In this document: positions 1 to 35,805 of the stretch, piece after piece | Layout: each line of letters begins with the position of its first letter | Position numbering within the stretch: the first letter of the stretch is position 1 | Virus record (IMG/VR): IMGVR_UViG_3300010392_001225 | Location: 1 to 35,805 of that record | Origin: a virus | Reading direction: 5' to 3' (one strand) | DNA length: 35,805 nucleotides | The notes under the pieces: model-generated | The model's database searches: none | The model's input: the letters and a program-made list of their open reading frames with translations, nothing else | What the model was told of the DNA's origin: nothing | Program-made: the position numbers and the translations under genes

Positions 1-37
1 AAGTTCGCGAAAACCTCGCGGTCACCCCCTCCGACCC

Positions 38-77
38 GGGGCTGCGCCCCGGCCCTCCTCCCCCATCAAGGGGGAGG
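38..77. repeat. GC-rich intergenic inverted repeats, probably host flank
   Basis: Two hairpins stand side by side. GGGGC/GCCCC around a TGC loop spans about 38-50, and CCTCCCCC (57-64) pairs with GGGGGAGG (70-77) around a 5-nt loop. Repeats of this style are common between genes in Caulobacterales-like alphaproteobacteria, from general knowledge. They do not resemble anything inside the prophage, so I take positions 1 to about 88 as host DNA. No gene is visible in this flank. Confidence 0.5.
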
Positions 78-98
78 ACGAAAACGAATGTAGCCGGC

Positions 99-133
99 CG
101 CGCGGTTTGGCAAAAAGTGTCGCGCGGTTTGTC
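99..133 (+). repeat. Tandem candidate transposase-binding sites (right end of phage)
   Basis: CGCGCGGTTTGGC (99-111) and CGCGCGGTTTGTC (121-133) are near-identical 13-mers spaced 22 bp apart, about two DNA turns. They lie between the last phage gene (stop at 140) and the host-type hairpin. An inverted near-copy sits at the opposite end of the element. Phage Mu carries several similar transposase sites at each end, so these are the likely MuA-type binding sites. The function is inferred from position and symmetry. Confidence 0.6.
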
Positions 134-139
134 ACAGAC

Positions 140-472
140 TCAACCGCCGTTCGAAACGCCTTCTAACTCGCTTGAATAGTCTTTCGAAAGGGTGAAGTCA
201 GTGGTGCGCAAGATGTGCCGTTGAAGCCCCTGCAGCCGTAGCGAAACCTCCACGTAGGACTGCAGCAGCTCGACATAAGCCCGTTCATAGTCGCTGGCGT
301 GCCGCTCACTCGCCGGGGCGCCTATCGCTGGCACCAAGGGCGGGGGCACCATCAAGTTCGGCGCCGGAGGCGCGGAGGGTGGCATTGGCCTCACTGATGG
401 CTCGATCGATGAGCAGGCTGCGATCTGTGGGGCTAGGGCAATCAGTGCCAGAAGACAGGCGCGCAAGTTCAT
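140..472 (-). CDS. Rz1-like outer-membrane spanin lipoprotein
   Basis: This 110-residue protein has a hydrophobic signal peptide ending in a lipobox, QIAAC, with Cys20 as the lipidation site. A proline-rich stretch (about residues 25-55) and a helical C-terminal part follow. Rz1 proteins are outer-membrane lipoproteins that join the inner-membrane spanin and fuse the two membranes at the end of lysis. The start has a strong Shine-Dalgarno, AGGAGG, eight bases upstream. The gene begins inside the i-spanin gene in another frame (overlap 306-472), the classic Rz/Rz1 layout. It is the last gene before the phage end. Confidence 0.82.
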   Translation of the reverse strand: MNLRACLLALIALAPQIAACSSIEPSVRPMPPSAPPAPNLMVPPPLVPAIGAPASERHASDYERAYVELLQSYVEVSLRLQGLQRHILRTTDFTLSKDYSSELEGVSNGG

Positions 473-722
473 TGCGAATACCTCCTAGGGTTTGTTGAAA
501 GTCGCTCTCTAGGCGTGCGGTGTTCTCGCCCTCATCCAAGGCAATCCTTAGATCAGCGAGAAACTGGTCCTGTGCAGACCCGAGCGCGCGGAGGTCAGCG
601 GCATTCTGCGCAATCTCGCGCCGCTCCCAGCCATCTACTCGCCCACGCGTGTACGCCCAGCCGACAATGCCGCTGACGAGAAGCAGCGCGGCGATGCCGC
701 GTGAAAGAAAAGAGATGGGCAT
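306..722 (-). CDS. Rz-like inner-membrane spanin
   Basis: The protein has 138 residues: one N-terminal transmembrane segment (about residues 8-25), then a long helical, charged periplasmic part and a C-terminal region with a Cys-Pro pair followed by a hydrophobic helix, typical of Rz. It would span the periplasm and bind the Rz1 lipoprotein encoded in the overlapping frame. The ATG at 722 has AAGGAG eight bases upstream; the longer open frame reaching 866 has no such signal and overlaps the upstream gene. It sits about 26 kb from the endolysin, so the lysis genes are split between the two ends of the late region. Confidence 0.8.
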   Translation of the reverse strand: MPISFLSRGIAALLLVSGIVGWAYTRGRVDGWERREIAQNAADLRALGSAQDQFLADLRIALDEGENTARLESDFQQTLGGIRNELARLSSGTDCPSPTDRSLLIDRAISEANATLRASGAELDGAPALGASDRRPGE

Positions 723-738
723 GGGAAGTGCTCCTTTG

Positions 739-1251
739 CTACGGCCAGCCGGCCGCCACGTCGATGGCGCGAAGGGCGTCCAGGTCGGCCGCCGCGTCGA
801 TCGCGTCGGACAGGGCCTTCTCGTGGTCAAAACAGGCTTGAATGTGCGCGTCGATCGCGGCGCCATAGGCGCGCAGCTGTGTGCGCGTCCAGGAGCGCCA
901 GACCGTTCCGGACAGCTTGAAATTCACCGGCGCGTCCGATGCCGCCTCATCGAGCGCGAGGATCTTCGCGGCCAGCGGCGCAATGGCCGGGTCGGCGTAG
1001 GCGTTGGCCGCGCCGTCATAGGCGAAGACCAGCGTCCGCTGCCAGCGCAGCGCCGCGGCCTGCCCGATCATATGCGCCTTTGCCGCCTCAAGCAGATCCG
1101 GCACTACCGGCAGATCGGCGAGGCCGGGGAAGATCGCCGCCAGACGATCCGGCACATAGTACAGGCCGGGCACCGCCTCGACCGGCTCAAGCCTGCCGGC
1201 GTCATAGTCGCCAGCGAGCGCGTCCCGCTGGTCTTGCGTCAGGATGATCAT
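739..1251 (-). CDS. DUF4376-type tail fiber-associated protein
   Basis: This 170-residue protein has an N-terminal region resembling fiber-assembly proteins. Its C-terminal helical domain (about residues 105-170) has the pattern NFKLSGTVWRSWTRTQ and ends AIDVAAGWP, typical of DUF4376 proteins found next to phage tail fibers. It begins directly after the fiber stop (TAA at 1252-1254, ATG at 1249-1251), so translation is probably coupled. A role in fiber assembly or as a small fiber component is inferred from this position; no catalytic motif is seen. Confidence 0.7.
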   Translation of the reverse strand: MIILTQDQRDALAGDYDAGRLEPVEAVPGLYYVPDRLAAIFPGLADLPVVPDLLEAAKAHMIGQAAALRWQRTLVFAYDGAANAYADPAIAPLAAKILALDEAASDAPVNFKLSGTVWRSWTRTQLRAYGAAIDAHIQACFDHEKALSDAIDAAADLDALRAIDVAAGWP

Positions 1252-4068
1252 TTAGACGGCTCCCACGGCGGTGAGGTAGGTGTTGAGGCGGGTGTGGAGG
1301 TTCCCGTGCTCTGTGCCGGTCAGCGACCCGCCGAGGAACGCGGCCGATAGCTGGGCATCGGATTGAGAGCCCGCCAGGTCGCTTGTGTTGGCGGCAAGCA
1401 GATAAACTGAGAAGGTCGACAGCGGGCCGGATGCGGCGGAACCGGTATTCTCAAGGGCACCGTTCCGGTAGGTATGGAAGGCTGTCGCGCCGCTCCGATC
1501 CGCCACGAGCAACCCCGTCGCGACTTCGGAGTCGGTGCCTCCATCCAGCAGCCCTCCGTTCGGCCCCCACACCCGCCACTCGACACCATCGCTGCGGCGC
1601 TGAATTCGGGTGTAGGTAGAGGATGACGAACTGTCCCCGGTGCCTAGATAGATGTCGCCATTGTCAGATGCGACTTCGCGCACCCAGATACCGGCGCTCG
1701 CGCTGTCCTGTGCAAAGTTGACGCCGTCCGTGCCGGGCACGAACTGAGTGTCCAGATAGGTCGACGTATTGTCGCCCTTGAAGCCGCGATCTGCCGTGAA
1801 CACCGGTGCATTAACGGGCAGGATGGGAGAGCCTGCGGGGTCCATCCAATTCACCGTCGCCGACTGGCTGTCGTGCGCTGCCAGCACCCACAGAGCGTCC
1901 AGCTTGGCCCAGATCCCATCCGCCTTGAGCCCGTCGACCAGATCTTCGATCAGCGATTGGCGGGGCCCCGAAGGCGTCGAGGACATGGCGTTGATGATCG
2001 CTTGCGCGTCCGGGTCCATGAAGACTGCGGCCGTGGTGAAGCTCCCGGCGAGCGACCGTGCGCTGTCGCCATAGGTGGCGCCCGTATGCATCACCCACAC
2101 ATAGTAGGTCGTGGACGTCGCCAGATTGCCGATAGGAATGGTCCAGCTCGTCAGGTTCACGGCATCGGCCACCGACTGCACAACAACCGTTTCACCAGCC
2201 GCGTCCGACGTGACCGTCCAGCTCGCCGCAGTCTGCGTGTCCACACCGTTGACCACGGCGAAGGCGCTGGACTCGATTGTCGGAGATTCGCCTACATCCG
2301 TTGCACCGTTCACAGGGCTGGCAATCGAGGGCCGGGCGACATGCTGTTCCAAGTAATCGGCCGGGTCATCGCCGCTCTGGATGTAGATCTGCCAGCCGGT
2401 GCCATCGTGCTCGAACATCACGACGCCGCCGACATTGGTCAGCCACGTGTCGTAAGGATCGCCCGGCACGATCACCTTGTTCGTCTCGCCCCAGCTGCGA
2501 CCGCTATCGTGCAGCTCGAACCGATCGCCCTGCACGGCCCCCGCCGGCAGGGCGGACAGCGTAACCGGGCCACCGGCCGTGGACACCGGATAGGCCGAGC
2601 CGATCTCCGGCGCAAAAGCCGCCGTCTGGATCTCGGCAACCTGCATGCCTCCGCCGGTCGGCGGGTCGATCCACTCGACATTGAAATCCGTACCGTCGAC
2701 CTTTGCGGGGATCTGGCCGGCCGTGCCGCCCGCCGGCAGACCGGGACCGGGGTCGCCTTTCAGATCGGTGAGCGCGATCAGGTTCTGCCAGGCGCCGGCG
2801 CCAAGCCGCCATTGAATATGCGTCGCGGTGACCTGCAGGCCGACTTCCTGCCCGTCATCACCGTCAATGCCATCCGTACCGGCCAGATCCGCCAGCGCCA
2901 CGATATTGACCCAGGCACCTTCGCCGCGCCGCCACTGGATATGGGTGGCGCTGGCCTGGACGCTGATTTCCTCGGCATCGTCACCGGGCGGGCCCTGGAA
3001 TGGCACCGCGTCCGACCAGTCGCCGGACGTGCCGCTGTTCTTGATGTAGAGCACGGCCGGCCCGCCACCACCGGCGGCGCCGTCCAGCGCAAGATAGGCG
3101 AAGTCTTCCGCCTCGCCGTCATGGGCGGACCGGGCGGCATATGTGCCCGACGCATCCCAGTCGAACGGATCGCCCTTCTCGCCTTTCAGGTCAGCGAGCG
3201 CGATCAGGTTTTGCCAGGCACCGGTGCCGATCCGCCACTGGATATGCGTGGCCGTGACCTGCAAGCTGACCTCTTCGCCTGTCGGCCCCTCCAGAAGCGA
3301 GAGCGCGACCAGATCGGTCCATTCCGCAGCACCGACTTCGCGCCACTGGATATGTGTGGCGGTGGTCTGCAGCTCGATCGAATTCCCCGGATCGCCCTGA
3401 TTGCCCTTGAGGGCAGACAGCGCGATCAGGTTCTGCCAGGCGCCGGTGCCGAGCCGCCATTGAATGTGCGTTGCCGTCACCTGCAGGCCGACCTCCTGCC
3501 CGTCATCACCGTCGGCACCCGCCAGATCGGCCAGCGCCACGATATTGACCCAGGCACCTTCGCCGCGCCGCCACTGGATATGGGTGGCGCTGGCCTGGAC
3601 GCTGATTTCCTCGGCATCGGCGCCAGGCGGACCCGTTATGTCCGACAGTGCGATCAGATTCTGCCAGGCACCGGAGCCGAGGCGCCACTGGATATGTGTG
3701 GCGGTGACCTGCAGGCTGACCTCTTCGCCGTCATCGCCGGGCGGCCCCTGCAAGACGGCCTGCGCCGCGCCCCATCCGGCCTCGGTTTTCGGACCATAGA
3801 AAGCCTTGCCCTGCACATCGAAAGCAAACGCACCGACCTCGCCCGTCTCTTCATCCGGCACGCCATTGGACAGCAGAATACCGTCGATCCGGGCGAGCAC
3901 CTCGACCAGCCGCTGGGCCAGAACGGGATTGGACGTATAGGCCCCCACCCAATTGCCCAGATCGGTCACGAAGGCCGACACAAAGGACGACTTGTCCAGC
4001 GTGACGCCAGCCGCCTCCAGCTCGTCGGCCAGGGCTTGCGCGAATTGCGTGTGATTGATGGTCGCCAT
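1252..4068 (-). CDS. Tail fiber with seven collagen-linked repeats and a lectin-like tip
   Basis: The protein has 938 residues. Residues about 1-110 are helical and probably attach to the tail. Seven repeats of about 37 residues follow, each holding the core THIQWR and an A.W.NL.AL strand, separated by short Gly-Pro-Pro/Gly-Asp collagen-like links. A 60-residue insert divides repeats 5 and 6. Residues about 690-938 look like a concanavalin/LamG-type beta-sandwich, a usual receptor-binding tip. The start overlaps the J-like gene's stop in a TGATG. DNA of the repeats is nearly identical in places (2891-2980 equals 3530-3619). Host recognition is the likely role; the receptor cannot be read from sequence. 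Confidence 0.82.
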   Translation of the reverse strand: MATINHTQFAQALADELEAAGVTLDKSSFVSAFVTDLGNWVGAYTSNPVLAQRLVEVLARIDGILLSNGVPDEETGEVGAFAFDVQGKAFYGPKTEAGWGAAQAVLQGPPGDDGEEVSLQVTATHIQWRLGSGAWQNLIALSDITGPPGADAEEISVQASATHIQWRRGEGAWVNIVALADLAGADGDDGQEVGLQVTATHIQWRLGTGAWQNLIALSALKGNQGDPGNSIELQTTATHIQWREVGAAEWTDLVALSLLEGPTGEEVSLQVTATHIQWRIGTGAWQNLIALADLKGEKGDPFDWDASGTYAARSAHDGEAEDFAYLALDGAAGGGGPAVLYIKNSGTSGDWSDAVPFQGPPGDDAEEISVQASATHIQWRRGEGAWVNIVALADLAGTDGIDGDDGQEVGLQVTATHIQWRLGAGAWQNLIALTDLKGDPGPGLPAGGTAGQIPAKVDGTDFNVEWIDPPTGGGMQVAEIQTAAFAPEIGSAYPVSTAGGPVTLSALPAGAVQGDRFELHDSGRSWGETNKVIVPGDPYDTWLTNVGGVVMFEHDGTGWQIYIQSGDDPADYLEQHVARPSIASPVNGATDVGESPTIESSAFAVVNGVDTQTAASWTVTSDAAGETVVVQSVADAVNLTSWTIPIGNLATSTTYYVWVMHTGATYGDSARSLAGSFTTAAVFMDPDAQAIINAMSSTPSGPRQSLIEDLVDGLKADGIWAKLDALWVLAAHDSQSATVNWMDPAGSPILPVNAPVFTADRGFKGDNTSTYLDTQFVPGTDGVNFAQDSASAGIWVREVASDNGDIYLGTGDSSSSSTYTRIQRRSDGVEWRVWGPNGGLLDGGTDSEVATGLLVADRSGATAFHTYRNGALENTGSAASGPLSTFSVYLLAANTSDLAGSQSDAQLSAAFLGGSLTGTEHGNLHTRLNTYLTAVGAV
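2740..3740 (-). repeat. In-frame tandem repeat array in tail fiber gene
   Basis: Seven related units of about 111 bp encode the THIQWR repeats. The longest identical pair is the 90 bp at 2891-2980 and 3530-3619, offset by 639 bp (213 codons). Recombination between these copies would delete or duplicate 213 residues without breaking the frame. Confidence 0.9.
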
Positions 4069-7000
4069 CAGTTGATCCTTGTCGGGCCGGCACGTTGGGC
4101 CAGCGCTTTCAGATTGATGTTTTCGAGCGTCATGCCGGAGGCAGACGCCTGGCCGCCATCGATGTACTGGCCGCCGACGGCCCGTTTCTCGATCGAGATT
4201 GTGTAGGTGTGGGCACCGGCCGCCGGCAGGTCGACCATATTGGCCGAGAAGGACGGGCGGACCTCTTCACCGGCGGAGGATTGGTTGCCTGAGACATTGC
4301 CTTCCGGCTGCCCGGCGCCGACATGGCGCTCGACCCTGCGGATCTGCACGCCGTCACGGCGAATGACTTCCCAGAAATAGACCCACTTGGCGCTGTTGGC
4401 GGGCAGCACGACTTCATAGGACCAGTACAGATCCACCTCGTCGCCCGCCTCGATCGTCATGGAATTAGTCGTACCGCTGAAATTATGGACATCGGTGGCG
4501 GTGTATGTCGGCGTGCCGGTGAGCCAGGTGTGTGAGGCGGTGAAATGGCGGCCGGAGTCGCCGACCAGACCTTCCTTGACGCCGTCGATCAGGACACCGC
4601 CGCCCTCGCTGTCAAACTGCAGCGTGCCGTCCGCCTTCCAGATGCGCAGGCGGCCGTCATTGGCGAAATCGATTTCAAAAACGCGCGTGCTGCCATCGTC
4701 TGCCGTGCCATATATGGCGTTACCCACCGCATCGATAAAGAAGCGCGGATTGTCGAAATCGGCCCCGAAACCGAACAGCTGGGCCGCAAAGCGCAGAACG
4801 CTGGATACCTCTCCGTTCGACTGGCGGGCCGCCAGCATGATCGCTGCGAAAGCCTCGCCTGCCGATACCTGGATCACCCGCGCCGCCATGGCCTCGCCAG
4901 CGGTCGAATACACGGCGACAGTGTCTTGCCCCACGGCGCGCAGGGCCGACAGATCTTCCCAGACCAGCGCCCGCACCTCGATCCGGCCGGTATTGCCGCT
5001 GCGCCGGAGCACCGGCCGCCAGCTTTCAATCGCCATCGCTTCGGTTGCCGTGACCTCGTAAGAGGCTTCGCGCCACTCGCCGGATGCACCTGCCGTCACC
5101 GGCGCCCATCGGTTTGCGATCGCGCCGGATCCGTCTGCCGCATCGGCGCGGAACCCGACTTCCACCGTTCCCACCGTGCCGGACACCCAGCGCCACACGG
5201 CCGTGACGCGATAGCGGCGCCCGGGCACCGGCCGGAAACGGGCGCGGGTGCAGAAATTGGCTGTCGCGTTCTCTGAGTAGACGACGGTGCCGACGCCGGT
5301 CACGACCTCCTCGATCCAATGGGTCAACACGCCATCCGCGAAGGCCAGCGTGTTGAGCGCTTGCGTGAAATAGTCGGCCGCGTCGACCACATCCTGCTTG
5401 GCACTCGCGCCATAGACCGCCGTCACGATGGCCGATTGCGCCGCCTCGCTTGCGCTGCCATCGGCCGCGGCCGCACTGGTCGACGCGCTGGTGGCAAAGC
5501 CTTCGGCCGTCTGGGCATGGTCCTCCGCGATGCTCGCAGCCGAGGCAGCAGCGGTCGAGGAATTCGCGGCCTGGGTCGCGCTGGACGATGCCTGATTGGC
5601 GGCCGTCTCCGCCTCCGTCTTCAGGGTCAGCGTGGCGCTGGAATATTGTTCGGCTGCATCCGCCCAGCTCTGCGCGTCCAGCACAAACTGCGCCGCCGCC
5701 GACGCGCTTTCGCCGGCGTCATTGGCGCTGGACGCCGCGGCCGTCGCCGACAGGCTCGCCGCGGACGCGCTGTTGCCAGCCGCATCGGCATAGGTCTGCG
5801 CCTGCGCCGCCCAGCCGGCCGCGGCACCGGCCGAATTACCGGCCGCCGTCGCGCTGTCGGCCGCCGCGATCGCCGACAGGTTCGCCGCGGACGCGCTGTT
5901 GCCGGCCTCATCGGCATAGGTTTGCGCCTGGGCCGCCCAACCGGCCGCCGCGGTGGCGCTGTTTTCGGCGGCCGTCGCGCTCTCCGACGCCGCGATCGAA
6001 TAGAGCTCGGCCTGATCGGTCCATGCGATCACGCCATCGAGAAAACCCTGCGCCGTGCCGAAGGTCGACCAGACATCCGCAATGTTGCGCCGGATCTCCG
6101 AACGCCGGTCCAGAGCCTCCTGCATCACGGTCAGCGCCAGATTGCCCAGATCGTCGACGAAGTCTTGGACCGTTGATGCCGGTATCCCACCTACGAGCGA
6201 CGTGTCGGTACTGATGACGCGCGTCGAGACAAACACTGGATCGAGCAGTCGCGGTTCTGTCGAGCGCACACCGCGCAGCGAGATATAGACGACGGCGGTC
6301 TCTACTTCCGCACCCGGTGGGACGCCTTCGATCAACACACGCGTCGTGTCGGCATCTACCGTTCCGGCCACCGCCCACGCCGTCCATGCGCCCTCTCCAA
6401 GCCGATACCGGTATTGCACCTCGACAAGCCGCGTCCCCACGGTTGTCACGCCGCCGGTCAGCTCTACGGCCGGGCGGGTCTCACCGTTCGGGCCGTCAAT
6501 CGTGATCGGCGCCGCACTCCAGTCGTCTTCCGGCGGCTGCGGGAAGACGTTCGGATTTGCGGGCGTCAATGAGGGTGCGGTGGGCGGCGTCGGACTTAGG
6601 CCCAGCGCAAACGGGTGTTTGGCGTCTGTTTCCGAACGGAATGTCAGCGTGACAATCGACGTATCCGTATTGAAGTCACGCTTCAGAACGACGCATTTCA
6701 AGCCGTCCAGAACGAATTCCGGCTCAGTGATCGTGAAGGCGTCACCCGGCTTGAGATCCCGCATATATGGTTTCAGCGGTAGCCGGCCGGTGATCCCCTC
6801 GCGGCTGTCGCAGATATCATAGGCCGCAAGCTGAGAGGCCTGGACCGTTTCGGGGACGAACACATAGTCGATACCCCGCGACCGCTTCTCGCCGTCCTCG
6901 TCTTCAAATGCCGCGACAGAGACCTCATCGAGAGGAACGAGTTGCCACTTCTGCGCTTCCTGTACGCAGCGTGGAACAATCGCATTGATGCGCTGCAGCC

Positions 7001-8066
7001 TGCTGGCCGCGGCGGCGATCTCGACTGGACCGGCCGTGTCTCGCGCTGAAATGGTCGCGATAGACGTCCGCGGGGCGCCACGCGAGACGCAGGAGATCAG
7101 TCCGCCATTCTGGGCATAGAGGCCCCCGGCCGACTGCAGGAACGCGGTTAGGACCTGATGCTTGTTGTCCGCTGAGGTCCACGCGGCCGACATAATCCAT
7201 CCGTTCGCGTCGGCGATATTGGCCAGTTCGACATATGCCGGCATATCGATGCGGGACGGATGCGCCCCCATGCCGCCAACGATTTCGCCGTTTTCCCAGA
7301 ACCCGAGAGCAAACGTGAGGGCACCGATGGCACCGTTGACGGTGTAGACCCAAGTGGACGGGTCATTCGCCCGGCAGGGTCCGCTACCGCCCGGATATGT
7401 CGAGTCCTGGCGCGGATCGTAACCAAAGATGCCCTCGATCACATTGAGGCAATGCGGGATATCACCGGCCCAGCGCTCGCGCTTCGCATCCATCGCGGCG
7501 GTGACCATCGTACAGGCCTTGCCGGAGATCCGGTGCGATGCGCCCCAATTCGGCAGCGCCGGCCCCGCGACAGTCGGGTCACCCTTCTGCAGAGGCGTTT
7601 GAAGGGCCGTGTCGGGTTGATTGCCGAGGCGCGTGTCACGCCAGAAGATATCTTTCCACGTCCCGCTCGTCTGACGACCGTAGGGGCCCGAAAAGGTGCA
7701 GGTCTCGCCATCCGCCGTGAAGGATTCAAAGCGATTGATCGGGCCGGCACAGGACAGGACAGACACGAGCGACTGGTAGCGGTTGTCCTTGCCCCAGGCC
7801 TTGCGGTGAACAATCTTGCCGGCGACCCCGCGGCGCCCCATGACGAACGGCTCGGGCGCATCCGGATCGGCCGACCATTCGGTGGGCGACCCACCCGCGC
7901 CGACCTGCGGCGCCATAATGGCGGCAACACCGATGTTGGCCGCGGCGCTGATTGCGAACACCGCAGCGGACTGACCCAGCGTTGCAGTTCCGGCCGCTGT
8001 CGCAGCAAAGGCGCTCGAAACATACGAGACAACCGCGGATATCGATGAAATCGCCGCCGCCGCCAT
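4068..8066 (-). CDS. J-like tail tip / host-specificity protein
   Basis: The protein has about 1332 residues. The N-terminus is an Ala-rich hydrophobic stretch of about 50 residues, followed by the folded tip/hub region (to about residue 480) typical of lambda J-type central fibers, then fibronectin-like beta segments. An Ala/Ser-rich region encoded at about 5400-6010 contains two long copies of AAGWAAQAQTYAD, suggesting a trimeric coiled stalk. C-terminal beta domains follow. I chose the ATG at 8066 because it forms a TGATG with the upstream stop; an in-frame ATG at 8084 is possible. It lies last in the tip cluster, before the fiber, as expected. Confidence 0.85.
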   Translation of the reverse strand: MAAAAISSISAVVSYVSSAFAATAAGTATLGQSAAVFAISAAANIGVAAIMAPQVGAGGSPTEWSADPDAPEPFVMGRRGVAGKIVHRKAWGKDNRYQSLVSVLSCAGPINRFESFTADGETCTFSGPYGRQTSGTWKDIFWRDTRLGNQPDTALQTPLQKGDPTVAGPALPNWGASHRISGKACTMVTAAMDAKRERWAGDIPHCLNVIEGIFGYDPRQDSTYPGGSGPCRANDPSTWVYTVNGAIGALTFALGFWENGEIVGGMGAHPSRIDMPAYVELANIADANGWIMSAAWTSADNKHQVLTAFLQSAGGLYAQNGGLISCVSRGAPRTSIATISARDTAGPVEIAAAASRLQRINAIVPRCVQEAQKWQLVPLDEVSVAAFEDEDGEKRSRGIDYVFVPETVQASQLAAYDICDSREGITGRLPLKPYMRDLKPGDAFTITEPEFVLDGLKCVVLKRDFNTDTSIVTLTFRSETDAKHPFALGLSPTPPTAPSLTPANPNVFPQPPEDDWSAAPITIDGPNGETRPAVELTGGVTTVGTRLVEVQYRYRLGEGAWTAWAVAGTVDADTTRVLIEGVPPGAEVETAVVYISLRGVRSTEPRLLDPVFVSTRVISTDTSLVGGIPASTVQDFVDDLGNLALTVMQEALDRRSEIRRNIADVWSTFGTAQGFLDGVIAWTDQAELYSIAASESATAAENSATAAAGWAAQAQTYADEAGNSASAANLSAIAAADSATAAGNSAGAAAGWAAQAQTYADAAGNSASAASLSATAAASSANDAGESASAAAQFVLDAQSWADAAEQYSSATLTLKTEAETAANQASSSATQAANSSTAAASAASIAEDHAQTAEGFATSASTSAAAADGSASEAAQSAIVTAVYGASAKQDVVDAADYFTQALNTLAFADGVLTHWIEEVVTGVGTVVYSENATANFCTRARFRPVPGRRYRVTAVWRWVSGTVGTVEVGFRADAADGSGAIANRWAPVTAGASGEWREASYEVTATEAMAIESWRPVLRRSGNTGRIEVRALVWEDLSALRAVGQDTVAVYSTAGEAMAARVIQVSAGEAFAAIMLAARQSNGEVSSVLRFAAQLFGFGADFDNPRFFIDAVGNAIYGTADDGSTRVFEIDFANDGRLRIWKADGTLQFDSEGGGVLIDGVKEGLVGDSGRHFTASHTWLTGTPTYTATDVHNFSGTTNSMTIEAGDEVDLYWSYEVVLPANSAKWVYFWEVIRRDGVQIRRVERHVGAGQPEGNVSGNQSSAGEEVRPSFSANMVDLPAAGAHTYTISIEKRAVGGQYIDGGQASASGMTLENINLKALAQRAGPTRIN

Positions 8067-8509
8067 CAGAGAGCCCACCGCCATGCGGCCAGGTATTCGG
8101 CCGGCTGGATCACGGCAAACCGGTTCTCGCCCGGCTCCGCGCCGAGGAGGCGACCGTTGCCGACATTGATCATCAACGCAGCGCCGAACGGGGCATCGGC
8201 CGGCAGCGCCACGATGTCAGCAATCCAAGCGGACGCAGGCGGTATGCGAACCAGCCCAGCACGATCGACGCCAGCGGTCAGATCCGGCAAACCGAGCTGC
8301 TCCAGCACGCGTTGCGCCGAGGCCTCTGATTGATATCTGACCCCTTTGAGGAGGGGAAGCCGCACACCGAGATGATGGCCGACGAACTTGACCAGGCGCA
8401 CACAGTCGCGGCTGCGGAAATCGACACGCCTGCCTGCGTACGCGTCAAGCGCGGCTTGCGCCGCCTGTTGGCGCCGAACCATTGCGGGTGTGGATTGCGG
8501 GCGTGTCAT
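8066..8509 (-). CDS. DUF6950 / NlpC-P60-like tail protein
   Basis: The protein has 147 residues with the pattern RDCVRLVKFVGHHLG around Cys36, as in DUF6950, a group related to the NlpC/P60 peptidases found in siphovirus tail tips. The usual active-site His of NlpC enzymes is not evident: the expected segment reads GAALMINVGNG. It may therefore be a structural relative rather than an active cell-wall peptidase. It overlaps both neighbours (ATGA upstream, TGATG downstream) and lies between the hub-like protein and the J-like protein, where lambda has its gpK. Confidence 0.75.
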   Translation of the reverse strand: MTRPQSTPAMVRRQQAAQAALDAYAGRRVDFRSRDCVRLVKFVGHHLGVRLPLLKGVRYQSEASAQRVLEQLGLPDLTAGVDRAGLVRIPPASAWIADIVALPADAPFGAALMINVGNGRLLGAEPGENRFAVIQPAEYLAAWRWAL

Positions 8510-9159
8510 CGGATCACGATCCCCGGATTAGATATGGAACCGCCGCCGCCACTTCCGCCGCCGCCGCGGGAGACGCTTTGCTGGGGTTCGTCGAGGCGCC
8601 ACCAAACCTTGTCAGCGACACGCGGGATGTGGATCAGGCCGAGTTCGCCGGGCCATACGGACGAATGGAATGAGTGCGACAACTTCTGCTGCGCTGAAGG
8701 CTCCAGCTGAAGCTCATCGTCAGATCCGCACTGGAGAATGACCAGCCGGGACCGCTGGTCCAGCTTCAGATTGGGAACATCCAGCGAGCCAATGAACAGG
8801 CGCTCCGGAGCGCCGATCGAAAGACCGGTGGCCGGATCGACCGCGCCCTGCCAGATCCGAACTTGTGAGCCTTGAGCGCCCGGCGCCGCCAGCTTTGCAA
8901 GGGCGCCATCTGTTGGCGGCGAAAGGGTGACCGCGGCAGATATGGCCGCCTCCTCGACGCCGTCTGAAATGGTGTCGACCGCACCCAGTGTGCCGAACGT
9001 GACATCGCGGGAGGTGAAAGTCTGCGGGATGCCATCGACGTCGAAAACGACAAACCCGCCATCGACCAGCCTTAGCGAAGCGTCGGGCAGCAGGATCTCG
9101 ACCGCGGTAAACTGCTTCGAGATCGACCCCGCCCAGCTAGCCTTCAATAACGGGTCCAT
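8506..9159 (-). CDS. Minor tail / tip hub protein
   Basis: The protein has 217 residues. The first 150 are beta-rich, and the C-terminal part has QQKLSHSFHSSVWPGELGL, a pattern found in tail proteins that precede NlpC-like and J-like proteins in alphaproteobacterial siphophages and gene transfer agents. A glycine-rich tail (residues about 198-208) ends the protein. It is translationally coupled on both sides (TGATG upstream, ATGA downstream). A role in the baseplate or tip is inferred mainly from gene order and this motif; I cannot assign it to one exact family. Confidence 0.62.
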   Translation of the reverse strand: MDPLLKASWAGSISKQFTAVEILLPDASLRLVDGGFVVFDVDGIPQTFTSRDVTFGTLGAVDTISDGVEEAAISAAVTLSPPTDGALAKLAAPGAQGSQVRIWQGAVDPATGLSIGAPERLFIGSLDVPNLKLDQRSRLVILQCGSDDELQLEPSAQQKLSHSFHSSVWPGELGLIHIPRVADKVWWRLDEPQQSVSRGGGGSGGGGSISNPGIVIR

Positions 9160-9752
9160 CAGTCTGTCTCCTCGATCGTGAACGACAGACCGTTGACCAA
9201 GCTCGGCACGACAACCTTGAACGCCTCTTCGGCGAGGGTCACGAAGCCTTCAATGCGCGGCGTCGCGAGTTCGACGACAGCGCCATCCAGTGCGGCGGAG
9301 CGGATCATGGGCCGAACCGGCAAGACGACCTTTCCGGCCGCATCCGCAGTCACCGACGCGGTTGCGCGGTAGAGAAAGCGCTGCCCGCCAACCAAGACTG
9401 GCGCCCATTGGCCTTTGCGGATGGTGTAGCCAGGTACCATTCCGCGCAGGGCGTACTGGTTTCCGGACTGGCCGGCGCCATCGATCACCGGGTTTCCCGG
9501 ATCACCAATCTCCAGACCTGGCTGCGGGATCGGAACGGATATGCGCTCTTCGTCGTCTTCCAGATCGGTCAGGTCCAGCGCGTCGGCATAGGCGTAAGGA
9601 GCGATCTGAATTGCCATCGCCCAACGCGTCCCCATCCGCGTCACGCGCGAGATTGGACCGCCTCCGGTGACCGGGCGGTGCTCCCGCCTGGCTGAGACAG
9701 GATATGGAGCGCACGATGTGACATCGATGTCGGCTGGCAGGTGCAGGGTCAT
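9159..9752 (-). CDS. Distal tail protein candidate
   Basis: The protein has 197 residues, beta-rich, with an acidic stretch (LTDLEDDEE) near residue 65. It lies directly after the tape measure with an ATGA overlap and before the tip hub. In siphophages this position holds the distal tail protein that joins the tube to the tip complex. No motif proves it, so the product name rests on gene order and size. Confidence 0.5.
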   Translation of the reverse strand: MTLHLPADIDVTSCAPYPVSARREHRPVTGGGPISRVTRMGTRWAMAIQIAPYAYADALDLTDLEDDEERISVPIPQPGLEIGDPGNPVIDGAGQSGNQYALRGMVPGYTIRKGQWAPVLVGGQRFLYRATASVTADAAGKVVLPVRPMIRSAALDGAVVELATPRIEGFVTLAEEAFKVVVPSLVNGLSFTIEETD

Positions 9753-11905
9753 TTCAGACTCCGTGCGCGCTGGCGCGCTCGGTTCGACGCCGAAGCTTCC
9801 GACGCCTGGAACGCTGTATGGCCAGCTTGCGCCGCTACGGGCGTGGCAACCCGCTCCACGATCGTGTTGAAGTACGGGGACTTGTCTGTCGTTACGACAA
9901 GCGTGTCCCGGCTCCGGCCTCCTTCGAGAGTGCGAAGCGCTGAGTTCGGCAGAACCTTCGCACCCTGCGATGTGCCGATGACGGGTTCCGGTCCTGCCTC
10001 GCCGACAATGCCGAATGACCCGGAGGGGATAAGTCCGCCGGTTGCGAAGAAGCCGGCGAAAATTCTGGATATGGCCGACCCGATGCCCCCGCCACCGCCA
10101 CCACCGGTCGAGGCCATGGCGTCGCGTGTGCGGAAGATCGCATCAATGAGCTGATCGAGCGACCTATCCACGATGCGGCTGATGGCGCGGCCGACAGCGC
10201 TCCCGAATGCTTCCCAGAACGATTGCCCCTGCGCGAGGCCTTCGCGCATGTCATTGACGAAGCTGCGGGTCTGCTCGCGCAGAAAATCAATGCGTTCACG
10301 AAACGCCTCGGTCGCATGCTCGGCCGATGCCATTTCGCGAGCGAGACCGCTGAGTTCCTCACGTTGCGCGGGTGTAAGCTTCACGCCAGACCGGATGGCC
10401 TGGTTCAGGAGTTCATGCTCATACCTCAGCGCGGCAGCAGCCTCTTCGGTCAACGTCATGCCGCGCCGGGCGATCTCCTGCGCGGCGATAAAGTCCCGAG
10501 CGCCCAGCACCAAGTTTCGATACGGGCTGATCTGGGCGCGAGGCGTCCCATCCGGCTCCGCATTTGCCCGGTCTCGCGCCCTCTGAATAGCCCTGTCACG
10601 GGTGCCGCGGTAAAAGTCCCCCATCGGGTCGGACTCAATGATATCCATCGCATCTGCGGAGCTTTGTTGGATGGCTCGCGCAATCTTTTCGGATATCTGG
10701 GCAGGCAGGGCATCAAGGTCTTGCCCGAAATCTTGGGCGAAGCCCTCCAGCGGGTTCGGGATGCGGCCAAGGCTGACACGCCCGAGACCATCCATCTCGA
10801 TCCAGTCCGGCAACATCTCGATCATGGCGTTGATCCTGTCGATGGCGCCGTTCACCATCGCTTCGATCCCGCCGATCGTCCGGTTCGCAGCCGACAGCAC
10901 CAGGTCACCCATGATGAGTGGTAGCCGCTGCCAGTTCTCAACGATGGTCGCCAAGGCCAGCGAGAACACTTCCGCAATCGCCCGGACGGGCGTCGCCATC
11001 GCCAGCACGATCAACCGCATGCCGTTGATCAGCACATTGCCGGTCACCCGCATGCCCTCGACGATCCAGTTCCAAACCTCGCTCCAGGTCGCGCCCAGCA
11101 CATCCAGTGCGGGCTGGACGATGGTGAGAATTCCGGACCCGATTGTCTGGAAGGCCGCGACGAACACGTCGCCCATGGTCACCGAGTACTTGGTGGAATC
11201 CCTGATGGCATCCGTAAGTCCGAAGAAAGCGACAGCCCCGGCCGCCACAGCCGAAATGAGAAGGGGAAACCGCGTAACCGTCCGGGTCACCATATCGCCC
11301 ATCTCGCGGAGTGCCCGCCCGGCGCCACCCTCATTGGGGCCGTAGACTTGCGAGATCTGCGAGCCCTGCTGGATGAAGACCATCAGGGGGTTCATACCCG
11401 AAGCCAGAGAGACGAAGATGTCGTTCATCTGGAACACAAGCATGCGCTGCTGCATGGCGGCATAGCGCGTCGATCGGCCGACCTGATCCATCGCTGCAGC
11501 CCGGCCGCGCAGCGCCGCAATTGATGCCAGGGCCTGCTGCCGTTCTCTGCTGATGGCGTTGGCCATCTCGTTCGTTGTGAGCGCGCCGACAGCGTGCGCC
11601 TGGCGAACTTCGTCAACAGTCTGACGATAGCGCCGAATGGCCGCGTAGACGGGATTGAACCGCGCCCGCATATCGTCCATGGCTTGGCCATAAGCCTGCA
11701 CGTCACCAGCGCTGCGGCGGAGACCGCCGGAAACACCCGTCAGGTGTTCGATGCGCGACGCCGTCAGGTTGGCGGACGTAGCGGTCTCATTGAACGATGT
11801 TTGAAGGGCTTGCGAGCCGGCCTTCGCATTCCGGATGCCGCTCGTCAGGCCGGCATCGTTCGTACGCAGGTCGAGAAGCGCAACACCAAGGCGTTCAGCT
11901 GACAT
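9749..11905 (-). CDS. Tail tape measure protein
   Basis: The protein has 718 residues, largely helical, with an N-terminal coiled region, a central hydrophobic segment (PLLISAVAAGAVAFFG, about residues 215-235) and a C-terminal Gly-rich part ending FGIVGEAGPEPVIG, a signature often seen at the end of tape measure proteins. It sets tail length and passes into the host during DNA entry. The ATG at 11905 has AAGAGG upstream; an ATG at 11926 would add seven residues. It overlaps the end of the chaperone's -1 reading frame at 11895, as is usual. Confidence 0.9.
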   Translation of the reverse strand: MSAERLGVALLDLRTNDAGLTSGIRNAKAGSQALQTSFNETATSANLTASRIEHLTGVSGGLRRSAGDVQAYGQAMDDMRARFNPVYAAIRRYRQTVDEVRQAHAVGALTTNEMANAISRERQQALASIAALRGRAAAMDQVGRSTRYAAMQQRMLVFQMNDIFVSLASGMNPLMVFIQQGSQISQVYGPNEGGAGRALREMGDMVTRTVTRFPLLISAVAAGAVAFFGLTDAIRDSTKYSVTMGDVFVAAFQTIGSGILTIVQPALDVLGATWSEVWNWIVEGMRVTGNVLINGMRLIVLAMATPVRAIAEVFSLALATIVENWQRLPLIMGDLVLSAANRTIGGIEAMVNGAIDRINAMIEMLPDWIEMDGLGRVSLGRIPNPLEGFAQDFGQDLDALPAQISEKIARAIQQSSADAMDIIESDPMGDFYRGTRDRAIQRARDRANAEPDGTPRAQISPYRNLVLGARDFIAAQEIARRGMTLTEEAAAALRYEHELLNQAIRSGVKLTPAQREELSGLAREMASAEHATEAFRERIDFLREQTRSFVNDMREGLAQGQSFWEAFGSAVGRAISRIVDRSLDQLIDAIFRTRDAMASTGGGGGGGIGSAISRIFAGFFATGGLIPSGSFGIVGEAGPEPVIGTSQGAKVLPNSALRTLEGGRSRDTLVVTTDKSPYFNTIVERVATPVAAQAGHTAFQASEASASNRARQRARSLK

Positions 11906-12239
11906 CTTGCGGTGCCTCTTGGCCATCCGCTGGCGGCACGACGATCACGCCGATGCCAGCGGCTTGCAGTTGGGCCGGGGTCGCCTGTCTGGACGTGCGG
12001 GACTTGCCGTAGGCCGCACGCTCGATCTCCGCGATCGACTTCCGAAAGTCCCGCGTCTCCAGCAAGCCGCTGCCCAGGGCTTGGACTTGCACAGACCGCA
12101 GGGCCTCCTCCGCTTCCAGACGCACCATCATCGTGTAGTAGGCCTTTACGAGCCGGACCGGTGCTTCGTGCCACCACCAGTTGGGAGGCCCGCCAAAGTA
12201 GCGCTGGAGCCGGATGACCGCTTCGGCCCAACCGACTCC
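11895..12239 (-). CDS. Tail assembly chaperone, -1 frame extension (GT-like)
   Basis: A well-formed protein segment runs in the -1 frame relative to the preceding chaperone gene: GWAEAVIRLQRYFGGPPNWW, then VRLVKAYYTMMVRLEAEEAL and a helical tail. It has no good start codon until an internal ATG-ATG at 12131, yet the coding-like sequence extends about 36 codons upstream of it. This fits the lambda G/GT design, in which a fraction of ribosomes slip back one base and make a longer chaperone for tube and tape assembly. The slip site is not certain. It could instead start independently at 12131. Confidence 0.7.
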   Translation of the reverse strand, partial: GVGWAEAVIRLQRYFGGPPNWWWHEAPVRLVKAYYTMMVRLEAEEALRSVQVQALGSGLLETRDFRKSIAEIERAAYGKSRTSRQATPAQLQAAGIGVIVVPPADGQEAPQDVS

Positions 12240-12586
12240 TTCACCGCCTGCGCCGCCGCTCCCGCCAGCCCGGTCGCCCGGCCCAACAGGAGCCCGGTAA
12301 AAACCGAGACGATCTGCATGCGCTGGAAGCCCGAGAGATCGTCGAAGACCTCGTCGGGAATAGAGACGAAGGCGCGACGGGCGACGTCGTCAATCAGCTC
12401 GGTGAGCTGCTTGTTCGCCTTCGCCGTATGCTTAATCTGCAGCTCCCCGATCTTCGCCCCCGCACGGGTGATTTCCTGGCACTCGACGATGGACAGCTCG
12501 TCCGGCGCGTAGATCTCGTAATTCTCGCCGTCGATCGTGATGTAGTTCCGCTTGATTGGCTCAAGCGTCAGAAGTGCTTCGGCCAT
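12146..12586 (-). CDS. Tail assembly chaperone (G-like)
   Basis: The protein has 146 residues. It is a compact acidic-helical protein to about residue 115, then a Ser/Gly-rich end that looks like non-conserved read-out. The gene lies between the tail tube and the tape measure, the standard place for the G/GT chaperones. The ATG has GGAGG five bases upstream. The -1 frame is open from at least residue 80 to beyond the stop, which allows a fused product. A run of five T at codons Val95-Phe96 (12299-12303) is one candidate slip site, although it is not a perfect heptamer. Confidence 0.72.
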   Translation of the reverse strand: MAEALLTLEPIKRNYITIDGENYEIYAPDELSIVECQEITRAGAKIGELQIKHTAKANKQLTELIDDVARRAFVSIPDEVFDDLSGFQRMQIVSVFTGLLLGRATGLAGAAAQAVKESVGPKRSSGSSATLAGLPTGGGTKHRSGS

Positions 12587-12788
12587 GGATACCTCCTACG
12601 CCGGGCTGCAGTGTGAGTTGGATGCCGAGGCGGGCGCACATTCGCTCGATCTCGGCTTGGCGCTCCTTCGCAGCGCGAAGGCCTGCACGGTGGACGCGAA
12701 CCTGTTGCTTGTGGTTCGCGGCCTTGACCCCGAGGCGGCGGTGCTCCGCAGCCAGCGCCTCGGGGTCGGCGGACGGCTCCCCCGTCAC
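12561..12788 (-). CDS. Small hypothetical tail-region protein
   Basis: The protein has 75 residues, highly charged and predicted to be helical, with many Arg, Ala and Glu. It starts with GTG in a one-base TAGTG overlap with the tail tube stop, and its end overlaps the chaperone start by 26 bases. I do not recognise its family. Tight coupling in the tail operon supports expression. It may be a chaperone partner or an adaptor, but nothing in the sequence decides this. Confidence 0.55.
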   Translation of the reverse strand: MTGEPSADPEALAAEHRRLGVKAANHKQQVRVHRAGLRAAKERQAEIERMCARLGIQLTLQPGVGGIHGRSTSDA

Positions 12789-13396
12789 TATTCCAGCGGC
12801 AGCTGGTGCTGGGCGATCAGATGACCGAACCGGGACGCCTCATCGGCCGCATTGGGGTCCACGAGTGCCATGATCTCAAATGCCAGGCCGACAGGATCGC
12901 CCTTCTTGAAGACGGTCTCGGGCGAGCCGTTCATGAAGCAGTAGGGCACCTGATATTGCAGGTTCATGCCGTCGCCGTAGGGCGAGTACTCGCCGCGCAG
13001 CAGCAGCGTGTGCATCTTCACGCCCAGACCACGATAAAACGGCAGAGACTTCGATCCGGCCGAGCCGACACCGGCTGCGGTGGTCGTTACGGCGTTGCCG
13101 TTCAAGGCCAGCGCGTGCTGCTCCAGCGTCAGATCGAGCAATGTGAAGCTGATGGCCAGACCCTCACCCGTCCGGAAGGCCTTCTTGCCGCCGGTCAGGC
13201 CGAGCGTCTTGACGACATTGACCTCCTGCGAGTGCACAGCCTTGACGCCTTGCTCGTCATAGTTTTCCGCACCGGAGGTGCCGATGAGGGTCCAGCCGGC
13301 GCCGGGGGCGGCATCGATGGCGGGGAAAGCGGTGCCGGGATCGCCGATGTAGGCGGTGATCGGCCCGGCGATGATTTCGAACGGTTCGGTGTTCAC
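12788..13396 (-). CDS. Major tail tube protein
   Basis: The protein has 202 residues and is beta-rich, opening with a Gly/Pro segment (ITAYIGDPGTAFP) and containing a tube-like core typical of siphovirus tail tube proteins; it is the building block of the tail tube. The GTG start has AAGGAGG five bases upstream and directly follows the TAG of the tail completion gene. Position after the completion proteins and before the chaperone and tape measure supports the call. The strong ribosome site fits a protein made in many copies. Confidence 0.75.
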   Translation of the reverse strand: MNTEPFEIIAGPITAYIGDPGTAFPAIDAAPGAGWTLIGTSGAENYDEQGVKAVHSQEVNVVKTLGLTGGKKAFRTGEGLAISFTLLDLTLEQHALALNGNAVTTTAAGVGSAGSKSLPFYRGLGVKMHTLLLRGEYSPYGDGMNLQYQVPYCFMNGSPETVFKKGDPVGLAFEIMALVDPNAADEASRFGHLIAQHQLPLE

Positions 13397-13822
13397 CTAA
13401 ACCTCCTTGAGCGCGTGGAAGACTTGGAAGGATTGAAAGGCGTACGGCCACTTGCCGTCGCGATCGCGGCCCTGGGAGAACCCACCGGCCGGCGCAATCC
13501 AATGAATGAGGGCTTTGCCGACCACCCGGCGGCTGCAGTTGGTCAGCGCGCGGCGACATTTCCGGCGCAGGGATTCGGCGGCCGATGGCGAAGCCGCATA
13601 GGCGACCAGATCGATACGCTGGGTGTCGTGCTGAACATCGCTACCAGCCGCGCTGGAGATGCCGCCAGACGCTTGCAGAACAACTGCCGGACGAGGCATG
13701 GACGCGGCCTCGCCCTTGGGCAATTCGCCGCCGAACACGCGCGTGTCGGCCACGCCCGAAACCGGCACGTCCGCCTTTAGCAGCGCCACAAGGGCTTCGA
13801 TGATGTCGACGTCTTCAGCCAT
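13397..13822 (-). CDS. Tail terminator / completion protein
   Basis: The protein has 141 residues. Its pattern is an N-terminal helix (EALVALLKADVPVSG), a beta strand with RVFGGE, and a central DLVAYAASPSAAESLRRKC, matching the small tail terminator and minor tail proteins that cap the tube in HK97-like phages. It sits directly before the tube gene. A 116-bp gap separates it from the gp10-like gene upstream, and that gap includes a short dyad (ACGTCA/TGACGT) at about 13923-13938. Assignment is by size, pattern and order. Confidence 0.62.
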   Translation of the reverse strand: MAEDVDIIEALVALLKADVPVSGVADTRVFGGELPKGEAASMPRPAVVLQASGGISSAAGSDVQHDTQRIDLVAYAASPSAAESLRRKCRRALTNCSRRVVGKALIHWIAPAGGFSQGRDRDGKWPYAFQSFQVFHALKEV

Positions 13823-13938
13823 GCCGCGACACTAGGCAGGGCTAGGGCGCGGAAATATCGGCGCGGGTGCGCGGGCAAGGCGGTCAGGAGATGCCGCGCA
13901 ACATCCCCGGCAGATCAGACAACGTCAAGCCTGACGTC

Positions 13939-14364
13939 TCAGGATCGCTCAAACGCGCGCCGGATGTTCCCGGCCAGACGAGGGTATTCAATGTCAGCGG
14001 CGGGCCGCAGATAAGGTCTGGCCGGGATTTTCACCTGGGCGACGAGGCGCACACTTCCGTCTGATTGCGGGATCGTGAGAGCCGCACCATGCTTGGGCTT
14101 GATCACGCCCCCCAACTCATGGATGCGGGCATACACCACGTCTCTCACGCCCCACGTTCCGCGCACGCCTTTCGCTTCAGGCTGGGCATAGTCGGTGATA
14201 TCGATGCCGCCTTCCAGCACGCCAGTCCGGTTCTGCCAGGCATGGTTCAGCTTCGCCCGCGTTACGGCCGAGGCCATTGTCTGGTTGACGCCCTTGATCT
14301 GCGCCTGGCGCATTTTCGGGAGCAAGCTATCGCCGAACCATTCGAGATCGTGGGTCGATGCCAT
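13939..14364 (-). CDS. HK97 gp10-like tail completion protein
   Basis: The protein has 141 residues, with an N-terminal helical segment, a central YARIHELGGVIKPK motif and a C-terminal IPARPYLRPA, the signature of gp10/virion-morphogenesis proteins that complete the head-tail joint. It starts two bases after the methylase stop, so it is read on the same transcript. The IPARPYLRPA motif makes the family assignment fairly firm. Confidence 0.78.
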   Translation of the reverse strand: MASTHDLEWFGDSLLPKMRQAQIKGVNQTMASAVTRAKLNHAWQNRTGVLEGGIDITDYAQPEAKGVRGTWGVRDVVYARIHELGGVIKPKHGAALTIPQSDGSVRLVAQVKIPARPYLRPAADIEYPRLAGNIRRAFERS

Positions 14365-14366
14365 TT

Positions 14367-15173
14367 CTACCCTCGCGACTGGATGATCAGCTCGCCAGCC
14401 GCGTGACTGCCGGACGCCGCAATGGAATAGTTCACCCGAGCGCCCTCGATGTCGAAGCGCTCGAAAATTTCGCGGATCTCCGGTCGATCATTGATCGACA
14501 AGATGAACCGACCTTTGAGCCGACCCAACCGGTCGGCGAGATCCGCAAACTCGGCGCGGCCGAACATTTCTTTCCCATAGTCGTCTTCGCAGCCCCAGTA
14601 AGGCGGGTCGAGATAGAACAGGGTGTCTGGACGGTCGTAACGGTCAATCAGCGCCTGCCATGTCAGGTTCTCGATCACGACGCCGGCAAGGCGCTCGTGT
14701 ACCTCCTCGAGCAGCGGCGCCAACGTCGTCAAATTGAAGCGCGACGGCCGGCCGTGACTGACGCCAAAACTGCGGCCGTTTACCTTCCCGCCGAAGGCAA
14801 CGCGCTGCAGGTAAAGAAATCGGGCGGCGCGCTCCAGGTCGGTGAGGGTCGTAGGGTCGCAGTCCTGCAGGCGCTCGAATTCGCGGCGGCTGGTGATCTG
14901 GAATCGCAGCGTATCCATGAACTGGGGGTAGTGCCGCTGCAGTATCCTGAACAGGTTCGCCACGTCGCCGGAGAAGTCGTTGATGATCTCGGACGGCGGC
15001 GCCTTTGATCGGCGCAGGAATATGCCGCCCATCCCCACGAACCCCTCAGCGTAGGTCGTATGGGGGATCGTTTCGATAATCGCGCAGATCCGTTTCGCAA
15101 GGTTGCGCTTTCCGCCAATGTAGGGGGCGGGTGTACGAGATGGCCGAACCGGCCGCATGCTGTGAGCAGTCAT
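14367..15173 (-). CDS. DNA adenine methylase (D12 / Dam family)
   Basis: The protein has 268 residues. PYIGGK (residues 17-22) and AEGFVGMGG (42-50) form the SAM-binding site, and DPPYWG (189-194) is the catalytic motif IV of N6-adenine methylases; the order fits class D12. It probably methylates phage DNA to avoid host restriction, or alters host gene control. The ATG at 15173 has GGAAGG upstream. The gene lies inside the connector module, preceded by about 145 bp of non-coding DNA with two hairpins, which suggests it was inserted as cargo. The target sequence cannot be told. Confidence 0.9.
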   Translation of the reverse strand: MTAHSMRPVRPSRTPAPYIGGKRNLAKRICAIIETIPHTTYAEGFVGMGGIFLRRSKAPPSEIINDFSGDVANLFRILQRHYPQFMDTLRFQITSRREFERLQDCDPTTLTDLERAARFLYLQRVAFGGKVNGRSFGVSHGRPSRFNLTTLAPLLEEVHERLAGVVIENLTWQALIDRYDRPDTLFYLDPPYWGCEDDYGKEMFGRAEFADLADRLGRLKGRFILSINDRPEIREIFERFDIEGARVNYSIAASGSHAAGELIIQSRG

Positions 15174-15206
15174 TCCCTTCCTTCCGGAATCGTGAAACTC
15201 ACCCTT

Positions 15207-15222
15207 CGCCCCAAATGGGGCG
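15207..15222 (-). promoter_or_regulatory. Hairpin upstream of the methylase gene
   Basis: CGCCCC (15207-15212) pairs with GGGGCG (15217-15222) around a 4-nt loop, about 35 bases before the methylase start. The leader may form an RNA structure that controls translation. The role is unknown. Confidence 0.4.
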
Positions 15223-15281
15223 GCGGATGAAAGCATGTCCGGTGCTTGGTGGGGGTCGTGACGCCAATCTTGAGCCCCGCT

Positions 15282-15302
15282 GCCAGGGCAATGCGCCCTG
15301 GC
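15282..15302 (-). terminator. Hairpin after the small gene ending at 15319
   Basis: GCCAGGGC (15282-15289) and GCCCTGGC (15295-15302) form a perfect 8-bp stem with a 5-nt loop, just past the stop of the small gene upstream. There is no U-run on the minus strand, so it could be a weak terminator, an RNA-processing site or part of an old insertion junction next to the methylase gene. Confidence 0.4.
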
Positions 15303-15318
15303 CATCCGCTGACGTTTT

Positions 15319-15507
15319 CTAGTCCATCCAGGCGAGCATCTCGTCGGCACTCCCCCAGTCGTCGGGAAAGAAGGCCATCTTGCCTTCGGGCCCTGTTGTC
15401 CCAGTCATGATGCGCTCGGCGATCATGTCTTCCTCGGCAGGGGTCAACTGGATGCAGATCGGCTGATCCGCAGTGTCATGCCACAGGTCACCAATCTTCA
15501 CACGCAT
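15319..15507 (-). CDS. Small hypothetical protein
   Basis: The protein has 62 residues, is acidic, and has a PDDWGSADEMLAWMD C-terminus. Its start shares a TGATG with the head-closure gene before it, so it is translationally coupled. I do not recognise the family. It could be a small connector accessory protein or phage cargo. Confidence 0.5.
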   Translation of the reverse strand: MRVKIGDLWHDTADQPICIQLTPAEEDMIAERIMTGTTGPEGKMAFFPDDWGSADEMLAWMD

Positions 15508-15851
15508 CAGTCGATCCTTCTCAGATTGGCCTCAAGGTGAGTGTGCTTGTGCTGCACCTCGCCCTCGACGGCGAAGCGGCCGGGAAACAGCACCTCGCCG
15601 CGACGATCGGTGATCTGTGCGATTTCATCGCCTTCCCGGAGATCCACGCCGAGCGAAAACATGGCGCGCATGTCCTCGATGACGACGGTCTTGTCACCGT
15701 CTACCGTTTCGCGGGTTGTCTTCGACCACGCCCAGCACTTCAGGGTCGCCAAGGGTTGAAAATCCGGTGGAACATCACCGCCCCAGCTATCCTTGGCGAC
15801 AGCTTGATTTCGTTCGACGGCAGCGCGGTGGATTAGGCGATGTGCGATCAC
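15507..15851 (-). CDS. Head closure / head-tail adaptor protein
   Basis: The protein has 114 residues, beta-rich, with the layout of small head-tail joining proteins: an N-terminal RLIHRAAVER strand, a central WAWSK segment, and a C-terminal LFPGRFAVEGEVQHKHTHLEANL. Head-closure proteins of siphophages stop DNA leakage and link the connector to the tail. The GTG start overlaps the previous stop (GTGA). Its position between gp6-like and gp10-like genes agrees. Family assignment by pattern is moderate. Confidence 0.6.
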   Translation of the reverse strand: MIAHRLIHRAAVERNQAVAKDSWGGDVPPDFQPLATLKCWAWSKTTRETVDGDKTVVIEDMRAMFSLGVDLREGDEIAQITDRRGEVLFPGRFAVEGEVQHKHTHLEANLRRID

Positions 15852-16516
15852 GTCAGCATCCCCTGTGTTAGAGGCGCACCCGCGCCCACTCCAGCGTTCA
15901 GGTCTACGGCCCGGCCCGCCATGACCCCGCGCCAGAAGTCGTCGTCAGCCCCTCGACCTTTGGCATCACCCGCCCGGCTTTCGACGCAGACAAGGGTCGG
16001 GTGTTGCTCACGAAGGTATTGCCGCAGCGTCTCGTCCGGCGGCAGGGGCGACAAGCGCGCCACCTTGGAATACACACCAACCGCCCAGGCTTCACAGAAG
16101 ACGTCCGCACGCGCGCGCTTTCGGCCCGGCTTGCATCGCCTCAACCGGGTGCGGATGTATTCCGCACGAACGGCTTTCACGCGACGGAAAAGAAAGCTGA
16201 ATGCGTAAGTCGCGATCTCGGCCGAGGCACCCCGACCGACAAAGGTCCGGTTCCCTTCGTTGAGGTATTGAACGACACCGAGGGCCCGGCAAACCGTTGA
16301 GGCGAGGATGCTCTCCCAGCGCGGAGGCCTGATGTTGCCGCTCGCCCGAGCCGACACCTCTTCTATGTCCGCCATTGATAGCTGTGCGTCCGTAACACCA
16401 TGGGCGGCCATGAGGTCGCGGGCCTTGGCCAGCGCCGCAGCTGCTTCGTGCTCATTGCCACTACGGGCAAGGGCGAGACATTTCCGGATCTTGTTGAGGA
16501 CCGCTTTGTCTGTCAT
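15848..16516 (-). CDS. DUF2786-like phage protein
   Basis: The protein has 222 residues. The first 45 match DUF2786: KIRKCLALARSGNEHEAAAA, then ARDLMAAHG. The rest, with a helical RRVKAVRAEYIRTRLRR and a C-terminal domain, fits the DUF7168-like partner often fused to DUF2786. These proteins are common in phages and their function is unknown. It begins with an ATGA overlap and sits between connector genes although it does not look structural, which marks it as cargo. Confidence 0.72.
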   Translation of the reverse strand: MTDKAVLNKIRKCLALARSGNEHEAAAALAKARDLMAAHGVTDAQLSMADIEEVSARASGNIRPPRWESILASTVCRALGVVQYLNEGNRTFVGRGASAEIATYAFSFLFRRVKAVRAEYIRTRLRRCKPGRKRARADVFCEAWAVGVYSKVARLSPLPPDETLRQYLREQHPTLVCVESRAGDAKGRGADDDFWRGVMAGRAVDLNAGVGAGAPLTQGMLT

Positions 16517-16854
16517 GCCGCACCGCCCCGATCGAGGCCCGCGATCATTCCCAGCATGTAGTTCATGACGTGCTCGCGGCTATTCCCGTCATCGAAGAAG
16601 ACGGAGCCAGCCTCCTTGGTGCAAAGGTTGATCACCTGCCACTCACCGCCGCAGGCAACGCAAAGCTCGAAATGACGGATCACCGGCCGCGGGCCGAGCA
16701 CGGGCTTACGGCCGAGAAAATCGTGAACCCGCACAATCCAGTCCCGTCCCGACTTTTCACGGAGGGTCTGCAGGATATCGTCGACGTCGACATCGCATTC
16801 GACTGTTCGGCCGCGAATGACTTCCGGCTCGGACAAGTAGACAACCGCTGGCAT
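16513..16854 (-). CDS. Hypothetical phage protein
   Basis: The protein has 113 residues, starting at an ATG two bases after the stop of the membrane protein gene. Cys residues around CVACGGEW and a C-terminal helix with MNYMLGMIAGL are visible; the single CxxC motif is not enough to call a zinc finger. No family is recognised. It overlaps the DUF2786-like gene (ATGA). A longer upstream frame exists but would overlap the whole membrane protein gene, so I take the short form. Confidence 0.5.
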   Translation of the reverse strand: MPAVVYLSEPEVIRGRTVECDVDVDDILQTLREKSGRDWIVRVHDFLGRKPVLGPRPVIRHFELCVACGGEWQVINLCTKEAGSVFFDDGNSREHVMNYMLGMIAGLDRGGAA

Positions 16855-16856
16855 CG

Positions 16857-17069
16857 CTAAATCCCGAACAGGCCACGCGGCAGCCAGGACACGATCCAAG
16901 CCGCGGCGATCAACACCAGCACGATTGTCGCCAGCAAAGAGCTGGCAGCCTTGCTCGCGAACGAGCGCACGGGCCCTGGGACCTTTGACCATGCCCACAC
17001 CGGCACTCCGGCAACCCAGAGCCACAGCACGAAAAAGACGACACCAACAGTGATCCAGACCGCCGTCAT
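16857..17069 (-). CDS. Small two-TM membrane protein
   Basis: The protein has 70 residues and two hydrophobic segments: VWITVGVVFFVLWLWVAGVP (about residues 4-23) and LLATIVLVLIAAAWIVSWL (about 45-63). It begins inside the stop of the connector gene (ATGA). A two-helix membrane protein in a connector module is not a structural component; it could be a second holin or antiholin, or a superinfection-exclusion protein. None of these can be decided from sequence. Confidence 0.55.
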   Translation of the reverse strand: MTAVWITVGVVFFVLWLWVAGVPVWAWSKVPGPVRSFASKAASSLLATIVLVLIAAAWIVSWLPRGLFGI

Positions 17070-17632
17070 GACATCATAAACCCGCGCTTTTGTGCGAGGC
17101 TCCCAAGGATGCTCTCTCGATCATCCGCGTGGTCCTCGGACAGTGTGTACGAATGGTCGCCCGCGCGTTCAGACTTCAGCGCGCCGCGATAGGAAAGATC
17201 GAGCTGCACCAGTTTGATGGTGACTTCATCGCGGGCGGCCGCGTCTCCTGCTGGCGTGTAGGTGACCTTCACCAGCGGGGCCCAATAGGCTCGCCCGTTC
17301 GGACCGCCAGTAAGGCGCTGCAAGGTCCGGCCACCATGCAGAATGCGGTAGTCGCTCGTTGAGAGCGCCACCTCGGCAGCGGCGTCGCCGGTGTCGGCCG
17401 GGTCGACTTCAACCACGGTCATAGCCTCAGCGGTGTCGATCTGCCGAGCGAGGCGCAATGTTCTTTGCGTACGCGCATCGGGATCGGCCGGATCGCCCAA
17501 CTCGACCGTGATTGGCCCGGCAGGGCCGAAGCGCGCCTCGATCTCGTCGGCGATGCCGTCGATCATGGCTTGCAGTTCGGAATCTGACAGATCCGAGCCG
17601 GTGCGCTCTTTGACACGGTCGAGGAGGGCCAT
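17066..17632 (-). CDS. Head-tail connector (gp6-like)
   Basis: The protein has 188 residues: an N-terminal helical section (LLDRVKERTGSDLSDSELQAM), then long beta-rich sections, as in the HK97 gp6 family of adaptor proteins that form a ring below the portal. It is separated from the HhH-protein stop by nine bases and lies in the right place. The match is to the common opening pattern of gp6-like adaptors; it is longer than the simplest members. Confidence 0.65.
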   Translation of the reverse strand: MALLDRVKERTGSDLSDSELQAMIDGIADEIEARFGPAGPITVELGDPADPDARTQRTLRLARQIDTAEAMTVVEVDPADTGDAAAEVALSTSDYRILHGGRTLQRLTGGPNGRAYWAPLVKVTYTPAGDAAARDEVTIKLVQLDLSYRGALKSERAGDHSYTLSEDHADDRESILGSLAQKRGFMMS

Positions 17633-17641
17633 TCGACGCCC

Positions 17642-18109
17642 CTATTCGCTGGGTTCAGAGACGCCGCCGGCAGCCGCCGGCTCGGTCGAAGCCAAGGCCT
17701 TCGCCTGGTCCACCAACTCGGACCAGTCTTTGACCTTGGCTTCGACCTCCGGCGGGCGCTCCGGGTCGACACCAGCGATGGCAGCGAAACTGTCGAGACC
17801 TGCCGCCTGCAGCGCGGCGGCAGTAGCAGCGCCGACGCCCTTGAGCACGGTGAGATCGTCCGGCAACTTGCCGTCGCCTTCCTTCGTTGCTCCGGCGCCG
17901 CCTTCCTTGGTCGCCCCGGCGTCGCCCTCCTTGGTCGGCGGCGCCTTCCTCTCGGCCGGCAGCTTGCCATCGACCAAGCCGAACTTCTCGGCGGCGCTGT
18001 CCGGGATATCGTCACCCGGCGCGGCATACAGGCTCGCCCCCAAAGGATCGCCCTCGGCAACCAGCGCGGTCGCGCAGGCCGTGATAAACAGTCGTTGATG
18101 CGCTTTCAT
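17642..18109 (-). CDS. Helix-hairpin-helix protein in the head module
   Basis: The protein has 155 residues. Residues about 1-45 form a small unknown domain. A low-complexity stretch (about 58-80) repeats KEG(D/G)AGAT. After it is one clear HhH-type DNA-binding motif, LKGVGAATAAALQAAGLDSF (about 88-110), then a helical tail. The ATG has AAAGGAG upstream. HhH motifs bind DNA backbones, which would be unusual for a virion protein; it may act in packaging or be an ejected protein. I do not know a named family for this layout. Confidence 0.6.
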   Translation of the reverse strand: MKAHQRLFITACATALVAEGDPLGASLYAAPGDDIPDSAAEKFGLVDGKLPAERKAPPTKEGDAGATKEGGAGATKEGDGKLPDDLTVLKGVGAATAAALQAAGLDSFAAIAGVDPERPPEVEAKVKDWSELVDQAKALASTEPAAAGGVSEPSE

Positions 18110-18138
18110 GATCAGCTCCTTTCAGCTGAAGAGGCCGA

Positions 18139-18402
18139 TCACTCGGCCTTCGCCCAGAGGACATGCAGGAAGTCCCCGGTCGTGTCGGTGGTGGTGTTCT
18201 CAACCACGCCGCCCTTGGTGGCGTGGATCGAGAATTCGTCGGTGCGGTCGGTACGTGTCGGCGGCGAGCCATCCACGATGTGTTCGACCGACAGCAGCGT
18301 GTCCCCCGGCATCAAGTTGCCGGGCACGTTATGCTCACCGGCCTCACCGCCCGGAATGAGTGCGCAGCCGGTCGGAACGGAAAATCCAGAGATGGTGGTC
18401 AT
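18139..18402 (-). CDS. Candidate capsid decoration protein
   Basis: The protein has 87 residues, rich in Gly, Thr and Pro with predicted beta structure (FSVPTGCALIPGGEAGEHN). It lies directly after the major capsid gene, where HK97-type phages often carry a decoration or head-stabilising protein. The ATG at 18402 has GGAGG five bases upstream, a signal strong enough for a high-copy product. The role is inferred from position and size; no motif is decisive. Confidence 0.45.
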   Translation of the reverse strand: MTTISGFSVPTGCALIPGGEAGEHNVPGNLMPGDTLLSVEHIVDGSPPTRTDRTDEFSIHATKGGVVENTTTDTTGDFLHVLWAKAE

Positions 18403-18452
18403 CAAACCCTCCGAAAGCGAGAGACGGGGCGCGCCCTGAGAGCCTTGTTTCA

Positions 18453-18472
18453 GACCGGCCCTAAAACCGGTC
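18453..18472 (-). other. Hairpin in capsid-decoration intergenic gap
   Basis: GACCGG (18453-18458) and CCGGTC (18467-18472) form a stem with an 8-nt loop. It lies between the capsid stop and the next gene, downstream of a stronger hairpin. It may stabilise the 3' end of the capsid mRNA. Confidence 0.35.
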
Positions 18473-18524
18473 GCCGGGGGCCTTGCGAGCCGTACCGGAC
18501 GCCCCTCTCGCGGGTATCAGGGAA

Positions 18525-18550
18525 CCGGGCGCGGCCAGAGCCGCGCCCGG
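18525..18550 (-). terminator. Strong hairpin after the capsid gene
   Basis: A perfect 11-bp GC stem (18525-18535 with 18540-18550) and a 4-nt loop lie ten bases past the capsid stop. The minus strand after it reads TTCCC, so there is no U-tract. It could reduce read-through or protect the capsid message from 3' decay, raising capsid yield above that of downstream genes. Confidence 0.5.
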
Positions 18551-18559
18551 CCGCTCGGC

Positions 18560-19888
18560 CTAGAGACCGGTGCAGGAGCAGAAGGCGGCGGGACGGGAGA
18601 TCACCAGCGCCGCGCGGCTGTCGGCCCGCACTGAACGCTGACCCTTGCCGAACTGATCCGCGACGTAGCCGACCTTCAGATCGACACCACGACGCTCAGC
18701 CAGGTTGATGAAGGCAGGATCGAACGCGCCCACATAGCCAGTGCCGGCGGCGTCGGCATCGCATTGCGCGACCGGCAGACCCCACATCCGATCCGGCCCC
18801 GCTTCGCTCGGGCTGCCCCAGATATAGACGCCGTCAGCGGTCCGCATCAGACGCACACCCTGCCAGTCGGTCGGGTGAATGACGTGGTGGGTCGGGATGG
18901 CGCGACCGGTGACGCGGATCTTCGTCATGGCCTTGTAGAAGACGTCCGGCACCGGGTCCGCACCCTTCGCCTGGGTCTGGATGCCGACCGTATTCTTGAT
19001 GCCGCGCATATTCGGCGCAGTGCCGTTGCCGATCAGGATCTGCCCGTCCAGGCGTTGACGCACGCCGAACACCAGGCGGGAGTTGATGTAGGACTGCACC
19101 TGCTCCACGTCTTCGAGCTGCTCGTCAGTGACAGGGATGATGGCGCCGATCTTCACAACTGCGGCCGACTTTTCGGTCAGCACGAACTCAGCTTCGGCGT
19201 ACGCACCACCCTCCGCAACTTCGGCGGCGCCGTGATCGCGGGTCGTTTCTTCCATGTACTTCACGGCATTCTGGCCGGTCCGGGACATCGGAATAATGTC
19301 CAGCAGCTGGATCGGCCGGGTCGCCGCCTCAGCAATACCGGGCAGCCGCAGGCTTTCCGGCGCCCAGCCGGCTGACGTCGTCATCGCGGCCTTCTGGCCG
19401 ATGGTCTGAACGATCAACGCTTTGGCGAGGAAGTCAGAGGGCAGCAGCTCGTCGAACTGCAGCGTCAGCCCATCCGGAGCGCCCTTTTCAATCCAGGCGT
19501 GAAAGGCCTTTTCGGAAGCGGCAAGGTCGCCCAGGGCCTTCAGCTCGGCGACGGCCCGCTCGGTGCGCGACTTGTCGCCTGCCGGCATCGGCAGACCGCG
19601 GACGGCCTTTTCATGCTGAGAGAGCGACGCGGCAGCTTTCTCCGCTGCCTCAAGCGCCTCGACTTGAGAGGCGGCTTCGTTCAGCTCGGCGTCCTTCTCG
19701 TTGATGCGCTTGACGATGTCGATGGTGGAGAGGCCCTTGCCATCAAGGCCCAGGCTGGACTTGATGGTTTCGCCGGAGACCTTCTGGAAATCATAGTTTC
19801 CGTCGGTCGTCTTGGCTTCCGTAAAGACGGCGCCAAGGCTGGTTTGGAGTGCGGCCAGCTTCTCGCGGGCCAGCGTGAGGGTGGTCAT
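18560..19888 (-). CDS. HK97-fold major capsid protein
   Basis: The protein has 442 residues. The first 115 or so are helical and charged (LNEAASQVEALEAAEKAAAS), like the delta/scaffold domain cut off by the prohead protease. The rest has HK97-fold features: TTSAGWAPESLRL, EGGAYAEAEFVL, KIGAIIPVTDEQLED, and RQRLDGQILIGNG. The ATG at 19888 has GGGAG seven bases upstream; a longer frame to 20038 lacks this signal. It is the main shell protein. Mu itself uses a different head set, so the family match marks the head as HK97-type. Confidence 0.95.
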   Translation of the reverse strand: MTTLTLAREKLAALQTSLGAVFTEAKTTDGNYDFQKVSGETIKSSLGLDGKGLSTIDIVKRINEKDAELNEAASQVEALEAAEKAAASLSQHEKAVRGLPMPAGDKSRTERAVAELKALGDLAASEKAFHAWIEKGAPDGLTLQFDELLPSDFLAKALIVQTIGQKAAMTTSAGWAPESLRLPGIAEAATRPIQLLDIIPMSRTGQNAVKYMEETTRDHGAAEVAEGGAYAEAEFVLTEKSAAVVKIGAIIPVTDEQLEDVEQVQSYINSRLVFGVRQRLDGQILIGNGTAPNMRGIKNTVGIQTQAKGADPVPDVFYKAMTKIRVTGRAIPTHHVIHPTDWQGVRLMRTADGVYIWGSPSEAGPDRMWGLPVAQCDADAAGTGYVGAFDPAFINLAERRGVDLKVGYVADQFGKGQRSVRADSRAALVISRPAAFCSCTGL

Positions 19889-20271
19889 GGGTGATTGCTC
19901 CCGATGCTTTGATGAACGCCGCAGCCCGCGCGACATACGAGACGAAAAGACCGCCACAGCCGGCGCAGCGGTCCTGATCGGGAAACAGGCTATTGGGAGT
20001 GGTAGGGGCCACCTATCCGCGCCGGTGCGTGGGCGCATCGCGACAGATGTATCCGTAAAAAAGGTTGTGGCCGAAATCCGCCTGGAAATCCAGCAGCCGG
20101 CGGCGCCGCTCTACCCCGCGCCACGCCGTTCGAGCCTGAAGCCCCCTAAATAGGCAATTTGAACGCCGTGGGCCGCGATTCGGGTATTGTCTGGGGGCAA
20201 TGCCGCAGCGCGGGCATGTTCGGCGCTCTACGCGCAAATTTTATGGGGGCGGATTTCGATGCTGATTTTGC
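19889..20271. other. Gap upstream of the capsid gene
   Basis: This 383-bp stretch has no well-supported gene. Two small minus-strand frames can be read: 20013-20237 (TTG start, one CPRC motif) and 19791-20012 (GTG start adjacent to the previous stop, one CAGC motif). Neither has a ribosome site that convinces me. It may carry a capsid promoter or a leader RNA. A dyad CTGGA/TCCAG lies at about 20080-20091, and a T6 tract on the minus strand at 20055-20060, too far apart to be an ordinary terminator. Confidence 0.4.
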
Positions 20272-20550
20272 TCAGCGCTGGTCGGCGGCCCACTCCGCCG
20301 TCAAACGGCGCGCGATCGGCAGGAGGTCTCGATCGGCGATCTCGATTGCACCCTGCTCAACGGCGCTCCGGCGCTTTGATTTGCAGATGTCGTAATGCGG
20401 GTGCGACGCCTTCGGCGGGCACTGAAACCAACGGCGCGAAACGCCAATGCGGCGGGCCATGTCGTGCAGCTCTTCCAAGCTATCGGCCGACATGTGGCAC
20501 ATGATCATTCGGCCGAAGGGATATCTCGCTGTGTCGACATAGACCGCCAC
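20272..20550 (-). CDS. DUF4031 protein
   Basis: The protein has 92 residues: AVYVDTARYPFGRMIMCHM near the start, then ADSLEELHDMARRIGV, HYDICKSKR and a C-terminal helix. This matches DUF4031, a short family found in phages and bacteria with unknown function. I take the GTG at 20550, which begins exactly at the conserved start of the family; the upstream ATG at 20703 lies deep in the protease gene. Its place between the protease and capsid genes is odd for a non-structural protein. Confidence 0.78.
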   Translation of the reverse strand: MAVYVDTARYPFGRMIMCHMSADSLEELHDMARRIGVSRRWFQCPPKASHPHYDICKSKRRSAVEQGAIEIADRDLLPIARRLTAEWAADQR

Positions 20551-20560
20551 GTCACACCCG

Positions 20561-21325
20561 CTAGTTTTGGCTGCGGGCCCAGCGGCGGCTGGCGCCGCGT
20601 GTCTCGAATGTTGCCGCAAGTCGTTCGCCTTGGGCTTGAGCCTCGGCTTCGGCCTGGGCCTTACCTTCGTCCTCGACTGTTTCGTCGAGATCCAGAACCG
20701 CAACCAGTCGCGTCTTGAGTTGCTTCAGCTGTTCGCGGCGATCTGCGCCAAGCTTTCTTCCGTCATTCGCACGGGTCGACTTCACCCCTTCCGCACGCGT
20801 AACGAGATCGTCCAGCTCTTCGATCATCGCATCAACGTGATCAGCGAAGCTTCCCCGCGATTTCATGGCAAGGGTGCCCGTACCAGCTCCGGCGCCACGG
20901 ACTACAGGCGACACCTCGTGAACATCGAGACGCTTGAGCACCCGCACGCGCTCGCCGTTGCGATGCTCATTGACAGCATCCATCACGCCGAAACCATACG
21001 ACCACTCTTGGGCCGGGCGGCCCTTAGCAAGGTCGAACTTCAAGTGCTTGTGCCAGTCTTGGCCGGCTGATGTCTGGAGGTTCAGATGAAGCTCCGCATA
21101 CGCAAAGCCCCCATCCTCATAAATTCGCGCCTTGCCTAGCGGCATTGCCCGACGATCATGAGCTGGCAGGATCGGAACCCACTGCCCGCCTTCTTTCCAG
21201 TCGAACGCGCCGTCAGCATAGGTGTCGCCGTCGTGATCCACAGCCGCCAGCGTCGCGATGCGGGCAAGACCGTGGCCCTCATCATCCATCTTCTCGACGA
21301 CTAGGCTCTTGATCTCGGTTTTCAT
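20561..21325 (-). CDS. HK97-type prohead protease with scaffold-like tail
   Basis: The protein has 254 residues. The serine protease core shows His56 (LPAHDRRAMPLG), Ser109 (QEWSYGFGV) and an acidic residue near Glu137 (VHEVSPVV), in the order His-Ser-Glu known from HK97 family S78 proteases. It cuts the capsid's N-terminal domain during maturation. The last 60 residues are acidic and Ala/Glu/Gln-rich, possibly a scaffolding extension. It starts three bases after the portal-fusion stop and lies upstream of the capsid gene. Confidence 0.93.
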   Translation of the reverse strand: MKTEIKSLVVEKMDDEGHGLARIATLAAVDHDGDTYADGAFDWKEGGQWVPILPAHDRRAMPLGKARIYEDGGFAYAELHLNLQTSAGQDWHKHLKFDLAKGRPAQEWSYGFGVMDAVNEHRNGERVRVLKRLDVHEVSPVVRGAGAGTGTLAMKSRGSFADHVDAMIEELDDLVTRAEGVKSTRANDGRKLGADRREQLKQLKTRLVAVLDLDETVEDEGKAQAEAEAQAQGERLAATFETRGASRRWARSQN

Positions 21326-21328
21326 AAC

Positions 21329-23422
21329 TCAGTCCTCCTCTTCGTCCCCGCCGAAGTGCGGCGCAAAGGACAGGGTTCCGTTAGGGTGCTCGGCGTCGGC
21401 CATCTCGCGCGCTTCAGACGTGCTCACGATGCTGCCATTGCGGGCCATGTGGCTTTGCAGCGATCGACCAGGACCGAGACGGCCGTCGATCACCGTGAAG
21501 CGTTCGACGCCGGCAGCGCGGCCGCGCTCGATCGTGGAAATGTTCTGGGCGTACTTCGTTTCAGTGCGGGCGATGATCCGGGCGCGCGTTTCGCTGGTGC
21601 CCCACGTCGGCCCGGATTCAACTTCGCGCGAGATCCGCGCGACAAGCTGATCTACGCCTTCGCCTTCAGCCCGGCCGGTGGCCAGGGCTTCGAAGAGCGC
21701 CCGACGCGTCTGATCTCCGAGATCGAAGAGGCCTGCACGACGCCCGCCAGCGGCCACGATGGCACGGGCGACGGGATCGGGGAGCTGGCCTGCAATGCCA
21801 ACCAGCTCACCGGCCTTCGCGACCGTTTCCGCCACTTCCAGAAAGTGCTGCTCTAAGATGCGCCGGAACGTCGTTTCATGAACCGGTATCCCAAGGGCCT
21901 CAAGGATCTGCTCAATCAGCAGTTCGTCGGCCTTCTCACCATCGGCACCGCGTGCCTTGGCTATGGTCGGGTCTGCAGCCAGGAACTCTACCGAAGCCGT
22001 TCGGGCCGACTTCCCCAGGTCGGTAAAGAAGGCCTCCAACTGACCTTGCAGAGCCGAGATATGCCCCTTCTCGGCCGCGAGTAGGAAACGGACATAGGCG
22101 TTCGCTCGTTGTAGTGCAGACTGACTTGCCTGCGCTTTTTCGCCGAGGGATTTGGGCGCTTCGGGGGCACGCGGTGGGGCGCCATGAGGAACTTCGAACG
22201 AAGCAATCGGACGCAGGTAAACTCGGTGGCTGTCATCCACCGGCAGGCCCCACGCCTCTCGCGCTTCCGAGATCATAGCTGCACCCGACTGGATGCGGCC
22301 ATTCCAGCGCGTCGTCTCCCTGTCCTCATGGTCCGCGAGCGCCACGACCTCCGAAGTGTCATGCGTGACACGCATGTCGTCGGTCTTGACGAAGTCTGGC
22401 AGAAGCGACCGGCTCAGCTCATCAGCGAACATGCGGCAATACGGCAGAACGCCGTTGTGCCAGGCCAGCTTCAGAAGCGACTCCATCGTCGCGCCCACTT
22501 TGGTCTGCTGGAGCCCAGCGCCGAAGCCAACGACGGCGGCCGGCACACCCAGGGCAGCGCAGATGCGCTCCTCCGCGACATCGCGTGCCCCATCCATGTT
22601 CATTTGCTGCGGGTTGAACCCGAACTGCTCGACATCCGTGGGGGCTCCCATCACGAGTGGGTCGCCACGACGATCACCGCTGAACGCCTGTTTGAACCAG
22701 ATCTTGGTCGCTTCGACATCGTCGACTGACGGCAGCGTCCCGTTCTTCGGCGAGATCACCACGCCCGGAACACCCATATTCCGAAGCAGTGCTGCGACGA
22801 AGTTGGAGGCCTCCAGATCCATGAACATTTCCCGGATCACACCATCAACCGGAGAGCGCCCCTTACGGGGGTTCTCCGGATCGATGCCATGGCGGAAGTG
22901 AACGACGTCTTCCGGAGCGATAATGATGGGCTCAATCGTGCCGCCGGGGCTGTATTTGTAGTGCGTGAGAAATTCGCTCCCATCACGCGACCCGACCGGC
23001 TCAATCATCCAGTGCGGCACCCACCAAAGCTGTACGGGCTTTCCGGCACGGTTGCGAAGCTTGATCCAGTAGGCGTTCCCGCCGCCGGGCGCGCAGAACG
23101 AGAACACCGTCGCCATCCACAGCGCGATATCGCCATAGTAGGGGTTGGGGTTCGATACGAGTTTGACCAGGTCGTGGCCGACCATGTCTTCCTCGATACC
23201 GTCGCTGCGCGTCCGTTTCACGATCAGCCGGGCCTCGGGCAGCGCGCGAGCGATCCATTGCACCGGCGAGGTGAACACCGACGCATCCAGCCCGTTGCCG
23301 ACCTCTTTGCGATAGTCGATCCGGGTTCGCCGCAACAGCGGCACCAGAGATCCGCCGTTATCCGGCGAGTGCCGCAACCAGGCGGTCGCGTTTCGGAGCC
23401 TAGATGAGAGAGCTTTAAGCAT
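21329..23422 (-). CDS. HK97-type portal fused to MuF-like minor head protein
   Basis: The protein has 697 residues. Residues about 25-400 match HK97-family portals: SNPNPYYGDIALW, APGGGNAYWIK, and VVHFRHGIDPENPRKGRSP. A helical linker and a long helical region follow. Residues about 590-690 carry the MuF/SPP1 gp7 domain: RARIIARTETKYAQN and AEHPNGTLSFAPHFGG. Portals form the DNA entry ring; MuF proteins are minor capsid or ejected proteins. Most phages encode the two separately, and Mu uses a DUF935 portal instead. It overlaps the terminase gene by eight bases. Confidence 0.93.
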   Translation of the reverse strand: MLKALSSRLRNATAWLRHSPDNGGSLVPLLRRTRIDYRKEVGNGLDASVFTSPVQWIARALPEARLIVKRTRSDGIEEDMVGHDLVKLVSNPNPYYGDIALWMATVFSFCAPGGGNAYWIKLRNRAGKPVQLWWVPHWMIEPVGSRDGSEFLTHYKYSPGGTIEPIIIAPEDVVHFRHGIDPENPRKGRSPVDGVIREMFMDLEASNFVAALLRNMGVPGVVISPKNGTLPSVDDVEATKIWFKQAFSGDRRGDPLVMGAPTDVEQFGFNPQQMNMDGARDVAEERICAALGVPAAVVGFGAGLQQTKVGATMESLLKLAWHNGVLPYCRMFADELSRSLLPDFVKTDDMRVTHDTSEVVALADHEDRETTRWNGRIQSGAAMISEAREAWGLPVDDSHRVYLRPIASFEVPHGAPPRAPEAPKSLGEKAQASQSALQRANAYVRFLLAAEKGHISALQGQLEAFFTDLGKSARTASVEFLAADPTIAKARGADGEKADELLIEQILEALGIPVHETTFRRILEQHFLEVAETVAKAGELVGIAGQLPDPVARAIVAAGGRRAGLFDLGDQTRRALFEALATGRAEGEGVDQLVARISREVESGPTWGTSETRARIIARTETKYAQNISTIERGRAAGVERFTVIDGRLGPGRSLQSHMARNGSIVSTSEAREMADAEHPNGTLSFAPHFGGDEEED

Positions 23423-25031
23423 CGGCCGGAATCCAGTTCTGATCGAGCGGGGTGCGGCCGGGCCGCATATCGCCGGGCTGGTTCAACGGCCGCCATTGCG
23501 AGCCGTCGCCAGCGAAGGTCGCAGCAAAGAAGTTCAGGGTGGCGACGCCGGCATCACCGTGGCGCTTGCCGCCGTCGGTGCCTTTGGTCCGGATCTCGCT
23601 GGGCACTTTGGCAATGCCGCCGACGATCTGGAATTGGCGCAGGTCGTTGCGAACATCGAGATCGGCGGGCAGCAGGATTGTCCTGTCCTCGAACGCCGCA
23701 CGGAAGCGAGGTGTGTATTCACGCAGCCACTCGTTCGAGGGCATCAGCTCCGTAATACGGTTCGCGCCGAACCGTTGGCGGGCCTCCTGCGCGAGCACCA
23801 TACCGTTGCCGTTTGCGTCCAGCACGCCGCTCGCCAGCGAGCCGACATACTGCACCAGCCAAAACAAGGCCTGCTTTTGCTGATCGTAGGGGCAGGCGCG
23901 CAATTCCAGGATCAGCGGAACATGCCGCTTGAGATCCTGACCGACGAAGCCGATCGGGAACGCACTCCGGTCCTGGCGCATGGCGAAGTCACCGCCAAGA
24001 TGCCACGTCAGGCCTTGCTCACGGAACCGGTCGAGAACCGGAGCAACCTTCTCCTGCAGGAAGAGCGCCATCTCCCCACGGCGGGCACTCTCCGGCATGT
24101 CGACAAAGCCTTCATGTGGCGGCTCCCAGCGCACCACCTTGTAGTCGGTCGTGCTGCACGCCTCGATCCAGGCCAGCGGCAGAAGTACGCCGTCACCTTC
24201 ACGCGGAATGGCATCCAGCTCTTCGCGCATCGCCTCGACCCGGCTGCCGTATGACTTGCGGACGCGGCGATACCATTCGTCCTTGCCTTCCGGTGTCGCG
24301 GTCCATCCCCGGATCAGGCAGACACGTTCATAGAGGCCGTTCGCGACAGCATCGTCGAATGTGATGGTGTGGATGGAGTAGTCGTATTGTCCCTGCCGGC
24401 TTTCCTTGATCAGCTCGTTGAACGGGTTCAGATCGCCGTTGTGCGTGGAAATAATCCGTATCGTGCCGCCCCAGATGAGGAGCGCGTTGCAGGCGTCGAT
24501 GACAGCGGCGACATTGCGATGGAATGCCGCCTCATCGATCACGACCCGGCCCTGAAGACCGCGGATATTCGCCGGATTGCTGGACAAGCCCACGATCTGG
24601 TGACCGGACGCAAACCTGATGCGATAGGCGGCGATATCCTTGCTCGACCCGTCCTCCTGGACGTCGGTGAAGACAAACTCCTCGACGTCCAGGAGCTCCT
24701 TCGCAACGGTCTTAGCGAAGCGCGCCGCAACGGCGACGAACTCAAGGCCTTTGTCCTTGGTATCGCCGATATAGTAGGTGTGATCCCCCCCCGCGCTTTT
24801 CGCCGCCATGGCGGTCAAGGTGGAGTCTAGGGCCTCAGCGAACGTGATGCCCGTTCGACGGCCTTTCTCGGCGAGCTTCAGCGGCGCTTGGTCAGCAAGC
24901 CAGTCGCGCTGGTGCTGCATGAGAATGCCATCGCCCAGCGGGTCCAGCCCCTCCGGCGGCAACATGCCAGGAATCGCGTCGTCGATCGGGGAGCGCGGCG
25001 GTGCTTGGTCGGTAGTCGGACGATCGGTCAT
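23415..25031 (-). CDS. Terminase large subunit (Mu gp28-like)
   Basis: The protein has 538 residues. The ATPase part has a Walker A-like EKGRRTGIT (55-63), a Walker B VVIDEAAF (163-170) and the coupling motif ISTHNG (194-199). The nuclease part begins near GGDFA (346-350; Asp348 is a likely metal ligand), with another Asp in KRHGDAG near the C-terminus. It packages DNA into the head. An ATGA overlap links it to the small subunit gene, as in Mu. Mu-type packaging of integrated DNA is expected but not shown here. Confidence 0.93.
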   Translation of the reverse strand: MTDRPTTDQAPPRSPIDDAIPGMLPPEGLDPLGDGILMQHQRDWLADQAPLKLAEKGRRTGITFAEALDSTLTAMAAKSAGGDHTYYIGDTKDKGLEFVAVAARFAKTVAKELLDVEEFVFTDVQEDGSSKDIAAYRIRFASGHQIVGLSSNPANIRGLQGRVVIDEAAFHRNVAAVIDACNALLIWGGTIRIISTHNGDLNPFNELIKESRQGQYDYSIHTITFDDAVANGLYERVCLIRGWTATPEGKDEWYRRVRKSYGSRVEAMREELDAIPREGDGVLLPLAWIEACSTTDYKVVRWEPPHEGFVDMPESARRGEMALFLQEKVAPVLDRFREQGLTWHLGGDFAMRQDRSAFPIGFVGQDLKRHVPLILELRACPYDQQKQALFWLVQYVGSLASGVLDANGNGMVLAQEARQRFGANRITELMPSNEWLREYTPRFRAAFEDRTILLPADLDVRNDLRQFQIVGGIAKVPSEIRTKGTDGGKRHGDAGVATLNFFAATFAGDGSQWRPLNQPGDMRPGRTPLDQNWIPADA

Positions 25032-25624
25032 GAGGCACGCACCCCGAGGAACTCGCGGCGCAGCTTCGCGATGCTGTCGGCCGACAGGCCCGCTTCGCGC
25101 GCAACGACCTCGGCGCGATCCGCGTTTTCTTCCAGCCGGTCGTCAAATTCGTGTTCCAGCTCCCGGCGATAATCTGCCGAAAGCTTCTGCGCGCTGGTGA
25201 CGTCTTTGATGGCTCGGGCGAGTTCCATAACATCCTTGGAGTTGAGCCCGCCGCCTTCGGCGATCCGGAATGCCGCGACCTTCAGCATCTCGGACAATGC
25301 AATCGTCATCTTGTCCGCGCTGTCGACGCCCAGCATGTCCGCCAGTTCCATCGAGATCCGGCGCGTTTCATCCAGCTGTCGGAATTGGGTCGCTTTGCGA
25401 ACCGTATAGCGGGAGAACGCACTCTTGCTGACAGATCCGATGCCCTTGTCGGCCAGCCGGGCGTTGAACTCGTCCAGCAGGTCGATCTGCAGCCTACGGC
25501 CTTCACGAAGCTCTTCATTCAGCCACAGGATATCGGCGTCGGCCTCCTCGGGCAGGAGATCGATCGTCGATAGCCGACCGCGCCCCTGTCGGCGCTGCCT
25601 CTTGTTGCGGCTGCGGCGCGACAT
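25028..25624 (-). CDS. Terminase small subunit (Mu gp27-like, DUF3486)
   Basis: The protein has 198 residues with a basic N-terminus (SRRSRNKRQRRQGRGRLST), then LLPEEADADILWLNEELREG and SKSAFSRYTVRKATQ, matching the DUF3486 family to which the Mu gp27 small terminase belongs. The N-terminal part resembles an HTH that recognises the pac end. The ATG at 25624 was chosen because it begins the conserved part and avoids overlap with the gp26-like gene. Confidence 0.85.
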   Translation of the reverse strand: MSRRSRNKRQRRQGRGRLSTIDLLPEEADADILWLNEELREGRRLQIDLLDEFNARLADKGIGSVSKSAFSRYTVRKATQFRQLDETRRISMELADMLGVDSADKMTIALSEMLKVAAFRIAEGGGLNSKDVMELARAIKDVTSAQKLSADYRRELEHEFDDRLEENADRAEVVAREAGLSADSIAKLRREFLGVRAS

Positions 25625-25626
25625 CG

Positions 25627-25923
25627 TCAGCCCTCCAGACTCGGCCGGCGAACGCCTTCGAGAAAGCTGCGGCGCTCGACATGGTCGAGACCTTGGCGCG
25701 TGAGATCGGCAACCAGAACAGAGCCGACTTCGGTGATCCGCACAGCGCCCAGCTCTTCGAGCTTCCGCAGCTGTGTGCGCACCCATTCGCGCGAGCGCTT
25801 ATGACCGAAGATTTCGAGAACATGCGCCAGCATGGTCTCCGACAGCCGGTGGTCATTCTGACCGGCCAGCTCCTTCAGGATAACCAGTCGCGCATCTTCG
25901 ATGAGGTGATCCTCAAACGCCAT
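25627..25923 (-). CDS. Mu gp26-like winged-helix protein
   Basis: The protein has about 98 residues with helices and a small beta-wing (LVILKELAGQNDHRLSETML, then RTQLRKLEELGAVRI), as in winged-helix proteins. Mu-like phages have such a gene (gp26) between the DUF2730 gene and the small terminase; order and size agree. The ATG at 25923 has GGAG ten bases upstream; the GTG at 25932 has it too close. A DNA-binding role is likely but the target is unknown. Confidence 0.7.
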   Translation of the reverse strand: MAFEDHLIEDARLVILKELAGQNDHRLSETMLAHVLEIFGHKRSREWVRTQLRKLEELGAVRITEVGSVLVADLTRQGLDHVERRSFLEGVRRPSLEG

Positions 25924-25924
25924 T

Positions 25925-26245
25925 TTACCCACGCTCCTTCAACAGATACTCTTCGATCCGCCTGACTGCACGGCTGGTCCCTTGGCCGCTTTCTTCCATT
26001 CGACCGAATTGACCGGCCAGATTGGCGATGGCGAGCTTGACCTCAGACAGGTCCTCTTTGCTGGGCAGGTGCTTCAACTCGCCCTCGATTGTCTGGATGC
26101 GACGATCGTGCTCCACCAGCGCGTCTGCGTGGGCGGAAATCCGGGTTTCGTTCATCCGGCCCTGGGCGGTGAACCACGTGTACAAAATTCCCCCGATCGA
26201 CAGCAGCGTCGCCACCAAGCCGGACCATCCCTTTATTTCGTCCAC
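25925..26245 (-). CDS. DUF2730 (Mu gp25-like) membrane-anchored protein
   Basis: The protein has 106 residues. One transmembrane segment at about residues 4-24 (WSGLVATLLSIGGILYTWF) is followed by a long coiled-coil (EHDRRIQTIEGELKHLPSKEDLSEVK). This is the layout of Mu gp25/DUF2730 proteins, whose function is unknown. The GTG at 26245 has a strong GGAGG seven bases upstream, so it is preferred over an ATG at 26272. It overlaps the zinc-finger gene by 13 bases. Confidence 0.75.
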   Translation of the reverse strand: MDEIKGWSGLVATLLSIGGILYTWFTAQGRMNETRISAHADALVEHDRRIQTIEGELKHLPSKEDLSEVKLAIANLAGQFGRMEESGQGTSRAVRRIEEYLLKERG

Positions 26246-26454
26246 TGGTGGACCTCCTTCGCACGTGCGCAATCAATGCAATTTCTCGCCGCCGGGTAGG
26301 CCGCGCGGCGAGCCGGCGAGATCTCGTCACCGCAGGTTTGGCAGTGCGTGCTTCCCGGCAGTCCCAGTCGGGCACCCACCTTCGCGATGGCTTGGGCGCA
26401 TTCTTCGGCGACGCGCTCTTCGGCGCGCTCGATCTCCGCATCGTTCGGTGTCAT
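26233..26454 (-). CDS. DksA/TraR-type zinc-finger protein
   Basis: The protein has 73 residues: a helical N-terminus and a four-Cys zinc site in CQTCGDEIS and NCIDCARAKE, spaced as in the C4 finger of the DksA/TraR group. Small phage TraR-like proteins bind RNA polymerase through the secondary channel and can mimic ppGpp effects. Similar genes stand at this place in many Mu-like phages, between lysis and terminase genes. The start overlaps the holin candidate's stop (ATGA). Confidence 0.75.
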   Translation of the reverse strand: MTPNDAEIERAEERVAEECAQAIAKVGARLGLPGSTHCQTCGDEISPARRAAYPAARNCIDCARAKEVHQWTK

Positions 26455-27041
26455 CGGTAACGGCCCTCACGAGCGACCCGAACCGCCTCCACGGCGGCTT
26501 CACCGAGCGTCTTGAGCGTGTGCCCGCCCATGTAGAGTCCCAGGAACCAAGAGGTGAGCGAGAGCATTGCAGACAGGTCCATCGCCTCTGCGAGTTCCGT
26601 TCCGGCAAATGCATCAACAGGCGGCACCACCATCAGACGCAGGAACCAGACGGCGCCAAGGAAATACATCCACGCCGGGCGCCATGCGGATCGCCAGCCA
26701 CTTTGAGAAATTTCGGCACGGTTCAACTCCGCTCTCGTCACAGCCGCCTGCGCGTCGGCCCCGTCGAGAACAGGCATCTCGCGCCGAGCTGATCCGACCC
26801 ACGGTTCTACTTCTTCAGGGAGTGAGGAAAGGCCGCTGGCGGAATCTCCAGCGCGCTCGTCGATCCGTCCCGCGGCGAGACGTGCAGTCTCTTCGCTTCC
26901 CGCGTCTAACCTAGGGTTCGGGGCATGACAAACACTGTCATCCCCCCAAGGGTCATCCTCGGGAAAGGAAGCCCGCCGGTGGGCGTCGGCTGACGACGGG
27001 GCAACTCCGCCAGGACGGCGAACAAACTCGTTGGACGGCAT
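26451..27041 (-). CDS. Holin candidate with long hydrophilic N-terminus
   Basis: The protein has 196 residues. The first 120 are hydrophilic and low in structure (PEDDPWGDDSVCHAPNP). The C-terminal third has hydrophobic helices: PAWMYFLGAVWFLRLMVVPP and LSAMLSLTSWFLGLYMGGHTLKTLG, similar to the 3TM-type holin/phage membrane family. It follows the endolysin with a one-base TGATG overlap (ATG at 27041), the usual place for a lysis partner. The long N-terminus is unusual for a holin and might control pore timing. The holin role is inferred. Confidence 0.62.
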   Translation of the reverse strand: MPSNEFVRRPGGVAPSSADAHRRASFPEDDPWGDDSVCHAPNPRLDAGSEETARLAAGRIDERAGDSASGLSSLPEEVEPWVGSARREMPVLDGADAQAAVTRAELNRAEISQSGWRSAWRPAWMYFLGAVWFLRLMVVPPVDAFAGTELAEAMDLSAMLSLTSWFLGLYMGGHTLKTLGEAAVEAVRVAREGRYR

Positions 27042-27550
27042 CAGCGCGCGCCCAAACATTGAGCGAGCGCGCGCCGCACTTCTGCGAGGGTGACGTGCGC
27101 ACGCTGCCCCCCATAGTACCCGACACCGGCTGTGGTCGGCAGGCTCGCCCACTCCCGTGCCAGCGCGTTGATGAAGTCATCCTCGCTCTTCCGGCCGCTG
27201 ATGAATTGAGTGAAGCCCCGACCGATGAGCAGTTGCGCCGCCAGCCGGTCCTGCATCGCCGCATCGAATAGATCGCGACCATCCAGACCGAGGCGGCGTC
27301 GAAGCGACCGCAGCGTCGTGCGAACGATCTGGTAGCGACCGAGCGCAGAGGAGTTCCACCTGTTGTTGGGGTGGCGCAGCATGGCGCCCTGCAGGGCGTC
27401 GATCTGGTCGAGGGTCATGCTGCACAGATCGCGATCGCCGCCGGTATAGGCGCCATATCCCAGCGTCTCGTTGTAGCCGCGACGCCGGTCGGTCCCCTCG
27501 GACTTGCCGATCAGGTTGAGCAATGGATCAAACGAAGTACTGCCTGACAT
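27041..27550 (-). CDS. Lambda R-like endolysin (lytic transglycosylase)
   Basis: The protein has 169 residues from the ATG at 27550. IGKSEGTD (Glu18 catalytic), GRYQI, and WASLPTTAGVGY match lambda R / COG4678, which cuts peptidoglycan between MurNAc and GlcNAc. There is no signal peptide, so the enzyme needs the holin. A frame to 27655 would add 35 Cys-rich residues but crosses a clear inverted repeat likely to be regulatory; the shorter form is preferred. It is the first gene after the Mor-like activator, as in Mu. Confidence 0.87.
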   Translation of the reverse strand: MSGSTSFDPLLNLIGKSEGTDRRRGYNETLGYGAYTGGDRDLCSMTLDQIDALQGAMLRHPNNRWNSSALGRYQIVRTTLRSLRRRLGLDGRDLFDAAMQDRLAAQLLIGRGFTQFISGRKSEDDFINALAREWASLPTTAGVGYYGGQRAHVTLAEVRRALAQCLGAR

Positions 27551-27582
27551 GGAAAACGCCTGCCGCTGCCATTTTGCCGAAG

Positions 27583-27612
27583 CCCTCGCTGCAGAAACGA
27601 TCTGCAGGAGGG
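27583..27612 (-). promoter_or_regulatory. Inverted repeat in the endolysin leader
   Basis: CCCTC(G)CTGCAGA at 27583-27595 pairs with TCTGCAGGAGGG at 27601-27612 around a 5-nt loop with one bulged base. It lies in the 131-bp gap between the Mor-like gene and the endolysin. Mu-type activators bind dyads upstream of late promoters, so this is a candidate activator site or late leader hairpin. No clear -10/-35 pair could be assigned. Confidence 0.4.
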
Positions 27613-27681
27613 CGCTTAGATGGCAAATCTGACAGTTGCAGGCGTTGGAGTTCATACGCGCGGTTGCGCGGTCAAAGCGGC

Positions 27682-28038
27682 CTAGAAGAGTTGAGGTTGC
27701 GTGTGGTTGTCCCGTGGCCCAAGCCAGCGCCTAACGGTCGCGACATCAGCTCGCACCGTTCGGGCAATCTCGGCGTAGCTGGCACCGCGCGCGTTCATGA
27801 CACGTGCGATCCATTGCCGAGCCAGAGGCACCTTGTAGTATCCCGGCCCCATCGCTGCAGCAAGCTTCTCGACACGATCCGCACCTATCGTGCGCGCGGC
27901 GAGGCTGCGAGGACTGGATTTGTTGGGCAGGTAGATGTCCGAACCACCCATCGCCAAGAAGAAGCGCTCGGCCTCTTCCTGTCCCAGTGCGGTCACGTAC
28001 GGCTCCAGATTGGCCGGTATTTTATCGGCGTCTCTCAT
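27682..28038 (-). CDS. Mor/C-family transcription activator
   Basis: The protein has 118 residues: LGGSDIYLPNKSSPRS-like central strand (GGSDIYLPN), dimerising helices and a C-terminal HTH (SYAEIARTVRADVATVRRWL). This is the plan of the Mu Mor/C family, which turns on middle and late promoters with sigma-70 RNA polymerase. It comes after GemA and before the lysis genes, as mor and C do in Mu. Only one such gene is present here, so it may serve both middle and late roles. Confidence 0.75.
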   Translation of the reverse strand: MRDADKIPANLEPYVTALGQEEAERFFLAMGGSDIYLPNKSSPRSLAARTIGADRVEKLAAAMGPGYYKVPLARQWIARVMNARGASYAEIARTVRADVATVRRWLGPRDNHTQPQLF

Positions 28039-28043
28039 GCGCT

Positions 28044-28256
28044 CTACTCACTGTTCGGCCGACCGGCATCGGGCGGCTGCGCTTCGAGGCGAAGTGCCTC
28101 TGCGGTGAGAGCCCTTAGACGGGCGGTCAACTCAACCCGCCTGTGGCTCATTCTTGGAAGCCGCGATATGCGCCCGATCAATTCAGCGCGCTCGTCGGCA
28201 ATGGTGGCCAGCTGCACGTCCCGGCGCCAGGTCAGGAGGGGCGCGGAGCTGGCCAA
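28044..28256 (-). CDS. Small hypothetical early protein
   Basis: The protein has 70 residues, predicted all-helical and Arg/Leu-rich (RAELIGRISRLPRMSHRRVE). It starts with TTG, having GAGG seven bases upstream inside the end of gemA, and stops five bases before the Mor-like gene. No family is recognised. The tight fit in the operon supports it. Confidence 0.5.
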   Translation of the reverse strand: MASSAPLLTWRRDVQLATIADERAELIGRISRLPRMSHRRVELTARLRALTAEALRLEAQPPDAGRPNSE

Positions 28257-28258
28257 GT

Positions 28259-28927
28259 TCAGGCCTCGCTCTTGAGGTCGCGAAGGTGACGGCCCAGCTC
28301 GTTCATGACGTCATGCCACTCGGTGTCGACCAACGTCGCGGGCGTGCCGTACCTCCGGCTCTGCATCCAGAGGGTCAGTGTCTGGACACCCTTGAGGTCC
28401 ACGTTGGTCGAATGGATGGCGGGGCTAAGCCGCGCCATCCCCCGTTTCAGGATCTCGAACTGGGCGAGCGCAATCCGATAACTGGGCCTGCGAGCCCAAT
28501 CCGGAGCCAGCCGGCCAGGGTCCCACTGAACGCCTGCCTCACGAGCCATCCAAGCCTTGAGAGCCTCGATCGCCTTGGCGGCGTCCTCGGGTTCCGACAC
28601 AAATCGGATATGGTCGATGCCCGTTTGTCGCTTCACGAAGGCGACGAGAGCCGCATCGGTCCGATCCTTGACCAGGCCAAGGTTCCAGCCTGCAATCCAG
28701 AGCGCCTGCAGCTTCTTGGCGTAAGGCCCTTCGAGAGGCTTTCGACAACCGGTAGAAGCCTGTCCGAAGCCCATTTCACGGAACCGGGCGACCACCTTGC
28801 GGCGCTCCCCCTCGGACATGTCTTTGCCAGACGCCTTTCCGGTAACTTGGGTAAGGACTGCCCGATAGGTGTCGTCGTCGAGGCCGAGCTGCCTCTTGGC
28901 GACATGCATAGCAGCGAGGGCGCTCAT
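28259..28927 (-). CDS. gemA: GemA regulatory protein (Mu gp16 family)
   Basis: The protein has 222 residues. The N-terminal MHVAKRQLGLDDDTYRAVL, LTQVTGKASGKDMSEGER and ARFREMGF are the family signature of Mu GemA (DUF1018). The C-terminal half has a Zn-free helical region with a YAKKLQALWIAGWNLG pattern. In Mu the protein affects host gene expression and DNA topology, though its exact mechanism is not settled. It overlaps the upstream coiled-coil gene (ATGA) and lies just before the Mor-like gene, as in Mu. Confidence 0.92.
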   Translation of the reverse strand: MSALAAMHVAKRQLGLDDDTYRAVLTQVTGKASGKDMSEGERRKVVARFREMGFGQASTGCRKPLEGPYAKKLQALWIAGWNLGLVKDRTDAALVAFVKRQTGIDHIRFVSEPEDAAKAIEALKAWMAREAGVQWDPGRLAPDWARRPSYRIALAQFEILKRGMARLSPAIHSTNVDLKGVQTLTLWMQSRRYGTPATLVDTEWHDVMNELGRHLRDLKSEA

Positions 28928-29139
28928 GACAGTGCCTCGTCAGTCGCGGCCCTCGCCGCGTCCCGTGCAGATCGCCATGCTTCAAAAGCCCGGTTTTCGC
29001 GTTCCTCCGCAGCGCGATAAGCCTTCTCCAGATCACGAGATTTCGCCGCCGCTTCCAGATGCTTGGTTTCCGCGCGGCTGCGGGCGAGCTGGGCCTTCTC
29101 CCATTCTTGCCAGAGGCGGTCTTGCTCCTGCAGCTTCAT
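28924..29139 (-). CDS. Small coiled-coil protein
   Basis: The protein has 71 residues, almost entirely helical and charged (RSRAETKHLEAAAKSRDLEK), predicted coiled coil. It has ATGA overlaps on both sides. I do not recognise the family. It could be a small regulator or structural partner in the early operon. Confidence 0.55.
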   Translation of the reverse strand: MKLQEQDRLWQEWEKAQLARSRAETKHLEAAAKSRDLEKAYRAAEERENRAFEAWRSARDAARAATDEALS

Positions 29140-29348
29140 GTCTCACCGCCTTCCTTTGTGCCAATGGTAGCCTCCGGCCCTTGCTCTCCCACGATGCCGT
29201 GAGGTGGCACCACAAGCCCGTCCTCCAGCGCCCGGCCGGGATGCGCGAACTCCATGTGCATCTTCAGCCCCTTCAGCCCGCGCAGCTGGCGACCGCAAAC
29301 CGGACAGGTCGTATGTGATCCGGAACGGCTCCGGTTTCGCTTTTTCAT
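29136..29348 (-). CDS. Small C2H2-like zinc-finger protein
   Basis: The protein has 70 residues. CPVCGRQL and LKMHMEFAH give a Cys2-His2 pattern near residues 15-37, with a basic N-terminus (KKRNRSRSGS) and a C-terminus rich in Gly and Pro. A DNA- or RNA-binding role is likely. The ATG at 29348 has an ATGA overlap with the previous stop. It is one of several small zinc proteins in this region. Confidence 0.6.
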   Translation of the reverse strand: MKKRNRSRSGSHTTCPVCGRQLRGLKGLKMHMEFAHPGRALEDGLVVPPHGIVGEQGPEATIGTKEGGET

Positions 29349-29659
29349 GAGACTCCTCCAGATGGGCGCGTGCCTGTGACGCTCGCGCTCGCGAGCCAGG
29401 CACCGTCCCGAGCACGGCGGCGACAGCAGTTGCACATGCGGTTGTGCGGCCCCTCGCTGAGAAACGTGTCGTCACAGGTGAGACACTCCCGAACCGTCCG
29501 GCTGTTCCTCCGGGCGATCTTGTCGAGCGCGCGTTCCGCCAACAGGCGCTCTCCGTGTCCCTCCGAGACGCGCACTCCGGCGCCGTCGAACACGTCATAG
29601 GTGCCGTCGCGTTGGCGGCGGACGGTCAGGCGTGCCTGTTCGGTTTCATAGCTGGTCAT
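29345..29659 (-). CDS. Small zinc-ribbon-like protein
   Basis: The protein has 104 residues: an N-terminal beta segment (ARLTVRRQRDGTYDVFDGAG) and four Cys in CLTCDDTF and CNCCRRRARD, a probable zinc ribbon at about residues 60-85. The ATG at 29659 forms an ATGA with the DUF3164 stop. I see no named family. It could bind nucleic acid or a host protein. Confidence 0.58.
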   Translation of the reverse strand: MTSYETEQARLTVRRQRDGTYDVFDGAGVRVSEGHGERLLAERALDKIARRNSRTVRECLTCDDTFLSEGPHNRMCNCCRRRARDGAWLASASVTGTRPSGGVS

Positions 29660-30315
29660 GACGCACCGCCCTTCGCTTTGGCCATATCGATCGTTACGGC
29701 CTCCCATTGGGCATCCGGCGCCGGGCGCTGATAGAAGCGGAGATATGTCTTCGAGCCGGTCACGCGCATGGCTTCCCGGATGGCCTCCATCGCCTTCGCC
29801 CACCGGGCGTCATCGATGTCGAGCCTGAGCAGCATGAATATCTCGCTGCGGTTCACCTGGCCGGGCTTGTCGGTATTGAACGCACGCGTCACGATCGCCC
29901 GAAGCTCGGGTCGGCTGTCTGCCGCCCATTCATTCAGGCACTCGTCAACCAAGGTCTTGGCGATCTGCAGCTGCGGGCCAAAGTCGATATGTTCGGCGAC
30001 CGAGACAGAGACCTTCATCAGGCCGTCGAAGCTCTGATAGGTCCGGTTTCCCTTTTTGCCGCCGCGCGTCGTTCCGTAGTCCTGCTGCAACAAAGCGTCG
30101 AACTCACCGAGATCCGTGAAGGCGTGCCCTCGAAACCGGTCGATCTGCGCGGACAGATCGCGGGCGTACCCCATCACTTTGCGGACGACTTCGTCTTCCA
30201 GCTTGTGGGCTGGCTTGATCGCCTCGACGGGAACGAGGCTCCCTTTGCCATCGGTCATGTATCGGTTGCCGTTGACGATCACTTCGCCATCGGCGCAGTC
30301 GGTCAGGTTAGACAT
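29656..30315 (-). CDS. DUF3164 family protein
   Basis: The protein has 219 residues. GNRYMTDGKGSLVPVEAI, then DLSAQIDRFRGHAFTDLGEF and DFGPQLQIAKTLVDECLNEW match the DUF3164 family, frequent in Mu-like phages just after the transposition genes. The function is not known; the helical RSEIFMLLRLDIDDARW end is conserved too. The ATG at 30315 lies within the end of the previous gene. An upstream frame to 30519 is an unlikely extension. Confidence 0.9.
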   Translation of the reverse strand: MSNLTDCADGEVIVNGNRYMTDGKGSLVPVEAIKPAHKLEDEVVRKVMGYARDLSAQIDRFRGHAFTDLGEFDALLQQDYGTTRGGKKGNRTYQSFDGLMKVSVSVAEHIDFGPQLQIAKTLVDECLNEWAADSRPELRAIVTRAFNTDKPGQVNRSEIFMLLRLDIDDARWAKAMEAIREAMRVTGSKTYLRFYQRPAPDAQWEAVTIDMAKAKGGAS

Positions 30316-30565
30316 GTCTTGTCTCCGAATGAGAGGGAAGGGAAAAGCGGAAGCCCGGCTTGCGGTCGCGCAACGCGGCCAGCTGGAACGCCAAGGCCCT
30401 CGCCGCCGGCAAAGCCTCGCGCGTGGTCGCGACGATGCGCGTGCGACGATCGACGAGGGTCGAGCCAGACGGCACGATGCAAACGACACCGTCTGGGATG
30501 GCTGCGTTCGTCCGAACATCGAGGCCGAACACTGCGCCCTCTTTCTCTGCAGCGTGCGCGCTCAT
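30308..30565 (-). CDS. Hypothetical early protein
   Basis: The protein has 85 residues with a mixed beta/helix pattern (VFGLDVRTNAAIPDGVVCIV, then EALPAARALAFQLAAL). It has an ATGA overlap with the gene before it and ends inside the DUF3164 gene. No family is recognised. A longer frame at 30303-30590 also exists in another phase, but this one fits the operon spacing. Confidence 0.5.
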   Translation of the reverse strand: MSAHAAEKEGAVFGLDVRTNAAIPDGVVCIVPSGSTLVDRRTRIVATTREALPAARALAFQLAALRDRKPGFRFSLPSHSETRHV

Positions 30566-30867
30566 CGCTGCACCCGTTGAAATGCTTCATTGAGCACTAC
30601 GGACGCCTCGATTGCGCTGTGGATCGAGGCACGCTCGTTGTGTGTGTTCACAGCCTCAGAGAGGCGACGTCCTGCGCGGATCGCCGCTTCTATTGCCGAG
30701 ACGAGAGACGGCTCTCCGGCATAGCCGGTCAGCAACGTTTGGTTTTCCGACTGTTCCAAGCCGGATTTGCGAACCAAAGCGTCCCAGAGCCCTCTCGCCT
30801 CATCCAAGGAAAGGGTGGGCACTTCATCCAGAAGTGGCCCTCGCGGCGTGGAGTGGAGCCGGTCCAT
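30562..30867 (-). CDS. Hypothetical early protein
   Basis: The protein has 101 residues, mostly helical, with LSLDEARGLWDALVRKSGLE and a C-terminal NERASIHSAIEASVVLNEAF. It starts in a TGATG overlap with the MuB stop, so it is probably coupled to it. No family is recognised. In Mu this region holds small genes such as kil and gam, but no Gam-like sequence is visible here. Confidence 0.5.
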   Translation of the reverse strand: MDRLHSTPRGPLLDEVPTLSLDEARGLWDALVRKSGLEQSENQTLLTGYAGEPSLVSAIEAAIRAGRRLSEAVNTHNERASIHSAIEASVVLNEAFQRVQR

Positions 30868-31844
30868 CAGACCGCCTCCACATCACGGTTCGCCCAAGCC
30901 GCTTTGAGATCTGCCAAGGTCGGCGCGCGACCATGGCCCTCGGCGGTGAGGCGCGCGAGCTTGACCGTCATGTCAATTTGCCCGAGGGCGCCGGGCTTCA
31001 GGCCGACACCACGCAGGAACTCTCGCTGCTTCGGGTCCGTGATCGCCCAAGCATCCAAGAAATTGTCGATGTCGGTGACGGTGGGCTTGTCTCGGCGCAA
31101 CCGGCGGAAAACTCGCCGCTTGAGCTGGCCGTATTTGTCGCCCTGTCCCCAGCCCGCAAACCGGCTGTAGGTCTCCCGGTTGCCGACCAGCGCGACACCG
31201 CATCGATAGAAGTCGACAAAATGGCGAAGCTGATCAATCGCCTCGTCGGTGAGGTTCTGGGCTTCGTCTACGATCAGAAGCGAGCCCGCACCAACACGCT
31301 CAATGCGCTTGCCGATGGCCTGGACGAGTTTGCCCGCAGACTTCTCTTCGACGTTCAGTGTCGCCGCGATGGCCGTCAGCATATTGTGGATGGTCCGCGA
31401 GTGCGGGCTCATCGTTACGAGAAAGCTGTTCGCCCGCGTGGAGACATAGTGATTGCACGCAAGCGTCTTGCCGTTGCCGGCATCCGCGGTGATCATCACC
31501 ATTGCCGGCATGACCTGGGCAATCTGAAGCGTCGAGACAACGCTTCGTGAGAACTCTAGGTCGAGGAATTCCGGGCTCGCAGGGACGCTGGCGGTCAGCT
31601 CCTCAACGGCGTCGGCTTGGTCGAGCCAGTTGCGGATCTTCGAGCTGACCGCATCATAATTGCCTGCGTACTTTCCGCTCATCCACTGGCTGAGCGTTCC
31701 TTGTGCTACGCCCGATCGGCGCGAAATTTCTGCCTTCGACCAACCACGGGCTTCGGCGATTTGCTCAACGCGTTTGACAAGGGCGACCCAGCCTTCCGCG
31801 TCAGCTCCGGTCGGGGCCGTGGTTGAAGTTGCGATATCTACCAT
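30867..31844 (-). CDS. MuB-like transposition ATPase
   Basis: The protein has 325 residues. An N-terminal HTH (SKAEISRRSGVAQGTLSQWM, about 36-55) is followed by an AAA+ ATPase core with Walker A GNGKT (123-127) and Walker B LLIVDE (189-194). MuB picks target DNA and activates MuA, and protects the phage from self-insertion. It is encoded directly downstream of the transposase, as in Mu. Length is close to Mu B (312 residues). An 81-bp gap with a strong hairpin separates it from the transposase gene. Confidence 0.93.
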   Translation of the reverse strand: MVDIATSTTAPTGADAEGWVALVKRVEQIAEARGWSKAEISRRSGVAQGTLSQWMSGKYAGNYDAVSSKIRNWLDQADAVEELTASVPASPEFLDLEFSRSVVSTLQIAQVMPAMVMITADAGNGKTLACNHYVSTRANSFLVTMSPHSRTIHNMLTAIAATLNVEEKSAGKLVQAIGKRIERVGAGSLLIVDEAQNLTDEAIDQLRHFVDFYRCGVALVGNRETYSRFAGWGQGDKYGQLKRRVFRRLRRDKPTVTDIDNFLDAWAITDPKQREFLRGVGLKPGALGQIDMTVKLARLTAEGHGRAPTLADLKAAWANRDVEAV

Positions 31845-31886
31845 GTACGTCTCTCCGTCTTGCTATGGATGGCTTTCGCCGTTCAG

Positions 31887-31918
31887 CCCTCTCGCGTCCT
31901 GGCAGGGACGCGGGAGGG
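31887..31918 (-). other. Stem-loop between transposase and ATPase genes
   Basis: CCCTCTCGCGTCCT (31887-31900) pairs with GGGACGCGGGAGGG (31905-31918) with only two non-Watson-Crick pairs and a 4-nt loop. It begins eight bases after the transposase stop. There is no U-run on the transcribed strand, so it may tune the ratio of transposase to ATPase through mRNA stability or partial termination. Confidence 0.55.
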
Positions 31919-31925
31919 AATTTCT

Positions 31926-33854
31926 TCAGTCCCGCATCAACCTCCGGCCCATCATCCCGACCACGTTGGCGAAGGCGTCCTCGTCCGCGTCAGTCCATTC
32001 GGGCTGTTCAGAAGGGGGGCGTTTATTCGCATCGGCCGATGCGAGCCGGGTGACGGCCGGATAGACCGGATCATCGGCGTGATCGGCCATGGGCGGCGCG
32101 TAGAGACGCGCCAGCTCCTCGGGCGACATGGTGACGTGCATGTCGGCAAGTTCTTTCTGCTTCTTGAGAAATTCGCGCCGGGCGCGCTCGTGGCGGCGGG
32201 CCGCTTCAGCGTCCAGAAAGTTGACTTCCTCGATCGCCTCGGCGTCACACAGCTTCACGCCATCCATGGCGAATATTTCGACAGGCCGGGTCAGGTTGTC
32301 TGGGTCAAAGCGGACGCAGACCTTTTTGCCCGCGTGCTCCACCATCGCCTCGGACCAATAGCGGTTGCCCATCAGATGGATTTCGCCAGACGGCTTTCTA
32401 GCGGTGATGGACTCGGCCATCAGCAGCCAGAGAGCGCGTTGGGCCGGTGCCGCTCGGCGAACGACTGTTTCCGGGCGGCTCATCGACTCTTCGAATGTCT
32501 CATCGAAGCTGCGGCCCTTGGATGTTCTGGTGTTCCGACCGGTCCTCGCGTTGTGCTCCAGCAAGCATCCATGCGCCGCACGCCGGAAGGTCTCGTAGTC
32601 GACGGCGCGTGCGCCGTAGTTGTCGGGCTTCGCGGTGGGGCTATTGCCGGTGTAGGCGCCATGCAGGAACGGGTGCTTGGCGATATCATCGCAAAGATCG
32701 CGGAAGGCGCGCTCGATAGGCTTTGACTGGCCGGAGTATGGCTTTGCCCAATGGACCTTGACGCCCAAGAGCGTCAGCAAACCATCCGGCTCATCATCTC
32801 GAATCTTGAACCTGAAGCGGCTCTTCTGACCGCCCGTGATCCACTTCGAAGCGAAGGACCGGCCGTTGTCCAGGACGATGTGTTCTGGAATGCCGTAACG
32901 CTCGATCATGTCGCCGATGGCTAGGCGCACAGCGACCTTGTTTTCGGTCTCGTCGATCCGCCACCCGACAAACTTTCCGGAATAGACATCCTGCAGCGCC
33001 GTCAGCACCGGCCGGAAGACCTTTCCGTCCGGCTTTTTCACCATCACATCGAAGCGGTGGCCGTCCATGTTCACGACCTGCATGGCGTGCAGATCGTTCT
33101 TCACGCGCAGCTGCGGGGGGTACAAAGCCTTTGCGGAATCCCGGCCTTGGCGGCGCAGGGCCACCACACTTTGCTCAACCTCCGCCGCTAGTCGGCGGCG
33201 CAGCGCGCGGCTGGACGGGATCGGCGACCAGCCGTGGGCCTCGGCCAGCTTCTTGAGGCGACGATAGCAGGCGTTGAAGCTGGGCTGCTCGGGCCGAAGG
33301 TAGTCCGCCTTGATCGTGGCCAGAGCCTCTGGGTGACATGGCCCGAATTGGGTCGTGGGTCGGTATCCGGGGACAAGCGTTGGCAGCCAGTCGGCGTGAG
33401 GGACAGCTTGTGCCGCCGACCACCAGCGCTGCAGTGACCGAGCGGACACGTTGGAGACAATTGCCTGCTCCGCAATCGCGTCGCCCTTCTTCGCGCCGCC
33501 CTTCACCCGAGCGGCAACCGCTTCGACGGCAGCCAAGCGTTCGGCGGCGATGTCCCTGTTCTTCTGCGATGACTTGTTAAAGGCGTCCCAGGCGGGTGTG
33601 TTCCGGGTCTCTGGCTCCGTCACCAATGCTTTGGTGCGTATATGAGCTTGGGCTTCGGCGCGCATCAGCGCGCCGCGGACGCGCTCCGGCCAAAGCGAGA
33701 CATGATACTCCCAGCCGCGTTCGGTTTTGCGGGCTTTTCCGTCCAGCTCGCGCCAACCGGACCGGAGCGCGACACGCCGCCAGCCTTCAGCAGTGGCAGG
33801 GTGTCCAGCAACCGGGTGAGCGAGCGCGTCGGAGATGGTGAACCACTCACGCAT
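31926..33854 (-). CDS. MuA-like DDE transposase
   Basis: The protein has 642 residues from the ATG at 33854. The N-terminus (REWFTISDALAHPVAGHPAT, W-rich) is the Mu DNA-binding wing; HTH domains follow, then the catalytic core with Asp264 (NMDGHRF), Asp329 (IVLDNGRSF) and Glu381 (GQSKPIERAF). The spacings, 65 and 52, are close to those of MuA (Asp269, Asp336, Glu392). The C-terminal helical part would contact the MuB-like ATPase. It cuts and joins the phage ends during integration and replicative transposition. The start overlaps the Ner-like gene by eight bases. Confidence 0.97.
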   Translation of the reverse strand: MREWFTISDALAHPVAGHPATAEGWRRVALRSGWRELDGKARKTERGWEYHVSLWPERVRGALMRAEAQAHIRTKALVTEPETRNTPAWDAFNKSSQKNRDIAAERLAAVEAVAARVKGGAKKGDAIAEQAIVSNVSARSLQRWWSAAQAVPHADWLPTLVPGYRPTTQFGPCHPEALATIKADYLRPEQPSFNACYRRLKKLAEAHGWSPIPSSRALRRRLAAEVEQSVVALRRQGRDSAKALYPPQLRVKNDLHAMQVVNMDGHRFDVMVKKPDGKVFRPVLTALQDVYSGKFVGWRIDETENKVAVRLAIGDMIERYGIPEHIVLDNGRSFASKWITGGQKSRFRFKIRDDEPDGLLTLLGVKVHWAKPYSGQSKPIERAFRDLCDDIAKHPFLHGAYTGNSPTAKPDNYGARAVDYETFRRAAHGCLLEHNARTGRNTRTSKGRSFDETFEESMSRPETVVRRAAPAQRALWLLMAESITARKPSGEIHLMGNRYWSEAMVEHAGKKVCVRFDPDNLTRPVEIFAMDGVKLCDAEAIEEVNFLDAEAARRHERARREFLKKQKELADMHVTMSPEELARLYAPPMADHADDPVYPAVTRLASADANKRPPSEQPEWTDADEDAFANVVGMMGRRLMRD

Positions 33855-34125
33855 GCGGCAGCAGCTCCCGCGCTTTCGCCATGGTTTTGGCGAGGGCCAC
33901 ACCGGGGTCGTCTTCGGTCAGCACGCCGCGTTTAAGACCCAGCACGACCGCAACGCGGTGGCTGTTGCCTCGCTTACAATTGCTGTCGCCATTGAGAACC
34001 CGATGCACCGTCGCCGGGTCGACACCCAGAGCGATCGCAAACTGGCGGATGCTCAAACCCGCGCAGTCGAAGGACGCTCGTGCGGTTGCTCGCTCCTGGG
34101 GAGAATTCATTGGGCTCGTGGACAT
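33847..34125 (-). CDS. Ner/Cro-like HTH regulator
   Basis: The protein has 92 residues with an HTH at about residues 25-47 (LSIRQFAIALGVDPATVHRV). It is the first gene of the minus-strand lytic series and faces the repressor, the place held by ner in Mu, where it shuts down early and repressor promoters. The fold resembles lambda Cro/XRE rather than being provably Ner itself. The ATG at 34125 has no strong ribosome site; a second ATG lies at 34110. Confidence 0.72.
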   Translation of the reverse strand: MSTSPMNSPQERATARASFDCAGLSIRQFAIALGVDPATVHRVLNGDSNCKRGNSHRVAVVLGLKRGVLTEDDPGVALAKTMAKARELLPHA

Positions 34126-34147
34126 AATGCGCTACGATTGCTGAACG

Positions 34148-34163
34148 GTGCAGATTTATGCAC
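34148..34163. promoter_or_regulatory. Dyad operator candidate between repressor and Ner-like gene
   Basis: GTGCA (34148-34152) and TGCAC (34159-34163) form a perfect dyad with a 6-bp centre, in the 83-bp gap between the divergent regulators. HTH proteins bind such sites as dimers, so it is the best candidate operator of the lysis-lysogeny switch. Promoter boxes on either strand are too weak to assign. Confidence 0.5.
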
Positions 34164-34208
34164 TGTGATGATGTTTTCTTCACAAGTCAACGCAGCAGGT
34201 GCGGATAT

Positions 34209-34832
34209 ATGTCTATTGGGACCAGGCTCAAATCCGAACGAACGCGTTTGGAAATGAGCCAGGAAGCCTTCTCGAAGGCCGCTGGAGTGTCGAAGCGGGC
34301 TCTCATCGAGTGGGAAAAAGGCGCTACTTTTCCCTCAGCAGGCGTATTGGAAGCGCTGAGCGGTATAGGTGTGGATATTCTCTACGTCGTAACGGGCCGA
34401 AGAGAGGGGGCTGCGCAAGGCATGTCCCAGGCCTCGGCCAACTCATTGCTGGCCTCCGTCGAAGAGATGCTGGAAGCAGGGACATCACCGCCAGACGACG
34501 TCGCGGAGGAGCTGGTAGCGATCGCGGAAGACCCCACGCTCGATGACAAGATCCGCGCGCGAGCGGATCTCGCCATAAGGTTCTTTCATGAGGGAAAGCC
34601 TGCGGGTGCCGCTGCAGAGGCCCGGCAAAACGACCGCGCTGTCCGACAGCAACGTGAGATGAGGCGCGCGGAGACTATAGTTTCAGACGCTGCAGCTGCC
34701 GCAGGCTGGGAGCCGCCGAGCAAGCTTCGTGGCCACCTTGTCAACTTGGTGAGGCTCCATCGGGTCAGCAGCGACACGATTTCGGTATTGCTCTACGACC
34801 TAGCCAGATTGTCGGACGCTTCAGACAGATGA
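34209..34832 (+). CDS. Prophage repressor (XRE family)
   Basis: The protein has 207 residues. An N-terminal XRE HTH (RLEMSQEAFSKAAGVSKRAL, about 11-30) is followed by GIGVDILYVVTGRR, common in phage XRE regulators. The C-terminal half is helical and shows no Ser-Lys peptidase site of the LexA/CI kind, so loss of repression by RecA cleavage is not expected. It is the only plus-strand gene beside the TM2 gene and faces the lytic genes, as c does in Mu. The ATG at 34209 is chosen over one at 34158 because the HTH fold begins there. Confidence 0.85.
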   Translation: MSIGTRLKSERTRLEMSQEAFSKAAGVSKRALIEWEKGATFPSAGVLEALSGIGVDILYVVTGRREGAAQGMSQASANSLLASVEEMLEAGTSPPDDVAEELVAIAEDPTLDDKIRARADLAIRFFHEGKPAGAAAEARQNDRAVRQQREMRRAETIVSDAAAAAGWEPPSKLRGHLVNLVRLHRVSSDTISVLLYDLARLSDASDR

Positions 34833-34906
34833 TGCGGTCGCTTGAGACGTTTTTGCTCCGCGTTCCACCGTTGGATGCGGCTTGTTTTGAATAGGGGAAG
34901 CTACAG

Positions 34907-35221
34907 ATGACGCCCGAACAATATCTCATGATCGAAACCCGTGTTTCCGCCGAGGCTCGCAGCATGGGCGTGGCCTATTTGCTTTGGTTTTTCCTCGGAG
35001 TGTTCGGGGCACACCGGTTTTTCCTCGGTCGCCCCGGAACGGCCTTCCTCATGATCCTCGCCTGGGTTGCCTTCGTGGTCCCAGGCTTCGTCTGGTGGGT
35101 CGTAGATGCCTTCCTCATTCCCGGAATGATCAAGCGCGACAACGACAGGCTCCGTAGCCGTCTCCAGACCGAGATTTCCGCGCTGTCGGCCCAGGCCTCA
35201 CCTCAATCGCAGCCGGCCTGA
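34907..35221 (+). CDS. TM2-domain membrane protein (probable moron)
   Basis: The protein has 104 residues. GVAYLLWFFLGVFGAHRFFL and GRPGTAFLMILAWVAFVVPG, then WWVVDAFLIPGMI, match the TM2 domain: two hydrophobic helices with a conserved short turn, GAHRFFLGR. Its role is unknown in most bacteria. It lies outside the repressor, between it and the phage end, on the repressor strand, where genes expressed in the lysogen are often found. AGGGGAA stands before the ATG. It could instead be a host gene if the phage end lies further left. Confidence 0.72.
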   Translation: MTPEQYLMIETRVSAEARSMGVAYLLWFFLGVFGAHRFFLGRPGTAFLMILAWVAFVVPGFVWWVVDAFLIPGMIKRDNDRLRSRLQTEISALSAQASPQSQPA

Positions 35222-35260
35222 TCTTTCATATCGAAAACGGGCCGCGATTCCTCATAATCT

Positions 35261-35387
35261 GTTGCATCGCCCAATGCGCGGAGTGGACGGCCATTCTCGG
35301 CCTGCATTGCCTTGTGTCAGCAACAGATCAGCCCGAAAACTCGACCTGAAACAGTACGATGCAACGCGCCCCAGCCTTCGATGCAAC
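35261..35387. repeat. Three GATGCAAC-type sites near the phage end
   Basis: CGATGCAAC occurs at 35358-35366 and 35379-35387, 21 bp apart (two helical turns), and in reverse as GTTGCATCG at 35261-35269. Nothing similar was seen elsewhere. They may be internal transposase sites, repressor operators or host-factor sites. Confidence 0.4.
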
Positions 35388-35539
35388 TCGCCTCGTGCGT
35401 TCGGGTGCGTGGATGAAATTGGTTAAATGGGCTTTGAACACGCTATACTTAGCGTTTGAAGGGGCCTCGAAGCCATTCGAACGGATTTTGAACCCATCGC
35501 CCCTGCCTGGGCCTAGGTTGCACGATTTCTCGAAATTGC

Positions 35540-35552
35540 GCCAAACTGCGCG
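35540..35552 (-). repeat. Inverted copy of the end repeat (left end of phage)
   Basis: GCCAAACTGCGCG read on the minus strand is CGCGCAGTTTGGC, differing at one base from the repeat at 99-111. It stands next to a CA at 35554-35555, so the end would read TGACGCGCAGTTTGG inward. This opposite orientation is expected for the two ends of a transposable phage. Only one clear copy is visible on this side. Confidence 0.55.
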
Positions 35553-35805
35553 TCATGCTGAAATCCCGCTTCTTCTTGCGTGATCCCGCGGCAACCCGCT
35601 GATTTCGCGTCAATTATCGCCTCAATCCCGAGGTCCCCGGATATTCCCGGCATTTGCCATACCGCGTGTCACCGTACACGCGCAGCGGCCACTCAAGGCC
35701 TGCTCACAGGCCAGGCTCCGCCGCGCGCCGGTGCAGGGGCGTCCACAAACCGCAGACCGGCGAGCCGTCTCCGCTTGTCCAGGCCAGGCGCGCCCAGGGC
35801 GCCGC

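Follow-up and report, generated by a model that had tools for sequence, protein, structure and literature searches.

Predicted transposase sites at the two ends of a Mu-like phage, with a 10-bp-phased GGGA array beside its left end

The tandem 13-bp repeats near the beginning of the window, by which we mean the whole 35,805-nucleotide stretch of DNA that was analyzed, are almost certainly the cores of two sites, termed R1 and R2, that would be recognized by a MuA-family transposase at the right end of a Mu-like phage of 35,590 bp (positions 89 to 35678). The left end carries a predicted site L1 at 35652-35673 and, farther inside, a predicted site L2 at 35536-35557. The genes of the element lie mostly on the minus strand, as does the element in our orientation, with base 89 as the Mu "right" end and base 35678 as the "left" one. 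Docking sites that mark the exact ends are ordinary for Mu-like phages. In the present case they fix the ends exactly and give a predicted recognition sequence for an uncharacterized member of the Mu transposase family.

As an earlier note on this DNA had reported, the sequences at 99-111 (CGCGCGGTTTGGC) and 121-133 (CGCGCGGTTTGTC) are exact tandem 13-mers with a spacing of 22 bp. Read inward from position 89, the right end consists of ten bases opening with TG (TGTAGCCGGC) and then the core CGCGCGGTTTGGC. The right end of the element has two abutting 22-bp sites on the plus strand, with the predicted R1 at 94-115 (6-27 from the right terminus) and the predicted R2 at 116-137 (28-49 from the right terminus). 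The R1 and R2 sites of Mu also abut, are also 22 bp long, and also lie at 6-27 and 28-49. The register of R1 is that of the Mu-type L1 annotated at 11-27 in D108, and the Mu register is likewise equal. Unlike Mu, the window element shows no third right-end site.

At the other end of the window, an inverted copy of the motif is present at 35540-35552 (CGCGCAGTTTGGC, one mismatch), and the earlier note had taken this copy as the terminal partner of the repeats. A second inverted copy, overlooked in that reading, is located closer to the end of the contig, at 35656-35668 (CACGCGGTATGGC, two mismatches) and forms the core of the predicted L1 (minus strand, 6-27 from the left terminus). Read inward from 35678, this end again has ten bases opening with TG (TGTACGGTGA), followed by CACGCGGTATGGC. 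Both termini open with TGTA, and the site core begins at position 11 in each. TG..CA termini with predicted transposase sites are present at both ends of the element.

The closest relative of the element is a prophage of Maricaulis maris DSM 4734, which is collinear with the window and whose transposase is 81% identical. The left end of this prophage reads TCGGT and then TGTTGTGTGA followed by CGTAGGGTTTGTC (L002:8188). Its right end, which is on another contig and was located through the flank in the related genome G071, reads TGTAGCGCGC and then CGCCCGGTTTGGC AAATTGTGC CACCGGGTTTGTC, bordered by TCGGT. The TCGGT at both ends is a 5-bp target duplication. Comparison with an empty site, a check proposed in the earlier note, was possible for this prophage, and the unoccupied locus in G071 aligns up to the terminus (82% over 467 bp, stopping one base short of it). 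Thus, the M. maris prophage displays a duplication, an empty site, a TG terminus, a 10-bp offset, and a second site at +22. The window element has the geometry of these duplication-verified ends (TG, 10 bp, site, and a second site at +22), and the M. maris cores CGCCCGGTTTGGC and CGTAGGGTTTGTC differ by a few bases from those of the window. When the ends of the two phages are aligned, the M. maris layout corresponds to R1, R2, and L1 of the window, with the left terminus at 35678.

The same alignment bears on which inverted copy is terminal. It is highly improbable that the copy at 35540-35552 is L1 and that the element ends near 35554 with TGACGCGCAGTTTGGC, as the first reading had it. Although this copy is the nearer of the two to R1 in sequence (one mismatch) and is directly preceded by TG, the position aligned with the verified left terminus of M. 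maris is 35678 rather than 35554, and TG stands 10 bp ahead of the core at every verified end. Moreover, M. maris keeps a similar sequence at the matching inner position (123-144 from its left terminus), and the conserved spacer between L1 and L2 would fall outside an end at 35554. A terminus near 35554 is thus contradicted by the M. maris alignment. Judging from its sequence and position, we read the copy at 35540-35552 as the core of an internal L2-like site (35536-35557, minus strand, 122-143 from the left terminus) that is not terminal and is comparable to Mu L2; Mu likewise has L1 at 6-27 and an internal L2. The earlier note had allowed that the true ends might be found elsewhere, with the repeats lying well inside the element. 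This is what is seen for the copy at 35540, whereas the right-end repeats are at a true end.

The boundary between positions 88 and 89 is backed independently by host DNA. Positions 23-88 of the window match Maricaulis genome G072 with 97% identity over 66 bp, and the match stops exactly at 88. Past this match, the G072 sequence, an unoccupied copy of the locus, continues into an apparent gene start. The host flank outside the right end (1-88) consists of an interspersed Maricaulis-type repeat plus ACGAA, whereas the host flank outside the left end (35679-35805) begins with CGCGC and ends in another Maricaulis-type repeat. Thus, a 5-bp target duplication, which the earlier note had proposed to look for, is absent from the window (ACGAA vs CGCGC), although it is present in M. 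maris (TCGGT) and in two further relatives described below. Each flank of the window carries a different Maricaulis-type repeat. Most probably, the flanks on the two sides derive from separate insertion events, as would be expected of a phage that is replicating or packaged. The duplication would also be missing from a rearranged lysogen or after a faulty assembly, but either is less likely. The interspersed repeats at the contig ends (1-88 and 35764-35805) recur throughout Maricaulis genomes, and this points to a host related to Maricaulis.

The case for the sites rests on position rather than number, because the 13-mer is not enriched over the whole window: within 3 mismatches, 49 copies were found and 55 were expected, which is no commoner than chance. 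A matrix built from the three M. maris sites only was run over both strands of the window, and its top three matches are 35652-35673 (minus strand), 116-137 (plus strand), and 94-115 (plus strand), the best being L1, which aligns with the M. maris left end. The scores of these sites are near the maximum obtained with random sequence (mean 14.1, largest 18.3 of 30); the strength of the result is therefore that all three fall at the predicted termini. If the repeats were direct repeats of the operator or promoter type, or GC-rich matches arising by chance, with no tie to transposition, the lack of over-representation at 3 mismatches would be unsurprising, but we consider this very unlikely, given that the position and spacing of the sites are kept in relatives, that their inner half varies together at R1, R2, and L1, and that the host boundary is exactly 10 bp outside the R1 core.

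The element encodes a MuA-family DDE transposase of 658 amino acids (31926-33902, minus strand; PF02914, 2e-56; PF09039; PF09299), in which the catalytic triad D280, D345, and E397 is identified by alignment to the solved Mu transposase (4fcy, E 6e-95). It also encodes a MuB-family transposition protein, an AAA ATPase with a MuB C-terminal domain (30867-31844, minus strand; PF09077, 1e-18; AAA_22). The earlier proposal that the repeats are sites for a transposase at an end of a Mu-like element is therefore borne out both by these MuA and MuB homologues and by the M. maris ends, verified by the 5-bp duplication and the empty site. The repeats also supply the concrete recognition motif that was envisaged, whose position is matched by the M. 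maris-only matrix; however, the transposase is a member of the MuA family and not of a new type. By analogy with Mu, transposase subunits would bind at L1, R1, and R2 and pair the two ends, the transposase would nick at the TG termini, and MuB would supply target DNA.

Other genes also correspond to a Mu-type set, including those for GemA, DUF3164, a Gp27-type small terminase, portal, protease, and tape measure, and the window further encodes a large terminase, a major head protein, a tail terminator, and tail fibres. At 35,590 bp, the element is slightly short of the ~36-39 kb usual in Mu-like transposable phages. The window constitutes a stand-alone virus record, and when its positions 1-25000 were compared by megablast with the phage collection, no match was obtained. 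The MuB homologue carries an N-terminal helix-turn-helix besides its AAA domain. A gene for a small membrane protein with a TM2 domain (34907-35221) is situated between the repressor and the left end, and because this DNA can be aligned with M. maris and L007 at the equivalent position, it is a phage gene. A DNA methyltransferase gene (14367-15350) resides within the head-tail gene block, and an adenine methylase is similarly placed in Microcystis phage Mwe-Yong1.

A blind search, in which TG ends had to have identical 5-bp flanks and the right end a 22-bp tandem, recovered the prophage of M. maris and those of G130 (duplication AGCGG, 38,893 bp) and G034 (duplication GTCAG, 36,361 bp), with best scores of 47, 45, and 46, respectively, vs 31, 35, and 36 for the next-best unrelated pairs. 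The ends of the more distant prophages G141 and G142 were not found by this search. G130 and G034 have the same terminal layout as the window, and an R2-like second copy resides at the same place in all three recovered prophages. The outer part of the site is alike in the four phages (TGTAGCGCGC at the right end, TGTNNGGTGACAC at the left), whereas the inner half differs from phage to phage but is common to all sites of one phage. This pattern is as expected of a site that evolves with its transposase, and may offer naturally occurring pairs of transposase and site for studies of specificity.

The right-end pattern common to the window and M. maris gave no match in an exact scan. When IMG/VR was scanned for the tandem 13-mer, a single contig was returned, L045 (IMGVR_UViG_3300038988_000505), with the match at 3342-3387, and we reckon that about one match would be expected by chance in a collection of this size. 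In L045, a TG lies 10 bp outside the tandem 13-mer, tRNA genes (tRNA-Lys) are located just beyond it, and the transposase is only 26% identical.

Mu and D108 have in common with the window element MuA and MuB, TG..CA termini, a Gp27 small terminase, and a phased GGGA array. However, the Mu site consensus YMyNwRAARYRCGAAAR is unrelated to CGCGCGGTTTGGC of the window, and the Mu transposase is ~37% identical to that of the window. The tail genes of the window match families of the long-tail siphovirus type, and not those of a contractile tail. The Rhodobacter phage RcapMu is, like the window element, an alphaproteobacterial transposable phage, and in its record attL1 is annotated as belonging to a set of three imperfect repeats that the transposase may recognize. 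The Sinorhizobium phages StopSmel and Aussie have transposases ~42% identical and small terminases 42-45% identical to those of the window. Their left-end spacer is nearly identical text to that of the window (ATTATCCGGGGA..TCGGGG) and their right end begins TGTAGC, but their inner site sequence, CGATTTTCCGGAA, is different.

Alignment of left ends drew attention to GGGA recurring every 10 bp. In the window, this phased GGG(A) array occupies the spacer between L1 and L2 (35565-35648, minus strand), with GGG starting at 31, 41, 50, 82, 92, and 112 from the left terminus. The array is found in the window, Mu, B3, Sinorhizobium and Vibrio phages, and many IMG/VR phages, at the left end only. Among eight phages whose ends were defined without using the array, 24 of the 47 GGG pairs that are 5-34 bp apart are separated by exactly 10, 20, or 30 bp, vs a mean of 5.7 and a maximum of 16 in 2000 block shuffles. 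At the corresponding place in the right ends of these eight phages, no such phased GGG pair is present.

The array was also used to scan IMG/VR, with a pattern consisting of TGTA, 24-30 bases, and then four GGGA at a period of 10. The raw numbers of matches are unremarkable (33 at period 10, 29 at period 11, and 106 at period 12, the last being codon-phased and hence a poor control for counts), and only the link to a transposase stands out. A PF02914 transposase is present in 15 of the period-10 contigs vs 0 of 44 for the period-12 control, and in all 15 it is encoded ~2.7-6.5 kb downstream on the same strand. Within the loci themselves, Mu-type transposase homology was detected in 17 of the 33 with period 10 but in none of the 29 with period 11 or the 106 with period 12; some of the queries in this comparison came from the period-10 contigs themselves, and the unbiased test is the count of PF02914 contigs. 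We found no description of the phased array in the openly accessible literature, which mostly leaves out older Mu work, and its novelty is not established.

Packaging of Mu starts at the left end, and the array is confined to that end. The Mu pac site, in work by Groenen and van de Putte in 1985, was reportedly placed at about nucleotides 35-58 of the left end. A Gp27-type small terminase (PF11985; in the window at 25028-25786, minus strand, 2.7e-36) is encoded by all clearly array-bearing phages tested, which are the window, M. maris, G130, G034, StopSmel, Aussie, Vibrio 1.028, Mu, B3, Mwe-Yong1, and L009; the assignment in Mu and B3 was taken from record annotation and, for B3, also from a Pfam match. 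B3 belongs to this set even though its transposase is of another family (PMC8705779). Unlike the window element, RcapMu has DUF1804 in place of Gp27 and a left end without the phased array, and the same is true of D3112, although these two are the only DUF1804 phages in the comparison. Because the array tracks Gp27 and is absent with DUF1804, a packaging site is favored over a transposition site. We thus lean slightly toward the view that the Gp27-type small terminase recognizes the array as its pac site, although vB_ThpS-P1 has Gp27 yet carries the array only as a weak GGA/CGG version.

A role in the transpososome, in which the array would bend the DNA or dock HU and thereby help to join L1 to L2, is possible but less probable. 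The 10-bp phasing would suit DNA bending, and the HU site of Mu corresponds to the 74-bp spacer that separates L1 from L2 (PMC3820752), but such a role explains the presence of the array in B3 and its absence from D3112 and RcapMu less simply than does the terminase. For the packaging site, we regard as evenly balanced the broader proposal that the array serves transposable phages as a conserved packaging signal, which Gp27 would read with one helical turn per contact and which would be lost when DUF1804 replaces Gp27. If this is true, the left ends of such phages could be found from sequence alone. A left-end DNA feature tied to the type of small terminase would also make the packaging signal of a large phage group directly testable.

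In the record of Mwe-Yong1 (L097; MZ436628), a left-type terminus with a phased array is located at the far end, ~13 kb beyond the transposase and adjoining the protease gene. This placement may mean that the deposited genome is rearranged or wrongly joined.
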